A stretch of DNA of 51,560 bases, from contig FOPE01000020.1 of NCBI GenBank assembly GCA_900113385.1, forward strand, positions 1 through 51,560. Direction: 5' to 3'. The position numbers and the translations under genes were made by a program. Source of the DNA: Lachnospiraceae bacterium C7 (GTDB lineage: Bacteria > Bacillota > Clostridia > Lachnospirales > Lachnospiraceae). Below, piece after piece: positions 1 to 51,560 of the stretch (positions within the stretch are counted from its first letter, which is position 1; each line of letters begins with the position of its first letter). Under the pieces are notes generated by a model that saw only the letters and a list, made by a program, of their open reading frames with translations, was not told the DNA's origin and did not search any database.

Positions 1-235
1 CATGCTCTTTTAATTGATGATATAAGGAATATCCAAGACATCCTGCTTCATATCCACAAACAAATGTAACTTCTCCATCATATCTGGAGCGAACCTGCTC
101 CATGTATTTAAGAACAAGTTTGTAATCTGATGGTATTGTCTGCTTATATTCAACCTTATCTGTTTCGTAACTGTAACAACAAAGTGTGTACTGTTCCTTA
201 TGGACATCCATCCCAACATAAACTATACTATTCAT
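1..235 (-). CDS. IS110-family transposase, N-terminal part (cut by window edge)
   Basis: Reading leftward from ATG at 235, an open frame of 78 codons runs off the window. It begins MNSIVYVGMDVHKE and later has the VCGYEAG motif. The Asp of GMDVH (residue 10) and the Glu of GYEAG (about residue 60) match the first two residues of the DEDD RuvC-like catalytic set of IS110-family transposases; the other two Asp would lie outside the window. A good ribosome binding site (AGGAGG, about 243-248) precedes the ATG. In this family the transposase works with a bridge RNA encoded in the non-coding end of the element. Whether the rest of the gene is intact cannot be seen. Confidence 0.88.
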   Translation of the reverse strand, partial: MNSIVYVGMDVHKEQYTLCCYSYETDKVEYKQTIPSDYKLVLKYMEQVRSRYDGEVTFVCGYEAGCLGYSLYHQLKEH

Positions 236-345
236 ATGTGACCTCCTATTGTATGCGGTAATCCCTGTTACCTGATATTGTTTTTTCAATTAATATCTTA
301 CAGGTAAATCCACGAATCTACAATTGTGAGGTCACTTCATATTGT
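236..345 (-). ncRNA. candidate IS110 bridge RNA / structured transposase leader
   Basis: The non-coding stretch just upstream of the IS110 transposase holds nested inverted repeats. A perfect 8-bp outer stem joins GTGACCTC at 238-245 with GAGGTCAC at 328-335. Inside lie a 5-bp stem 257-261/268-272 and a stem 271-279/292-304 interrupted by three bases. In the IS110 group proper the bridge RNA is encoded upstream of the transposase, so position and fold agree. The identity is inferred: the target- and donor-binding loops cannot be assigned without the other element end and target. Read on the minus strand, the outer stem covers the GGAGG of the transposase ribosome binding site. Confidence 0.5.
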
Positions 346-348
346 CTC

Positions 349-381
349 CTATTTCCTATACTTTATCGGTATAGAAAAATA
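349..381. repeat. inverted repeat near the IS110 left end
   Basis: TATTTCCTATAC (about 349-360) is mirrored by GTATAGAAAAATA (about 368-381) around a short AT-rich loop. It may be part of the left-end structure of the IS110 element or of its leader RNA, or a weak terminator. The exact left end is not identifiable here. Confidence 0.35.
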
Positions 382-459
382 GAAGGTAAAGTTGGATTTT
401 TTTATTTATTATTTTTTATATTTTTTTAATAATGAAACTTTTTTATATTAAAAGAGAGA

Positions 460-490
460 TACTCCTTATACCAAGCTTTACTAAGGAGAC
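460..490 (-). terminator. possible terminator after the MATE gene
   Basis: CTCCTTA (462-468) and TAAGGAG (482-488) form a 7-bp stem just beyond the MATE stop codon at 502. On the minus strand it is followed by a broken T-rich run (CTCTTTTAAT), so termination may be weak. Confidence 0.4.
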
Positions 491-501
491 TTAAATATTT
501 T

Positions 502-1884
502 CTAACCTCGTGTTAAATCCTGAATCCATGTTCCACTTCTTACCATGAAAAATGCTATTGCACATTTTATAAATTCTGATACTTGCACTATTATAAAAGC
601 TGTCAAAATCGTAAATTCTGTAAAATGTGTTAGGCAAAATACAAGTGGAATTGAAACTATCCATACAAAACATGAATCAAAGAAAAATGTTGTCCAGGTC
701 TTGCCGCCAGATCTTATTATAAAATATGATGAATTTTCATAAGCATATACTGGCATAAAAATTGCGCTTACTCTTATTAAATTTCTTGCAATTTCTTTTA
801 TATCATCTGTTGTATTATAGATATCTGGAAAAAAGCTTGCTGCTACAAACATTATAGCGCCCATTCCAAAACAAATTGCTACTGCAAAAAAGGTAAGTTT
901 AATTGCATCTTCTTTAACATGTTTAATTTTTCCACTGCCTAGCTCGTGTCCAATTATTATGGCTATTGCATCTCCCATTGCTATAAATGCAATGTTACAA
1001 ACATTCGCCAATGTGTTATTAATATTAAAGGCTGCCACTACATTTAAGCCATAGGTAGAATATTGTTGATTTAACGTAGTTTGACCTAATGACCACAATG
1101 TTTCATTTAATAATAGTGGTAATGCTCTTAGCATTATTGGTCCTGCTAAAGCTAGTGGTATTTTAAAGTTTTTATATACACCTTTAAAGAAACTAAATCT
1201 TTTTATATTTTTTTCTAACCAGAATCTAATATATGCTAGCTCCACAAATCTTGAAATAACTGTAGCAGTTGCTGCTCCTACAACTCCAAGTCTTGGAGCT
1301 CCAAACTGTCCATATATAAGAATATAGTTACCTAATAAATTTACACAAACTGCAATTATACCTGCAAGCATTGGTGCAAATGTTTCTCCATTTTCTCTAA
1401 GAGTTCCTGCATATGTCTGAGATAAGGCATAAGGTACTAAACCTATACACATAGTAAGCATATATTTTCTTGCTGCAATTAATGTTTCATTTAAATTTGC
1501 CTTTGTTGCCTCACCTGTTAACCATAATGAAGCAATGTCTATTCCTTTAAAATAAAATATAATAATTCCAAAAACTGTCAGTGTCATAGCTAAAAGCATT
1601 TTCATTCTAATGGTAATTCTTACACCTTCATAGTCCTTTTTTCCTGCATACTGAGCTGTAAAAATACCTATTCCTGCAAGACCTCCAAAAATCATAAGGT
1701 TAAAAACTAACATCATTTGATTAACAATAGCTACTCCAGACATTTGGTTTGTTCCTACTTGACCTACCATTATGTTATCCAACATACTTACAAAATTAGT
1801 TATACCATTTTGTATCATTATTGGAATTGCAATAACTAGCATGTGCTTGTAAAATTCTTTACTTCCGATTAATTTACTTCTCAT
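502..1884 (-). CDS. MATE family multidrug/metabolite exporter
   Basis: The 460-residue product has about 12 hydrophobic segments and the usual length of bacterial MATE transporters, which export cationic drugs or metabolites in exchange for Na+ or H+. The N-terminal half has the typical pattern: IPIMIQNGITNFVSMLDNIMVGQVG near residues 18-43, followed by a GGLAGIGIFTAQYAG stretch. The second half repeats the layout (LNETLWSLGQTT..., then IAIIIGHELGSG). The ATG at 1884 has GGACGG just upstream. The gene stands alone with its own promoter (1954-1982). The substrate cannot be told from sequence. Confidence 0.9.
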   Translation of the reverse strand: MRSKLIGSKEFYKHMLVIAIPIMIQNGITNFVSMLDNIMVGQVGTNQMSGVAIVNQMMLVFNLMIFGGLAGIGIFTAQYAGKKDYEGVRITIRMKMLLAMTLTVFGIIIFYFKGIDIASLWLTGEATKANLNETLIAARKYMLTMCIGLVPYALSQTYAGTLRENGETFAPMLAGIIAVCVNLLGNYILIYGQFGAPRLGVVGAATATVISRFVELAYIRFWLEKNIKRFSFFKGVYKNFKIPLALAGPIMLRALPLLLNETLWSLGQTTLNQQYSTYGLNVVAAFNINNTLANVCNIAFIAMGDAIAIIIGHELGSGKIKHVKEDAIKLTFFAVAICFGMGAIMFVAASFFPDIYNTTDDIKEIARNLIRVSAIFMPVYAYENSSYFIIRSGGKTWTTFFFDSCFVWIVSIPLVFCLTHFTEFTILTAFIIVQVSEFIKCAIAFFMVRSGTWIQDLTRG

Positions 1885-1953
1885 TTTGTTACCGTCCTAA
1901 TATATTATCAATAGCCTTTTCTTAAAATATCTAATAAAAGCTTTTTCTTTATA

Positions 1954-1982
1954 ATTGTATCTTATTTTATATATATTAGCAA
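1954..1982 (-). promoter_or_regulatory. sigma-A-type promoter for the MATE gene
   Basis: On the minus strand, TTGCTA (1982-1977) and TACAAT (1959-1954) are separated by exactly 17 bases, about 75 bases upstream of the MATE start. It overlaps the edge of the terminator hairpin at 1981-2034. Confidence 0.6.
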
Positions 1983-2034
1983 AACAAAAACCCCTCAAGC
2001 AAATAATTTATCTGCCTAAGAGGATTTTTGTTTT
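1981..2034. terminator. bidirectional-looking terminator between surface protein and MATE gene
   Basis: AAAACAAAAA (1981-1990) pairs with TTTTTGTTTT (2025-2034), with an inner CCCTC/GAGG part and a loop. It lies beyond the stop of the minus-strand surface protein (2101) and ends in a T-run on that strand. Confidence 0.75.
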
Positions 2035-2100
2035 CCGTTTTATAATTTACCCCAATTTATTATTATTTAGTGCCACATTATTATTAGTATCAAATATTAT

Positions 2101-4503
2101 TTAAGACCATATTTCTTCTTTAATCTGTTTTTTCAAACGATATAATACTATCTCAAGGGCTGAAGCTACTAATAAAAGTACCATAAGTGTTGCATCAAGA
2201 ACTGGATCTCCTGTAATTGGTGCATAGATTCTAGATGCTTTTCCGCCTGCGCCAATAATTCTTGTTGCACTTCCACCAGCTACTCCACCTGGTGCTGCAT
2301 TAGCTGTTGCTGTTGCTGTTCCACCACTTGCAGTTGAGCCATTTGAATTTGTATTATTGTTTGTACTACTGCCATCATCAGTGCCACTTCCACCGTTTGA
2401 ACCTGTTCCATCAGAAGCAGTTGCTGTTGAACCAGTGTCACTTTGTTGTGTTTCTGAATTATTATTTTCTGAATTATTATTTTCTGAATTACCTGTTTCT
2501 GTCTCTCCTGTTTCTGTCTCTTCTGTACTTTCATCACCATCGTTATAAGCAACTACGTATTCAGAGAACTTACTAGCATAAATTGTAATTGTTTTTTTAT
2601 CTGAACTTACAAGGAAATAATCTTCACCATCTGCAACTGTAGGAGATAATGCATCATAAGTTTCTTTATCTCCTTCTTTATGCTTTCTATATATTGCATA
2701 ATTTTTATGACCTTGATCATCCTTTGGTAATTCTATTTCAAATTGGATTCGGCTAGATGTATGTGTTACATCTGCTGTTTTAACATCAATATCATCTGTC
2801 AAAACTCCGTCTTGCTTGTAATTTGCTTTAATCGTAATGTCATATCCTGTACCAAGTTTGTACTCTTCAGGATCACCTTTTGCTCCTTCAAATACTTCTT
2901 TGGCTGTTGTTTCTGTTATTTCATTAATAGTTACGTCTATATCAATTGTCGAATCGTTATCACTATTTCCTACCTTAGAAATCTCTGTCTTAGTTAGATT
3001 GTCAATTGTTCCAGCATCAATATCCTCTAAAATTGATGCTTTTGCTAATCTAGGTAAATTTGCTTTTCCTGTATCTGTAAGCTTAACTGTACTATTTGCT
3101 GTACCCATTATGTCATTTACAGTAATTTTGCTTTCATCTTCTGATGCACTTGATCCTGTATTTGCAATTACAAATTTTGAAAAATATGCAGTAGAAATTG
3201 TAATTACTGATCTTGTATCATCTAGCTCAAAATATTCTGATGGATTTCCTACTTTTTCCTTGATTTTTCTATAGGTCTTTAACGAATTTTCTTCATGCTC
3301 TTCGCAAACCATATATCCGCTAAGTCCTCTTTCGCTCATTGGTAATTCTATTGAAAATACTACTGGTTGTTCAAATTCTGAAATTCTTCCTATCTCTATA
3401 ACTTGATTTGTTGGAGTAGCTTCTCCAAGTTCTTTATAATACAAATCGAAATAAATTTCTACACCATATCCTGCTGTATAATCCGAATTATTTAAAGTTC
3501 CGTTGACTATTCCCTGCTTTTCTGTTTCATCACTAATCAGCGATATGTTTGACTGAACTACTAATTCTGCTGGATCTCCAGGATGTAACTTTTTATTTAA
3601 CTTATCTACTTGTTCTGCTGTTAATTTATCAATATATAACTGTGCCCAATTCTTTCTCAAATATGTAAGGGCCATTTCATCTATTAAAACTTTAGAATCA
3701 TCACTTATAGTTACATTTACAAGACCTGTATCGTCACTATATAAATTGTTAAAAGCAACTACATGATTACCCATTTTCTTAAAAACTAAATCTAACTTAT
3801 TACTTTCAATTTTAAAATACTCATCTGCATTTTTTAATTTATGATATTTTTCGATTTTATCATAGGTACAAGCTGTTAAATCAATTGTATCTACTTTTCC
3901 CGTACTATCTAATTCTCCTGTTTCTCTACATATATAGTATGTAGCCATATTTTCCTGTCCAGGTGGTAATTGAATTTCTACACTTAAACCTGTAGGTACT
4001 TCTTTTATATAATCTGTATGTTTAGGCGAAGAATCTGGTACCCATTTGTTATTAGCACTATCATATGTATCGCCATAATACTCTGCCTTTAAAGTAATGC
4101 AAAAAGCTTGACCCCTTGTATAATTAACCTTATTACCTATTGCATGTTCAAAAACAACTTGAGCATGTTCATCATCCACTGGATCAATTGTCATTGTAAT
4201 CTTAAGAAGGGTAGCTCTCTCACTGCTACTTAATGTTGCAATATCAGCAGCGTCAATAGAGCTACTTGTATCATTTATTAGATACTCACATACTTGCTCT
4301 TTTACAGTATCATTTTGAGATTCACTAAACGTACAGCTTACCTCGTTTTTATTTAGCTGAAAATTTATTCTTTTTCCATCTACCGCTCTGATTCCATTTC
4401 TTTCTAAACCTATTATTATGATCGTCATCAATATAAGAATAACTCCTGCTAAAATATATGTTGATGACTTGCTTTTCGCCATTTTGACCAACACTTTATA
4501 CAT
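2101..4503 (-). CDS. large three-repeat cell-surface protein with sortase-like C-terminus
   Basis: An 800-residue protein of unknown function. I start it at ATG 4503 (MYKVLVKMAK), preceded by GGAGGG; the frame extends upstream only through a TTG. One N-terminal membrane segment (about residues 16-36) is an export signal or anchor. The body holds three diverged units, each ending in a similar strand pattern: DEYFKIESNKLDLVF, SEYFELDDTRSVITI and EDYFLVSSDKKTITI, followed by VVAFNN, VIANTG and VVAYND. A Ser/Thr/Asn/Gly-rich linker (about 660-750) leads to APITGDP, a hydrophobic segment and a KK-rich tail. This is the architecture of an LPXTG-like sorting signal, so cell-wall anchoring is likely. 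No adhesin or enzyme family is recognised. Downstream of an HD-GYP gene. Confidence 0.75.
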   Translation of the reverse strand: MYKVLVKMAKSKSSTYILAGVILILMTIIIIGLERNGIRAVDGKRINFQLNKNEVSCTFSESQNDTVKEQVCEYLINDTSSSIDAADIATLSSSERATLLKITMTIDPVDDEHAQVVFEHAIGNKVNYTRGQAFCITLKAEYYGDTYDSANNKWVPDSSPKHTDYIKEVPTGLSVEIQLPPGQENMATYYICRETGELDSTGKVDTIDLTACTYDKIEKYHKLKNADEYFKIESNKLDLVFKKMGNHVVAFNNLYSDDTGLVNVTISDDSKVLIDEMALTYLRKNWAQLYIDKLTAEQVDKLNKKLHPGDPAELVVQSNISLISDETEKQGIVNGTLNNSDYTAGYGVEIYFDLYYKELGEATPTNQVIEIGRISEFEQPVVFSIELPMSERGLSGYMVCEEHEENSLKTYRKIKEKVGNPSEYFELDDTRSVITISTAYFSKFVIANTGSSASEDESKITVNDIMGTANSTVKLTDTGKANLPRLAKASILEDIDAGTIDNLTKTEISKVGNSDNDSTIDIDVTINEITETTAKEVFEGAKGDPEEYKLGTGYDITIKANYKQDGVLTDDIDVKTADVTHTSSRIQFEIELPKDDQGHKNYAIYRKHKEGDKETYDALSPTVADGEDYFLVSSDKKTITIYASKFSEYVVAYNDGDESTEETETGETETGNSENNNSENNNSETQQSDTGSTATASDGTGSNGGSGTDDGSSTNNNTNSNGSTASGGTATATANAAPGGVAGGSATRIIGAGGKASRIYAPITGDPVLDATLMVLLLVASALEIVLYRLKKQIKEEIWS
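2452..2490. repeat. 15-bp tandem repeat in the surface protein linker
   Basis: TTCTGAATTATTATT occurs at 2452-2466 and 2467-2481 and partly at 2482-2490. It encodes repeated Ser-Glu-Asn-Asn-Asn units in the surface protein. The unit is a multiple of three, so slippage would change linker length without a frameshift. Confidence 0.85.
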
Positions 4504-4640
4504 AAGAATTCCCTCCAAATAGTTTATAGACGTTCCTAATTGTTATTTCGACACGTAGAAACCATTTATTAGAATTTGCGATAGATTTAATAATTATATA
4601 ATAATTTGTTTAGAAAAAAATTATAATTTAAAAAAACATT

Positions 4641-5975
4641 CTAATAACCTAGTTTCTCTCTCATTACAAAATCTATATCGGAATCAATGAGCTCAAGCAT
4701 TATCCTTGCATATACCGGATCAAATTGGGTACCGGTGCATTTTAAAATTTCGTTTCGTACTTCACTCTGTTTTAATGGGTCTCTATAGCTTCGTTTTGAT
4801 GTCATAGTATCGTATGCGTCTGCTACGGAAATTATTCTTGCCAATTCTGGAATTTCTTTTCCTTTTAGACCTTCTGGATAACCTTTTCCATCATATCTTT
4901 CATGATGATACATTGCGCCTACACTAAGGTATTCCGTTGAGCTTATACTTGAAAGAATCTGACTTCCAATTACTGTATGTTTTTTTATTGTCTCATATTC
5001 TTCGTCTGTCAATCTACCTGGTTTATTTATTATATAATCTGGCACTCCGATTTTTCCAACATCATGCAACAAAGCTGCATAATAAATCTCCTTGCACTCT
5101 AGATAAGATTTACCAGCTCTTCTTGCTAAAATTTCTGAATATTTTGCTACACGTTCAGAATGACCTCTAGTATATTCATCTTTTGCATCAATTGAATTTG
5201 CAAGAGCTGCAGCAGTTTGTTCAAACATCATTTGCATTTTTTCTTGCTCTTCTTTTAAAAGTCGTATCTCTGTCATTTGTGCTGCCTCTAATTTTTCATT
5301 TATATCTATAAGTGAAAAAATATACAAAAGCATAGCTATACCTACTATAGAAATATTAGTCAATGATACTCCATAATTCATAAGTTGTGCTATAGTAGCA
5401 AAAATTGGACATACACTAAACAAAACAAGAGGTATTATCATTTTAAAAGTTAAAGTTTTACGTAGTCTAATTATAATTATAAATTGTATTATTAATGTTG
5501 CTAATGGAAAAAAATAACAAAATAAAATTCCGGGACCTCTTTGATATCTATTATGAGCATCAATTGTGTAATACCACCCTGTAAAAAGTGATACAATCAA
5601 CATGATTTGACCTACAAATGTAATTATTTCTGCTAATCTTAATAATTTTTCATCAAGTGAATCTCTTTTTTTTCTACCTTCCTCTAAGCATCTCAATACT
5701 AGATTAAAAGAAAAAATAATAAATAAACTGATAGAAAAAACTAAATAATTACATATCCTAACCATTACATATCCTTTAAATGACATATCTCCCCTATAGA
5801 TATAGGCACACCGATCTGCCAAAAGCAAAATCAATGAACCTATTTCCATAAGCATTAACGCTCTTCTTTTATTTTTTGGTATAGCTTTTGAAATTACTAC
5901 AAGCAGTGAAAGAGCTGCACAAGTTCCGCTAAGAAATAGCATTATATCTAACTGATATTCTTTTAAAAATTCCAT
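4641..5975 (-). CDS. membrane HD-GYP domain protein, likely c-di-GMP phosphodiesterase
   Basis: The 444-residue protein has about seven hydrophobic segments in residues 10-222, a short charged coiled segment (about 224-255) and an HD-GYP domain to the end. The metal-binding and signature motifs are present: HSERVAKYSEI (272 on), HDVGK (304), KKHTVIG (331) and HHERYDGKGYP (357-367), plus DAYDTMTS. HD-GYP proteins with this complete motif usually hydrolyse c-di-GMP. The N-terminal membrane region presumably senses a signal, but no known sensor family is recognised. It lies upstream of the surface-protein gene on the same strand with about 137 bases between, so common control is possible but not shown. 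Confidence 0.85.
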   Translation of the reverse strand: MEFLKEYQLDIMLFLSGTCAALSLLVVISKAIPKNKRRALMLMEIGSLILLLADRCAYIYRGDMSFKGYVMVRICNYLVFSISLFIIFSFNLVLRCLEEGRKKRDSLDEKLLRLAEIITFVGQIMLIVSLFTGWYYTIDAHNRYQRGPGILFCYFFPLATLIIQFIIIIRLRKTLTFKMIIPLVLFSVCPIFATIAQLMNYGVSLTNISIVGIAMLLYIFSLIDINEKLEAAQMTEIRLLKEEQEKMQMMFEQTAAALANSIDAKDEYTRGHSERVAKYSEILARRAGKSYLECKEIYYAALLHDVGKIGVPDYIINKPGRLTDEEYETIKKHTVIGSQILSSISSTEYLSVGAMYHHERYDGKGYPEGLKGKEIPELARIISVADAYDTMTSKRSYRDPLKQSEVRNEILKCTGTQFDPVYARIMLELIDSDIDFVMREKLGY

Positions 5976-6110
5976 AATTTATCCACCTTTAAAATAAACT
6001 TTATATCATAAACTTTATATCTTTAATTTTATATAATTGACCTTTGTTGTATAACCTATGTATTGGTAACTATTTTCTAATTTTTTTATATTTTTTATTA
6101 AATTTTTATT

Positions 6111-6668
6111 TTATAAAAAAATAGCCCCAACTACTGCCGATAATGCAATTAAACCTATTGGAGATAGTCCTTTTTTCACAAATTTTCTTGAACCAAAATA
6201 TATTGTTCCTAGTATTATAGTTAAAATCATCATTTTATAATCTGGCATGTACTTTTGATTTTTGACTATGCATAAATTGATTATTGAATAAATTCCTGTA
6301 GCTGCAATTGTTGCTGCAATACATGGAATCAATCCTTGAAGTACTGCCTGTACGTAATCATTATCTATAAACTTTTCCATAATGGCTACTGCCACAACTA
6401 TCATAATAAATGCTGGTAAAACTACCGCAAATGTGGCAACTGCTGCTCCGATTATACCTGCCTGAGTGCTTCCTGCGTAGGTTGCCAGATTGACCATTAT
6501 AGGGCCTGGTGTGCTTTCGCTAACAGCAATCATATATGTAAGCATGTCTTCATTCATCCAACCATAATGATTAATAACATCTCTAATTACTGGTATTGCT
6601 GCATAGCCCCCACCGAAAGAAAAGAGTCCTACCTTTAAAAAACCTATAAATAATTCTAAATATATCAT
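6111..6668 (-). CDS. half-size CHR family transporter, second subunit
   Basis: A 185-residue membrane protein with the CHR motifs FLKVGLFSFGGGYAAIPVIRD near the N-terminus and STPGPIMVNLATYAG near residues 52-66. Long CHR proteins (ChrA) contain two such domains; here two short proteins are encoded side by side, a known arrangement in Firmicutes that probably forms a heterodimer. The ATG at 6668 starts three bases beyond the stop of the preceding subunit, indicating translational coupling. The family includes chromate exporters, but chromate as the natural substrate is not established here. Confidence 0.85.
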   Translation of the reverse strand: MIYLELFIGFLKVGLFSFGGGYAAIPVIRDVINHYGWMNEDMLTYMIAVSESTPGPIMVNLATYAGSTQAGIIGAAVATFAVVLPAFIMIVVAVAIMEKFIDNDYVQAVLQGLIPCIAATIAATGIYSIINLCIVKNQKYMPDYKMMILTIILGTIYFGSRKFVKKGLSPIGLIALSAVVGAIFL

Positions 6669-6670
6669 GT

Positions 6671-7234
6671 CTACATTCCTTTCTGGTGCTTCTTTATGAT
6701 AAACATTACTAAACCAAATATAGATGACAATGCCATAAGAAGTGTTACTGAAACATTAAATACAAATACATTACTAACAACCATTAATATCAGTGATATT
6801 GTCGCTATTGCAATAGTCATTTTGTTTTTTTCCATTTGCTTTAACATCTTTACTCCTGCATCAAGGATTAAAATTCCAACTGCTATTTTTATTCCTGAAA
6901 ATGCATTTGAAACCCAGGATAATTCTAAGAATTTACTAAAGAACATTGACAATAAATATATCATTATAAATGATGGAACTATTACTCCTACTGTTGCAAA
7001 AATTGCTCCAATAAATCCACGTCTTTTATACCCTACAAAAGTCGAACAGTTAATAGCTACTGGACCTGGTGTTGATTGGGAAATAACTGTAATATTCATC
7101 ATTTCATCTTCTGTAATCCACTTTTTTTCCTCTACACAAATATTGTCAATTATAGAAATCATTGCGTAACCGCCACCAAAAGTAAACATGCCGATTTTAG
7201 CAAAAGTCAAAAAAAGTTCAATTAGTTCTAACAT
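6671..7234 (-). CDS. half-size CHR family transporter, first subunit
   Basis: A 187-residue partner of the next CHR protein, with the same motifs: FAKIGMFTFGGGYAMI near the N-terminus and STPGPVAINCSTFVGY near residues 53-68, followed by hydrophobic segments. Its ATG at 7234 lies two bases from the stop codon of the metallo-hydrolase gene (7236), and its ribosome binding site GGAGGG lies inside that gene's last codons. The three genes are therefore one tightly coupled operon. Short CHR pairs may move anions other than chromate; the hydrolase beside them may hint at a metabolite, but which one is unknown. Confidence 0.85.
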   Translation of the reverse strand: MLELIELFLTFAKIGMFTFGGGYAMISIIDNICVEEKKWITEDEMMNITVISQSTPGPVAINCSTFVGYKRRGFIGAIFATVGVIVPSFIMIYLLSMFFSKFLELSWVSNAFSGIKIAVGILILDAGVKMLKQMEKNKMTIAIATISLILMVVSNVFVFNVSVTLLMALSSIFGLVMFIIKKHQKGM

Positions 7235-7235
7235 C

Positions 7236-8087
7236 CTAAACTCCCTCCGGTGCTACATCTATAACATCTCCTGAATGCACATACTCTAACTGGTCTTTCA
7301 TGATTTGTTTCATTTCATCAAAAGCAACTACTCCTGTACAATGACATGTATAAAATTTAGTTGGATACTTTGTTAACTTCTCTGCAATATCTTGAATTTC
7401 TTGAATCTCGCTTTCTCTATAATCCACTTTTTTCATTAGATGAAAGCCACTTATTACAATATCTGGTACTGAATTATATTTTTTCTCGTAGGCATCCATT
7501 ATGCTTAAAATTCCGTTATGAGCACATCCCGATATCAAAATGTGTTTTCCGTCAGCTTTTACAACTAAGAAATGCTCATGTTTAAAATCATCCTTTACAT
7601 AACCTTCTTTGTCTTTTATTAGTAATCTTTTATTTGTAAATGGAAGAGGGTACCTTCTATCTTTTACTGTAAAAAGTTCTAGTTCATCATCTATTTTATA
7701 ATCACCATCTACGAATTTCACTTGTGGTAACTGTAAAATGTCTTTATCAATTCCAATATATCTAAATCTAGCATCTCCTGCCTTTTTTCCGTCATCTGCA
7801 TAGTACTGTCCACTTGCTAGGTTTTGCATATATATTGTTGCTTCTTTATTTATCTTTGAAAAAGGAATAATTCCGCCTGAATGATCGTAGTGACCGTGAC
7901 TTAAAATTACTGTGTCGATTTTTTCTAAATCTATACCTAACTTATATGCATTTTTTATTGTTTCATCTGAGGGTCCTAAATCTACTAAAAGTTTGTGATT
8001 ATTTGTTTCTACATAAAAAGACAATCCATGAGCAAATGCACATCCAAATTTGCCTTCTGTATTTTCAATTAGGTTTTGAATTTTCAT
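7236..8087 (-). CDS. metallo-beta-lactamase-fold hydrolase
   Basis: The 283-residue protein has the hallmark metal-binding motif SHGHYDHSGG (about residues 64-73), an N-terminal Asp-containing strand (LLVDLGPS), and later His residues in ISGCAHNGI, ISGFHLMKK and YTCHCTGVVAF. It resembles the branch of the superfamily annotated as 7,8-dihydropterin-6-methyl-4-(beta-D-ribofuranosyl)aminobenzene-5'-phosphate synthase-like, whose real substrates are mostly unknown. It has no signal peptide, so it is cytoplasmic. It is first in an operon with two CHR half-transporters. Confidence 0.8.
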   Translation of the reverse strand: MKIQNLIENTEGKFGCAFAHGLSFYVETNNHKLLVDLGPSDETIKNAYKLGIDLEKIDTVILSHGHYDHSGGIIPFSKINKEATIYMQNLASGQYYADDGKKAGDARFRYIGIDKDILQLPQVKFVDGDYKIDDELELFTVKDRRYPLPFTNKRLLIKDKEGYVKDDFKHEHFLVVKADGKHILISGCAHNGILSIMDAYEKKYNSVPDIVISGFHLMKKVDYRESEIQEIQDIAEKLTKYPTKFYTCHCTGVVAFDEMKQIMKDQLEYVHSGDVIDVAPEGV

Positions 8088-8153
8088 AATTAGCCTCTCT
8101 TTTCTCTTTTGCCACTTTAATATGTTACAAAAAAAATTATATCATAATTGTAT

Positions 8154-8195
8154 AAAAAAAACTTCCTACTAGATTATTAAACCTAGTAAGAAGTT
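8154..8195 (-). terminator. Rho-independent terminator
   Basis: ACTTCCTACTAG (8161-8172) pairs with CTAGTAAGAAGT (8182-8193) with one mismatch, and on the minus strand is followed by eight T. It ends the transcript of the 8272-8787 gene. Confidence 0.85.
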
Positions 8196-8271
8196 ATTTA
8201 TTCATATTTTATAATTAAAAATAGCGCTTTAAATTAATAGAATATGTTTTTACTAATTGTAGTATTTCTAA

Positions 8272-8787
8272 TTAAATAGAATGCATTACACCATAAAGTG
8301 CCATAGCTATTATAAGTGAAATAACTGTAATTAAAACATAAAGTCCAATAGATAATGCTACCTTTTTACCTGTGCTATTTTTAGAATTTGCACAAATATT
8401 AAATGTTATGCAACAACCAAATGCAAAAGCAACACCACCTAATGCACCTCCCATAACTAATAAAAAGTTTGCAATATATAAAGCTACGAACGCATACGCC
8501 CATTTTGGGAAAATGATTTTTTCATATGCTTGTCCTGTTAAAACATCTCTACCGTTGTAAAAAACATCTTCTACTCCTGATGCGAATCTAGGCTGACGAA
8601 TTCTAACCATTTCACCATTGCCTACTGGAATGTCATAGTAACTAATTGCAAATTCACTATCTTGTGCTTTGTAATTGTCTAATTTTTCAAACTGACCTCC
8701 GTTAAGAGAAAACTTTCTCCCCTTTGTTACTAGCTTAGTAACTGTACCATCTAATCTTTGAATTGCCCATTGTTTAAGTTTTGCCAT
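8272..8787 (-). CDS. small membrane protein of unknown function
   Basis: A 171-residue protein not recognised as a known family. The first 90 or so residues are soluble and look beta-rich, beginning MAKLKQWAIQRLDG. The last 80 hold hydrophobic segments around residues 97-125 (including a GGALGGVAFAFGCC stretch) and 143-168. The ATG at 8787 has AAAGGAAA upstream. It appears monocistronic: a terminator lies just beyond its stop and the next minus-strand gene upstream starts after more than 150 bases. Confidence 0.7.
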   Translation of the reverse strand: MAKLKQWAIQRLDGTVTKLVTKGRKFSLNGGQFEKLDNYKAQDSEFAISYYDIPVGNGEMVRIRQPRFASGVEDVFYNGRDVLTGQAYEKIIFPKWAYAFVALYIANFLLVMGGALGGVAFAFGCCITFNICANSKNSTGKKVALSIGLYVLITVISLIIAMALYGVMHSI

Positions 8788-8953
8788 CTTTTTCCTTTGT
8801 TACTAAAATTTTTCAACCATTTATTTTAGTAGCCTCTCCTTCCTCGTTGTTATGTGGTATAAAAATTTTATAGAATATCACAAAATATTTTATAAAATAT
8901 TTTTAATTAAAAATACCACCCTAATACAGAAAAGTCAAGACTTTTATTTTTTA

Positions 8954-9826
8954 CTATTTAATTGGATTAAATTTTTGTTTTTCATATATGTATTCATATT
9001 TTCTTCCATCAACCTCAAACAAGAAACCACTTACGTTGTGAGAATTTTCTTTCTGTGGTACGATATTTTCTATTTGAGATTCTGCTTTTCCTAGGGAGAT
9101 TGCAATTTTCTTTAATATTTTTGATTTTGTATCAAATCTATATGATTTATCAATCTCTCGTAAGTCTTGTAATGAATCAAATTTATATATCTCTTCTTTA
9201 TCATATTCTTTATTTTTTAATTTCAATTCTGCTATATGTTCTCCGTAAACTTCTTCCCATGGTTTTGAAGCAGTTTCTGGTAAATTATATTCTTTTTCCA
9301 TGATTTCAACAAATTTTTTACTGAATTCTTCGTTCCAAAATGCATGACCGCATAAAACATACGAATTCTTTCCGCCTTTTTCGATCTTACTGATATAATC
9401 TCCTAGGCCTACTTCTATACTCCAGTCATCTTTAACATTCTCTTTATAAACTGTAGCATAAAAACTATCATTTTCTTCGTTTTTAAAAGGATTATCTGGA
9501 AAATAATTATCGACTGAACATATATAAGTATTTTTTAATATATCTTTTACTACCCAAATACTTGAAATATTATCTTTTTCATTAAATTCTTCGTTTTGTA
9601 TTAACTTAACTCCGAACTTGTCTTTTAAATATTGAAGTTGGCCTGATTTATAGCCTGTGACTACATAAATATCTTTGATTCCTGCCTCTTTAAGCTGTTT
9701 GATTTGACGTTCAATTACTACAAAACCATTTACATCAATAAGTGCCTTTGGTTTTTCATAAGATAATGGTATACATCTAGATGATACACCTGCTGCCATA
9801 ATTACTGCATTGTCTACGTTATACAT
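8954..9826 (-). CDS. LicC-like sugar/choline-phosphate nucleotidyltransferase
   Basis: The 290-residue protein starts with a nucleotidyltransferase fold: AVIMAAGVSSRCIPLSYEKP (a variant of the G-X-G-T/S-R...PK nucleotide-binding loop), then KPKALIDVNG, DIYVVTGYK and an SVDNYFPDNPF strand with metal-binding Asp. This is the pattern of CTP:phosphocholine cytidylyltransferases such as LicC and related sugar-phosphate nucleotidyltransferases. The last 60 or so residues extend beyond the core and are not assigned. A LicD-family gene (24056-24970) occurs in the same window, so decoration of a surface polymer with phosphocholine or a similar group is plausible, but the genes are 14 kb apart. Confidence 0.75.
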   Translation of the reverse strand: MYNVDNAVIMAAGVSSRCIPLSYEKPKALIDVNGFVVIERQIKQLKEAGIKDIYVVTGYKSGQLQYLKDKFGVKLIQNEEFNEKDNISSIWVVKDILKNTYICSVDNYFPDNPFKNEENDSFYATVYKENVKDDWSIEVGLGDYISKIEKGGKNSYVLCGHAFWNEEFSKKFVEIMEKEYNLPETASKPWEEVYGEHIAELKLKNKEYDKEEIYKFDSLQDLREIDKSYRFDTKSKILKKIAISLGKAESQIENIVPQKENSHNVSGFLFEVDGRKYEYIYEKQKFNPIK

Positions 9827-9978
9827 TTTAATTCCCCCTAAATTCTTATGTAATTCTCAAAAATTATTTTTTAAATATAATTCTTTAAGATATCATAAAA
9901 TACCTAAAAATATCTAAATAAATAATCTTTTTTGTTTTTACAACTCCTTTTTTATATCGTACATATTACCCTCTTTTA

Positions 9979-10007
9979 AGTATAACGTACTCTGTTTTCA
10001 TTTGCAA
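9979..10007 (-). promoter_or_regulatory. promoter for the LicC-like gene
   Basis: On the minus strand TTGCAA (10007-10002) and TATACT (9984-9979) are 17 bases apart. The predicted leader is about 145 bases; a GGAG at about 9943 is too far from the start to serve it, and closer to the ATG a GGGGGAA precedes 9826. Confidence 0.6.
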
Positions 10008-10023
10008 TTTGGGATTTTTGCAA

Positions 10024-10072
10024 AATAAAAGCGGATAATATTTCACATATAAATATGAAATAATATCCGCAT
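10024..10072 (-). terminator. terminator at the end of the fatty acid operon
   Basis: GCGGATAATATTTCA (10031-10045) pairs at 14 of 15 positions with TGAAATAATATCCGC (10056-10070). On the minus strand it is followed by CTTTTATTTT. It lies just after the last MarR gene (stop at 10103). Confidence 0.85.
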
Positions 10073-10102
10073 ATTATAATTATAACTACTTTGTTTCTGC
10101 TC

Positions 10103-10558
10103 TTAATGTTCAAGTTTAGATGGATTCTCAATTTCTGGCATAAGCTCTTCGCTAATTACCTCTAAAATCTTCTCCATTGTGGCAAGTTCGTCTTCCGAAA
10201 ATCTCTTGTATACTCTATCCATAACTTTAGAAACATAATTATAACTGATTTTATAATATTTTTTATATTTATCAGTTACTTCAAGATAAAATTTTCTTTT
10301 ATCTTCTTCTGATTGTACTTTTTTCAAATATCCTTTTCTAACGAGCCTGTCTACTTTATATGCTGCATTAGGTGAGGAAATATTAGCCATTTTTGCAAAT
10401 TCATTTACAGTTGGTCTTCCCATGTAATGAATAATTTCCATACAAAATGTCTCAACGGTTGTTAACGAAGCCTCTCTGTCTTGCCACTTTTCAAAGAGGT
10501 TCTGATAAAAATGTAGCCTAAATTTAGAGTAAACATCTTCAAATTTTTCTTGCAACAT
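10103..10558 (-). CDS. FabT-like MarR regulator, second copy
   Basis: A 151-residue MarR-family winged-helix protein: GRPTVNEFAKMANISSPNAAYKVDRLVRKGYLKKV (about residues 47-81) is the DNA-binding helix-turn-helix, and EEDKRKFYLEVTDK is the wing. It is roughly three-quarters identical by eye to the protein encoded just upstream (10776-11225), so the pair is a recent tandem duplication. MarR proteins linked to fab genes (FabT type) repress fatty acid synthesis when bound to acyl-ACP; this role is inferred from position. The 217-base spacer before it holds TATAAT sequences and TGTAGC repeats, so this copy may have its own promoter. Confidence 0.8.
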   Translation of the reverse strand: MLQEKFEDVYSKFRLHFYQNLFEKWQDREASLTTVETFCMEIIHYMGRPTVNEFAKMANISSPNAAYKVDRLVRKGYLKKVQSEEDKRKFYLEVTDKYKKYYKISYNYVSKVMDRVYKRFSEDELATMEKILEVISEELMPEIENPSKLEH

Positions 10559-10659
10559 ATCTTTATCTTCCTTTTCTAATATAAAATATCTTTAATAAAG
10601 CTTTCAATACAAAAGTATAACATCTAACTGACTTATTTGCAAACAACATATTTTATTTT

Positions 10660-10734
10660 TTGTAGCCCTATTATACTTTTTTTAAATTTTGTAGCATTAT
10701 ATTAGTACATTTTACTTGCACTATCATATGCTAC
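10660..10734. promoter_or_regulatory. TGTAGC repeat cluster, possible MarR operator and promoter
   Basis: In the spacer between the two MarR genes, TGTAGC occurs at about 10660 and 10690 and inverted as GCTACA at about 10730. The second and third form an 8-bp inverted repeat, TGTAGCAT / ATGCTACA, about 28 bases apart. On the minus strand two TATAAT hexamers sit next to GCTACAAAA. This suggests a regulated internal promoter; no good -35 hexamer was seen. Confidence 0.45.
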
Positions 10735-10775
10735 ATACTGTATATCGGTATTTTTTACAAAAAAAGGAGTGTAAA

Positions 10776-11225
10776 TTATGTTTCAGTGGAATTTTCTATT
10801 TCAGGCATTAACTCTTCGCTCATTACTTTAAGTACTTTTTCCATTGTAGCAAGTTCACTATTGGTGAATCTTTTATATACCCTATCCATTACGTCTGCAA
10901 CATAAGCGTAGCTTAGATTATAATATTTATTATATTTATCCGTAACCTCTAAGAAAAATTTTCTTTTGTCTTCTTTAGACTGTACTTTTTTTAGGTAACC
11001 CTTTCTTATTAATCTATCTACTTTGTATGCTGCATTAGGTGAAGAAATATTAGCGATTTTTGCAAACTCATGTACTGATGGACGTCCTAAATAATGTATT
11101 ATTTCCATGGAAAACGCTTCTACCGTAGTTAAAGTTGCTTCTCTTGTATTAATTTTTTTGAAGAGATTCTGATAAAAATGTAACCTAAATTTAGAATATA
11201 CGTCTTCAAATTTTTTTTGCAACAT
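10776..11225 (-). CDS. FabT-like MarR regulator, first copy
   Basis: A 149-residue winged-helix protein (MLQKKFEDVYSKFRL...). I start it at 11225, where AAGGAAG precedes the ATG; the longer frame to 11285 would overlap fabZ and lacks such a site. The helix-turn-helix is GRPSVHEFAKIANISSPNAAYKVDRL, followed by a wing with KEDKRKFFLEV. It lies 13 bases after fabZ, so it is co-transcribed with the fatty acid genes, as FabT is with fab genes in lactic acid bacteria and clostridia, and probably controls the operon in response to acyl-ACP. The close paralogue at 10103-10558 follows. The division of labour between the two is unknown. Confidence 0.82.
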   Translation of the reverse strand: MLQKKFEDVYSKFRLHFYQNLFKKINTREATLTTVEAFSMEIIHYLGRPSVHEFAKIANISSPNAAYKVDRLIRKGYLKKVQSKEDKRKFFLEVTDKYNKYYNLSYAYVADVMDRVYKRFTNSELATMEKVLKVMSEELMPEIENSTET

Positions 11226-11238
11226 TTTATTTCTTCCT

Positions 11239-11664
11239 TTATTGAATAGCAAATGTAAGCTCTGCTGTTGCAGCAACTTCACCATCTACAAGCGCTTCAC
11301 ATTTACCAATTCCAATTGGGCCTCTTCTTTTTACGATTTCACAATGAAGATCTAAAACGTCTCCAGGAATTACTTTTCTTTTAAATCTTGCATTTTTGAT
11401 ACCACCAAATAATGCTAATTTACCTTTATTTTCTTCTTCAGTGAGAATTGCAATCGCCCCTGTTTGTGCTAATGCTTCGATTATCAAAACTCCTGGCATT
11501 ACTTGTTCTTGTGGAAAATGTCCTACAAAGTGCATTTCGTTTGCTGTTACGCATTTTCTTCCATGAGCTTTTACTCCTGGCTCAAAGTCAAGAACTCTAT
11601 CTACTAATAAAAATGGATATCTATGTGGTAAAATTTTCTTTATTTCATCTGAATTAAGGACCAT
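11239..11664 (-). CDS. fabZ: 3-hydroxyacyl-ACP dehydratase FabZ
   Basis: A 141-residue hot-dog-fold dehydratase that removes water from 3-hydroxyacyl-ACP in each elongation round. It shows [19 protein letters not shown], the catalytic His in [22 protein letters not shown] (His about 49, Glu about 63), and a typical FabZ length. It follows fabF by about 60 bases. No FabA-type isomerase or FabM was seen in the operon, so how unsaturated fatty acids are made is not answered by this window. Confidence 0.95.
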
Positions 11665-11722
11665 TTTTTCTCCTACTTTCTGTATTTTCTATCTATCTTC
11701 TAACTATCTTCTAACTATTTTC

Positions 11723-12973
11723 TTAGTCATTAAATTTCTTAAATACTAAACATGCATTATGTCCACCAAAACCTAATGAATTAGACATAGCATAATCTAC
11801 TTTTGTATTTCTTCCTTCGTTTGGAACAATATCTAAGTCACAATCTTCATCAAAATTTTGATAATTAATTGTTGCTGGTACATAATCTTCTTTTACAGAT
11901 AAAGCTGTAATAATAGCTTCTACTGCACCACTTGCACCAAGTAAGTGACCTGTCATAGATTTTGTTGAGCTTACCATTAAATCTTTTGCTTTTTCTCCAA
12001 AGACTTTCTTAATAGCCATTGTCTCACACATATCGTTTAAGTGTGTTGATGTTCCGTGAGCGTTAATGTAATTAATTGATTCTTTTTGAACTTTTGCATC
12101 ATCTAATGCTAATTCAAAACATTTTGCAGCTTGGCTTCCATCGCTTAATGGAGCTGTTACATGGAATGCATCGCAGTTGCTTCCGTATCCTGCGATTTCA
12201 CAATAAATTTTTGCGCCTCTTTTTACTGCATGCTCATATTCTTCAAGTACTAAGATACCAGCGCCTTCGCCCATTACAAAACCGCTTCTATCTTTATCAA
12301 ATGGAATAGATGCTCTATTTGGATCTGTTGACTGATTTAAAGCTTTCATGGCTGTAAATCCACCCATACCAAGTTCTGTAATACTTGCTTCGGCTCCACC
12401 ACAAACCATCATATCAGCATATCCATCTCTGATTTGTCTAAAGCTATCTCCAATTGCATTTGTACCACCTGCACAAGCTGTAACTACACAGCTACACATT
12501 CCGTTTAGACCATACTTAATTGCAATCTGACCTGCTGCCATATTTGAAATAACCATTGGAATAAAGTGAGGTGACACTCTATCATATCCTTTTTGTACAC
12601 CTCGTGCATCCTCTTTTTGAATAGTAGCTAATCCACCAATACCAGATGAAACAATTACACCAACTCTTTGAGTATCAATGTCTTCTTTGATTTTGTCATC
12701 TTCTAACATTTTGGCGTCTTCAATTGCCTCTTTTGCAGCTACTAAAGCAAACTGTGTGAATCTATCGCTTTTTCTTGCAGTGTTTTTATCTAATTTTTCA
12801 TTAGGATCAAAACCTTTAACTTCTGCTGCTAATTTTACTTTTCTGTTTTCTGTGTCATAAGCTGTGATTGGTGCAATTCCACATTTTTTTGCTTTTACAC
12901 CTTCCCACATACTTTTTGTATCATTTCCTATTGGTGTGACTGCACCTACACCTGTTATTACTACTCTTCTCAT
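11723..12973 (-). CDS. fabF: 3-oxoacyl-ACP synthase II FabF
   Basis: A 416-residue condensing enzyme that elongates acyl-ACP with malonyl-ACP. The start at 12973 (MRRVVITGVGAVTPIG) is chosen over ATG 12991 because AAGGAAG lies just upstream and FabF proteins begin this way. The catalytic Cys lies in VVTACAGGTNAIG (about residue 163), with the two His in INAHGTSTHLND and STKSMTGHLLGASG. The C-terminal NSLGFGGHNACLVFKK is standard. Typical length, no sign of damage. Confidence 0.95.
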   Translation of the reverse strand: MRRVVITGVGAVTPIGNDTKSMWEGVKAKKCGIAPITAYDTENRKVKLAAEVKGFDPNEKLDKNTARKSDRFTQFALVAAKEAIEDAKMLEDDKIKEDIDTQRVGVIVSSGIGGLATIQKEDARGVQKGYDRVSPHFIPMVISNMAAGQIAIKYGLNGMCSCVVTACAGGTNAIGDSFRQIRDGYADMMVCGGAEASITELGMGGFTAMKALNQSTDPNRASIPFDKDRSGFVMGEGAGILVLEEYEHAVKRGAKIYCEIAGYGSNCDAFHVTAPLSDGSQAAKCFELALDDAKVQKESINYINAHGTSTHLNDMCETMAIKKVFGEKAKDLMVSSTKSMTGHLLGASGAVEAIITALSVKEDYVPATINYQNFDEDCDLDIVPNEGRNTKVDYAMSNSLGFGGHNACLVFKKFND

Positions 12974-13029
12974 TTCGCACTTCCTTATCACTTTCGATTT
13001 TATGCTAACGACAGAAATTTATCTGGTTT

Positions 13030-13758
13030 CTATACCATTCCACCATCAACTATTAATACTTGTCCTGTTATGTATCTACTTTCATTTGAAGCAAAGAATG
13101 CAACTGCATTGGCAATGTCTTCTGGTTTACCCATTTCTCCAAAAGGAATTGAACCAAGAATTTTTTGTTTTGCGGCATCACTTAATTTAGCTGTCATATC
13201 TGTTTCAATCATTCCTGGAGCAATTGCATTTACTCTGATTTTTCTTCTAGCTAATTCTTTTGCTAGAGATTTTGTCATACCAATTACTCCTGCCTTTGAT
13301 GCTGCGTAGTTAACCTGTCCTGCGTTTCCAACCACACCAACAACTGAACTCATATTTACGATGCTTCCTTTTCTTTGTTTCAACATAACTTTTGAAACTT
13401 CTCGCATCATATAAAATGTTCCTTTTAAGTTTACATCTATAACTTTTTCTATATCTTCATCACTAATTCTCATGATTAATGAATCTCTTGTAATTCCTGC
13501 ATTGTTTACTAAAACATCAATTTCACCAAATGTTTCTAATGTTTTTTCAACAAGACTTGCACAATCGCTAGAGTTACTAACGTCATATTTGAAGGCAACT
13601 GCTTTTACTCCTTTTGCTTCACATAAAGCAATAGTTTCTTTTGCTTGCTCATCATTTGAGTTATAACTAAATGCGATATCAAATCCTTTTTCTGCTAATT
13701 TTTGGCAAACTGCTCTTCCTATTCCACGGCTTCCACCAGTTACTAATGCTGTTGACAT
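13030..13758 (-). CDS. fabG: 3-oxoacyl-ACP reductase FabG
   Basis: A 242-residue short-chain dehydrogenase that reduces 3-oxoacyl-ACP with NADPH. The cofactor loop is TGGSRGIGRAV (about residues 7-17), followed by NNAGITRD, Ser in NMSSVVGVVGN, and the catalytic YAASKAG. Length and C-terminus (ITGQVLIVDGGMV) are typical. An AAAGGAG ribosome binding site precedes the ATG; it lies between fabD and fabF. Confidence 0.95.
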   Translation of the reverse strand: MSTALVTGGSRGIGRAVCQKLAEKGFDIAFSYNSNDEQAKETIALCEAKGVKAVAFKYDVSNSSDCASLVEKTLETFGEIDVLVNNAGITRDSLIMRISDEDIEKVIDVNLKGTFYMMREVSKVMLKQRKGSIVNMSSVVGVVGNAGQVNYAASKAGVIGMTKSLAKELARRKIRVNAIAPGMIETDMTAKLSDAAKQKILGSIPFGEMGKPEDIANAVAFFASNESRYITGQVLIVDGGMV

Positions 13759-13787
13759 ATCTTTTCTCCTTTGCTGTTATTTGCTAA

Positions 13788-14729
13788 TTAAGCAACAATA
13801 GCTTCTAAATCTTCTGCCTTAGAAATGCTTGTAACTTTTACATCTACGTTCATTTCTTTTGCTTTTTTTCTTACAAATCCACTTAATACTTTACCTGGTC
13901 CGATTTCAATAAAGTTGTCAGCGCCTTGTAAAATTAATTGTTCTATATCATTTTCAAAACGAACAGAAGACTGAACTTGATTAGTTAAAAGTTCTTTTAT
14001 ATCTTCTCCCGTTGTATTTTCATCAATTAACTTTCCTGTGTAGTTAACTGCAACTGGAAGGTTAGGTGATTTAAAAGTCACATCTTCAAATAATTTTTCC
14101 AATGCAATTTTTGCCTCATGCATATATTTTGTATGGAAAGGTCCACTTACATTTAATCTTACTAAACGTCTTGCACCCATTTCCTTTAACAATTTTTCTG
14201 TTTCTTCTACTGCATTTAAATCACCGCAAATTACATACTGTTTTGGGCAGTTATAATTTGCAATTGTAATATATCCAATATCTTTTTTGCTAATTTCTTC
14301 TACGGCTTTTTCTACATCCTCAACTTTCATTCCAATGATTGCACTCATTGCACATTCTTGTTTTGATGCAGCTTCTGCCATTTTTTTGCCTCGATATTCA
14401 ATAACCTTTAAGTAATCTTCCTCTGTTATAACACCTGCTGCATACAAAGCGCCATACTCACCTAAACTTAGGCCTACTGCCATATCTGGTTTGATGTTAT
14501 TTTCTTCTAAGATTTTTGTAACACCAATTGCAAACATTGCCATTGCTGGCTGTGTGTTTTGTGTTAAAGAAAGTTCCTCTAGTGGTCCTTCATGCATTAA
14601 TTTTTTATAATCTTTTGACAATTTTATGCTATCTATAAAATTCTTATATGTTGCATATTTATCATAAAAATCCATTCCCATAGATACAAACTGACTTCCT
14701 TGGCCAGCATACATAAATACAGTTTTCAT
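13788..14729 (-). CDS. fabD: malonyl-CoA:ACP transacylase FabD
   Basis: A 313-residue enzyme that loads malonyl groups onto ACP. It has the N-terminal YAGQGSQ, the nucleophile Ser in GLSLGEYGALYAAG (about residue 88), His in SGPFHTKYMHEA (about 200) and a C-terminal FIEIGPGKVLSGF. It starts 14 bases after the upstream flavoprotein gene. Confidence 0.95.
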   Translation of the reverse strand: MKTVFMYAGQGSQFVSMGMDFYDKYATYKNFIDSIKLSKDYKKLMHEGPLEELSLTQNTQPAMAMFAIGVTKILEENNIKPDMAVGLSLGEYGALYAAGVITEEDYLKVIEYRGKKMAEAASKQECAMSAIIGMKVEDVEKAVEEISKKDIGYITIANYNCPKQYVICGDLNAVEETEKLLKEMGARRLVRLNVSGPFHTKYMHEAKIALEKLFEDVTFKSPNLPVAVNYTGKLIDENTTGEDIKELLTNQVQSSVRFENDIEQLILQGADNFIEIGPGKVLSGFVRKKAKEMNVDVKVTSISKAEDLEAIVA

Positions 14730-14743
14730 TCGTTTGTCCTCTT

Positions 14744-15820
14744 TTATTCTATATTGCTGTTGTAATCTGTTAAAATTTCGTTTATAAGTTCTTTAACTGT
14801 TACAATTTCAGAAACTCTTGAAGCATTTTCTCCACAGAAAAACAATCCTTCTTCTCTGTTACCTTTTACTGCTTCTATAAGAGCTCGGCTTATACAATAA
14901 GGAATTTTGTCTCCTTTTGGACAAGCCTTTAAGCAGTTATTACATTTTTTTGCGAAAAAAGTTTTTCCTTTTTCTAAGCTTTGTAAAAGCGGTGTAAATA
15001 CTGCTCTTGCTGGCATTCCAACAGGACTTTTTATGATTTTTATGTCACTTTCTTTTGCATCTACTATAACTTTTTTAAAAGTATCACTAGCATCGCATTC
15101 TTCTGTGGCAATAAATCTAGTTCCTATTTGAACTCCGCTTGCTCCGTTTTTTACGGCATTGGCCATATCTTTTCCTGTAAAGATACCTCCACCTAAAAAG
15201 ATGTTAATTTTTCTTTTGAATTTTTCTTCATATGGTTTAATTGCTTCTAAGACTTCACTTAAAATTGTTAAGTTGTCTTGGCATGTTTTTCCTTCTAGGT
15301 CTTTATTAGAAAAACCTAAATGTCCACCTGCCTTATAGCCTTCAATAACCATAAAATCTGGTATTGAATCATATTTTTTTGAAAAACGTTTACACAATAA
15401 TTCTGCTGCTTTTTTACTTGATACAATTGGTGCATATAATGCTTTTGTACCTTTTACATATTCTGGCAAATTAAGTGGTAAACCTGCTCCTGAAATAATC
15501 GCATCAGCTCCAGATTCAATTGCGCATTTTACTGTTTCAGCATAATGGCTTACTGCAACCATTATATTTACAGCAACTAATCCGTTTCCTTTTGATATTT
15601 CTTTTGCTTTTTGAATATGATATTTTAAAGCTCGCATGTTAGCTTCAAATGGATTACTTAAAAAATCTTTTTCTTTGTATCCAATATTTACTGAGCTTAT
15701 GACGCCCATACATCCTTCTTTTGCTACATTTCCTGCAAGTTCTGATAATGAGACGCCTACGCCCATTCCGCCTTGTATAATTCCGTGTTTTAATAGTTTT
15801 CCGTTTAAATCTAAATTCAT
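14744..15820 (-). CDS. second FabK/nitronate monooxygenase-like flavoprotein with cysteine cluster
   Basis: A 358-residue protein of the 2-nitropropane dioxygenase / nitronate monooxygenase fold, the same superfamily as FabK next to it. It shows GIIQGGMGVGVS near the N-terminus, DAIISGAGLPLNLP, VIEGYKAGGHLGF (substrate-side His), FLGGGIFTGKDM and GVQIGTRFIATEEC (FMN phosphate region). Unlike FabK it has a C-terminal segment of about 60 residues with CNNCLKACPKGDKIPYC and a later FFCGEN. The Cys spacing (C-X2-C-X3-C-X7-C) could bind a metal or iron-sulfur centre. It lies eight bases after fabK and 14 before fabD, so it is part of the operon. Its role, such as an alternative enoyl reductase or a detoxifying flavoprotein, is not known. 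Confidence 0.8.
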   Translation of the reverse strand: MNLDLNGKLLKHGIIQGGMGVGVSLSELAGNVAKEGCMGVISSVNIGYKEKDFLSNPFEANMRALKYHIQKAKEISKGNGLVAVNIMVAVSHYAETVKCAIESGADAIISGAGLPLNLPEYVKGTKALYAPIVSSKKAAELLCKRFSKKYDSIPDFMVIEGYKAGGHLGFSNKDLEGKTCQDNLTILSEVLEAIKPYEEKFKRKINIFLGGGIFTGKDMANAVKNGASGVQIGTRFIATEECDASDTFKKVIVDAKESDIKIIKSPVGMPARAVFTPLLQSLEKGKTFFAKKCNNCLKACPKGDKIPYCISRALIEAVKGNREEGLFFCGENASRVSEIVTVKELINEILTDYNSNIE

Positions 15821-15828
15821 TTTACTTT

Positions 15829-16755
15829 CTATGCTCCTAATTTGTTTACAGTCCTTTCATAGCCTGCATACATATCTTTAAAAATTTCTTTAATTGGTTT
15901 TATTTCTTCTATTTGACCAACTACTTGACCTGCCATAAGAGATCCTGTTTTTACGTCACCCTCAAAAACTGCTCTTCTTAATGATCCTAATGTAAATTTC
16001 TCAAGTTCCATCTTGTCGGCACCATTTTTTTCTTGTTTAATGTATTCTCTTGACATTGAATTTTTAATAATTCTAACTGGTGTACCGGCAATTCTACCTG
16101 TTACTACTGTTCCATTGTCTTTTGCGCGTAGAACTGCTTTTTTGTATTCTTCGTGGATTGGACATTCATCAGATGCTAATAGGCATGTTCCTAATTGAAC
16201 ACCGATTGCTCCTAATGCAAATGCTGCTGCAAGTTGTCTTCCATCTGCAATTCCACCTGCTGCAATTACAGGGATTTCAACAGCATCTACTACCTGTGGT
16301 ACTAAAGTCATTGTAGTCATTTCACCTACATGTCCACCACTTTCTGTTCCCTCAGCAATAACTGCACTAGCGCCAAGTCTTTCCATTCTTTTAGCTAAAG
16401 CTACTGAAGATACTACTGGTATAACTGTTACTCCATGCTCTTTAAATTCATCCATGTATTTTCCTGGGCTTCCTGCACCTGTTGTGACAATTTTTACCCC
16501 TTCTTCGATAACAACTTTTTCCATGTCATCAACTAATGGATGCATAAGCATAAGATTTACTCCAAAAGGTTTATCTGTTAGCTCTTTGCATTTTCTAATA
16601 TTTTCTCTAAGAGAATCTGGGTTCATTCCACCTGCTCCAATTAATCCAAGTCCACCTGCATTTGAAACTGCAGCAGCAAACTCACCTGTGGCAATATTTG
16701 CCATTCCGCCTTGAATAAACGGATATTCTATACCTAATAATTCATCTAATCTCAT
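15829..16755 (-). CDS. fabK: FMN-dependent enoyl-ACP reductase FabK
   Basis: A 308-residue flavoprotein reducing the enoyl-ACP double bond, the last step of each cycle. The start at 16755 (MRLDELLGIEYPFIQGGMANI) is supported by GGTGG just upstream and by alignment with FabK; ATG 16773 would add six residues. Conserved motifs include TGAGSPGKYM, VIAEGTESGGHVG with the active-site His, AAGGIADGRQLAAA and GVQLGTCLLASDEC. FabK replaces FabI in many Firmicutes and is not inhibited by triclosan. No fabI was seen in the window. Confidence 0.93.
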   Translation of the reverse strand: MRLDELLGIEYPFIQGGMANIATGEFAAAVSNAGGLGLIGAGGMNPDSLRENIRKCKELTDKPFGVNLMLMHPLVDDMEKVVIEEGVKIVTTGAGSPGKYMDEFKEHGVTVIPVVSSVALAKRMERLGASAVIAEGTESGGHVGEMTTMTLVPQVVDAVEIPVIAAGGIADGRQLAAAFALGAIGVQLGTCLLASDECPIHEEYKKAVLRAKDNGTVVTGRIAGTPVRIIKNSMSREYIKQEKNGADKMELEKFTLGSLRRAVFEGDVKTGSLMAGQVVGQIEEIKPIKEIFKDMYAGYERTVNKLGA

Positions 16756-16791
16756 TTTTTCCACCTTTTTCATCCAAACTTTTTTTAGTTC

Positions 16792-17739
16792 TTACGCTGT
16801 TATAATTGCACTACTCCATGTAAATCCTGCACCAAAGGCTACAACTAAGAGTTTTTGGCCTTTTTTTATAAGATTTTTTTCAAACATCTCATCTAATGCT
16901 ATTGGAATTGATGCTGCTGAAGTATTTGCATATTTATCAATGTTTATGTAAAATTTTTCTGCGTCTTCTTTGTATTTTTTTGCTACGTGATTGATGATTC
17001 TTACATTTGCTTGATGACATATTACATGATCTATTTCTGAAATTGTCATGTCAGCATCATGTAAAGCATCTTTAATAGCCATATCAAATGCTTTTACTGC
17101 ACTTTTAAAAACTGCTTTTCCGTCCATATGTAGATACATATCTTTTCCTCTTACACCGTCACAATGTAAGCCTTCAAAATTTCCTTCTGCATATGCTTCA
17201 TGTACAAATTTACTATTATCTAATTTAATAACTGCTGCGCCTGCGCCATCTCCAAAAAGTACACATGTTGCTCTATCCTCATAGTTTAAAATTTTTGAAA
17301 GTTTTTCACTTCCAATAACAAGAGCATATTTTTTCTTAGAATTTTCTAAAAGTCCTCTTGCAATTTCTAGACCATACACAAATCCAGAACATGCTGCACT
17401 AATGTCAAATGCCATTAATGTTTCAGAAAAGCCAAGATTTTTTGCTACCATACATGCTGTTGATGGAAATGCATTGTCACTTGTTGTAGTGGCTACAATC
17501 ACTGCACCTATAGAATCTTCATCAATTTTTTCTTTTTCTTTCGCTTTTTCGAATGCTTTTCTTGCAGCCTCTGTTGCTAAAGAAGTACATGTTTCTTCTT
17601 CACATTTGTAACGATTTTTTATTCCTGTTCTAGAATAAATCCACTCGTCAGATGTATCCACAAAGGTGCTTAGTTCATCATTATCGATGACTCTTTTAGG
17701 TAAAGCTCTTCCTGTTGCGACTATATTTACTCCGCTCAC
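16792..17739 (-). CDS. fabH: 3-oxoacyl-ACP synthase III FabH
   Basis: A 315-residue initiating condensing enzyme joining acyl-CoA with malonyl-ACP. The catalytic triad is visible: Cys117 in DISAACSGF, His242 in CHQANVRI, Asn272 in YANTSAAS. The start codon is GTG at 17739, with AAAGGT upstream; this gives the usual N-terminus (VATGRALPKRVIDND). It lies between accA and fabK. The choice of branched or straight primer cannot be judged from sequence alone. Confidence 0.95.
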   Translation of the reverse strand: MSGVNIVATGRALPKRVIDNDELSTFVDTSDEWIYSRTGIKNRYKCEEETCTSLATEAARKAFEKAKEKEKIDEDSIGAVIVATTTSDNAFPSTACMVAKNLGFSETLMAFDISAACSGFVYGLEIARGLLENSKKKYALVIGSEKLSKILNYEDRATCVLFGDGAGAAVIKLDNSKFVHEAYAEGNFEGLHCDGVRGKDMYLHMDGKAVFKSAVKAFDMAIKDALHDADMTISEIDHVICHQANVRIINHVAKKYKEDAEKFYINIDKYANTSAASIPIALDEMFEKNLIKKGQKLLVVAFGAGFTWSSAIITA

Positions 17740-17779
17740 TTAACCTTTTCCTACCCTTTCTAAACAAAATATACTTAAA

Positions 17780-18595
17780 TTAACTAATTGCTCTTGTTGA
17801 TGGATGTTCTTTTATTGGTTTCTTCTTTTCATCAATGTTTCTGAATTTTTGATACCTGTTTTCTACTAACACCGCTGGGCTTAATTTTTCTAGACGTTTA
17901 AGCTCTTTTTGAAGCTTTTTATCTATTACTTTATACATATTTTTGTCTTCAGCAATAACGTCATCTATTAAACCAAACTCATATAACTCTTGAGCTGTAA
18001 TTTTCATTACCTCACTAGCTTTAGAGGCAAGAGATGAATCTTTCCATAAAATAGATGCAAATCCTTCTGGTGAAAGAACTGCATATATTGAATTTTCTAA
18101 CATCCAAATTTTGTCACCTACTCCAAGAGCTAATGCTCCACCGCTGTTACCTTCACCTGTTACAATTACAATTATTGGTACTTTTAAAGAAGACATCATT
18201 GCCATACTTTCTGCAATTGCATTTGCTTGGCCATGTTCTTCTGCTTCTTTTCCTGGATAAGCTCCTGGTGTATCAATAAAAGTGATAACTGGACGATTAA
18301 ATTTTTCAGCTTGCTTCATAAGTCGCATGCCTTTTCTATAACCTTCTGGTGAAACCATTCCGAAGTTAAATCTAATATTTTCTTCGATAGTTTTTCCTTT
18401 TCTTTGTCCAATTATTGTTACAGGTGTTCCATGAAACATGGCAATTCCACCAAGTATACTTTCATCGTCTTTTGATAATCTGTCACCTTTTAACTCAATA
18501 AAGTCTTCAAAAAGCTCTTTAATATAATCTGTGACCTGCGGTCTTTTTTTATCTCTAGCTTTTAGGACTCTATCGTATGTTGTAACCTCTTTCAT
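17780..18595 (-). CDS. accA: acetyl-CoA carboxylase carboxyltransferase alpha subunit
   Basis: A 271-residue carboxyltransferase subunit that, with AccD, moves the carboxyl group from biotin to acetyl-CoA. It has the crotonase-like core: GQRKGKTIEENIRFNFGM, FIDTPGAYPGKEAEEHGQA and GEGNSGGALALGVGDKI. It is shorter than the E. coli protein at the N-terminus, as usual in Firmicutes. It begins 14 bases after accD, consistent with the two subunits being made together. Confidence 0.95.
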   Translation of the reverse strand: MKEVTTYDRVLKARDKKRPQVTDYIKELFEDFIELKGDRLSKDDESILGGIAMFHGTPVTIIGQRKGKTIEENIRFNFGMVSPEGYRKGMRLMKQAEKFNRPVITFIDTPGAYPGKEAEEHGQANAIAESMAMMSSLKVPIIVIVTGEGNSGGALALGVGDKIWMLENSIYAVLSPEGFASILWKDSSLASKASEVMKITAQELYEFGLIDDVIAEDKNMYKVIDKKLQKELKRLEKLSPAVLVENRYQKFRNIDEKKKPIKEHPSTRAIS

Positions 18596-18608
18596 TTTTT
18601 CAACCCTT

Positions 18609-19457
18609 TCAAGACATTCCGTGTAACACTAGAAGTTTGTACAAAGTTTCTTTTAACTTTGTTCTTTCTACAATCATGTCCACCATACCACTTTTTTCTA
18701 AAAATTCTGCATGTTGGAATCCTTCTGGAAGTTTTTCTCCTATGGTCTGTTCAATAACTCGTGGTCCTGCGAAACATATTAATGCGTCTGGTTCTGCGAT
18801 TAAAATATCTCCCATTGCAGCGAAACTAGCAGATACTCCTCCTGTTGTAGGATTTGTATAAACAGAGATGTAGAGGCCTCCATTATCCTGGAATTTTTTT
18901 ATTGCTGCTGCAGTTTTTGCCATTTGCATTAAAGAAAACATTCCTTCTTGCATACGTGCTCCACCACTGGCGCTAAAAATAATTAAAGGTAAATTCTTTC
19001 TTCCTGCTACTTCTGTAATTGCTACAATTCGCTCACCAACTACTGTTCCCATACTTCCCATCATGAATTTCGAGTCAAGAACAGCTACTGCACAAGTGAT
19101 TCCGTTAAGTTTCATTACACCTGTACATACAGCTTCATCTCTTTTAGATTTTTCCTTATTTTTTGCTATAACTTCGTCGTAATCTGGGAAATCTAACGGA
19201 TTAACGGATTTTAATCCTCTAAGATGCTCCTTGAAAGTTTTTTCATCTGCTACTAAATGAATTCTTTTATGTGGAGTCATGGAAAAATAATAGTTGCAAT
19301 CTGGACAAACCATTAAATTTTTTAATAGAGTCTCTTTTTTAAATGTGCCGTGACACTTTTTGCATTCTATAGTTTCATCTAAATCTTGCTTTTTACGTGC
19401 CTGCATCATTTTATTCAGTTTCTTTTTCCTGTGTTTAAAAATATCTGATATATCCAT
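18609..19457 (-). CDS. accD: acetyl-CoA carboxylase carboxyltransferase beta subunit
   Basis: A 282-residue subunit starting MDISDIFKHRKKKLNK at 19457. The longer frame to 19481 is rejected because the 19457 ATG overlaps the accC stop (TAATG) and has GGGG upstream. The zinc ribbon (CKKCHGTF...CPDCNYYF, about residues 32-56) characteristic of AccD is present, followed by the crotonase core with SASGGARMQEG and PTTGGVSASFA. Confidence 0.95.
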   Translation of the reverse strand: MDISDIFKHRKKKLNKMMQARKKQDLDETIECKKCHGTFKKETLLKNLMVCPDCNYYFSMTPHKRIHLVADEKTFKEHLRGLKSVNPLDFPDYDEVIAKNKEKSKRDEAVCTGVMKLNGITCAVAVLDSKFMMGSMGTVVGERIVAITEVAGRKNLPLIIFSASGGARMQEGMFSLMQMAKTAAAIKKFQDNGGLYISVYTNPTTGGVSASFAAMGDILIAEPDALICFAGPRVIEQTIGEKLPEGFQHAEFLEKSGMVDMIVERTKLKETLYKLLVLHGMS

Positions 19458-20806
19458 TATTGTGCATCCCCGTCTAGCCATTCCGTAATGGTCTGACCGT
19501 TTTCTTGATAAAATCCCGTATTATAGTTTCCATTGATAAACTGTGGATGGAATGTTAACATATGCATAAATTCTGCATTTGTCTTAATTCCTTCAATTAC
19601 TAGTTCTTCTAGTGCTCTTCGCATTCTCTTGATTGCTTCAAGTCTTGATGAACCTTTTACAATAATCTTTGCTACCATGGAATCATAAATAGGACTTACT
19701 TTGCATCCACTATATAAATAGCTTTCTACTCGAACACCGTATCCTGCTGGGAAATGTACAAAGTTGACTTTTCCCGGTGTCAATGCATTGATTCGACATT
19801 CAATACCATGTCCGCCTATATTTATATCTTCTTGTGTAAAACCTAATTTCATACCAAAGGCTATTCTAAATTGTTCTTTGATAATGTCTACCCCTGTAAC
19901 CATTTCAGTTACTGGATGTTCTACTTGAACTCTTGTATTCATCTCAATGAAATAGAAATGTCCGTCTTGGTCTAAAACAAATTCTACTGTTCCTGCATTA
20001 TAATATCCGCACGCTTTTGCTGCTTTTATTGCAGTTTCACCTATTTTTTTTCTTGTTTCACTGTCTAATACCCACGCTGGAGCTTCTTCTAATAATTTCT
20101 GATTGTTTTTTTGAATTGAACAATCACGCTCTCCTAGGTATACAACATTTCCGTGTTTGTCAGCCAAAATTTGAACTTCGATATGATGTGGATTAACTAT
20201 AAGTTTTTCAACATACATATCTCCATTATTAAAGGCTGCTATTGTTTCTGCTTTGGCTGTTTCATAGGCTTTTTTCACTTCATCTTTTGAAAAAGCTTTT
20301 CTCATACCTTTTCCACCGCCGCCGGCTGATGCTTTTATTAAAACTGGATATCCAATTTCTTCTGCTACGGCCTCAGCTTCTTGCCATGTATTAACAAGGC
20401 CTTTTGATCCTGGAACAACTGGAATGCCATTTTCTATCATAAGACTTCTAGCATTCTGCTTGTCTCCCATTTTGTTTATAATATCTGATGAAGGTCCTAT
20501 AAATGTCAGTCCATTTCCTTCGCATTTTCTTACGAATTCTGCATTTTCTGATAAAAAGCCATATCCTGGATGAATCGCATCACACTTAGTAAGCTTTGCT
20601 GTTTCTATTAAAACGTCTTCATTTAAATAGCTTTCGCTAGCTTTTGCAGGTCCTATACAAACTGCTTTTGTTGCAACGATTACAGGTAATGTATCTTTAT
20701 CCTCTGTTGAATAAACGATAACTGTTTCGATACCCATTTCTCTACAACATCTAATAATTCTAAGTGCAATCTCACCTCTATTAGCTATTAATATTCTTTT
20801 AAACAT
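19457..20806 (-). CDS. accC: biotin carboxylase AccC
   Basis: A 449-residue ATP-grasp enzyme that carboxylates the biotin on AccB using bicarbonate. It begins MFKRILIANRGEIALRIIRC, has the glycine-rich ATP loop KASAGGGGKGMRK (about residues 159-171), ERDCSIQKNNQKLLEEAPA, the catalytic FIEMNTRVQVEHPVTE and GHGIECRINA. Typical length. The stop overlaps the accD start, so the two are translationally coupled. It follows accB by 28 bases. Confidence 0.96.
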   Translation of the reverse strand: MFKRILIANRGEIALRIIRCCREMGIETVIVYSTEDKDTLPVIVATKAVCIGPAKASESYLNEDVLIETAKLTKCDAIHPGYGFLSENAEFVRKCEGNGLTFIGPSSDIINKMGDKQNARSLMIENGIPVVPGSKGLVNTWQEAEAVAEEIGYPVLIKASAGGGGKGMRKAFSKDEVKKAYETAKAETIAAFNNGDMYVEKLIVNPHHIEVQILADKHGNVVYLGERDCSIQKNNQKLLEEAPAWVLDSETRKKIGETAIKAAKACGYYNAGTVEFVLDQDGHFYFIEMNTRVQVEHPVTEMVTGVDIIKEQFRIAFGMKLGFTQEDINIGGHGIECRINALTPGKVNFVHFPAGYGVRVESYLYSGCKVSPIYDSMVAKIIVKGSSRLEAIKRMRRALEELVIEGIKTNAEFMHMLTFHPQFINGNYNTGFYQENGQTITEWLDGDAQ

Positions 20807-20834
20807 TTTTCCTCCAAGTCAGTAAATGTAAGAT

Positions 20835-21308
20835 TTACTTAGGCTGATAATGTAAAAGTGGTTGCTCAAATTCAACCATTTCTCCATCTTCAGCATCAAT
20901 TGATGTAATTACACCATCTTCTTTTGCTACGATGTCATTCATCATTTTCATTGCTTCAATAATTCCGATGACATCACCTTTTTTAACCTCTTGACCAATC
21001 ATTACAAAAGGTTTTTCATCTGGTGCTGCTGCCCTATAAAATGTTCCAACTAATGGAGCCTTTAATGCTTCGCCACTAACTGTTTCTTTTTTAGGGTTGG
21101 CAGCAGCCTCTTTGCTGCTGCCTGATTCTGGATTTGAGTTTCCTGCTGGTATTGGAGCCATAACAGGACTATTTGTAAATGGTGTAACAACACCACTTTG
21201 AACATTTTTCTTGATGGAAATTTCAAAACTGCCATCTTTAATATCGATTTGGTCAACATTTGAAGTTTCTATTCTATCAATAAGTCTGTAAATTTCAGAA
21301 GTATCCAT
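20835..21308 (-). CDS. accB: biotin carboxyl carrier protein AccB
   Basis: A 157-residue carrier with an N-terminal helical part, a Pro/Ala/Ser-rich linker (about 45-75) and a C-terminal biotinyl domain. The biotin-accepting Lys lies in IEAMKMMNDI (about residue 118-122). It is the second gene of the operon, about 115 bases after acpP; the spacer between is AT-rich and shows repeated TACGTATT-like words but no clear hairpin. Confidence 0.94.
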   Translation of the reverse strand: MDTSEIYRLIDRIETSNVDQIDIKDGSFEISIKKNVQSGVVTPFTNSPVMAPIPAGNSNPESGSSKEAAANPKKETVSGEALKAPLVGTFYRAAAPDEKPFVMIGQEVKKGDVIGIIEAMKMMNDIVAKEDGVITSIDAEDGEMVEFEQPLLHYQPK

Positions 21309-21423
21309 TTTTCCACCCTTATACCTAATTTTTTGTTACGTATTATTTTTTGCATATTTTTTACATGTTATTTTTTACATATTATCTATGCTTTAATACG
21401 TATTTCTATACGCTACGCTTATT

Positions 21424-21654
21424 TTATGCTACGTGTTTATCAATATAATCAACGATGTTTTTAACTGTAACGAATTTAACTAACTCTTCATCATCGATTG
21501 TAATGTCAAAAGCTTCTTCTAATGCCATGTTAAGTTCTACAGCATCTAATGAATCTAATCCAAGGTTCTCTTTTAAGTTAGATTCCATTTTTACGTCTTC
21601 CTGATCTAAATTAACTGTTTCTACGATAATATCTCTTACTTTTTCAAAATTCAT
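21424..21654 (-). CDS. acpP: acyl carrier protein
   Basis: A 76-residue ACP, the carrier of all intermediates of the pathway. The start at 21654 (MNFEKVRDIIVET) is chosen because GGGAG lies just upstream and it gives the usual length; the frame also has an ATG 15 bases earlier. The phosphopantetheine Ser is in LGLDSLDAVELNMALEE (about residue 35). It is the first gene of the fatty acid operon, downstream of the promoter at 21782-21810. Confidence 0.95.
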   Translation of the reverse strand: MNFEKVRDIIVETVNLDQEDVKMESNLKENLGLDSLDAVELNMALEEAFDITIDDEELVKFVTVKNIVDYIDKHVA

Positions 21655-21704
21655 TTTTATTTCTCCCATCTCTTTTTTAATATTGGTTTAAAATATTGGT
21701 TTTA

Positions 21705-21722
21705 GATATTGTCATCAATATC
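21705..21722 (-). promoter_or_regulatory. leader hairpin upstream of acpP
   Basis: GATATTG and CAATATC form a perfect 7-bp stem with a four-base loop in the leader, about 50 bases before the acpP start. Two direct AATATTGGTTT copies lie between it and the gene. There is no T-run, so it is not a terminator; it may stabilise the message. Confidence 0.4.
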
Positions 21723-21754
21723 TGGTTGTTGTTTTCTAACTAAAATGTTTTAAA

Positions 21755-21789
21755 TAAACATGTTTAATTAAATTAATTTAGATGCTAAA
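21755..21789. promoter_or_regulatory. palindromes in the fatty acid operon promoter (candidate MarR operators)
   Basis: Two dyads: TTTAG/CTAAA arms around three bases at 21777-21789, lying over the -10 hexamer, and a perfect 12-bp palindrome TAAACATGTTTA at 21755-21766, just downstream of the expected start of transcription. Both are well placed for repression. That the operon's own MarR proteins bind them is inferred; they do not match a FabT motif that I can quote with certainty. Confidence 0.5.
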
Positions 21790-21810
21790 CCAATTGAGGG
21801 TGTTTGTCAA
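21782..21810 (-). promoter_or_regulatory. sigma-A promoter of the fatty acid operon
   Basis: On the minus strand a perfect TTGACA (21810-21805) is followed after 17 bases by TAGCAT (21787-21782). The leader to acpP would be about 120 bases. Confidence 0.8.
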
Positions 21811-22079
21811 TAGATTTTGATAAAAAAAATAAATTTCTTTAAGTTTTTTGTGTTTTTTCGTTTCACGTAGTTTTCTTATTAGTTTCTAATAATTCCTTTA
21901 TATTCAAGACCTTGAGTTCTTTATATCACCTTGTGTTTAGTTAAATAATAAGAAGTAGTTTTTTAAACCACGTTACACGGCCCCTTTGTTCGAGTGTTTA
22001 TTTCCATTCTTTTAGTTTTATTTTTTTAATATTGTAAAGTGTCTATTTGTAGCGGTTTAACATAAATTTATTGTAAAAA
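21811..22079. other. non-coding AT-rich stretch upstream of the acpP promoter
   Basis: About 270 bases without a convincing gene. On the minus strand a short open frame (about 20 codons, near 21870-21930) reads like ordinary protein but has stops on both sides and no ribosome binding site, so it may be a gene remnant. Nothing else is seen. Confidence 0.4.
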
Positions 22080-22135
22080 TAAAAAAGCCCACATCAAAAG
22101 GAGTGTTCTTTTCTCTCCTTTGTGTGGACTTTTTA
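22080..22135. terminator. terminator after the 22164-22541 gene
   Basis: AGCCCACATCAAAAGGAG and CTCCTTTGTGTGGACT form an imperfect stem flanked by A-run and T-run, so it can work in both directions. It ends the minus-strand gene and shields the fatty acid promoter. Confidence 0.8.
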
Positions 22136-22163
22136 AAAATGTAAATTTACATTATTGAATTTT

Positions 22164-22541
22164 TTACCAACCACATGCGCCACAATTTCGACAAGGAATA
22201 CATCCATTTTTTCTTCTTTTTGGAAGTTTTGGTATGTATTCTTTTTCTTCGATAATTATTTCGCCTGAATCAATCTTTTCTTTTGGAAATTTGAATTTAT
22301 CAAACCCAACTTCAAAAATTATATCGCTTTCATCTGACATCTTTTTTATTGAAATAACCTTAATTTTTCCTGGGTTCATTCCATCTTCAAATGTTATGGG
22401 TTGTATAATTTTTGTTTTTTGATTCTTTGTATTAGTTATCTTGTAAAATACATATTTTTCTTCGTTGTTAACTGCTTTGACTGTTGAAACAAATGCTTTG
22501 ACTGTAGTTTCATTAACTGTGTTTTGTTCTTGTTGTTCCAT
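22164..22541 (-). CDS. small protein with C-terminal cysteine motif, unknown function
   Basis: A 125-residue soluble protein not recognised as a known family. Residues 1-105 are charged and probably beta-rich (KYVFYKITNTKNQKTKII, then DIIFEVGFDKFKFP). The last residues, RRKNGCIPCRNCGACGW, hold four Cys in C-X2-C-X2-C-X2-C spacing at the very C-terminus. Such a tight cluster could bind a metal or be modified. The ATG at 22541 has GGAAATG upstream. Its own terminator follows. The next gene, 22661-23221, is on the same strand 120 bases upstream. Confidence 0.65.
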   Translation of the reverse strand: MEQQEQNTVNETTVKAFVSTVKAVNNEEKYVFYKITNTKNQKTKIIQPITFEDGMNPGKIKVISIKKMSDESDIIFEVGFDKFKFPKEKIDSGEIIIEEKEYIPKLPKRRKNGCIPCRNCGACGW

Positions 22542-22660
22542 AACGTTATATCATTTCCTTCTATTACCTCTATGGCCTCGCTAGAGTTTATCCCCTAACT
22601 AGGTCAAAAATTTAGCTTTACGCTCTAATACATTGTACTAGATTGTGCTAAATTTTGCCA

Positions 22661-23221
22661 CTAATCTGCAAAGGTAATATCAGTAACTTCAATAGTATAA
22701 TTACTTCTATCTACGCTTCTAGGAATGCTTGTTAGTTCATAAAACTTGTCATCTTGCATCTTCCATGAATAGTTTGCATTTAGTGGATCATCTACGTATT
22801 CATTTAATACGCAAATTGATTGCTGAGCCACTTTTTTACCTTGGTCATCTCTGAAAAATACTGTAACTGTAACATCTTTTACATCTCTATCACCATTATT
22901 TTTCAACTCTACCTCGGCCATTCCTAGTTTACTTGTTCTTGTATAATCTTCCATCATATCTACAGTTCCGCCTGTAACCCTCATGTATTTATCTATGTAA
23001 TCTTGTTTTCTACTAGAACTATTTCCTGCTCTACTGCTATCATAACTACTATAACTTGAGCCATTAGCCTCATCGTCATCACCATCAGATGAATAACTTT
23101 TTCCAATGTAACTTTCCTTATTTTCATTTGCAAAAGTATAAATTTTATTGCCTGTAAATGTAATTACTCCACATAAAATAATTGCTGTACTTCCAAGTAT
23201 AATCTTTAATTTATTATTCAT
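22661..23221 (-). CDS. secreted/lipid-free exported protein with FxLYD-like domain
   Basis: A 186-residue protein. I start it at 23221 (MNNKLKIILGSTAIILCGVITFTGN), where GAAGGA lies eight bases upstream; the frame to 23296 would add a lysine-rich stretch over a repeat tract and is less likely. Residues 5-25 form an N-terminal membrane segment or signal peptide. A Ser/Asp/Gly-rich linker (about 35-70) is followed by a small beta domain (MAEVELKNNGDRDVKDVTVTVFFRDDQG...) resembling the FxLYD fold found in exported Firmicute proteins. The function is unknown. Confidence 0.72.
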   Translation of the reverse strand: MNNKLKIILGSTAIILCGVITFTGNKIYTFANENKESYIGKSYSSDGDDDEANGSSYSSYDSSRAGNSSSRKQDYIDKYMRVTGGTVDMMEDYTRTSKLGMAEVELKNNGDRDVKDVTVTVFFRDDQGKKVAQQSICVLNEYVDDPLNANYSWKMQDDKFYELTSIPRSVDRSNYTIEVTDITFAD

Positions 23222-23303
23222 TTTCCATGTCCTTCTTTCAAATTTTATTTTAGCCTTGTGTTTATTTATTTTTTGTCTATGTTTATTTATTTTCAAGTTG
23301 TGC

Positions 23304-23345
23304 GTTTTTAATTTGTATGTTTTTAATTTGTATGTTTTTAATTTA
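23304..23345. repeat. 15-bp tandem repeat upstream of the FxLYD-like gene
   Basis: GTTTTTAATTTGTAT occurs at 23304-23318 and 23319-23333 and partly at 23334-23345. A second, looser pair of GTTTATTTATTTT words lies at about 23259-23294. The tract separates the membrane-protein gene (stop 23369) from the FxLYD-like gene and may alter spacing of its leader. Confidence 0.8.
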
Positions 23346-23368
23346 ATATTTCTAGTTTTAGGCTGTTT

Positions 23369-23947
23369 TTACCAAGGTAAAACTTCTGCTTCCTGATTTT
23401 TCTTCTCCATAATTTGTAAAATTCCTTTAACCATGAAGATAATTGCTAAAGCATTTTCTCCTAATTCATATCCTATTATTTTTCCTAAAATCACGATATA
23501 TGCTGAACTATTTGGATTTGTTAAACGAAGACCAATAGATAAACCACCATATAGTAAAATTGCATTTAGACAAACGCAAATACTTGCAATTATAAGTAAT
23601 GGAGCGTTTTGTAAAATACCTGCTTCATACTCTGCAAATACCACGTAACACATAACTAAAATAATATTAAAAAGTAACTGTTTTGCTGAGATTCCACCTG
23701 AAATTATAGTTATAAACATGTTTAAGACTGCATTTACTGCCATTGCCACTGCTGTAACTTTTCTACATATTTCACTTTCAAATAAAGAAGCAACAAATGT
23801 TACTAATGTTGCGATACAAGTTGGATAAAAAACATTTACACTGTTCAAATTTCTTGTCAAAAATAACTTCATTAAAATTCCAACAATTCCTAAAATTGCC
23901 ATTGCGACTATAACCTTATTTTTTTCGATAATCTTTTTCTCTACCAT
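23369..23947 (-). CDS. polytopic membrane protein of unknown function
   Basis: A 192-residue protein with five or six hydrophobic segments spanning almost its whole length (for example residues 11-29, 38-54, 65-83, 87-105, 113-135). No motif that I recognise. The ATG at 23947 has AAAGGAG upstream. It may be co-transcribed with the FxLYD-like gene downstream, about 150 bases away. Confidence 0.68.
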   Translation of the reverse strand: MVEKKIIEKNKVIVAMAILGIVGILMKLFLTRNLNSVNVFYPTCIATLVTFVASLFESEICRKVTAVAMAVNAVLNMFITIISGGISAKQLLFNIILVMCYVVFAEYEAGILQNAPLLIIASICVCLNAILLYGGLSIGLRLTNPNSSAYIVILGKIIGYELGENALAIIFMVKGILQIMEKKNQEAEVLPW

Positions 23948-24055
23948 TTTTTTCTCCTTTTACGCCTGTTTTTTGAAACAATTATATTAAAACATAGCCT
24001 ATGAGTAAAAAATGGGACTTTGTGTAAATTGTATTAATTTTTCTTTTTATTTAAT

Positions 24056-24970
24056 TTATTCCAATATTATTTTGAATTTTTTTTCTAGATATTCTTTCTG
24101 TGGTAAATAGCATGGATAATTGTGTCCAGCTAGATTTTGCATAGGTGTCATGTAATCTTTGCCATACAACTTTTCTAACACCTTATGATATTCTGCTGGA
24201 ATTGATATATTAATATTTTCAAATGGCACCTTTATTGTATCTCTAAACCATGCTCTTTTAAAAACTAACTCCTTATATGCATCTGTAACGAAATTATGCA
24301 TAATTGCAACTTCTTCTGTTTCCACATCTTTATAACACCCTGCAAGTTGTTCTGATAATTTCATAAGCTGTGCTTTCGGATTGTCGGCTGTGTGTATTGT
24401 GCAATCACAAAATTCTTCTATTTTTTCAATATAAAATCCCAATTTTCCATTCTGTGAGTATAATTCATAACTGTCTACTGCATCGCACACCATTCCATAA
24501 ACATTAATTAAAACTTCTTTTTCTTCTTTTTCTTCTGGGATTGAATCTAGACAAAAAATATCGATTCCCACAATATATGGACAGCCATAATTAGCCTCCA
24601 TTCTTTTTTTATAATCATCAATATCTGCTGAATTTGCAAAAAATTTTATTGGATTGTAAGAATATCCCTTTCCATAACCTTTTAGACAATATCCTTCTGG
24701 CATTTCCTCCCGCGCAACTTCTGCAAAATGTTCAAATTCTTCCCTAAACATATATAAATCAATATCATCATCCCATGGAATAAAGCCTTTATGCCTTATG
24801 GCACCAAGTAAAGTGCCATAGCCTGCATAATAGGTTATTCCATGTCTACTGCATATATCTTGTATTATTGATAAAACCTTTAAATTAGTGGCCCAAAATC
24901 GTTTCATAGAAGATGACACCAAAAAATTTTCTCTAATTTCATCTTCAAAAAAATCATTAGAAAATTCCAT
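24056..24970 (-). CDS. LicD family phosphotransferase-like protein
   Basis: A 304-residue protein with the LicD signature: YYAGYGTLLGAIRHKGFIPWDDDIDLYM (about residues 50-77), where the DDDID acidic motif is the nucleotidyltransferase-fold metal site. LicD proteins transfer phosphocholine or related groups from a CDP-linked donor to surface glycans. The start at 24970 (MEFSNDFFED) is chosen because AAGGGGA lies just upstream; ATG 24988 would add six residues. The family's substrates vary, so phosphocholine is not certain; a LicC-like enzyme is encoded at 8954-9826. Confidence 0.85.
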   Translation of the reverse strand: MEFSNDFFEDEIRENFLVSSSMKRFWATNLKVLSIIQDICSRHGITYYAGYGTLLGAIRHKGFIPWDDDIDLYMFREEFEHFAEVAREEMPEGYCLKGYGKGYSYNPIKFFANSADIDDYKKRMEANYGCPYIVGIDIFCLDSIPEEKEEKEVLINVYGMVCDAVDSYELYSQNGKLGFYIEKIEEFCDCTIHTADNPKAQLMKLSEQLAGCYKDVETEEVAIMHNFVTDAYKELVFKRAWFRDTIKVPFENINISIPAEYHKVLEKLYGKDYMTPMQNLAGHNYPCYLPQKEYLEKKFKIILE

Positions 24971-25034
24971 AATCGTCCCCTTTAACATCCATTTAGCGTA
25001 TTTATAATTATAACTACATCTTTTTATTCATAAA

Positions 25035-25970
25035 CTATATTGTATATCGACTAATTTTTTTAGTTTTCTTTGGAATACTTACTTCATTTTCTTTAACAGT
25101 TATTAACCATAGCATTATAAATATCATTAAAAAGCCAACTGCATCATATATTGAAAAAACCGATCCAAGTACTGTTGTTGAGATTATTGTAGCTGTAATT
25201 GGTTCTGCGAAACTATATAAAATAGCTTTATTTGGTCCTATAAGTTGTACTCCGCTTACATATAAATTAAATGCCAATATGTTTCCTACAACTACAACAA
25301 AAATTATTCCAATTATTCCATAAATATTTGGGATATATTTAAACTCCCAAATCCTAAATCCAATTGAACCTGTAACCCCTCCTAAGAAAAAGGACCAGCC
25401 TTGTATTACAAATACTGGTATATTGCTTAGTTTTGGAGCTAATATATTATAAACGGCTACACACATTCCGCTTAACACACCAGCTAACAGTGCCTTTGAT
25501 GGTACTGTCATTGATGATAAATTACCATGGGTTGTTATAAAAAAGACACCTACTAGTGCCATTGTTATAGATCCCACTTCAATTTTTTTTGGAAATCTAC
25601 GTGAAAAAATGCACGTAAATATCAATATAAAGATTGGTGCTAAATCCTGCAAAATTGTTCCTACTGCTGCAGTTGATAGTTCTATTGTCAAGAAATAAAA
25701 AAATTGACAAAAGCTAACACCTATTAATCCATATATCAACATAATACCTGCACTTTTTTTCGTCTTCCAAGGAAGCATAACTTCTTTCTTGTTCTTAAAC
25801 ATTGAATATATAAGCAAGATTATTCCTGCTAATCCTAATCTTATTGGGACTAACCATCTACTATCCATTTTTTGAACTGTAAATAAGTATTGTCCCATTG
25901 AGCCTGAAAGCCCCCAGCATGCTGCTCCTAGAGTTGTAAGCAATGCTCCTTTTAAAGTATTTTTATTCAT
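25035..25970 (-). CDS. EamA/DMT superfamily transporter
   Basis: A 311-residue membrane protein with about ten hydrophobic segments in two EamA repeats. The first repeat begins LKGALLTTLGAACWGLSGSM, and the end of the second shows PNKAILYSFAEPITATIISTTVLG, the typical drug/metabolite transporter motif. Such proteins export amino acids, sugars or other small molecules. It lies downstream of the uronate operon on the same strand, but with about 150 bases between and a GCCTA/TAGGC hairpin near 26028-26048, so it is probably separate. Confidence 0.88.
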   Translation of the reverse strand: MNKNTLKGALLTTLGAACWGLSGSMGQYLFTVQKMDSRWLVPIRLGLAGIILLIYSMFKNKKEVMLPWKTKKSAGIMLIYGLIGVSFCQFFYFLTIELSTAAVGTILQDLAPIFILIFTCIFSRRFPKKIEVGSITMALVGVFFITTHGNLSSMTVPSKALLAGVLSGMCVAVYNILAPKLSNIPVFVIQGWSFFLGGVTGSIGFRIWEFKYIPNIYGIIGIIFVVVVGNILAFNLYVSGVQLIGPNKAILYSFAEPITATIISTTVLGSVFSIYDAVGFLMIFIMLWLITVKENEVSIPKKTKKISRYTI

Positions 25971-26025
25971 TTTTGTATATAACCTGACTCTCTTCTTTTA
26001 TTAGACATTTTTCAAGTCTCGCCCC

Positions 26026-26060
26026 CGCCTACCCTTTGTATATAGGCGAAAGCCATATTG
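26026..26060. terminator. weak hairpin between uronate operon and EamA gene
   Basis: GCCTACC and a TATAGGC about 12 bases on form a short stem in an unusually C-rich patch. No strong T-run follows on the minus strand, so its role as terminator of the uronate operon is uncertain. Confidence 0.3.
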
Positions 26061-26127
26061 TCTGAGATATATTATATACGTAACTTTTCCATAGTCAATC
26101 TACATTTTCCACATATTTTTGGGCTTT

Positions 26128-27792
26128 TTAGCACAAATTTTTTCCATATACTTTAAGCTGTGTAAGGGCTGGAAATGGTGAGTCATCTTCCACCTTTTTT
26201 AAGTCACACAATTCAAGCCACTCTATTGTTTTTTCTTCTATAGAAAACTCCTGTCCTTGGTCTGTTTTTTCTAAGTTTAAGTCCATAGTTGTTTCATCTG
26301 AGAATTTTACTGTTAATTTATTCCACCAACTATCATGTGGGAAATCAGCTCGAAGATAAATTACTAGTTTATCTATTTTTACTTTTCTTCCAAAATCTAA
26401 ATGAAAAACAGCTTTTGGATCTCTGTTAATACCCCATGACGAAAAAGGCCAAATTCCATGTGCACTATTTGCTGTTAGTCCATCTATGGCGTTTCTTGCT
26501 GCAAAAACAGATTCTCCTCTTGTTTCTACATTTGCTGATGCATGTGGAAATGAATTGACATTTTCATGTTGATCATTAACATTTAGCGCTAAATTCTGAT
26601 ATGCATTTATTTCAAAATCTGTTGCATATCTAACTCTAATATTATGATTTTTTCCTTCAAAAGCTCTAGGGGAAATAGGAAGTTTCTTTTCTCCTAGTGG
26701 AACTATATAGTCTATTTTTCCAGTAATATAAACTAAAGATTCTCCTAATGCTTCATCTAAAGTTACCCACGCATATGTGTTTTTTGGCACTTCCACTAAA
26801 ATATGATCTCCCTCTTCGTGGGATGCAATAAGATCGCAAACTTCATCTCGCGTAAACTGAGAAATGTCTCCTGCAATAGTGCTTTTTATTGCAGCAGATG
26901 CATTGCCATATTTAACGGCTTTTTCCATACTATTTTCACAAATCAGTCCATACAATGCTCCACCTACAAAAGCATCTCCGCTACCAATTCTGTCTAGCAC
27001 ATCAATATTTTGATATGGCATTCCCTTGTAAAACTCATCATTTTTGCAATCATATATCATTGAACCAAAACTGTGACTTCTTGCTGAATGAACTGTGCGT
27101 TTTGCTTGGCAAATATAATCTAGGTCATATTCTAAAGCAAAGCTTCTTGCAATTTCCTCTCCATTTCCAGTTTTATTAAATGTATATCTTGCAGTGTCTT
27201 CTGAACAAAAGAATATATCAACATATGGAAGTATTTTTTCTATACTTTTTCTAGCCTCTTCTCCTGTCCATAGGTTTCCCCTAAAGTTTACGTCAAATGA
27301 AATAGTCGCTCCTGCTTTTTTAAATCTTTTTATACACTCAACTGTAAATTCTCTTACATCTTTGCCTAATGCAAGATTTATTCCACTAGTGTGAAAACAT
27401 CTTGTGTTATACCAAATATCCTGTGGCAATTTGTCTATATCTAATTTTCTAAATGATGAATTACATCTATCATATATAACTTCTGGTTTTCTTGGCGAAT
27501 TTGCACTTTCAAAATAGTAAAGACCTAGTCTAGCATCTTTGTGGCTATCAGATAAAATATATTCATCATCTACTTTCATTTCAAGGACTTTACGTCTTGC
27601 CATTTCTCCGATTGCATTAGATGGAAGTTCGCTTATACATGCACTTTTTCCGCTCATTTGAGAAATAATCGAGGCCACATTTAATTCTGCTCCTCCTACA
27701 AATAAATCCATAGATGATGCATTTAAAAAACTTTGATTTTTTTCAGTAGAAAATCTTAATAAAATTTCCCCTAATGTAATTAAATCAAACAT
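26128..27792 (-). CDS. kdgK: 2-keto-3-deoxygluconate kinase (PfkB family) fused to a discoidin-like C-terminal module
   Basis: A 554-residue protein. Residues 1-330 are a PfkB sugar kinase: LITLGEILLRFS, FVGGAELNVA (32-41), and the catalytic DRIGSGDAFVGGALYG with the base Asp273. By operon context it phosphorylates 2-keto-3-deoxygluconate to KDPG. KdgK enzymes are usually 310-340 residues. Residues 335-554 are extra: a linker, then a beta-rich module (ARNAIDGLTANSAHGIWPFSSWG, DPKAVFHLDFGRKVKIDKLVIYLR) that looks like an F5/8 type C (discoidin) domain. There is no signal peptide, so this binding-type module would be in the cytoplasm. The ATG overlaps the end of eda by eight bases and has no clear ribosome binding site, implying translational coupling. 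Confidence 0.85.
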   Translation of the reverse strand: MFDLITLGEILLRFSTEKNQSFLNASSMDLFVGGAELNVASIISQMSGKSACISELPSNAIGEMARRKVLEMKVDDEYILSDSHKDARLGLYYFESANSPRKPEVIYDRCNSSFRKLDIDKLPQDIWYNTRCFHTSGINLALGKDVREFTVECIKRFKKAGATISFDVNFRGNLWTGEEARKSIEKILPYVDIFFCSEDTARYTFNKTGNGEEIARSFALEYDLDYICQAKRTVHSARSHSFGSMIYDCKNDEFYKGMPYQNIDVLDRIGSGDAFVGGALYGLICENSMEKAVKYGNASAAIKSTIAGDISQFTRDEVCDLIASHEEGDHILVEVPKNTYAWVTLDEALGESLVYITGKIDYIVPLGEKKLPISPRAFEGKNHNIRVRYATDFEINAYQNLALNVNDQHENVNSFPHASANVETRGESVFAARNAIDGLTANSAHGIWPFSSWGINRDPKAVFHLDFGRKVKIDKLVIYLRADFPHDSWWNKLTVKFSDETTMDLNLEKTDQGQEFSIEEKTIEWLELCDLKKVEDDSPFPALTQLKVYGKNLC

Positions 27793-28324
27793 TGCTACAA
27801 TCTAAGTATTCTTTTATGTTTCTTATATTGATTCCACCTGTTGGCATTATAGAAATATCTGGGAAAACTGAAGCTAATGATTTTATTGTTTTAACGCCAC
27901 CATAATTTTCTGCTGGGAAAAATTTCACATAAGATAATCCCATTTTGCGGGCTGTTGCAAACTCTGTAGGAGTTGCACATCCTGGCATAACTGGAATATT
28001 TTTTTCTTTTCCATAATCAATTACCTCAGGAATAAGTGCAGGACTTACTAAAAATTTGGCTCCTGCTGCGACTGCCTCTTCTGCTTGCTGTCTATTTAAA
28101 ACAGTTCCTGCACCTACTACCATTTTAGGGCAATTATCTGCAATGTTTTTTATGGCTTTTTTGGCTGAGTCTGTCCTTAAAGTCACCTCTATAGAATGAA
28201 TTCCTCCATCTACTAAGGCATTGGCTATGTCAACTGCATCGTTAGCATTTTCAATTATTGCAACTGGCACAACCTTTTCCCTTTTAAAAAAATCTATTGT
28301 GTGTTCCTTTACTACTTCTGTCAT
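27785..28324 (-). CDS. eda: KDPG/KHG aldolase, C-terminally short
   Basis: A 179-residue class I aldolase splitting KDPG into pyruvate and glyceraldehyde 3-phosphate. Motifs are present up to the end of the barrel: Glu46 in SIEVTLRT, VGAGTVL, the Schiff-base Lys134 in SYVKFFPAEN and the phosphate loop PTGGI (161-165). The usual enzyme has 205-215 residues; here the reading frame stops right after the KEYL helix, and the family's last segment with the GGSW phosphate-binding Ser is missing. The kdgK start codon overlaps the stop, so the missing end may have been deleted when the two genes were joined. Activity is uncertain. Confidence 0.85.
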   Translation of the reverse strand: MTEVVKEHTIDFFKREKVVPVAIIENANDAVDIANALVDGGIHSIEVTLRTDSAKKAIKNIADNCPKMVVGAGTVLNRQQAEEAVAAGAKFLVSPALIPEVIDYGKEKNIPVMPGCATPTEFATARKMGLSYVKFFPAENYGGVKTIKSLASVFPDISIMPTGGINIRNIKEYLDCSNV

Positions 28325-28372
28325 AAAAATTTCCCCCGTGCTAAATTTATATTACCTAGTTCTTATTTCTAC

Positions 28373-29173
28373 TTATGGTTGTTTTCCGATGTAAGCTAAA
28401 ATTCCTCCATCTACGTATAAAATATGACCATTAATAAAATCAGATGCTTCTGAAGCCAAGAAAACAGCTGGTCCCATTAAATCTTTTGGTGTTCCCCATC
28501 TTTCTGCTGGTGTTTTTGAAATAATGAATTTATCAAATGGATGTCTTTCTCCATCTGGCTGAATTTCTCTTAATGGCGCTGTTTGTGGTGTTGCTATATA
28601 TCCTGGTCCAATTCCATTACATTGAATATTGTATTTTCCATATTCTGATGCAATGTTTTTTGTTAACATTTTTAAACCACCTTTTGCAGATGCATATGCT
28701 GAAACTGTTTCTCTTCCTAGTTCGCTCATCATTGAACAGATATTAATGATTTTTCCGTTTCCTTTTTTTATCATTGATGGAATAACAGCCTTAGATACTA
28801 TAAATGGTGCAACTAAGTCAATATCTACCACTTCTCTAAACTCGTCAACTCTCATATCAGTCATTGGAATTCTTTTTATAATTCCTGCATTGTTTACAAG
28901 AATATCTATTGTTCCTAAGGATTTTTCTATATCACTAACCATTTCCTTGACTTGGTCTTCTTTTGTTACATCACAAATATATCCTTTTGCATCAATTCCT
29001 TCTTTCTGATATTCTTCTAGAGCTTTTTCCATATGCTCTGTACTTCTACAGTTAAAAGCTATTTTCGCTCCTGCTTTTGCATAAGCCTCTGCAATTGCAA
29101 AACCTATTCCATAGGCTGCACCAGTAACTAGTGCAACCTTTCCTTCTAGTGAAAATTGTTTTAAAACTTCCAT
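28373..29173 (-). CDS. kduD: 2-keto-3-deoxygluconate 5-dehydrogenase KduD
   Basis: A 266-residue short-chain dehydrogenase converting 2,5-diketo-3-deoxygluconate to 2-keto-3-deoxygluconate. It has the cofactor loop TGAAYGIGFAIA (17-28), NNAGI, Ser147 in ICSMMS, and Tyr160/Lys164 in YASAKGG. The C-terminus, INGHILYVDGGILAYIGKQP, is typical of KduD. Short-chain dehydrogenases are hard to separate by sequence, but kduI directly upstream and eda/kdgK downstream make the call firm. Confidence 0.92.
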   Translation of the reverse strand: MEVLKQFSLEGKVALVTGAAYGIGFAIAEAYAKAGAKIAFNCRSTEHMEKALEEYQKEGIDAKGYICDVTKEDQVKEMVSDIEKSLGTIDILVNNAGIIKRIPMTDMRVDEFREVVDIDLVAPFIVSKAVIPSMIKKGNGKIINICSMMSELGRETVSAYASAKGGLKMLTKNIASEYGKYNIQCNGIGPGYIATPQTAPLREIQPDGERHPFDKFIISKTPAERWGTPKDLMGPAVFLASEASDFINGHILYVDGGILAYIGKQP

Positions 29174-29192
29174 TTTTTCCTCCTAAATAAAA

Positions 29193-30059
29193 TTACATAA
29201 TCTCCTTGTTTTCAATTCCATCCATATCGTCGAAATCTTGGTTTTCTCCAGCCATTCCCCAAATAAATGTATATGCTCTTGTACCACTTCCTGCATGAAT
29301 TGACCAACTTGGTGAAATAACTGCTTGCTCATTTCTCATTACAATATGTCTTGTTTCATCTTTTTCTCCCATGTAATGCATAACATAAGCATCTTCTGGA
29401 AGTTTAAAATATAGGTAAACTTCCATTCTTCTGTCATGTGTATGGCAAGGCATTGTGTTCCATACACTACCGGGTTTTAACTCTGTCATTCCCATTACAA
29501 GCTGGCAACTTTCTACCTGGCCTGGCAAAATATATTTATTAATTACTCTATGATTTGATTCCTCTAATGTACCTAATTCTACTTTATTTTCGTCTTTTAT
29601 AAGGACCTCATCTTCTCCTGATACTGTTCCTTCTTTTTTAATTAAAACAGTTGGATATTCTTTGTGTGCTGGTGTAGAATTCAAATAAAATTTGGCTGGA
29701 TTTGATTGATCTTTACTTGCAAAAGTAATTTTTTTCTTTCCTAAACCAACATACATTCCATCAAAACTTGATACTTCATAAGTTTTTCCGTCTACTTCTA
29801 CGATTCCGTCTCCACCAATATTGATGATTCCAAGTTCTCTTCTCTGTAAAAAGTAGTCAGCTCTTAACTGATCTCCTGCATTAAGTTCTAGAGTTTTTCC
29901 TACTGGTAAAGCTCCTCCCACAATAATTCTGTCAGACTGGCTGTATACTAGTGTTATATCATTTTCAACGAATACTTTTTCTATCATAAATTCGTCTCGT
30001 AATTGTTGTGTTGTGTAATTTTTTACATCCTTTGGTGATGATGCATATCTTGTTTCCAT
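29193..30059 (-). CDS. kduI: 5-keto-4-deoxyuronate isomerase KduI
   Basis: A 288-residue bicupin that isomerises 5-keto-4-deoxyuronate to 2,5-diketo-3-deoxygluconate. The zinc-binding motif CHTHDRRMEVYLYF (His, His and Glu) and a later SIHAGSGTRAYTFIWGMAGEN are clear. The start at 30059 (METRYASSPKDVKNY) is chosen because GGAGG lies at the right distance; the frame extends five codons more. It directly precedes kduD (20 bases). Confidence 0.94.
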   Translation of the reverse strand: METRYASSPKDVKNYTTQQLRDEFMIEKVFVENDITLVYSQSDRIIVGGALPVGKTLELNAGDQLRADYFLQRRELGIINIGGDGIVEVDGKTYEVSSFDGMYVGLGKKKITFASKDQSNPAKFYLNSTPAHKEYPTVLIKKEGTVSGEDEVLIKDENKVELGTLEESNHRVINKYILPGQVESCQLVMGMTELKPGSVWNTMPCHTHDRRMEVYLYFKLPEDAYVMHYMGEKDETRHIVMRNEQAVISPSWSIHAGSGTRAYTFIWGMAGENQDFDDMDGIENKEIM

Positions 30060-30143
30060 TTTGCTTTCCTCCATTTTACTTTTATTAATTCAAGGTTTTT
30101 AAATTTATATTTACCCTAATTTTCATTAAAATATTCATTATCT

Positions 30144-31286
30144 TTACCACAAAAACAATTCTTTACCTGCAAGTTTAAAAATTGCTTCTATGTAATAATA
30201 ATCTCCATAAATTATTGTAAAATTGTGATTTTCATCGTTGTAAGCTGCACTACATTTTTCTAGTAGATAATCTGTGTCTTCATTCCAATTACAACGTTTT
30301 TCTGTCAAAGTCTTTAAAAGTAACATTGCTACTTTGTGATATTTTTCTTTTTCATCTTGACTTACATGTTTTTCTAATTCAAGCAATCCACAGGCAAATA
30401 TTGCACTAGCAGTGTCATCTTCCCAATCACACTCTTTCTCTTGACAAAAATCTACTGGGACAATGCCATCTTCTGGAATTTGTGAAATCACATACTCTGC
30501 AACTTTTTTAGCAGTTTCAAGGTATTTTCTATCCCCTGTATGAATGTAACTTAAGGTAAAACCATATAGTGCCCATGACTGACCTCTTGTCCAGGAAGAA
30601 CCTTCTTTCATTCCCTGGCCTCCAAGGGATTTAATAATTTTTCCTGTTTGTGGATCAAAACATACTATATGATTAACTGAGCCATCTTCTCGCACAAAGG
30701 CTTTTATGGCATGATCGGCGTGGCACTTTGCTATGTGGCAAAACCTTGGATCTTTTGTAGTTTCACTAGCCCAATACAAAAGTGGCAAATTCATCATGCA
30801 ATCAATAATTGCCCAACCTGCTGTATCGCCAGTGTCTTCATCATTCCAAGCTCTTATTAGTCCAGCTTCTTTGTTGATTCTTCCTGCCAAATTTCCTGCT
30901 GCTAACATACTTCGATTTTTAGATTCTTTATCTCCACTAATTTTATAAGAAGCCACTGAAGTCAAAAGCCATTTGAAACCACTATCATGGTCCATTTCCA
31001 TGTAATTCATTAGATTTTCATCTAGTTTTTCTTCAATCCATTTTGCATTTTTCTTATAAATGTCTTCCTTATAGCCATGATAAAGTTGCCATAACATACC
31101 GCCGTAAAAACCATTTGTCCACCAGCAAACATGCTCTTTATCTGACCAATCATCAAAAATTCCATTTTTTGTTAAGTATGGAATCTTTTTTTCGTTTCTT
31201 TCAGCAACAATTTTTTCTTTTTCATTTAATCTATCAGCAATTTTTTTTGCCCATAGAACATCCTCACTATTGTATTTATATTCCAT
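30144..31286 (-). CDS. GH88 unsaturated uronyl hydrolase
   Basis: A 380-residue alpha/alpha-barrel enzyme that removes the unsaturated uronic acid left at the non-reducing end of oligosaccharides by polysaccharide lyases. The two key Asp of the GH88 family are in place: Asp101 in MDHDSGFKW and Asp162 in GWAIIDCMMNLPLLYWAS. WTRGQSWALYGFTLSYIHTGD is also typical. There is no signal peptide, so it acts on imported oligosaccharides. GH105 (unsaturated rhamnogalacturonyl hydrolase) is the alternative but fits less well. The released sugar feeds KduI next door. Confidence 0.88.
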   Translation of the reverse strand: MEYKYNSEDVLWAKKIADRLNEKEKIVAERNEKKIPYLTKNGIFDDWSDKEHVCWWTNGFYGGMLWQLYHGYKEDIYKKNAKWIEEKLDENLMNYMEMDHDSGFKWLLTSVASYKISGDKESKNRSMLAAGNLAGRINKEAGLIRAWNDEDTGDTAGWAIIDCMMNLPLLYWASETTKDPRFCHIAKCHADHAIKAFVREDGSVNHIVCFDPQTGKIIKSLGGQGMKEGSSWTRGQSWALYGFTLSYIHTGDRKYLETAKKVAEYVISQIPEDGIVPVDFCQEKECDWEDDTASAIFACGLLELEKHVSQDEKEKYHKVAMLLLKTLTEKRCNWNEDTDYLLEKCSAAYNDENHNFTIIYGDYYYIEAIFKLAGKELFLW

Positions 31287-31306
31287 CTTTTTCTACTCCC
31301 TGCAAT

Positions 31307-32437
31307 TTAATCTGTTGCATGATCGCATTTTATGTTTGCGCCACTCCATATTTTCTTAGATGTCCACTCTTCATCTTCATCACTCCAAAATGGATGTGTT
31401 TTTGGTAAACCTAATGGTAAAAATACAGCTGTGCACAAATATAAGCTTCCTACGCAAATATAATCTTCTGCCATATCTGGTTGGTTACCACATATTCCAG
31501 GTAAAAGCCATCCATTTTCATCGAAGCACTTATAACTTAGTACTTTTTTAATTACTGCAGTTAATCCGCATCTAACAGACGCATTTGATACTTCCTCTGG
31601 TAAATTTTCCATTAGAACTGCTTGAGCTAATGCGTGAAAAGCACCAAATCGATAAGTTGTACTTCTTCCAATCACTGGGTAACTTCCATCAGCATTAATT
31701 AATTCTTCTTGGATTCTTGCATATCTTTTATGTCTCTTAAGTTGACTTTCATATATTTGATTGTACTCACTTTTTTCGTTACGCATTACCCTTAATATAT
31801 CTGTGTACATTGGGTGTATAACAAAACTATCGTAATAATCCCAATGGAAAAATTCTCCATCTCCATATGTTCCATCTCCAACATACCATCCGACAAATTT
31901 TTGAATGGCATAGTCTATCGTTTCCATGTTGTAATCTTCTTTGCAAACATATAAAGCTGTTTCTATCATTGCTGAGAAAAATAACCAATTGCATTCAAAG
32001 GGTTTGAATTTCCTTGTAAGCTTCAATGCTTCGACTAGATTCTTTTTAGATTCTTCATCTAATTTGAAAAAAAGTTGTTTAGGTGCTCTTACTATTGCAT
32101 GTGCTAAAAAAGCAACATCTACAAGAGCTTGGCCATATCCCTCTGAAAAATTTAAATAATCCTTTGAATCTAGCCTACAAGCATTTGAAAGTCCTTCTCT
32201 AGCAATTTTTCTATATTTATCCTGTAATTTTGCTTCTTCCTCATCTAGTCCTTCCATCTCAAGCCAAGGTGCCATTCCTTGAAGAGTTCTTCCTACTGCC
32301 TCAAGATGCGCAAACATTTTTCTATCTGGATGAAAGTTCATAGGTAAGTTTTCGTGAAGCTTTTCATCTTTTAAACTTGTTAAAACAGGATCTGCTATTT
32401 TTAACATTGTATCTACCCAATACTGTCTAGTTTCCAT
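31307..32437 (-). CDS. DUF2264 family protein, probable intracellular glycoside hydrolase
   Basis: A 376-residue protein of the DUF2264 type: NFHPDRKMFAHLEAVGRTLQGMAPWLE near residues 34-60, NWLFFSAMIETAL, and WYVGDGTYGDGEFFHWDYYDSFVIHPMY (about 194-221). The family is an alpha/alpha barrel. I recall it being listed in CAZy as GH154, with activity on glucuronic acid-containing glycans; this is memory, not checked. It has no signal peptide. It is first in the uronate operon, so it probably trims uronic acid oligosaccharides together with the GH88 enzyme. Confidence 0.82.
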   Translation of the reverse strand: METRQYWVDTMLKIADPVLTSLKDEKLHENLPMNFHPDRKMFAHLEAVGRTLQGMAPWLEMEGLDEEEAKLQDKYRKIAREGLSNACRLDSKDYLNFSEGYGQALVDVAFLAHAIVRAPKQLFFKLDEESKKNLVEALKLTRKFKPFECNWLFFSAMIETALYVCKEDYNMETIDYAIQKFVGWYVGDGTYGDGEFFHWDYYDSFVIHPMYTDILRVMRNEKSEYNQIYESQLKRHKRYARIQEELINADGSYPVIGRSTTYRFGAFHALAQAVLMENLPEEVSNASVRCGLTAVIKKVLSYKCFDENGWLLPGICGNQPDMAEDYICVGSLYLCTAVFLPLGLPKTHPFWSDEDEEWTSKKIWSGANIKCDHATD

Positions 32438-32487
32438 TTTTCTTTTCCTTAAAATCCCCGTTTTTTATCATTTAACCTTCTATAAAT

Positions 32488-32518
32488 ATAGTAAACTGTA
32501 TTTTTTCTTTTGCAAATT
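32488..32518 (-). promoter_or_regulatory. possible promoter of the uronate operon
   Basis: On the minus strand TTGCAA followed after 16 bases by TACTAT lies about 60 bases upstream of the DUF2264 start. It is back to back with the AraC gene promoter, so both could share operators. Confidence 0.45.
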
Positions 32519-32525
32519 AAGTATG

Positions 32526-32555
32526 TTGTTATTTACTAACATTTTCTGCTATAAT
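32526..32555 (+). promoter_or_regulatory. promoter of the divergent AraC gene
   Basis: TTGTTA (32526-32531) and a consensus TATAAT (32550-32555) are 18 bases apart, about 60 bases before the AraC start at 32619. GGAGG precedes that start. Confidence 0.6.
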
Positions 32556-32618
32556 GTTTTTAGAATCCATAAATAATATGGTTTTCTTATAAATTTTACT
32601 ATTAGAAGGAGGATAAAT

Positions 32619-33404
32619 ATGTACAATATTTTAAAGGGTGGTATATTTGCTAGACATTATGGTGGCTTAAATTTAAAAAGACCTCATGGAATTAATAGTT
32701 ATTTATTGCTTATTATTAAATCTGAATCTATTCTTTATGTTAATGATACAAAACACCATGTTACGCCTGTTAACGCTATTATTATTCCACCAAACACTCC
32801 TTACTCTTACTACAATATAGATGGCGATTACACTGATGATTGGCTTCATTTTGAGGCATCTTCTACTGATTTATTAGACAAATTACCTATCAGTGTTCCT
32901 TTTCAAATTACTAATGCCTCAATTTTATCTTCATACATAAATCAATTATTGTGGGAAAATTATTATACTGATGAACCTTTTAAAACGAAACACGTAGACT
33001 ACATAGTTGAGATTCTTCTAAATCATTTATACGTTGAAGCTAAGCAAGAAAAAAAGGTAACCTATACTCCTTATTTACAAAAGTTGCAACAACTTAGAAT
33101 TTATATAAAGACATTTCCAGCGGAAGCTCCATCTAGCCAAGATGCTGCAACTCAATGTGGACTTAGTCTGTCATATTTTCAACATTTATATAGTGAAACT
33201 TTTGGAATTCCTTATAAAAAAGATGTTATTAATATGCGAATAGCTTATGCTAAAGAATTATTAACTAGCACAGAAAATTCAATTTCAGACATTATATACC
33301 TTTGTGGGTATCAAAATCAGATTCATTTTTTTAGACAGTTTAAAGAGATTACTAATGTAACCCCTAAAAACTATCGAGAAATACATGCCACCAAATCAAA
33401 CTAA
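32619..33404 (+). CDS. AraC family regulator, divergent from the uronate operon
   Basis: A 261-residue regulator with an N-terminal cupin-like sensor domain (about residues 1-140, including IIIPPNTPYSYYNIDGDYTDDWLHFE) and a C-terminal AraC double helix-turn-helix: SSQDAATQCGLSLSYFQHLYSETFGIPYKKDV and then SISDIIYLCGYQNQIHFFRQFKEITNVTPKNYR. It faces away from the uronate operon across a 180-base spacer, the usual position for its activator. The likely signal is a pectin-derived uronate, but this is inferred. An AGAAGGAGG ribosome binding site precedes the ATG. Confidence 0.87.
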   Translation: MYNILKGGIFARHYGGLNLKRPHGINSYLLLIIKSESILYVNDTKHHVTPVNAIIIPPNTPYSYYNIDGDYTDDWLHFEASSTDLLDKLPISVPFQITNASILSSYINQLLWENYYTDEPFKTKHVDYIVEILLNHLYVEAKQEKKVTYTPYLQKLQQLRIYIKTFPAEAPSSQDAATQCGLSLSYFQHLYSETFGIPYKKDVINMRIAYAKELLTSTENSISDIIYLCGYQNQIHFFRQFKEITNVTPKNYREIHATKSN

Positions 33405-33408
33405 TTTT

Positions 33409-34221
33409 TTAATACGCATGATCTTTGCGATATTGTCGTGGGGTCATGTGATATTCTTCTTGAAAAACTCTATTAAAAGTTGCTTGGCTTTGAAAACCAG
33501 CGTCAAAGGCTATATCCGTAATCTGTTTTGTACTATTAGTCAATTCCTCAGTTACATATCCGAGACGAATTCTATTTAAATATTGATTAAAATTCTGATG
33601 AAATGTTCCTGAAAAGACTCGGGACAAAGTATATTGACTTATTCCTAGATCTTTTGACATTTTAGTTAGAGAAATCTCTTCTTGATAATGTTCTGCAATA
33701 TAGATAACTGCCTGATAAACTATATCGTGTGTCTTTGGATTTTCTCTCTGATATAACTTCATAAACGGCACAGTTCTAGCTAAAATCACTTGAATGTATG
33801 CATATTGTAAAACTGTTTTGTTTCCATGAATACTTTCTTCTTTTTCTAACTCCATAAGCTGTTTTATCACATATGTAACGTCCTGATGTAAATCCTTTGC
33901 CTTTATAACTGGAGAGATTGGACGATTTGAAGTTAACAACTCCTCATATCCTAATAAAAATTGTGGCGAAACTTTCATATGAATAGCATTTCCTCTATAT
34001 TTTTCAAAAACCTGTGCATGATGAATTAAATTTGGGAAAACAATTGCAAAATCCCCTGCCTCCATATGAAAAAAATTAATTCCTACACCAACTTCCATAG
34101 TTCCATCTAGTAGATATACGAATTCTACTGCGTTGTGTAAATGTGGGGAAAAATGATTGTTTTTTAATTTTTTGATTTGTATTTTATTGTAGTCTTTACT
34201 ATATGCTGGTAACATAGGCAC
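33409..34221 (-). CDS. AraC family regulator, convergent to the first
   Basis: A 270-residue regulator. The N-terminal cupin (SPHLHNAVEFVYLLDGTMEVGVG, GDFAIVFPNLIHHAQVF) is typical of sugar-binding AraC proteins, and the C-terminus has the double helix-turn-helix: SLTKMSKDLGISQYTLSRVFSGTF and QITDIAFDAGFQSQATFNRVFQEEYHMTPRQYR. It converges on the first AraC gene with only four bases between the stop codons. Its target may be the uronate genes or the transcript at 34326; neither is shown. Confidence 0.85.
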   Translation of the reverse strand: MPMLPAYSKDYNKIQIKKLKNNHFSPHLHNAVEFVYLLDGTMEVGVGINFFHMEAGDFAIVFPNLIHHAQVFEKYRGNAIHMKVSPQFLLGYEELLTSNRPISPVIKAKDLHQDVTYVIKQLMELEKEESIHGNKTVLQYAYIQVILARTVPFMKLYQRENPKTHDIVYQAVIYIAEHYQEEISLTKMSKDLGISQYTLSRVFSGTFHQNFNQYLNRIRLGYVTEELTNSTKQITDIAFDAGFQSQATFNRVFQEEYHMTPRQYRKDHAY

Positions 34222-34325
34222 CTCGTTTGCAAGATTTGATTGTTTTTTATTTGTCTTTGATAAGTATTATATTGCTTTTTAAATTATAATTCAATTGTAA
34301 AGAGATGAACAAGGAGGAAAAAATT

Positions 34326-34499
34326 ATGACAGGTTTAACAATGAATGCAAACGTAATGAAGGTCAAAGCAGAAAAAAAGGTTTCAAAAAAAGGTGTTTTA
34401 GAAAATTTAAAAGAAAGATTCATTAATGTTTGTGAAAAAGCACTTGATGAATACATTGAAATGCATGGTGAAGTTTATGGATACAAATACAGAAGATAA
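34326..34499 (+). CDS. short ORF with strong ribosome binding site, unknown function
   Basis: A 57-residue basic peptide, MTGLTMNANVMKVKAEKKVS..., ending in YGYKYRR. I start it at 34326 because AAGGAGG lies nine bases upstream; the frame's earlier ATG at 34305 has none. No known family is recognised. The short transcript would run from about 34290 to the terminator at 34614-34656. It is flanked by a minus-strand AraC gene and a minus-strand HD-GYP gene, so it is an independent unit. Confidence 0.6.
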   Translation: MTGLTMNANVMKVKAEKKVSKKGVLENLKERFINVCEKALDEYIEMHGEVYGYKYRR

Positions 34500-34668
34500 G
34501 ATTTATTACTTTAGCGAGAATTATGGTTTTATGAAATATAGTTTTAGAGATTGCAAGTTAACAACTTGTGATTTGAAAAAGTATGGTTTAAAAAAGTATT
34601 TTAGTTTATATGATAAAAGCTGTGAAAAATGTAATATCATTTTCCACAGCTTTTTTAGTTTTGTTTGA
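34477..34668 (+). CDS. possible second short ORF overlapping the first
   Basis: A 63-codon frame starting at ATG 34477, inside the last codons of the first short ORF. It encodes MDTNTEDKIYYFSENYGF... with Cys in RDCKLTTCD and CEKC. A GGTGAA lies upstream, so re-initiation is possible. Against it: the last 18 or so codons coincide with the terminator hairpin, and the stop lies beyond its T-run. Confidence 0.3.
   Translation: MDTNTEDKIYYFSENYGFMKYSFRDCKLTTCDLKKYGLKKYFSLYDKSCEKCNIIFHSFFSFV
34614..34656 (+). terminator. Rho-independent terminator of the short transcript
   Basis: AAAAGCTGTGAAAA and TTTTCCACAGCTTTTTT form a strong stem with an 11-base loop, followed by a T-rich run on the plus strand. 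It also has an A-run on the other side and may serve the minus strand. Confidence 0.85.
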
Positions 34669-34670
34669 TT

Positions 34671-36068
34671 TTATTGTTTTTTTCTCATTTCTTTATTATA
34701 TTTTTCAGTGGCTTTATCTACCTCTCCATTCCTTAATAACTTTAAGAAAATTTCGGAAATAACTGGATCAAATTGCAATCCTTTATTTTTTTCGATTTCC
34801 TGAATGATAGCTTCTTTGTCTAAGCGTCTTCTATATACTCTATTTGAATTCATAGCATCGTATGAATCTGCCACACATATCATTCTTGCTATTAATGGAA
34901 TTTCATCTCCTGCGATTCCTTCTGGATACCCTCTTCCATCGTATCTTTCATGATGATATAAGGCTCCAAGTTCTACGTCTTTTAAACTCTTAAATCTTTC
35001 TAATATCTGACCTCCACGTACAGTATGTGATTTAATTATTTCGTATTCTTCATCTGTTAATTTACTTGGTTTTCCTAAAATACTGTCAGGTACCCCAATT
35101 TTTCCACAGTCATGTAAAAGAGCAATATAATATATTCTCTCTAATTCTTCCTTATCATATCCCATAGCTTTTGCAATAAGTTTTGTATAAATAGCCACAC
35201 GTGTAGAATGACCATTGGTATAAGGATCTTTTGCATCGATAAAGCCTGTAAAAGTCTCTATAGATTCATTTAAAACTTTAGAATCGTGTTCATGCTGTAC
35301 TTTATATTTTTTTAACTGCATAGATGTTATTATGTAACTAACTAATATAACCATCCACATTAAAAATGCCACAAATGCTATCCAAAAGAAAAGATCGTCT
35401 GGCAATATCCTATGCATTTTATACTGTAAATCTAAAGCAAAGAAATTTAATTTAGATTTCATATCAACATATATAATCATGCCTGGTACTGTAGCTTTAT
35501 AAGCCTCTATTGGCATCTCCATAGCATTCATACTTGAACTTGGATGATATATTATATAGTCACCTGGTTTTAAATGGATAAGCTGTTCTCCATCAACTGT
35601 GAAAGTTTCAAATTTATAATTTTCTTTGTTAAATTCTCGCATATCCGCCACTGTAGCTGTATATTCTTTTTCTTTTACGTTTTGATGTATTTCTACTGAA
35701 CCATTCCATGCTGATGACAAATATGCATCTTTATTAAAAATTAACTTAAACGAGAATTTTTCTACTTTGTCCCTTGTGTTGTTTCTTACCATGAAATCGT
35801 AAGTATATGCTCTGTAATTATTTTCAGTTAACCCTTCATTATTGAAATCAAAAATTTTTCCCCAGGTACTACTTCTAATAGATGTGTTAATATCAACTTT
35901 ATCTTTCTCGTTTTTAGAGTCTAAAACCTCTTCACCTTTTAGGTGATACCTGTGATTTTTGTAATTATACTCATTTGTTCTAAATATACTAAACAAAAAT
36001 ATAATAACTATTATTAGAAATGTTATACCAAATATAAATGTTGCTTTTTTTGTATAATTTTTTTCCAC
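34671..36068 (-). CDS. HD-GYP protein with carbohydrate-binding-like extracellular domain
   Basis: A 465-residue membrane protein: TM1 (about 10-29), an extracytoplasmic domain (31-225), TM2 (about 227-249) and an HD-GYP domain (265-440). Catalytic motifs are complete: GHSTRVAIYTKLI, HDCGK (319), SHTVRGG (348) and HHERYDGRGYP (372-382), so it is probably an active c-di-GMP phosphodiesterase. The outer domain, with YDFMVRNNTRDKVEKFSFKL and SSAWNGSVEI, recalls the beta-sandwich of CBM2-type cellulose-binding modules. It may be a polysaccharide or surface-contact sensor; this is inferred from pattern only. It lies close to glycosyltransferase genes. Confidence 0.82.
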   Translation of the reverse strand: MEKNYTKKATFIFGITFLIIVIIFLFSIFRTNEYNYKNHRYHLKGEEVLDSKNEKDKVDINTSIRSSTWGKIFDFNNEGLTENNYRAYTYDFMVRNNTRDKVEKFSFKLIFNKDAYLSSAWNGSVEIHQNVKEKEYTATVADMREFNKENYKFETFTVDGEQLIHLKPGDYIIYHPSSSMNAMEMPIEAYKATVPGMIIYVDMKSKLNFFALDLQYKMHRILPDDLFFWIAFVAFLMWMVILVSYIITSMQLKKYKVQHEHDSKVLNESIETFTGFIDAKDPYTNGHSTRVAIYTKLIAKAMGYDKEELERIYYIALLHDCGKIGVPDSILGKPSKLTDEEYEIIKSHTVRGGQILERFKSLKDVELGALYHHERYDGRGYPEGIAGDEIPLIARMICVADSYDAMNSNRVYRRRLDKEAIIQEIEKNKGLQFDPVISEIFLKLLRNGEVDKATEKYNKEMRKKQ

Positions 36069-36319
36069 CTTAAATTCCTCTTATTTCTATATAATTTTAC
36101 CAAATGCAATAATTCTATGCCAATAAAATTGCCTAACTACATATACTTATATGCGTTTATCTTAAACATTATAATCTTCAATTTTCACATAATCAATATA
36201 ATTTTTGGCTTTATTTTAATACCTTATACTACTGCTATCGGCCAAATTGTACACGAAATAAATATATTTTCCACATATCCCATGAATTATTCTATTTATC
36301 GTAAATCGTTTAATTTGCG

Positions 36320-37570
36320 TCACTTAAACTTTACTCCATTAGCTACACATACCTTGATGAAATCTGAGAATTCTTTTTCACCATCATCCATTTTTTTACA
36401 GATTTCGTACAATGCACAGATTTCATCTATAGTAATAGTTTTTTCTGTTTCATTTGATTCAATCAGATTACACATATTTTGTATCATTTGCTCGTTACTT
36501 ATATTGCAATTACTGTAATCAAATCTTTTTTGACTCCACATCAGCTCTAATTTTTCTTTATAATAGACTTCTTTGTAGAGTCCCTCTGATGAAAGTGCGT
36601 ATATTTCTTTTCTACCAATTCCGTATTTGTTTTTTAATAATGAAGTAAATTTTTTGTTATCTACATTTGAATAGTAATAATCTATGCACAAATTTTTAAA
36701 ATTCTTATCATCAAATGACTTGAGCACAAAAAATTTTCTACACATTATGTCTTCTAATGAATGGGTTGCATAATCTCTATCAGGAAAAACTTTTTCAAAA
36801 ATTTCAGGAGGCATCTTTGAAATCTGATTATAAATAATATTGATACTCTCTGTTATTGATCTTATAGATTTGGCAGTATCCCCACTAGTACTTAAGCTGT
36901 TTTCAACGACCCCGTATATGGTAAGCGGTTCTTCTATTAAATAAAAATCATTTTTTTGCGAAGCTTTTATCCACATTTCATAGTCCTGAGTTTGTAAATA
37001 TGAAAAATCAAATCCTCCAAGCTCCTCATAGACTTCTCTATCTATCATGCATGATGGTGCACAAAAAAAATTTCTTCCTTGCAACAACACATTACAAATT
37101 TCATGTTTTCTTACTTCTAATTTATTATTAAATATTCTTAAAAATCTATTTATTTTTCGTTCGTCTTTTGCATATCCAATATCAACATATGTAAAACATA
37201 CTTTGCATTCTGGATTATTTTCTAGTGCTTCAACTTGCTTTTTTATTTTATCCGGTTTAAATGCATCATCTGCTCCCATAAAACACACATACTTTCCCGA
37301 ATAATGTTTTGCCATTTCATCAACTATTTCAAAACAAGTATTGTGCTCAGATAAAAAAAGATGAATTCTACTGTCTTTTCCATACTCTTCATATACCTTT
37401 TTTATTACTTCTCTTGAATTATCTGTTGAACCATCATCTGATATAAAAAGTTCAAAATTTTGATATGTTCCATTCATTACACTTTCGATAGCATTTCTTA
37501 CATATGGCTCATGATTATAACATGTAATTACCGCTGTCACTAATGGTTCATTATTATTTTCATTTTTCAT
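36320..37570 (-). CDS. GT2 family glycosyltransferase
   Basis: A 416-residue protein with a GT-A domain at the N-terminus: VTAVITCYNHEPYVRNAIESVMNGTYQNFELFISDDGSTDNS (nucleotide-binding and DDGS motifs), CFMGADDAFKPDKI (the DXD-like metal site) and the acceptor-side TQDYEMWIKAS. The last 180 residues are not assigned. It probably adds a sugar to a cell-surface polysaccharide or glycoprotein. A second GT2 protein of similar build is encoded at 45740-47383. Confidence 0.87.
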   Translation of the reverse strand: MKNENNNEPLVTAVITCYNHEPYVRNAIESVMNGTYQNFELFISDDGSTDNSREVIKKVYEEYGKDSRIHLFLSEHNTCFEIVDEMAKHYSGKYVCFMGADDAFKPDKIKKQVEALENNPECKVCFTYVDIGYAKDERKINRFLRIFNNKLEVRKHEICNVLLQGRNFFCAPSCMIDREVYEELGGFDFSYLQTQDYEMWIKASQKNDFYLIEEPLTIYGVVENSLSTSGDTAKSIRSITESINIIYNQISKMPPEIFEKVFPDRDYATHSLEDIMCRKFFVLKSFDDKNFKNLCIDYYYSNVDNKKFTSLLKNKYGIGRKEIYALSSEGLYKEVYYKEKLELMWSQKRFDYSNCNISNEQMIQNMCNLIESNETEKTITIDEICALYEICKKMDDGEKEFSDFIKVCVANGVKFK

Positions 37571-37692
37571 TTTAGTTCCCCTTATATTTTTACCGTATAA
37601 TATTTTTTAACTTTATTTTTCATTAATATTAATGTGATTTTATAGTTTTTTCTTTTCGCTTATATATACATGATTTTATAATTTCTACCTTA

Positions 37693-38793
37693 TTAGTTTT
37701 TCCAATTATTTATCTTATCAATTACATAATCTATTTCATCATCTGTCATCCCATAATACATTGGCAAACTTAACTCCGTGCTACTTATCTCCTCTGCTAA
37801 AGGTAATTTGCCTTTTTTGATTTCTAAATCTTCGTAGCATTTTTGCATATGTATTGGGATTGGATAATGTTTATTTGTAGTTATACCATTTTCTCTTAAA
37901 TATTTTTCTAAACTGTCTCTATCTTTGGTGCGAATTGCATAAATATGCCAAACATGTACTCTATCTTTTACTTTTTCAGGCAATATAATTTTTTCATTGA
38001 CTATTTCTGAAGAATAACGCGCTGCTATTCTTATTCTCTCATTATTCATCCTGTCAAGATGTTTTAATTTTTCCGTCAAAAAAGCTGCTTGTAATTCATC
38101 TAGTCTACTATTGTTTCCTTTATAAATATGATGGTACTTATAATCTGAGCCATAGTTTCCTAACGCTCTAACCTTATTTGCTATATCTAAATTGTTAGTA
38201 ATTATAGCTCCACCATCTCCTAATGCTCCTAGATTTTTCCCTGGATAAAAACTAAAAGCTCCTGCATCTCCAAATGTTCCAACCTTTTTTCCTTTATATG
38301 TTGCACCATGTGCTTGGGCGCAGTCTTCTACCACATATAATTTGTGTTTTTTGGCAATATCCATAATCTGGTCCATTTCACATGGCTGACCATATAAATG
38401 TACTGGTACAATTGCTTTTGTTTTGTCTGTTATTGCATTTTCAATTTTTTCAGGATCTATATTGTAAGTTTGTATGTCTGGTTCCACTAAAACTGGAGTT
38501 GCTCCAATATATGTAACTGCTAAAACAGTTGCTATATATGTATTAGAAGGTACAATTATTTCATCCCCTTCACCTAAACCTAATGCTTTTAAAGATAACA
38601 TTATTGCATCTAAGCCATTTCCAACTCCCACACAATATTTTGCGCCACAGTATTTTGCGTAATTTTCTTCAAATTTTTTATCTTCTTCTCCAGCTATGTA
38701 CCAACTGCGCTTTATTACTCTTTCAAATGCAGATTTTAAATCTTCTTTTAACTCATTTTCCATTGGTACAAATGACACAAATGGTATATTCAC
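37693..38793 (-). CDS. sugar nucleotide aminotransferase (DegT/DnrJ/EryC1/StrS; FdtB/QdtB type)
   Basis: A 366-residue PLP enzyme of the sugar aminotransferase family. The PLP Lys186 lies in [17 protein letters not shown], with [18 protein letters not shown] and [13 protein letters not shown] also typical. Next to a 3,4-ketoisomerase it would aminate a dTDP-3-keto-6-deoxyhexose to a dTDP-3-amino sugar (Fuc3N or Qui3N). Its GTG start at 38793 overlaps the preceding stop codon (GTGA), with GGGGGAG upstream. The sugar's stereochemistry cannot be told by eye. Confidence 0.87.
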
Positions 38794-39194
38794 TTTTTCT
38801 CCCCCACATATTTTAAAAATTCATCATAATCTCTTATATAGTCTTCTTCATTATAAATTTCTGATGCTAAAACCATTAATACTGCATCATCTGAAAAATC
38901 ATACATCTCTCGCCAGTAATTATTGGGAACATATAACCCTTCATATGGTGTTTCCATATATATAATTTTCTTCTCTTTTCCATTATCCAATAATACTTTA
39001 CAACTTCCGTGTACACAAATCATTATCTGCTTCAAGGATTTATGGGCATGAAATCCTCTTCGAACTCCTTCAGCAGTTTTATACATGTAGTAAACCCTTT
39101 TTATTTTGAATGGTATATCATTTTTTTCTTCCAAAGAAACAAGTTCTCCTCTAGAATCTCCATGTTGCTGAAACTGATATTTAACTATTTTCAT
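38790..39194 (-). CDS. dTDP-4-oxo-6-deoxyglucose 3,4-ketoisomerase (FdtA/QdtA type)
   Basis: A 134-residue cupin of the WxcM-like family: [25 protein letters not shown], then [31 protein letters not shown] with the catalytic His pair, and the Tyr-rich [15 protein letters not shown]. It moves the keto group of dTDP-4-keto-6-deoxyglucose from C4 to C3. It is followed with a four-base overlap by the matching aminotransferase. No RmlA, RmlB or acetyltransferase was seen in the window, so the precursor must come from elsewhere. Confidence 0.88.
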
Positions 39195-39327
39195 ATTCTA
39201 ATTTAAATGATGCATTCTCAATCAAATACACCACATCCCCCTTTCTTTTAATCTTAAACTTTTGCCATCGCACTAATAATCTAATCCTCACCTATATGTC
39301 CTTTATCGGCTACTTTTGTTTTTATCA

Positions 39328-39425
39328 TAATTTGATTGTTGGGTTGGCTGTTGGGGTGATGGGTTGGCTACTGGGGGGCTGCTTTGATGATGGGGATTAC
39401 GGCGATTTTAATGTTTTGGGGATTT
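39328..39425 (+). other. G-rich plus-strand tract in a gene-free stretch
   Basis: Within the roughly 400-base stretch 39195-39602 without a supported gene, the plus strand carries runs GGG, GGGG, GGG, GGGGGG, GGGG and GGGG between about 39338 and 39421. This is exceptional in an AT-rich genome. Four runs with loops of about 9, 4 and 9 bases could form a G-quadruplex. Six-frame readings are interrupted by stops or lack a ribosome binding site. Confidence 0.6.
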
Positions 39426-39473
39426 TCTCTGTATTTTTATCATTTTTTCGATATAATCTAACCAGCCAAAACA

Positions 39474-39515
39474 AAAGCGCCTATCTCATGATAAACCATC
39501 ACGAGCTGGCGCCTA
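39474..39515 (-). terminator. terminator after the DUF6020-type gene
   Basis: GCGCCTATCTCATGAT (about 39478-39493) pairs with ATCACGAGCTGGCGC (about 39499-39513) with a few mismatches. On the minus strand it is followed by TTTTGTTTT. It ends the transcript from 41423. Confidence 0.75.
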
Positions 39516-39602
39516 TTTTATCTTTTATTATCTTGTGTTTTACTGTCTTGTATTTTGCGTCTTATGTGTTATTATCTTATTTTACTATTGTATTATCTTA
39601 TT

Positions 39603-39773
39603 TTATATTTCATTCTCTGAAAAAATGCAAATAAATGACTCAAAAAGCTTAATAATTAACTCAATATCAAGCTGTTCATTTTCTCTCTTAAGCCTATAAT
39701 CTGAAGTGTATCCAACCGCAAATACATCCTCAACATCAACTATAGTTTTCTCAAAGGATATTCCTTGCCACAT
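39603..39773 (-). CDS. short ORF overlapping the end of the DUF6020-type gene
   Basis: A 56-residue frame from ATG 39773 to TAA 39603, MWQGISFEKTIVDVEDVFAVGYTSDY..., ending in CIFSENEI. It overlaps the last 23 bases of the preceding gene in another frame and runs toward the terminator at 39474. The codon usage looks like real protein, with no known family. No strong ribosome binding site is seen, so translation would rely on coupling, or it is the remnant of a longer gene. Confidence 0.45.
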   Translation of the reverse strand: MWQGISFEKTIVDVEDVFAVGYTSDYRLKRENEQLDIELIIKLFESFICIFSENEI

Positions 39774-41423
39774 CTCTGTCGCTATTAATTGGTGCTATCA
39801 TTATTGCAATACATTCTGGAATCATCAGAACTAAAGGAAATACATAACGCAAACTATATGCCAATGGGGTTGCTATTATCATTGTAATCCAAATTCCCAT
39901 GGCAGGTATAAGGGGCATGAAAACTCCGCCCTTTCGACGCCTATAACTGATTACTATTGTGCCTAAAACAATCCAAGCAAACAGCGCACTACTAAATAAA
40001 TGCTTTATAGAGTATAACTCTTTTAGGGAAACCCCAAGTTTTTCATTTATTAAGTCAAAATTCTTGTACTCCGTGATTCCAAACATGGTATTATTTACAT
40101 ATGCATCGTAGGTTTGTCTTGATATGTCCCAAAAGCCTTCATTTGCCAGTGCCATTCCTTTAATAGCCTTTACTGGATTTTTGACAACTATTTTGAGATA
40201 TGTTCTCAAAAACAACCTATTGTGGTCATTTAAATAATTTTTATCAAATGCCGGATTCCACTTTATTTTGTCTACAATAAGGGGACAATAGGATTTATGG
40301 ATTTCATCAAAGGGCATAATATTATTAATAACTTCTTTCTCAGATTTTGAAACGTTTCCGTCATTTTCTATAATATAACAAATCTGCTGAATAGGAATCC
40401 CATAACTTTCTACTTTATCATCTGAATTATAGCCTAAATAATTATATACAGGCCCTCTAATTATTGAAAAAGCCATTACTAGCACTATCGAAATAACTAG
40501 ACTGTATCTAAAAAGTTTCTTATCCTTTTTTATTATAAAATAGCATAATAGTGCAAACGTAAATAAAAAGAATGCATATATACCATTATTTCTTGAAAAC
40601 GAAATCAAATATGCTAAAACAGAATATATGATAATAACTTTAGCATCCATGAGTTTTTTTTCAGAATTATTATCCCAAAAAATATTGAACAATAATACTG
40701 AAAAGCAAAAAAAGACTGCTGAAAATGGAGTATCTTTCCATATTGACGCCACATATAAATGGATCAAATTAAATGCTCCATAATATAGAGTTGAAATTAA
40801 AATTATAAATTTCGAAAAACCTTTTCTATACAAACTATATAAAAAATAACTAACAGCTAATGCCATCAAAATTGTTTGAAATATTGTACATGAAAAAAAG
40901 ATTTGATATTCATTGAATTTTAAGGCTCCTCCGATTGCGTATAACACCTGCCATACTCTTGTATATAGCACTGGATTGTGATTATCTATTGGAGTTGCTC
41001 CTTTTGCCATTGCGATTGTATTTGTAGTATCTGAAAAAATACCACCAGGATAAAATGTCAACAAACATGGCAACCATACTAAAAATAAGCCGACAAAAAA
41101 TGCAAAAAACACTTTAATATTTTTTCTCTAGCTTCATATATGTTATTACTCTGACTTTTATCTATTACCTTTTCGAGAACAATCATGCCAAAATAAGTCA
41201 ACACATAAAAAACTATAAATTTTACTAAATCAATGATATTAAAATCCAAAAACACTGCTTGTGTGTTGTTAGAACCGATACCATTTGTAATTTCGATTTT
41301 GCCTACAAAGACTAACATTATTGCAAAAAAACATGCAAAAATTTTTAGCAAAATATCACCTATAATATCATTTTTGTTTAGCCATGATATTTTGCTTGGT
41401 TTAATACTTTTCACTTTTAACAT
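39751..41423 (-). pseudogene. DUF6020-type polytopic membrane protein, frameshifted
   Basis: Two frames together make one membrane protein of about 555 residues. Frame one (41423-41079) encodes about four hydrophobic segments and ends ...EAREKILKCF before running out of frame. Frame two (41112-39751) continues with FFAFFVGLFLVWLPCLLTFYPGGIFSD, then NHNPVLYT and about nine further hydrophobic segments. The pattern GGIFSDTTNTI...DNHNPVLY is that of DUF6020-family proteins, thought to be GT-C-like membrane glycosyltransferases. The two frames meet at T TTT TTG (about 41104-41110). One extra T restores the frame, and a -1 ribosomal slip would too. It may be a pseudogene, a phase-variable gene or a recoded gene. 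Confidence 0.75.
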
Positions 41424-41444
41424 CTTACCTAACCTCTACTAATT

Positions 41445-41529
41445 ATTATAATTTACCTTTTTATTATAATTTACATTTCTCATTATAATTTACCTTTTAT
41501 TATAATTTACATTTTTCATTATAATTCAC
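41445..41529 (-). repeat. array of five TATAAT-containing repeats upstream of the DUF6020-type gene
   Basis: On the minus strand GTAAATTATAAT occurs identically at 41445-41456, 41463-41474, 41482-41493 and 41499-41510, and as GTGAATTATAAT at 41518-41529. The period is 17-19 bases. Each copy contains a perfect -10 hexamer. The nearest lies about 22 bases before the ATG at 41423. Confidence 0.85.
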
Positions 41530-41662
41530 TTTTTTATTATATCATATAATTTTATTGCGAAGAAATTAGATTTAAGCTCGATGTATTGTATGAATCATAT
41601 ATATGATATTTTCCTAAGATTGGTGAAATAAGAACATAAACACTATCAGTTTTAATTTTTTC

Positions 41663-42322
41663 TTATCGTTTCCGTCTTATAGATACAATTACCCCAAAAA
41701 TTATTACCGTTCCAACTATTGCTACTACAGAATTAATTCTAATTTGATTATACTCATACTTGCTTAACTCGTTCACAACATTATAGATTTCATTCTTTGT
41801 AGCAGACATATTTTCATATATTTCATCTGGGGTGCGATTACATTTTTTATAAAAGTACTGTTTATCGCAATCTTCATAACCTTCCTCGCCTTTTTTATAA
41901 ATATAATCAAATGGCTTTTCTTTAAATTTATCTAATTCAAATAAAGAGCAGTTTACATAAATATCATCTACAATATGATAATTTATGTCCGCATATTTCG
42001 GTGACGACTCGTTGTTATAGCAAGTTATTTTGTAACTATCTTTTTCAAAGCCATAATAAAATTTCGGAGTAATTGGATCATCAACATATTTGGTATATCC
42101 TACTTTCGTATCCGTCCACAAATCACTCTTAGGAAGTAGATACCAAAATTGCTCCTGCACATCACTCTCTTTAGTTGAATACATCTCTCTTTTTATCGTC
42201 CATATCGGTTTATTTCCACCTGGTGCATCGATTGCAAATACAAACTTATATATCATAAATACTGCAAAAAGCAAAAGTATTATTGACAGTATATTTGACT
42301 TTTTTTTTCTATAAATTTCCAT
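41663..42322 (-). CDS. membrane-anchored protein with two terminal membrane segments
   Basis: A 219-residue protein with TM segments at about residues 10-30 and 193-213 and a soluble, probably extracytoplasmic, part between them. That part has four Cys (one each in ITCYNNES, YVNCSLF, YEDCDKQ and YKKCNRT) that could form disulfides, and many Tyr/Lys/Asp. No family is recognised. A short basic C-terminus (SIRRKR) follows TM2. It is preceded by a short spacer and probably has its own promoter. Confidence 0.65.
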   Translation of the reverse strand: MEIYRKKKSNILSIILLLFAVFMIYKFVFAIDAPGGNKPIWTIKREMYSTKESDVQEQFWYLLPKSDLWTDTKVGYTKYVDDPITPKFYYGFEKDSYKITCYNNESSPKYADINYHIVDDIYVNCSLFELDKFKEKPFDYIYKKGEEGYEDCDKQYFYKKCNRTPDEIYENMSATKNEIYNVVNELSKYEYNQIRINSVVAIVGTVIIFGVIVSIRRKR

Positions 42323-42442
42323 GTTTACCTCCTAAATGTTTTAATAAATAATATTATAATAACATCCCCTCTATATTTTCAATATAATTTAGTTTTTGGA
42401 ACATTTTTCTATGTGTTCAACGTATTGCTTCCTAAAATAATT

Positions 42443-42490
42443 TAAAAAGCAACTATCGCACTTTTTTATTAGCACGACAGTTGCTTTTTT
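42443..42490. terminator. terminator after the chemoreceptor gene
   Basis: AAAAAGCAACT and AGTTGCTTTTTT form an 11-bp stem with A-run and T-run on the two sides, so it can act on both strands. It lies after the minus-strand chemoreceptor stop (42572). Confidence 0.8.
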
Positions 42491-42535
42491 TTATATTATT
42501 TATTTTTATATTATTTATTTTTATATTACTTGATT
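42491..42535. repeat. 15-bp tandem repeat between chemoreceptor and terminator
   Basis: TTATATTATTTATTT at 42491-42505 and 42506-42520, with a third diverged copy at 42521-42535. It would lie in the 3' untranslated part of the chemoreceptor transcript. Confidence 0.8.
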
Positions 42536-42571
42536 TAGTATTACTTACTTATTTTTATTCTATCTGTGTAT

Positions 42572-44281
42572 TTAGAAGTTGAAATTTGAAATCAAACTCT
42601 GCTGTTCCTGTGCAAGTTCTGCTAGTGTTTCAGAAGCCATTGCAATTTCATGTGATGTTGCTGACTGTTCTTCCGTTGCAGCACTAACTGTACTCATGTT
42701 TTCTGAAATCTCATCACTATGTTTATTAATTGCCTGTACGCCTGTTGCTATAAGAGTAGCCTCACCAACAAGTGTAGAAACAGAATCAGATACTGTAGTC
42801 ATTTCAGTGGAAACTTCCTCTACCATGTCATTAATCTCGTCAAATACACATCTTAGTTCTTCAATTGATTTAGTTCCTTCAAGTACTGCTTCTTTTCCTA
42901 ACTTCATAGAACTAACAGCTTTTTGCGTGTCGTTTTGAATTCCTTTAATAAGGGTTGCAATTTTTTCTGCTGAAAGCTGTGATTCATTTGCAAGTTTACC
43001 TACTTCTTCTGCAACTACTACAAATCCTTTTCCATGTTCGCCAGCTCTAGCGGCTTCAATTGATGCATTAAGAGCAAGAAGATTTGTCTGGTTAGCTATA
43101 TTAGCAATTGCGTCAACTATTTCACCAATTTCCTGTGATCTGACACCCAGCTGATTTACAATGTCTGATGACTCATTAACAAGTGTTTCGGCATTTTTAA
43201 TAGTGTCAACTGAAACACCAACTGACTTCTTACCATCTATAGAACGAACTGCTGCATCTTTTGTCTTCTTAGCCACCTTAGATGACTGAACTTTTACATT
43301 ATCAACGGCTGCATTAACTTTATCAAGAGACTGGTTGCTTTCCTCAACTACCATAAGCTGACCGCCTATAAGCTTCACAACAACTTGTGCTGACTCGGCT
43401 ACCTGTAAAGATGAACTATCTGAATGATCTGCACTTGCTGAAAGCTCCTCCGAAGAAGCCGCCATCAAAGTTGTAGACTCGCTTACTTTTCTCAACAATT
43501 CAGCTAGCTGAACTTTCATATCATGCAAAGAACGAGCCATGATACCAAATTCATCCTTTCTGGCAAACTTTCTATCGCTAAGACGAAAATCTCCATTTTT
43601 CATTTTGTCTATTTCTGTAATAAAAACTTTAACAATTTGTTTTATATCAATTATTATAAGAATACTTAAAATTCCAAGAATCAATAAGCAAATCGCTGTA
43701 AGTACTATAGTTGTTTTCATCTGTAACTCACTTCGTTCACTGGATTCTTTTTTAAGTACAGCTGCATTATCTTCTGCAAGTTGTCCTAATTTTTCTAGCA
43801 TTCCATAAAGTTCCTTCACTTCATTATTTTCTAAATCGTTATAGCATTCCCACGCTTCGTCTAGTTTACCCTCATCTACAAGTTTATTTATTTTCTCAAT
43901 TCCTTCTTTAAATTTTTTATACGCTGTTTCTGTATCTGGAACATGTACTTTTACGTTAGCAGTCATGTTAGCAAGTACTAGATAGTCAGACCATATTTTT
44001 TCGTATGATTTAATAGAATCCTCAAGATCTTGTTTTACTTGTTCATCTGATGAAAACGAAATACGTTTTACCGTGCAAATCTGCATCATTCTCATTTCAT
44101 TGTTCTCTTTTGCAATGTACTGGGCCGCCTTCATTTTTCGATTATACATATTGTCCATGTCGGCATCAGATTTTTTTATGGAATATACCCCCGATATTCC
44201 AAGTGTCATCATTCCAATGGCACCGATTAGCACCAGTATCAACAACTTAGCACTAAGTTTCATATTTCCAATAAGTTTCAT
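42572..44281 (-). CDS. methyl-accepting chemotaxis protein
   Basis: A 569-residue transmembrane chemoreceptor. TM1 (about 10-31), a four-helix periplasmic-side sensor domain (about 32-188, 4HB_MCP type), TM2 (about 190-211), HAMP (212-265) and the cytoplasmic signalling helices to the end. The signature hairpin [40 protein letters not shown] is intact. It signals through CheA/CheW to flagella. No che gene lies nearby, so it is an orphan receptor. No pentapeptide tether is seen at the C-terminus. Confidence 0.94.
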
Positions 44282-44434
44282 GTGCGTGTTACTCCTTTCA
44301 TAATTACTTCTTTAATTGCACATTTTGGAAGATGTTTTTGGGCTTTATTTTTTAAAATTGTGCACAATTTGTTTGGTTATACTTTTTTGAGGTAATAGGT
44401 TTAAATAGATGTATCTTATAATAACTTACTATAT

Positions 44435-44461
44435 ATATCGGGATGTTTTTTTATAAATCAA
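44435..44461 (-). promoter_or_regulatory. possible sigma-D (flagellar) promoter of the chemoreceptor
   Basis: On the minus strand CCCGATAT (44442-44435) matches the sigma-28 -10 consensus GCCGATAT at seven of eight positions. TTGA lies 15 bases upstream in place of the TAAA consensus, a weak match. It is about 155 bases before the start codon. The gene type makes this class of promoter likely. The rest of 44282-44601 holds only the terminator at 44493 and no gene. Confidence 0.4.
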
Positions 44462-44484
44462 TTAAAAAAGAAGAAAGATTTGGT

Positions 44485-44520
44485 TAAAAAATGGTCAGGA
44501 CATCGTACGCTTCCTGACCT
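44485..44520 (-). terminator. Rho-independent terminator after thiM
   Basis: GGTCAGGA (44493-44500) and TCCTGACC (44512-44519) form a perfect 8-bp stem. On the minus strand it is followed by ATTTTTT. Confidence 0.85.
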
Positions 44521-44601
44521 AATCTTATACTCACACTATATATAATTTGTCATCATCTATTAAATCAGCGAACTGCTTTTCCGAAAATAGTAACCTTTTT
44601 C

Positions 44602-45423
44602 TTATCTCACTTCATATCTAGCGCCTTCTTCTAACATCTCTGGTGTCATGTTATAAACCGCATCTATCACATAGTTTCTAAAACTTGCGTTGCCATCTAG
44701 ATCCGAAAGTCTTTTAAAAGCTATTTCTCCTGCAAGTCCCATAGTCATTACTGAAACAGCCACAGCTTCTAATTGATTGTCTATATTAGCTGCAATAAAT
44801 GCTGCTGTCATTGCCGATAGCTGGCAACCTGTACCTGTTATTCTAGACATTTCCTTTACTCCATTATATATACAATACGCCTTTTTATCATTAGCCACTA
44901 TATCTATCTGACCTGTAATTGCTATTATCGCCTTGGTTTTTCTAGCACATTCTTTTGCAAATGCAACCCTTTCATCTAGGTTATCATAATTAATCGCATC
45001 CTCTATATCTGCATCTACACCCTTGGTTTTAGACTCTGATTCTATTATTGCTCTAATTTCAGACAAATTGCCTCTTATAACACTTATCTTTCTATTAGCA
45101 ATTAAATTCCTTGCTGTATTAGTTCTTAACTTTGAAGCTCCTGCCCCCACTGGATCTAAAAGCACTGGCTTACCTAATTCGTTAGCCTTTTTAGCTGCCA
45201 AAAACATAGACTCTATAGTGTTTTTATTTAATGTTCCAATATTAATGTTTAAAGCATTCGCAATGGAGGTTATTTCGCAAACCTCTTCTTTTTCATCTGC
45301 CATAACAGGGGATGCGCCTATTGCTAGTATTATATTGGCACAATCATTAACTGTCACATAATTAGTAATATTATGTACAAGAACCCCCTTAGTTTTTACG
45401 TTTTCAAAAATTTCGTTAAACAT
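44602..45423 (-). CDS. thiM: hydroxyethylthiazole kinase ThiM
   Basis: A 273-residue ribokinase-fold enzyme that phosphorylates hydroxyethylthiazole to salvage the thiazole part of thiamine. It begins with VLVHNITNYVTVNDCANIILAIGASPVMADEKEEV and has LDPVGAGASKLR and the catalytic MSRITGTGCQLSAMTAAF. It is alone here: no thiD or thiE follows. No TPP riboswitch was recognised in the 316-base upstream spacer, although thi genes in this group often have one. Confidence 0.93.
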   Translation of the reverse strand: MFNEIFENVKTKGVLVHNITNYVTVNDCANIILAIGASPVMADEKEEVCEITSIANALNINIGTLNKNTIESMFLAAKKANELGKPVLLDPVGAGASKLRTNTARNLIANRKISVIRGNLSEIRAIIESESKTKGVDADIEDAINYDNLDERVAFAKECARKTKAIIAITGQIDIVANDKKAYCIYNGVKEMSRITGTGCQLSAMTAAFIAANIDNQLEAVAVSVMTMGLAGEIAFKRLSDLDGNASFRNYVIDAVYNMTPEMLEEGARYEVR

Positions 45424-45739
45424 GCTTTTCTTCCTCTTTTTCTAGTCACTTTATTTTAATTACCTCTTAAGACTAACACTTTAATTCTCTTATTTCAAAG
45501 CTATTTGCAAATTATTTTCTCTTCGTAAATGTTGTGTATTCTTGAGACTTATATTTGGGGCGACATTCACAAATGCACCGCTTCTTGCTCTTCCATGTGC
45601 CGCTCAAATCTAACATTTGAACTTGATATACCGATATATCAAACAGTAAAGTCCCAATTAGAGCATTGAATTCGGATTTACTATATAAAATCTTAATAAT
45701 ACGAAGGCAGTAAACATGTATTAAAATTGGGGGTACATT
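45424..45739. other. spacer between thiM and the second GT2 gene
   Basis: 316 bases between divergent genes. A minus-strand open frame through 45512-45784 reads ...KKRCICECRPKYKSQEY and overlaps the GT2 start, with no ribosome binding site; the part near 45550-45605 is richer in G+C than its surroundings and may be a decayed insertion-element piece. An inverted repeat at 45623-45642 is listed separately. No riboswitch or RNA gene recognised. Confidence 0.4.
45623..45642. promoter_or_regulatory. perfect inverted repeat upstream of the second GT2 gene
   Basis: TTGATATA and TATATCAA with a four-base spacer, about 100 bases before the GT2 start. There is no T-run after it. It could be an operator for the GT2 gene. 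Confidence 0.4.
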
Positions 45740-47383
45740 ATGATAAAAGGAAAAGTAGCAATTTATATGTGCTGTTATAATCACGAAAAATTTGTGGCAG
45801 AAGCTATAGAATCAGTTTTAAATCAGACCTATTCAAATTGGGAATTTTGGATAGCAAATGATGGTTCTACCGATAATTCTGCTGAGATAATCAAGTCATA
45901 CAAAGATGAAAGAATACATTTTTTTAATTTTGAAGAAAACACAAACCTTGTAGGAGCTCAAACTTTACTTTTAGACAAGATCAAAAACTCTGATTGTGAA
46001 TACATAATAGGTACTGCATCAGATGACAAGTGGACTGACGATAGATTAGAAAAACAGGTAGAGGTAATGAACGCTCATCCGGAATATGGCGCATGTTTTT
46101 CTTGGGATACGGTCATTTTTTCTACTGATAACATCCAAGAAAACTCTTGTAACCCTCTAGATTATTCTCATGTTAAGAACATGTCGAGATATGAATGGCT
46201 AAGAAGTTTGCTTTTAAATGGCAATTGTATAAATGCATGTTCAGCTATGATAAGAATGAATATTTATTATGAAGTGGGTGGATATAATCAGTATTTTATC
46301 CGACTTGGAGACTATAGGCTTTGGCTGAATATACTAATGAAATATCCTACATACATAATGCAAGAACCATTAGTTTATTACAGAAGACATGATAATAATA
46401 TTTCAAAAATAACTTTGGATACTATTATAGCTACACATGCAGAGGATTACTATATAAAAGAAAATCTATTAAAAAAAATGGATACCACTTTATTTTTTAG
46501 AATTTTCTACGAAAACTTAATGCTTGATATGAAAAGTCCAGAAGACTGTGAAGCTGACAAAATCTTTTTTTTAATACATGATGGCACAGATAATAAGTTT
46601 GTTTCTAAACAGCTTGCAATAGGAACATGGCTTAACAATTCTGAAAACAGACATTGCATGGATAGACTTAAAGAACAGTACGAGCTAGATAATGTATTTT
46701 TTACAAAACTCAAATCAAAATGTGGCCTTGGTGTCCTACTATCATATTTTCTTGATGAATCAGACAATTCGTTCAACTTTGATTCTCCTTCAATAGAAAG
46801 CTTATTTATCATGCGGTATTCAAAGTATGGATTGAACATGAAGTCTATTGAAGATTATATATGTAATCCGTTTTATAGATTTGCCTACTCGACAAAAAAG
46901 ATTAATTCAGGCCAAGCTATCTTAGAAACTTTAACCAAGGACATATATAGATTAAGAAAAAATAGGTTGGATTCCAAAGGACGCAAGGTAATGCACATTG
47001 TATGTAATGCAGAATATGAAAATGATGCGTATATGATTATTAACGATCTAAAAGATGAGTACAAGATATATTTAAGCTTCGTTTTAAGTAGGCAGGACTA
47101 TTTTGAAGGAAAAGAGATGCATGTAGAAAACGTAGAGAATGCAGAATATATAGAACTCTACGATAAAAAATATTCGGGTCTTCATTTTGGAAAAGAATTA
47201 GGTATAGAAGCAGATGTCATTTACTATATAGACTGCTTAGGCGATGATTTTGAATGTACTAGTATGATCAGAGGCATAAATTTGGGAATAACTCAAATGG
47301 CTTTGATAGACAAAAGGCGCTTTGAAGATGAAATGAATTTTTATGCAACATCATTAGTAATCGGAAATGTGGATTGTTTATAA
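45740..47383 (+). CDS. GT2 family glycosyltransferase with long C-terminal extension
   Basis: A 547-residue protein. Residues 1-230 are a GT-A glycosyltransferase: VAIYMCCYNHEKFVAEAIESVLNQTYSNWEFWIANDGSTDNS, IIGTASDDKWTDDRL (metal-binding SDD) and FIRLGDYRLWLNI. The remaining 317 residues are unassigned; the last 140 (KVMHIVCNAEYENDAYMI...) look like a Rossmann-type fold, perhaps the start of a second transferase domain. GGGGG precedes the ATG at 45740. It is the only long plus-strand gene in the right half. It resembles the protein encoded at 36320-37570 in its first domain. Confidence 0.85.
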   Translation: MIKGKVAIYMCCYNHEKFVAEAIESVLNQTYSNWEFWIANDGSTDNSAEIIKSYKDERIHFFNFEENTNLVGAQTLLLDKIKNSDCEYIIGTASDDKWTDDRLEKQVEVMNAHPEYGACFSWDTVIFSTDNIQENSCNPLDYSHVKNMSRYEWLRSLLLNGNCINACSAMIRMNIYYEVGGYNQYFIRLGDYRLWLNILMKYPTYIMQEPLVYYRRHDNNISKITLDTIIATHAEDYYIKENLLKKMDTTLFFRIFYENLMLDMKSPEDCEADKIFFLIHDGTDNKFVSKQLAIGTWLNNSENRHCMDRLKEQYELDNVFFTKLKSKCGLGVLLSYFLDESDNSFNFDSPSIESLFIMRYSKYGLNMKSIEDYICNPFYRFAYSTKKINSGQAILETLTKDIYRLRKNRLDSKGRKVMHIVCNAEYENDAYMIINDLKDEYKIYLSFVLSRQDYFEGKEMHVENVENAEYIELYDKKYSGLHFGKELGIEADVIYYIDCLGDDFECTSMIRGINLGITQMALIDKRRFEDEMNFYATSLVIGNVDCL

Positions 47384-47483
47384 AAATATATGTGGAAGAA
47401 AATATTAAGCGCATAAAAATAGATTAATTTTATTGTAAAAACCATTCTGAATAATTTAATAGTTATACTTTCATTGTATTCCC

Positions 47484-47516
47484 AAAAAAAGCTAGCAACA
47501 AACTTTGTTGCTAGCC
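47484..47516. terminator. strong hairpin between convergent genes
   Basis: GCTAGCAACAAA and TTTGTTGCTAGC form a perfect 12-bp stem. On the minus strand seven T follow. It lies directly beyond the stop of the short GNAT gene and also 100 bases after the plus-strand GT2 gene. Confidence 0.88.
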
Positions 47517-47517
47517 T

Positions 47518-47901
47518 TTACTCTGTAAAACTCATCTGTCTAGCCTTTGTAATGGTAAGCTCAAGTCCTTTCGTTGCATATCCCTTTCCACGATATTTTT
47601 TCGAAATACAATAGCCAATATGACCAGCCCCTTCTCTCAAAAAATCATTCAGACAATGCCTTAAATTGAAAACTCCAACATAAATGTCTTCATCAACGAG
47701 CACATATGTAGTATCAGGAACAAATCCCTCCGGTAATTCTTTTCCCAATGACCAATTTCTCTTTTTTTCAATCCACTCTAGAAACTGCTCATAACTATAA
47801 CCGTATACATTATTCATATACCCGTTTTCATTCTCAGGAAAAGACATATAAAGCTCATATGTTTTTCGATAATCAGAATCCTGTACTCTTACTAATTCCA
47901 T
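47518..47901 (-). CDS. GNAT acetyltransferase, C-terminally truncated
   Basis: A 127-residue protein of the GNAT fold. The acetyl-CoA loop, GYCISKKYRGKGYATKGLEL (about residues 96-115), is intact. Full-length relatives have about 170 residues; the last strand and helix after the loop are missing here, and the stop falls right before the terminator hairpin. It may be a deletion remnant or a minimal active form. GGAGG precedes the ATG at 47901. The substrate is unknown. Confidence 0.65.
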   Translation of the reverse strand: MELVRVQDSDYRKTYELYMSFPENENGYMNNVYGYSYEQFLEWIEKKRNWSLGKELPEGFVPDTTYVLVDEDIYVGVFNLRHCLNDFLREGAGHIGYCISKKYRGKGYATKGLELTITKARQMSFTE

Positions 47902-47918
47902 AACAAATCCTCCGTGTA

Positions 47919-48014
47919 TTTTTTTATATAAAGCTTATCTTGATAAATATCTATTCTATCTATGAACGCTCTCATAAATTCCTTCTGCTCAATATTAAGT
48001 CTGAATGTACACTT
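47919..48014 (-). pseudogene. fragment of a serine recombinase C-terminus
   Basis: In one frame the minus strand reads KCTFRLNIEQKEFMRAFIDR and then IDIYQDKLYIKK. The pattern EQKEFMRAFIDRIDIY is typical of the C-terminal region of clostridial large serine recombinases. There is no start codon or ribosome binding site, so it is a fossil. It abuts an IS3 fragment. Confidence 0.5.
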
Positions 48015-48210
48015 ATGCTCCTTGATCAGAATGTAAAATTAAGTTTTTAGGTTTCTTTTCTTTTATTAAAGCTTCGTTTAGTGTTTTAATTGCCAATTCT
48101 GTATTCATATAATCTGCATTAACTGAAGCAATTGCAGATCTATTATTTGATATCGCGCAGCAAATATGCTCCTCTTCGAGGTTATCTTTTGTTACCTGAA
48201 CATATTCCAT
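48013..48210 (-). pseudogene. chimeric remnant: start of a GNAT gene joined to an IS3 transposase fragment
   Basis: From ATG 48210 (preceded by AAAGGAG) the frame reads MEYVQVTKDNLEEEHICC up to AISNN, almost the same as the start of the intact gene at 48857-49603. At about 48141 it changes to NADYMNTELAIKTLNEAL and NLILHSDQGA, the integrase-core part of IS3-type transposases (the Asp of HSDQGA is a catalytic position). A stop codon follows. An IS3 insertion followed by a deletion explains it. The 65-residue product is unlikely to work. Confidence 0.75.
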
Positions 48211-48231
48211 GACCGCTCCTTTCAATAATAC
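48142..48231 (-). repeat. 90-bp direct repeat, copy 1 (copy 2 at 49533-49622)
   Basis: About 90 bases, covering the ribosome binding site and first 23 codons, are nearly identical to 49533-49622 (roughly seven or eight differences by eye). The two copies lie in the same orientation 1.39 kb apart. The copy here heads the truncated gene; the other heads the intact YoaP-like gene. Confidence 0.85.
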
Positions 48232-48286
48232 AGATACACCTCATCAATTATATTGAACTTTAATCGCTCTACAAATTTGAAGTTGT

Positions 48287-48793
48287 TTATCTCAAATCCA
48301 AACTCATAACATCAAAATCGACATACTCGCTATCAATTTTAAAGAACGCTGGTATCGTACCAGTCTTATTGAATCCATATTTCTCATATAAATGAATAGC
48401 AGCTGCATTATCACTACGAACTTCCAAATTGATAATCTCTATTCCATTATCATTCGCATAATCAACAAGCTGTCTCATTAACATTGCGCCTACTCCATTA
48501 TTCCATTCATCCTTAAGAACAGAAATTCCCATCTCTGCTCTATGTGACATTCTTCTGGACAGCCCACTTAAATTAGCAGTTCCAACTAACTCAGTATCTT
48601 TCCATGCACAGTAAAAAACACTATGTGGATCATTTGCTACTATTCCAAGAAATTCAGCCTCTTTCTCAATCGGAATACTTACTCCTTCAGCGCCATATGT
48701 CAAATTATCAGTCTCCCCACCAATTCTTTTCATATAATTCAAAATCTTCTCAGCATCTCCTGGCTGTGCTTCTTTAATAATTATGTCACCCAT
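48287..48793 (-). CDS. GNAT family N-acetyltransferase
   Basis: A 168-residue GNAT protein with the full fold: the acetyl-CoA loop lies in ISVLKDEWNNGVGAMLMRQLVDYA (about residues 90-113), followed by INLEVRSDNAAAIHLYEKYGFNKTG, the conserved C-terminal motif. AAGGGAGAAG precedes the ATG at 48793. An inverted repeat, ACAAA...TTTGT, at 48809-48824 lies in the leader. The acceptor is unknown. Confidence 0.88.
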   Translation of the reverse strand: MGDIIIKEAQPGDAEKILNYMKRIGGETDNLTYGAEGVSIPIEKEAEFLGIVANDPHSVFYCAWKDTELVGTANLSGLSRRMSHRAEMGISVLKDEWNNGVGAMLMRQLVDYANDNGIEIINLEVRSDNAAAIHLYEKYGFNKTGTIPAFFKIDSEYVDFDVMSLDLR

Positions 48794-48808
48794 CTTGGCT
48801 TCTCCCTT

Positions 48809-48824
48809 ACAAACTCCGATTTGT
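48809..48824. promoter_or_regulatory. ACAAA-n6-TTTGT inverted repeat before a GNAT gene
   Basis: The 16 bases ACAAACTCCGATTTGT lie 16 bases upstream of the GNAT start at 48793. A closely related dyad stands before the GNAT gene at 50462-50959 (50995-51010). Confidence 0.5.
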
Positions 48825-48856
48825 CGGTCTACATTGTATTCCGGTTAATACGACTA

Positions 48857-49603
48857 TCACTTTCCTGCAATTTTTAAGAATTTCTTCTCGTTCATTTGCT
48901 CGTTTGTAACATACTCCCCATCATGGAATAACGCATAATTCGTGATTGGTGTCGGTGCATTCTGTGCTTCTTCTTTACTCTCAAGATGTATTGCCTTGAA
49001 TGCAATACCATTTTCTTTTGCCGTCTGCTCCAAAACCGGAACATATTTTGCATTGAACGGGCACTGATTCGTATAGTACAGAACATATCCCTGCTCTTCT
49101 ATATGCGGATGTTTTGCACATTCCTTAAACAGCGGAGCTTTTGCATGTTTATCGAACGGCATATACCAAAGCTGAATACCATTATCAGCTTCATCGCTCA
49201 TGACAAATCCTTTGTACTTCAGAAACTTCGGATCAGCCAGAAACGGTTTCTTCTTTGAAGCGCAAAGAATACAAAGCCCTTTTTTTCCCTTTTCCTTACT
49301 ATCCTCGATGCAGGCAATAAGTAAATCAGTAGAATATCCATGTCCTTTGAAAGCCCCAGACACCCAGAGACAGTCAATGTACATATATCCATCTGCCTCT
49401 ATCGGAATCCATGCATTTTCCGCCGGGATATATTCGATAAAGCACTTTCCGCGCTCTACGCTCTTTAGGAAAACAAGTCCTTCATCAAACCTCTCCGAAA
49501 GCCATGCCTTCTTAGAAGAAACCTGAACATCCTTATTATTTGATATCGCACAGCAAATATGCTCCTCTTCGATGTTATCTTTTGTTACATAAATATATTC
49601 CAT
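48857..49603 (-). CDS. YoaP-like GNAT acetyltransferase with thioredoxin-like C-terminal domain
   Basis: A 248-residue two-domain protein. Residues 1-165 are a GNAT domain (MYIDCLWVSGAFKGHGYSTDLLIACIEDSKEKG, the acetyl-CoA loop). Residues 170-248 are a thioredoxin-like domain of the YoaP type, with YYTNQCPFNAKYVPVLEQTA where the single Cys sits at the redox position. The start at 49603 is chosen for the AAAGGAG site; the frame runs five codons further. It is visibly richer in G+C than the window average, so it was probably acquired. A broken paralogue is at 48013-48210. Confidence 0.85.
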   Translation of the reverse strand: MEYIYVTKDNIEEEHICCAISNNKDVQVSSKKAWLSERFDEGLVFLKSVERGKCFIEYIPAENAWIPIEADGYMYIDCLWVSGAFKGHGYSTDLLIACIEDSKEKGKKGLCILCASKKKPFLADPKFLKYKGFVMSDEADNGIQLWYMPFDKHAKAPLFKECAKHPHIEEQGYVLYYTNQCPFNAKYVPVLEQTAKENGIAFKAIHLESKEEAQNAPTPITNYALFHDGEYVTNEQMNEKKFLKIAGK

Positions 49604-49622
49604 GGCCGCTCCTTTCAATAAT
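49533..49622 (-). repeat. 90-bp direct repeat, copy 2
   Basis: The second copy of the repeat at 48142-48231, covering the ribosome binding site and first codons of the YoaP-like gene. Together with copy 1 it marks a duplication of the whole gene before one copy was destroyed. Confidence 0.85.
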
Positions 49623-49732
49623 ATGACTCACCCTAATGTGAGAGTCAATATACTTTTTTAGATTTTCATAAAATGTAAAACGGTAATATAGTTTACCTCT
49701 AAAAATCCGAATTTTATGGTCTATTAGACTTT

Positions 49733-50248
49733 TTATTTACAGTTGTACTTTCGTTTCATTTCTCGTCTTGCCTTAATCTTTCTTAAAAATCCAGAAAGAT
49801 ATATTGCAAGGACTATTAATATACCACAATTTAACCCAAGGCCTGAACCTGCTACTCTTTCATAGACACTTCCAGGTGTATCTAGTCCTGTAAATTCAAT
49901 AATCACGAACGCAATCATTCCTATTAATGCAATAACCGTAAGTACAAATAACCTTCCTTTAATTTTCTGATTAATTGTCTCTGTATAATCAGATAATTTC
50001 AATACTGTTTCTTTTACTTCTTCATTCATATTCTCGCTTTTCCTTTCTCCATCAATGATTTCAGGTATACTAACATCATAAAAATCAGCCAATTCAACCA
50101 ACAAACTAATATCAGGCATATTAGAACCTGTTTCCCATCTAGAAACCGTTCGTCCTGAAACTTTTATCTTTTCAGCAAGCTGTTCCTGTGTAATATCCTT
50201 TTCTTTCCTAAGTTCTTTTAAAAAACGTCCAATCTTTTTCTGATCCAT
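49733..50248 (-). CDS. XRE family regulator with two membrane segments
   Basis: A 171-residue protein. The N-terminal helix-turn-helix (KELRKEKDITQEQLAEKIKVSGRTVSRWETGSNMPDISLLVELADFY) is of the XRE/Cro type. A middle linker (about 75-100) is followed by two TM segments (about 100-122 and 137-155) and a basic tail. Such membrane-bound XRE proteins are common in Lachnospiraceae. Its targets are unknown; neighbouring GNAT genes are candidates. The start at 50248 (MDQKKIGRF) has AAAGGAGG upstream; the longer frame does not. Confidence 0.85.
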   Translation of the reverse strand: MDQKKIGRFLKELRKEKDITQEQLAEKIKVSGRTVSRWETGSNMPDISLLVELADFYDVSIPEIIDGERKSENMNEEVKETVLKLSDYTETINQKIKGRLFVLTVIALIGMIAFVIIEFTGLDTPGSVYERVAGSGLGLNCGILIVLAIYLSGFLRKIKARREMKRKYNCK

Positions 50249-50334
50249 ACTGTTTCCTCCTTTCATTGACAGAGTAATATTATTCTACTAAACATAACAC
50301 GACACAAAGCGAGAAAATGCCGTATTTACGCTAT

Positions 50335-50350
50335 TAGACAAATCTGTCTA
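50335..50350. promoter_or_regulatory. TAGACA-AATC-TGTCTA inverted repeat upstream of the XRE gene
   Basis: A perfect 6-bp dyad with a four-base spacer, about 87 bases before the XRE start. Autoregulatory binding by the XRE protein is possible; nothing proves it. Confidence 0.45.
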
Positions 50351-50461
50351 GTATTATTTATATTGGCTTTAGCCCCAAAAACTTGAATTTGTTCGATTAA
50401 CTTCCGATATAATTGTCTATCGGCCTTTGAATGTATTAAACCAAGCTTATCCTTCACCTTA

Positions 50462-50959
50462 TTATAATCTTTTAGAATAAAGGACTTCTTCTGCATCAAA
50501 CGCCAGTTTTGAAATCCCCGTCAGCGCAAATCCTTTTTTTTCATAGAAAGCCCTAGCAGGGAGATTATCCCGAAATACCCATAGTACCACTTCTGAATAT
50601 CCAGAATTCTTAATATCCATCAAAACTCTATCCATCATCTGACTACCATAGCCCTTACGCCAATTGTCAGATAAACTGTGAATACAAATAAGTTCTGCTT
50701 TCCCGACAAGTTCGGAGTCTCTTGCTGCATCCCAATATGCAATGCAATGAGGTTTTCCGTCCACAGTGAGAAGATATCCATTTCCCTTATTCTCATCTAA
50801 TAGCCTCTGATACATAGAGGTCGCTCGTTCAATATTTGTACATTTTGTTAATGTCTCAGCATCAAGGATGCTCGTAAAAGCTGCTTTCCAGCTTTCAGTT
50901 TGAATATAAGCAAGATTACTAGCATCACCTTGCTGTACTTTTCGAATAACCGCTTCCAT
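50462..50959 (-). CDS. GNAT family N-acetyltransferase
   Basis: A 165-residue GNAT protein: ICIHSLSDNWRKGYGSQMMDRVLMDIKNSG (acetyl-CoA loop, about residues 91-120) and VLWVFRDNLPARAFYEKKGFALTG, the conserved final motif. It starts at 50959, where GAGGAG lies eight bases upstream; ATG 50965 is two codons longer and too near that site. The acceptor is unknown. It follows the ACAAAT...ATTTGT dyad at 50995-51010. Confidence 0.87.
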   Translation of the reverse strand: MEAVIRKVQQGDASNLAYIQTESWKAAFTSILDAETLTKCTNIERATSMYQRLLDENKGNGYLLTVDGKPHCIAYWDAARDSELVGKAELICIHSLSDNWRKGYGSQMMDRVLMDIKNSGYSEVVLWVFRDNLPARAFYEKKGFALTGISKLAFDAEEVLYSKRL

Positions 50960-50994
50960 TTCCATATCTCCTCATTTATCTTCACAATAGTACG

Positions 50995-51010
50995 ACAAAT
51001 CTCGATTTGT
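50995..51010. promoter_or_regulatory. ACAAAT-CTCG-ATTTGT inverted repeat before a GNAT gene
   Basis: A perfect 6-bp dyad with a four-base spacer, about 36 bases upstream of the GNAT start. It matches the dyad at 48809-48824 at about 13 of 16 positions when read in the direction of the genes. Confidence 0.5.
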
Positions 51011-51083
51011 TAATTTTACTATTTTCAATAGTACAGAATCCCATTGAATGTCAAATAAAATTGACCCACAGAGGGTGCAAATC

Positions 51084-51221
51084 TTATTCTATTTTTAGAT
51101 ATACATATTCGCCTTCCAATTTGTTATATACATGCTTGCCAATAATAGAAAGTAGTTTTTTGATATCATCTATTTTTTCACTTGCAAATTCAACATAACT
51201 AGGACTTGTACATATCTCCAT
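51084..51221 (-). CDS. short ORF, possibly a gene fragment
   Basis: A 45-codon frame from ATG 51221, reading MEICTSPSYVEFASEKIDDI and KLEGEYVYLKIE. The composition looks like real protein. The frame is open upstream of the ATG for about a dozen codons with no clear ribosome binding site, so it is probably the end of a lost gene. Confidence 0.3.
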   Translation of the reverse strand: MEICTSPSYVEFASEKIDDIKKLLSIIGKHVYNKLEGEYVYLKIE

Positions 51222-51268
51222 AGCTTTTAATGTAAAAAAAACAACATTAATTCTATATTAAACTTATA

Positions 51269-51560
51269 AACATTGCAACCAATCATTACAGTGTTCTCTT
51301 TCTGCTTCTAATATCAGCCATTCTGTTCAAATCACCGTTTTCGATTTCATTTTCCAATGATGCAATAATGGCATCCTTTCTTTTGAGGCCTCAATGCATC
51401 AGGACCAGCGATACGGTATCGATTAACCCACGCAGCAATAACAGAAGGATTTTTGATTCCTTCCTGAAGAGCTATTTCCTGATAAGAGAGCTCGCTTGAT
51501 AGATATAATTCTACAATATCTAATTTCTTTTTAAAAGAATACACAGTCTTCTTTCGTGAG
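51269..51560 (-). pseudogene. IS3-family transposase OrfA remnant
   Basis: From the window edge the minus strand reads SRKKTVYSFKKKLDIVELYL, LSYQEIALQEGI and NPSVIAAWVNRYRIAGPDAL, then RPQKKG: the helix-turn-helix of IS3-type OrfA (IS150 group pattern). After PQKKG the expected frame is lost and a stop follows at 51347; the next frame stays open to about 51269 but no longer resembles OrfA. It is therefore degenerate. The beginning lies beyond the window. Confidence 0.7.

Follow-up and report, generated by a model that had tools for sequence, protein, structure and literature searches.

The window analysed in this study, a stretch of 51,560 nt from Lachnospiraceae bacterium C7 (contig FOPE01000020.1), begins at a contig end, where a transposase gene on the minus strand runs off. 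The remaining 5′ part of this gene (positions 1 to 235; start codon ATG at 235–233) encodes the first 78 aa of a DEDD transposase of the IS110 family, a fragment that alone matched the Pfam family DEDD_Tnp_IS110 with an E value of 8e-4 and 19.7 bits, under the cutoff of 29. A complete copy of 371 aa, 100% identical to the fragment over 78 aa, was found in a Lachnospira MAG (L009), and Lachnobacterium bovis DSM 14045 also carries close copies of the element (L016, L017 and L030). In the L009 protein, Transposase_20 and DEDD_Tnp_IS110 were both over the cutoff, giving the C-terminal PF02371 and N-terminal PF01548 domains by which the IS110 family is recognised, and NF033542 (IS110 family RNA-guided transposase) scored 198.9 bits. 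The transposases of the full-length relatives have 370–373 aa, unlike those of the IS1111 group, which are given as 330–350 aa (PMC11187229).

Seven more loci in the same genome matched the region upstream of the gene at 99–100% identity. All eight copies share a common sequence from AGACAATATGAAG onward, with one extra A in L008, and differ in their outer flanks; therefore, the start of the element was placed at approximately position 347, with a leader of approximately 111 nt. The dinucleotide AG at this left end (346–347, minus strand) is probably the core, as both right-end guides of relatives include AG and the eight copies have AGACAATATGAAG in common. Next to it, the left target flank AGG (348–350, minus strand), found in only 5 of the 8 copies, forms with the core a Shine-Dalgarno-like target, AGGAG. 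One locus (L008/L100, contig C45, about 36719–36983) is a degenerate copy: its leader is intact, but the transposase gene behind it is reduced to displaced pieces.

The left subterminal inverted repeat of the element is ATGAAGTGACCTC (328–340, minus strand). The copy at the right end reads AAGGTCACTTCAT in the own genome (12 of 13 positions) and either AAGGTCACTTCAT or the 13-bp GAGGTCACTTCAT (e.g., in L009–L011 and L013) in close relatives, and the pair falls within the 7–17 bp of the subterminal inverted repeats that characterise IS1111 elements. A third copy, oriented like the right-end one, was observed over the Shine-Dalgarno sequence of the transposase. In the L034–L084 clade the left repeat is mostly ATGTAATGACCTCC and the right one GGAGGTCATTACAT, with GGAGGTCAT and GGAGGTCAC predominating as the inner copy.

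Pairing of the left repeat with the third copy forms the basal stem, P1, of a predicted rod of about 100 nt. A first-pass annotation, made from the window alone, had described an 8-bp perfect stem directly upstream of an IS110-family transposase, with the ribosome binding site in its gene-proximal arm, and this description was borne out. On the plus strand, GTGACCTC (238–245) and GAGGTCAC (328–335) are perfect reverse complements, and the region is the minus-strand leader of the gene starting at ATG 235–233. The outer arm (328–335) is the inner part of the left subterminal repeat and the inner arm (238–245) is the third repeat copy; the Shine-Dalgarno sequence AGGAGG (242–247) lies within and just past the inner arm. 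Two further stems were said to be enclosed; enclosed stems are indeed predicted, and there are more than two of them. On the minus strand they are P1b (ATTGTA at 319–324 with 248–253; UA changed to AU in 13 rows of the alignment), P2 (GTGG at 310–313 with CCGC at 255–258), P3 (CCTGT at 300–304 with ACAGG at 264–268) and an apical hairpin, P4 (GATATT...AATATC, 274–297), which varies among relatives.

The structured leader (236–346, minus strand) is far more stable than expected from its composition. The segment 233–346 folds at −30.6 kcal/mol, compared with a mean of −16.95 kcal/mol for shuffled sequences (z = −4.79; 0 of 200 shuffles as good), and when the segment was extended by 13 coding and 6 flanking nt, z was −3.44 (1 of 200 as good). 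No family was matched in an Rfam scan of the window at gathering scores.

For comparative analysis, 64 of 80 kept loci and the window gave an alignment of 65 rows, which was reduced to 53 distinct leaders by merging duplicates and leaving out the malformed L015, L020, L075 and L080. In these 53 leaders, 92.4% of the cells pair (89.0% in shuffled controls), and the covariation score of 0.109 exceeded both the shuffled value of 0.060 (0 of 500 as high) and those of slid structures (at most 0.052). Changes on both sides were found in 8 of 24 pairs, compared with 3.6 after shuffling (0 of 500), with further pair types no more frequent than in shuffles (18 vs 16.8; 131 of 500). In 29 of the 53 leaders, columns 21/107, which adjoin P1, do not pair. 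RNAalifold, unaided, kept 18 pairs with a small covariation term of −0.36. By this alignment, the fold is conserved and covaries more than chance.

With the own genome included in both counts, a covariance model built on the leader gave hits in 16 of 295 genomes from the order and in 6 of 398 from the phylum. Among 22 further loci folded singly, L107, L113, L115 and L131 lacked the rod, L130 had a stem beside the ribosome binding site, and L114 and L119 were cut before the inner arm; in the remaining ones P1 was whole, or partial where the sequence was cut. In two loci from Spirochaete MAGs (L086 and L088) and in L132, the pairing of P1 is kept with other letters, such as GTTGTGTCT/AGACACAAC in L086.

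Most P1 pairs are near-invariant in the 53 leaders. Since the outer arm doubles as a DNA end, this conservation alone is no proof of an RNA function, and the third repeat copy may instead be a DNA site, bound by the transposase together with the left repeat for self-repression or for marking the end, with the stem as a by-product. Such a reading is consistent with the letters common to all three copies (e.g., in L086 and L034), with the little variation in P1 and with its mismatches: P1 has 30 A.C cells and 3 G.U cells and is therefore better kept on the antisense strand (97.6% pairing) than on the sense strand (91.3%). It is nevertheless unlikely in our judgment, as P1b, P2 and P3 are not terminal repeats and P1b and P3 change on both sides. 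The strand signature of P2 is reversed (48 G.U and 0 A.C cells), favouring a sense RNA, and its G.U cells would turn into A.C mismatches in the antisense strand. Overall the strand signature is mixed, and the sense strand forms the more stable fold in 36 of the 53 leaders. In one subclade the inner copy is GAGGCCAC, which gives an A.C mismatch in the sense RNA, whereas the right end keeps GAGGTCAC where it could be seen (L013, L026 and L027); even so, the Shine-Dalgarno sequence is still closed in the model (0.00 in L013).

The repeat-made feature at the ribosome binding site is not universal among wider relatives, as judged from six of them. A similar repeat was found only in ISEc45 (L142; ATGACCT/AGGTCAT, 7 bp), where a search for a right-end copy gave none. 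L143, L145, L146 and L147 had no such repeat of at least 7 bp, and L144 had an unrelated 9-bp repeat 115 nt upstream, with no downstream copy.

In the relatives, left ends of approximately 110 nt are accompanied by long right ends that follow the stop codon and hold a structured RNA; the end was recognised by its pattern in 28 of 32 cases, giving lengths of 270–455 nt. One stretch of this RNA contains the left target flank plus AG, and another contains the complement of AG plus the right flank. With elements lacking a readable guide or flank left out and with shuffles that ignore the relatedness of the elements, the left guide agreed with the last 3 left-flank bases at 71 of 81 positions in 27 distinct pairs (33.9 after shuffling; 0 of 20,000), and the right guide agreed with the first 4 right-flank bases at 81 of 84 positions in 21 pairs (31.9 after shuffling; 0 of 20,000). 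Agreement dropped to 88 of 135 with 5 left positions and to 98 of 126 with 6 right positions, both still at 0 of 20,000. The copy in the window is cut, and right ends elsewhere in the own genome carry the same kind of RNA. By this guide-target agreement, the right-end RNA is the bridge RNA or seekRNA of the element, located in a longer non-coding region downstream of the transposase as in IS1111 elements.

The position of this RNA bears on the main proposal of the first-pass annotation, namely, that the leader is a bridge RNA whose fold also blocks translation of the transposase. In IS110-group elements the bridge RNA does lie upstream of the gene (PMC11208160), the predicted fold of the leader is a rod interrupted by internal loops, and one stretch of it beat permutation on the left flank (1 of 300). 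This best stretch, however, agreed at only 52 of 104 positions (41.8 expected), on the right flank 134 of 300 permutations were as good, and the unpaired letters of the leader vary little. A bridge RNA in the left end, as found in the IS110 group, was not detected in this comparison of leader loops with target flanks, and the guides that follow the target sit in the right end. It is therefore very improbable that the leader serves as the bridge RNA or as an additional one, and the claim that one fold serves both purposes fails as stated; what is retained of it is the occlusion of the ribosome binding site, predicted from the fold, the covariation and the calculated accessibility.

The leader was also considered as a copy or antisense of the right-end RNA and rejected, because local alignments in five elements were no better than shuffles. 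An 8-nt complementarity between the two (CGTGGATT/AATCCACG) is present in most elements and does not covary, with CGCGGATT facing AATCCACG in L021, L072 and L080, and CGTGGATT facing AATCCGCG in L024. As a separate observation, the right subterminal repeat lies in a predicted hairpin of its own in 26 of 28 right ends (last 55 nt; e.g., L010, L034 and L043).

In the own genome, the right-end RNA (L090) contains CTAGGAG and AATCAACCT, the halves of CTAGG-AG-GTTGATT, a Shine-Dalgarno context. All nine right junctions of this genome (L089–L094 and L096–L098) read AACAG-GT, with GTT in eight, and all nine are followed on the same strand, 6–10 nt past the core, by a start codon (ATG in eight, GTG in L091) opening a frame of 70–481 codons. 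The chance of such a start codon per site, estimated from the window, was 0.07 in general and 0.13 behind AGG. Among eight related elements tested, seven had a start codon (TTG in L021) at a distance of 5–11 nt that opened a frame of 55 codons or more, and one (L029) had no gene start behind the right junction; more distant relatives carry other guides. As the nine own junctions lie 6–10 nt ahead of a start codon, the guide seems to be directed to Shine-Dalgarno sequences in its own genome. When the exact empty site of the left flank of the window was sought in 20 other genomes, the only matches were two in G002, both short and weak, and for three other copies the flanks had diverged too far to give an exact empty site. 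Among these, the flank of L098 was matched in three genomes, including L149 over 525 of 855 bases at 67%; the gene in L149 has AGGAAGGA before its ATG, which fits a Shine-Dalgarno target and is no proof of one.

The accessibility of the transposase Shine-Dalgarno sequence was calculated for different transcript starts. In the window, its probability of being unpaired was 0.03 in the full leader and 0.58 if the RNA starts in the apical region. Medians were taken over 59 of the 65 rows, some of them identical, with L015, L020, L027, L075, L077 and L080 left out. They were 0.02 for read-through leaders, 0.03 with a start at leader position 12 or 14, 0.47 with six of the eight outer-arm bases missing, and 0.60 when the RNA starts internally; the median for 200 shuffled controls was 0.48 (10–90% range, 0.18–0.76). 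The model is less closed for L024 (0.25 in read-through RNA, 0.61 with a start at position 12) and for L071 (0.25).

Taken with the conservation of the fold, these values make it probable that the region acts as a translational lock on transcripts coming from the host or from a circle junction, with the bridge RNA supplied from the 3′ end of the element. The region would be the 5′ leader of the transposase mRNA in an IS110-family element with an IS1111-type layout. Whenever a transcript begins at the left subterminal repeat or further upstream, this repeat would pair with the third copy over the Shine-Dalgarno sequence, and the resulting rod would be expected to keep ribosomes away from the transposase; the fold, its covariation and the calculated occlusion point to a drop in translation. 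The nine junctions place the element in Shine-Dalgarno sites, in sense orientation, and its guide may serve to steer it there, downstream of host promoters. A lock would matter in this position, since read-through would otherwise keep supplying transposase. In place of the strict coupling first proposed, a looser one is possible on this model, in which one transcript yields guide RNA and little transposase.

Promoter-like sites were considered as sources of such transcripts. GACAAT at 341–346 (minus strand) is a candidate −10 element of a circle-junction promoter, for which the TTGACA of the right end would lie 17 nt off. RNA from this TTGACA-17-GACAAT promoter would start at about leader position 12 or 14, at the stem, and would still be locked. 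Read-through and junction transcripts should, by the model, mostly be translated poorly; something must open them, and the candidates are a start within the leader, an antisense RNA from within the transposase gene like that of ISPpu9, or another factor such as a protein. As to the first, a weak promoter-like pair, TTGTAG-17-TAAGAT, lies inside the leader (295–323, minus strand) and was not called by a consensus scan. The pattern TTG[CT]A[AG] followed by TANNNT at 15–18 nt occurs in 60 of 65 leader rows, with 17 nt in 55, but it is no independent evidence, owing to common descent and to its overlap with P1b and P3.

The antisense candidate is a plus-strand site within the transposase gene, TGGACA-17-TATACT (201–229), from which RNA may start at about 235–238. 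As the consensus scan gave three promoter-like sites in 700 bases, no more than shuffles (4.6), this site is proposed from its conservation. TGGACA-17-TATA[CG]T was matched at 10 of 12 positions in the window and in 19 of 43 relatives scored, among them L085, L086 and L088, whose proteins are 41–49% identical to that of L009, and synonymous shuffles of these matching rows reach it in 0–4% of cases. Over codons 2–14, codon identity to L009 is 9/10 in L024, 7/9 in L086, 7/9 in L088 and 6/9 in L085, compared with 36–47% elsewhere. This identity is clearly over that of other stretches of the gene in L024 (0 of 227 as good) and L088 (1 of 89), and is less distinct in L086 (10 of 129), L085 (8 of 69) and L024 compared with L086 (8 of 135); L060, and L085 compared with L086 (14 of 51), were not above other stretches. 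Together with the better pairing of P1 on the antisense strand and with the precedent of ISPpu9, in which the −35 of such an RNA falls inside the opening codons of tnp (PMC8450116), these data make it conceivable, though on balance doubtful, that the main agent of the region is an antisense RNA like Asr9 that starts from 201–229 and pairs with the leader, opening or shutting the ribosome binding site. Against this are the L034–L084 rows, with scores of 7–8 of 12 and no excess over synonymous shuffles (L032 and L033 score 9), as well as the equally good codon stretches counted above for L085 and L086. In addition, the predicted 5′ end of the antisense RNA covers the Shine-Dalgarno sequence, which would then be blocked by this RNA instead of being exposed.

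The left end also contains a minimal reading frame, ATG AAG TGA (332–340, minus strand), which follows the AGGAG of the target at 5 nt and might be translated after insertion. Were a ribosome to melt P1 in this way, insertion at a strong Shine-Dalgarno sequence would switch the transposase on. An ATG with an early stop is found at most left ends of the clade, and AGGAG stands 5 nt upstream in the copies with an AGG flank. These letters, however, are already part of the terminal repeat, the frame (ATG TAA) is also present in elements with other targets, and the ATG is missing in L077 (ACG) and L049 (AAG); we regard such a switch as quite improbable, and a lock made by the terminal repeat accounts for the leader better in our view.

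Leaders that fold over the start of a transposase gene are known from IS10, IS50 and IS200, where burial of the Shine-Dalgarno sequence protects from outside transcription; the transposases of these elements are unrelated to the one described here and have no guide RNA.

The closest precedent for the leader lock, by comparison of the two descriptions, is ISPpu9 of Pseudomonas putida (IS110/IS492 family). According to PMC8450116, its transposase 5′-UTR buries the ribosome binding site, an antisense RNA is also made, and mutations weakening the 5′-UTR fold raised a tnp-lacZ fusion 26-fold, so this kind of control is already known. The element studied here resembles ISPpu9 in a 5′-UTR fold that buries the ribosome binding site of tnp, here by computation, in a further RNA downstream of tnp and in an AG repeat at the insertion point. 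ISPpu9 also has an antisense promoter that reaches into the first tnp codons, which the promoter-like site predicted at 201–229 recalls. The present element differs in that the 5′-UTR of ISPpu9 has 244 nt, compared with approximately 111 nt conserved over the clade here. The ISPpu9 family is described as having no clear terminal inverted repeats, whereas a terminal repeat would be the lock here. ISPpu9 targets REP sequences, whereas the target in the own genome resembles a Shine-Dalgarno sequence (PMC8450116).

The subterminal inverted repeats are shared with the IS1111 group (ISEc11, ISPa11 and ISKpn4; type elements compared by description, PMC11187229), as is the long non-coding region with a seekRNA downstream of tnp (PMC11187229, PMC11208160), and the candidate junction promoter may be a further likeness; the passages of PMC11187229 consulted make no mention of a third repeat copy at the ribosome binding site of IS1111 elements. 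With IS621 and the IS110 group the element shares an RNA-guided DEDD recombinase and two-sided guides around a dinucleotide core, and it differs from them in having the bridge RNA downstream rather than upstream of the gene (PMC11208160). Searches of the literature, covering titles and abstract openings with few subscription papers, brought up neither a repeat-made lock on the ribosome binding site in IS1111 elements nor targeting of Shine-Dalgarno sequences by an IS110-family element. Within these searches, the use of a terminal repeat as the lock, conserved in a clade whose bridge RNA lies 3′, and a guide for Shine-Dalgarno sites are apparently new.

These features suggest, tentatively and as something less than an even chance, an RNA-guided transposon whose guide copies a Shine-Dalgarno context, so that it lands in sense between host promoters and genes, where its DNA ends double as RNA locks and host transcription yields the 3′ bridge RNA while the recombinase stays off. 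If so, three roles would meet in the terminal repeat, those of recombination site, ribosome-binding site and riboregulator, and a guide apparently reading Shine-Dalgarno sequences would find a target in many host genes. Bridge-RNA recombinases are under development for genome editing, and the means by which natural elements keep themselves quiet have been described in very few cases; hiding the transposase start in a conserved leader made from the element end would be a simple and testable control.

Two further observations concern individual loci. In L096 (1–394) and L097, on contigs C36 and C33 of the own genome, a common sequence adjoins the last approximately 53 nt of the right end of the element; on the other strand of L096, the apparent start of another IS110-type transposase was noticed by eye, which suggests a nested insertion present twice. 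Finally, plasmid pCY186 of Butyrivibrio proteoclasticus B316 carries, at 14017–15135 (L141), a relative whose leader and 3′ non-coding region are of the same kind; being named and having a complete record, it could serve as a reference copy.
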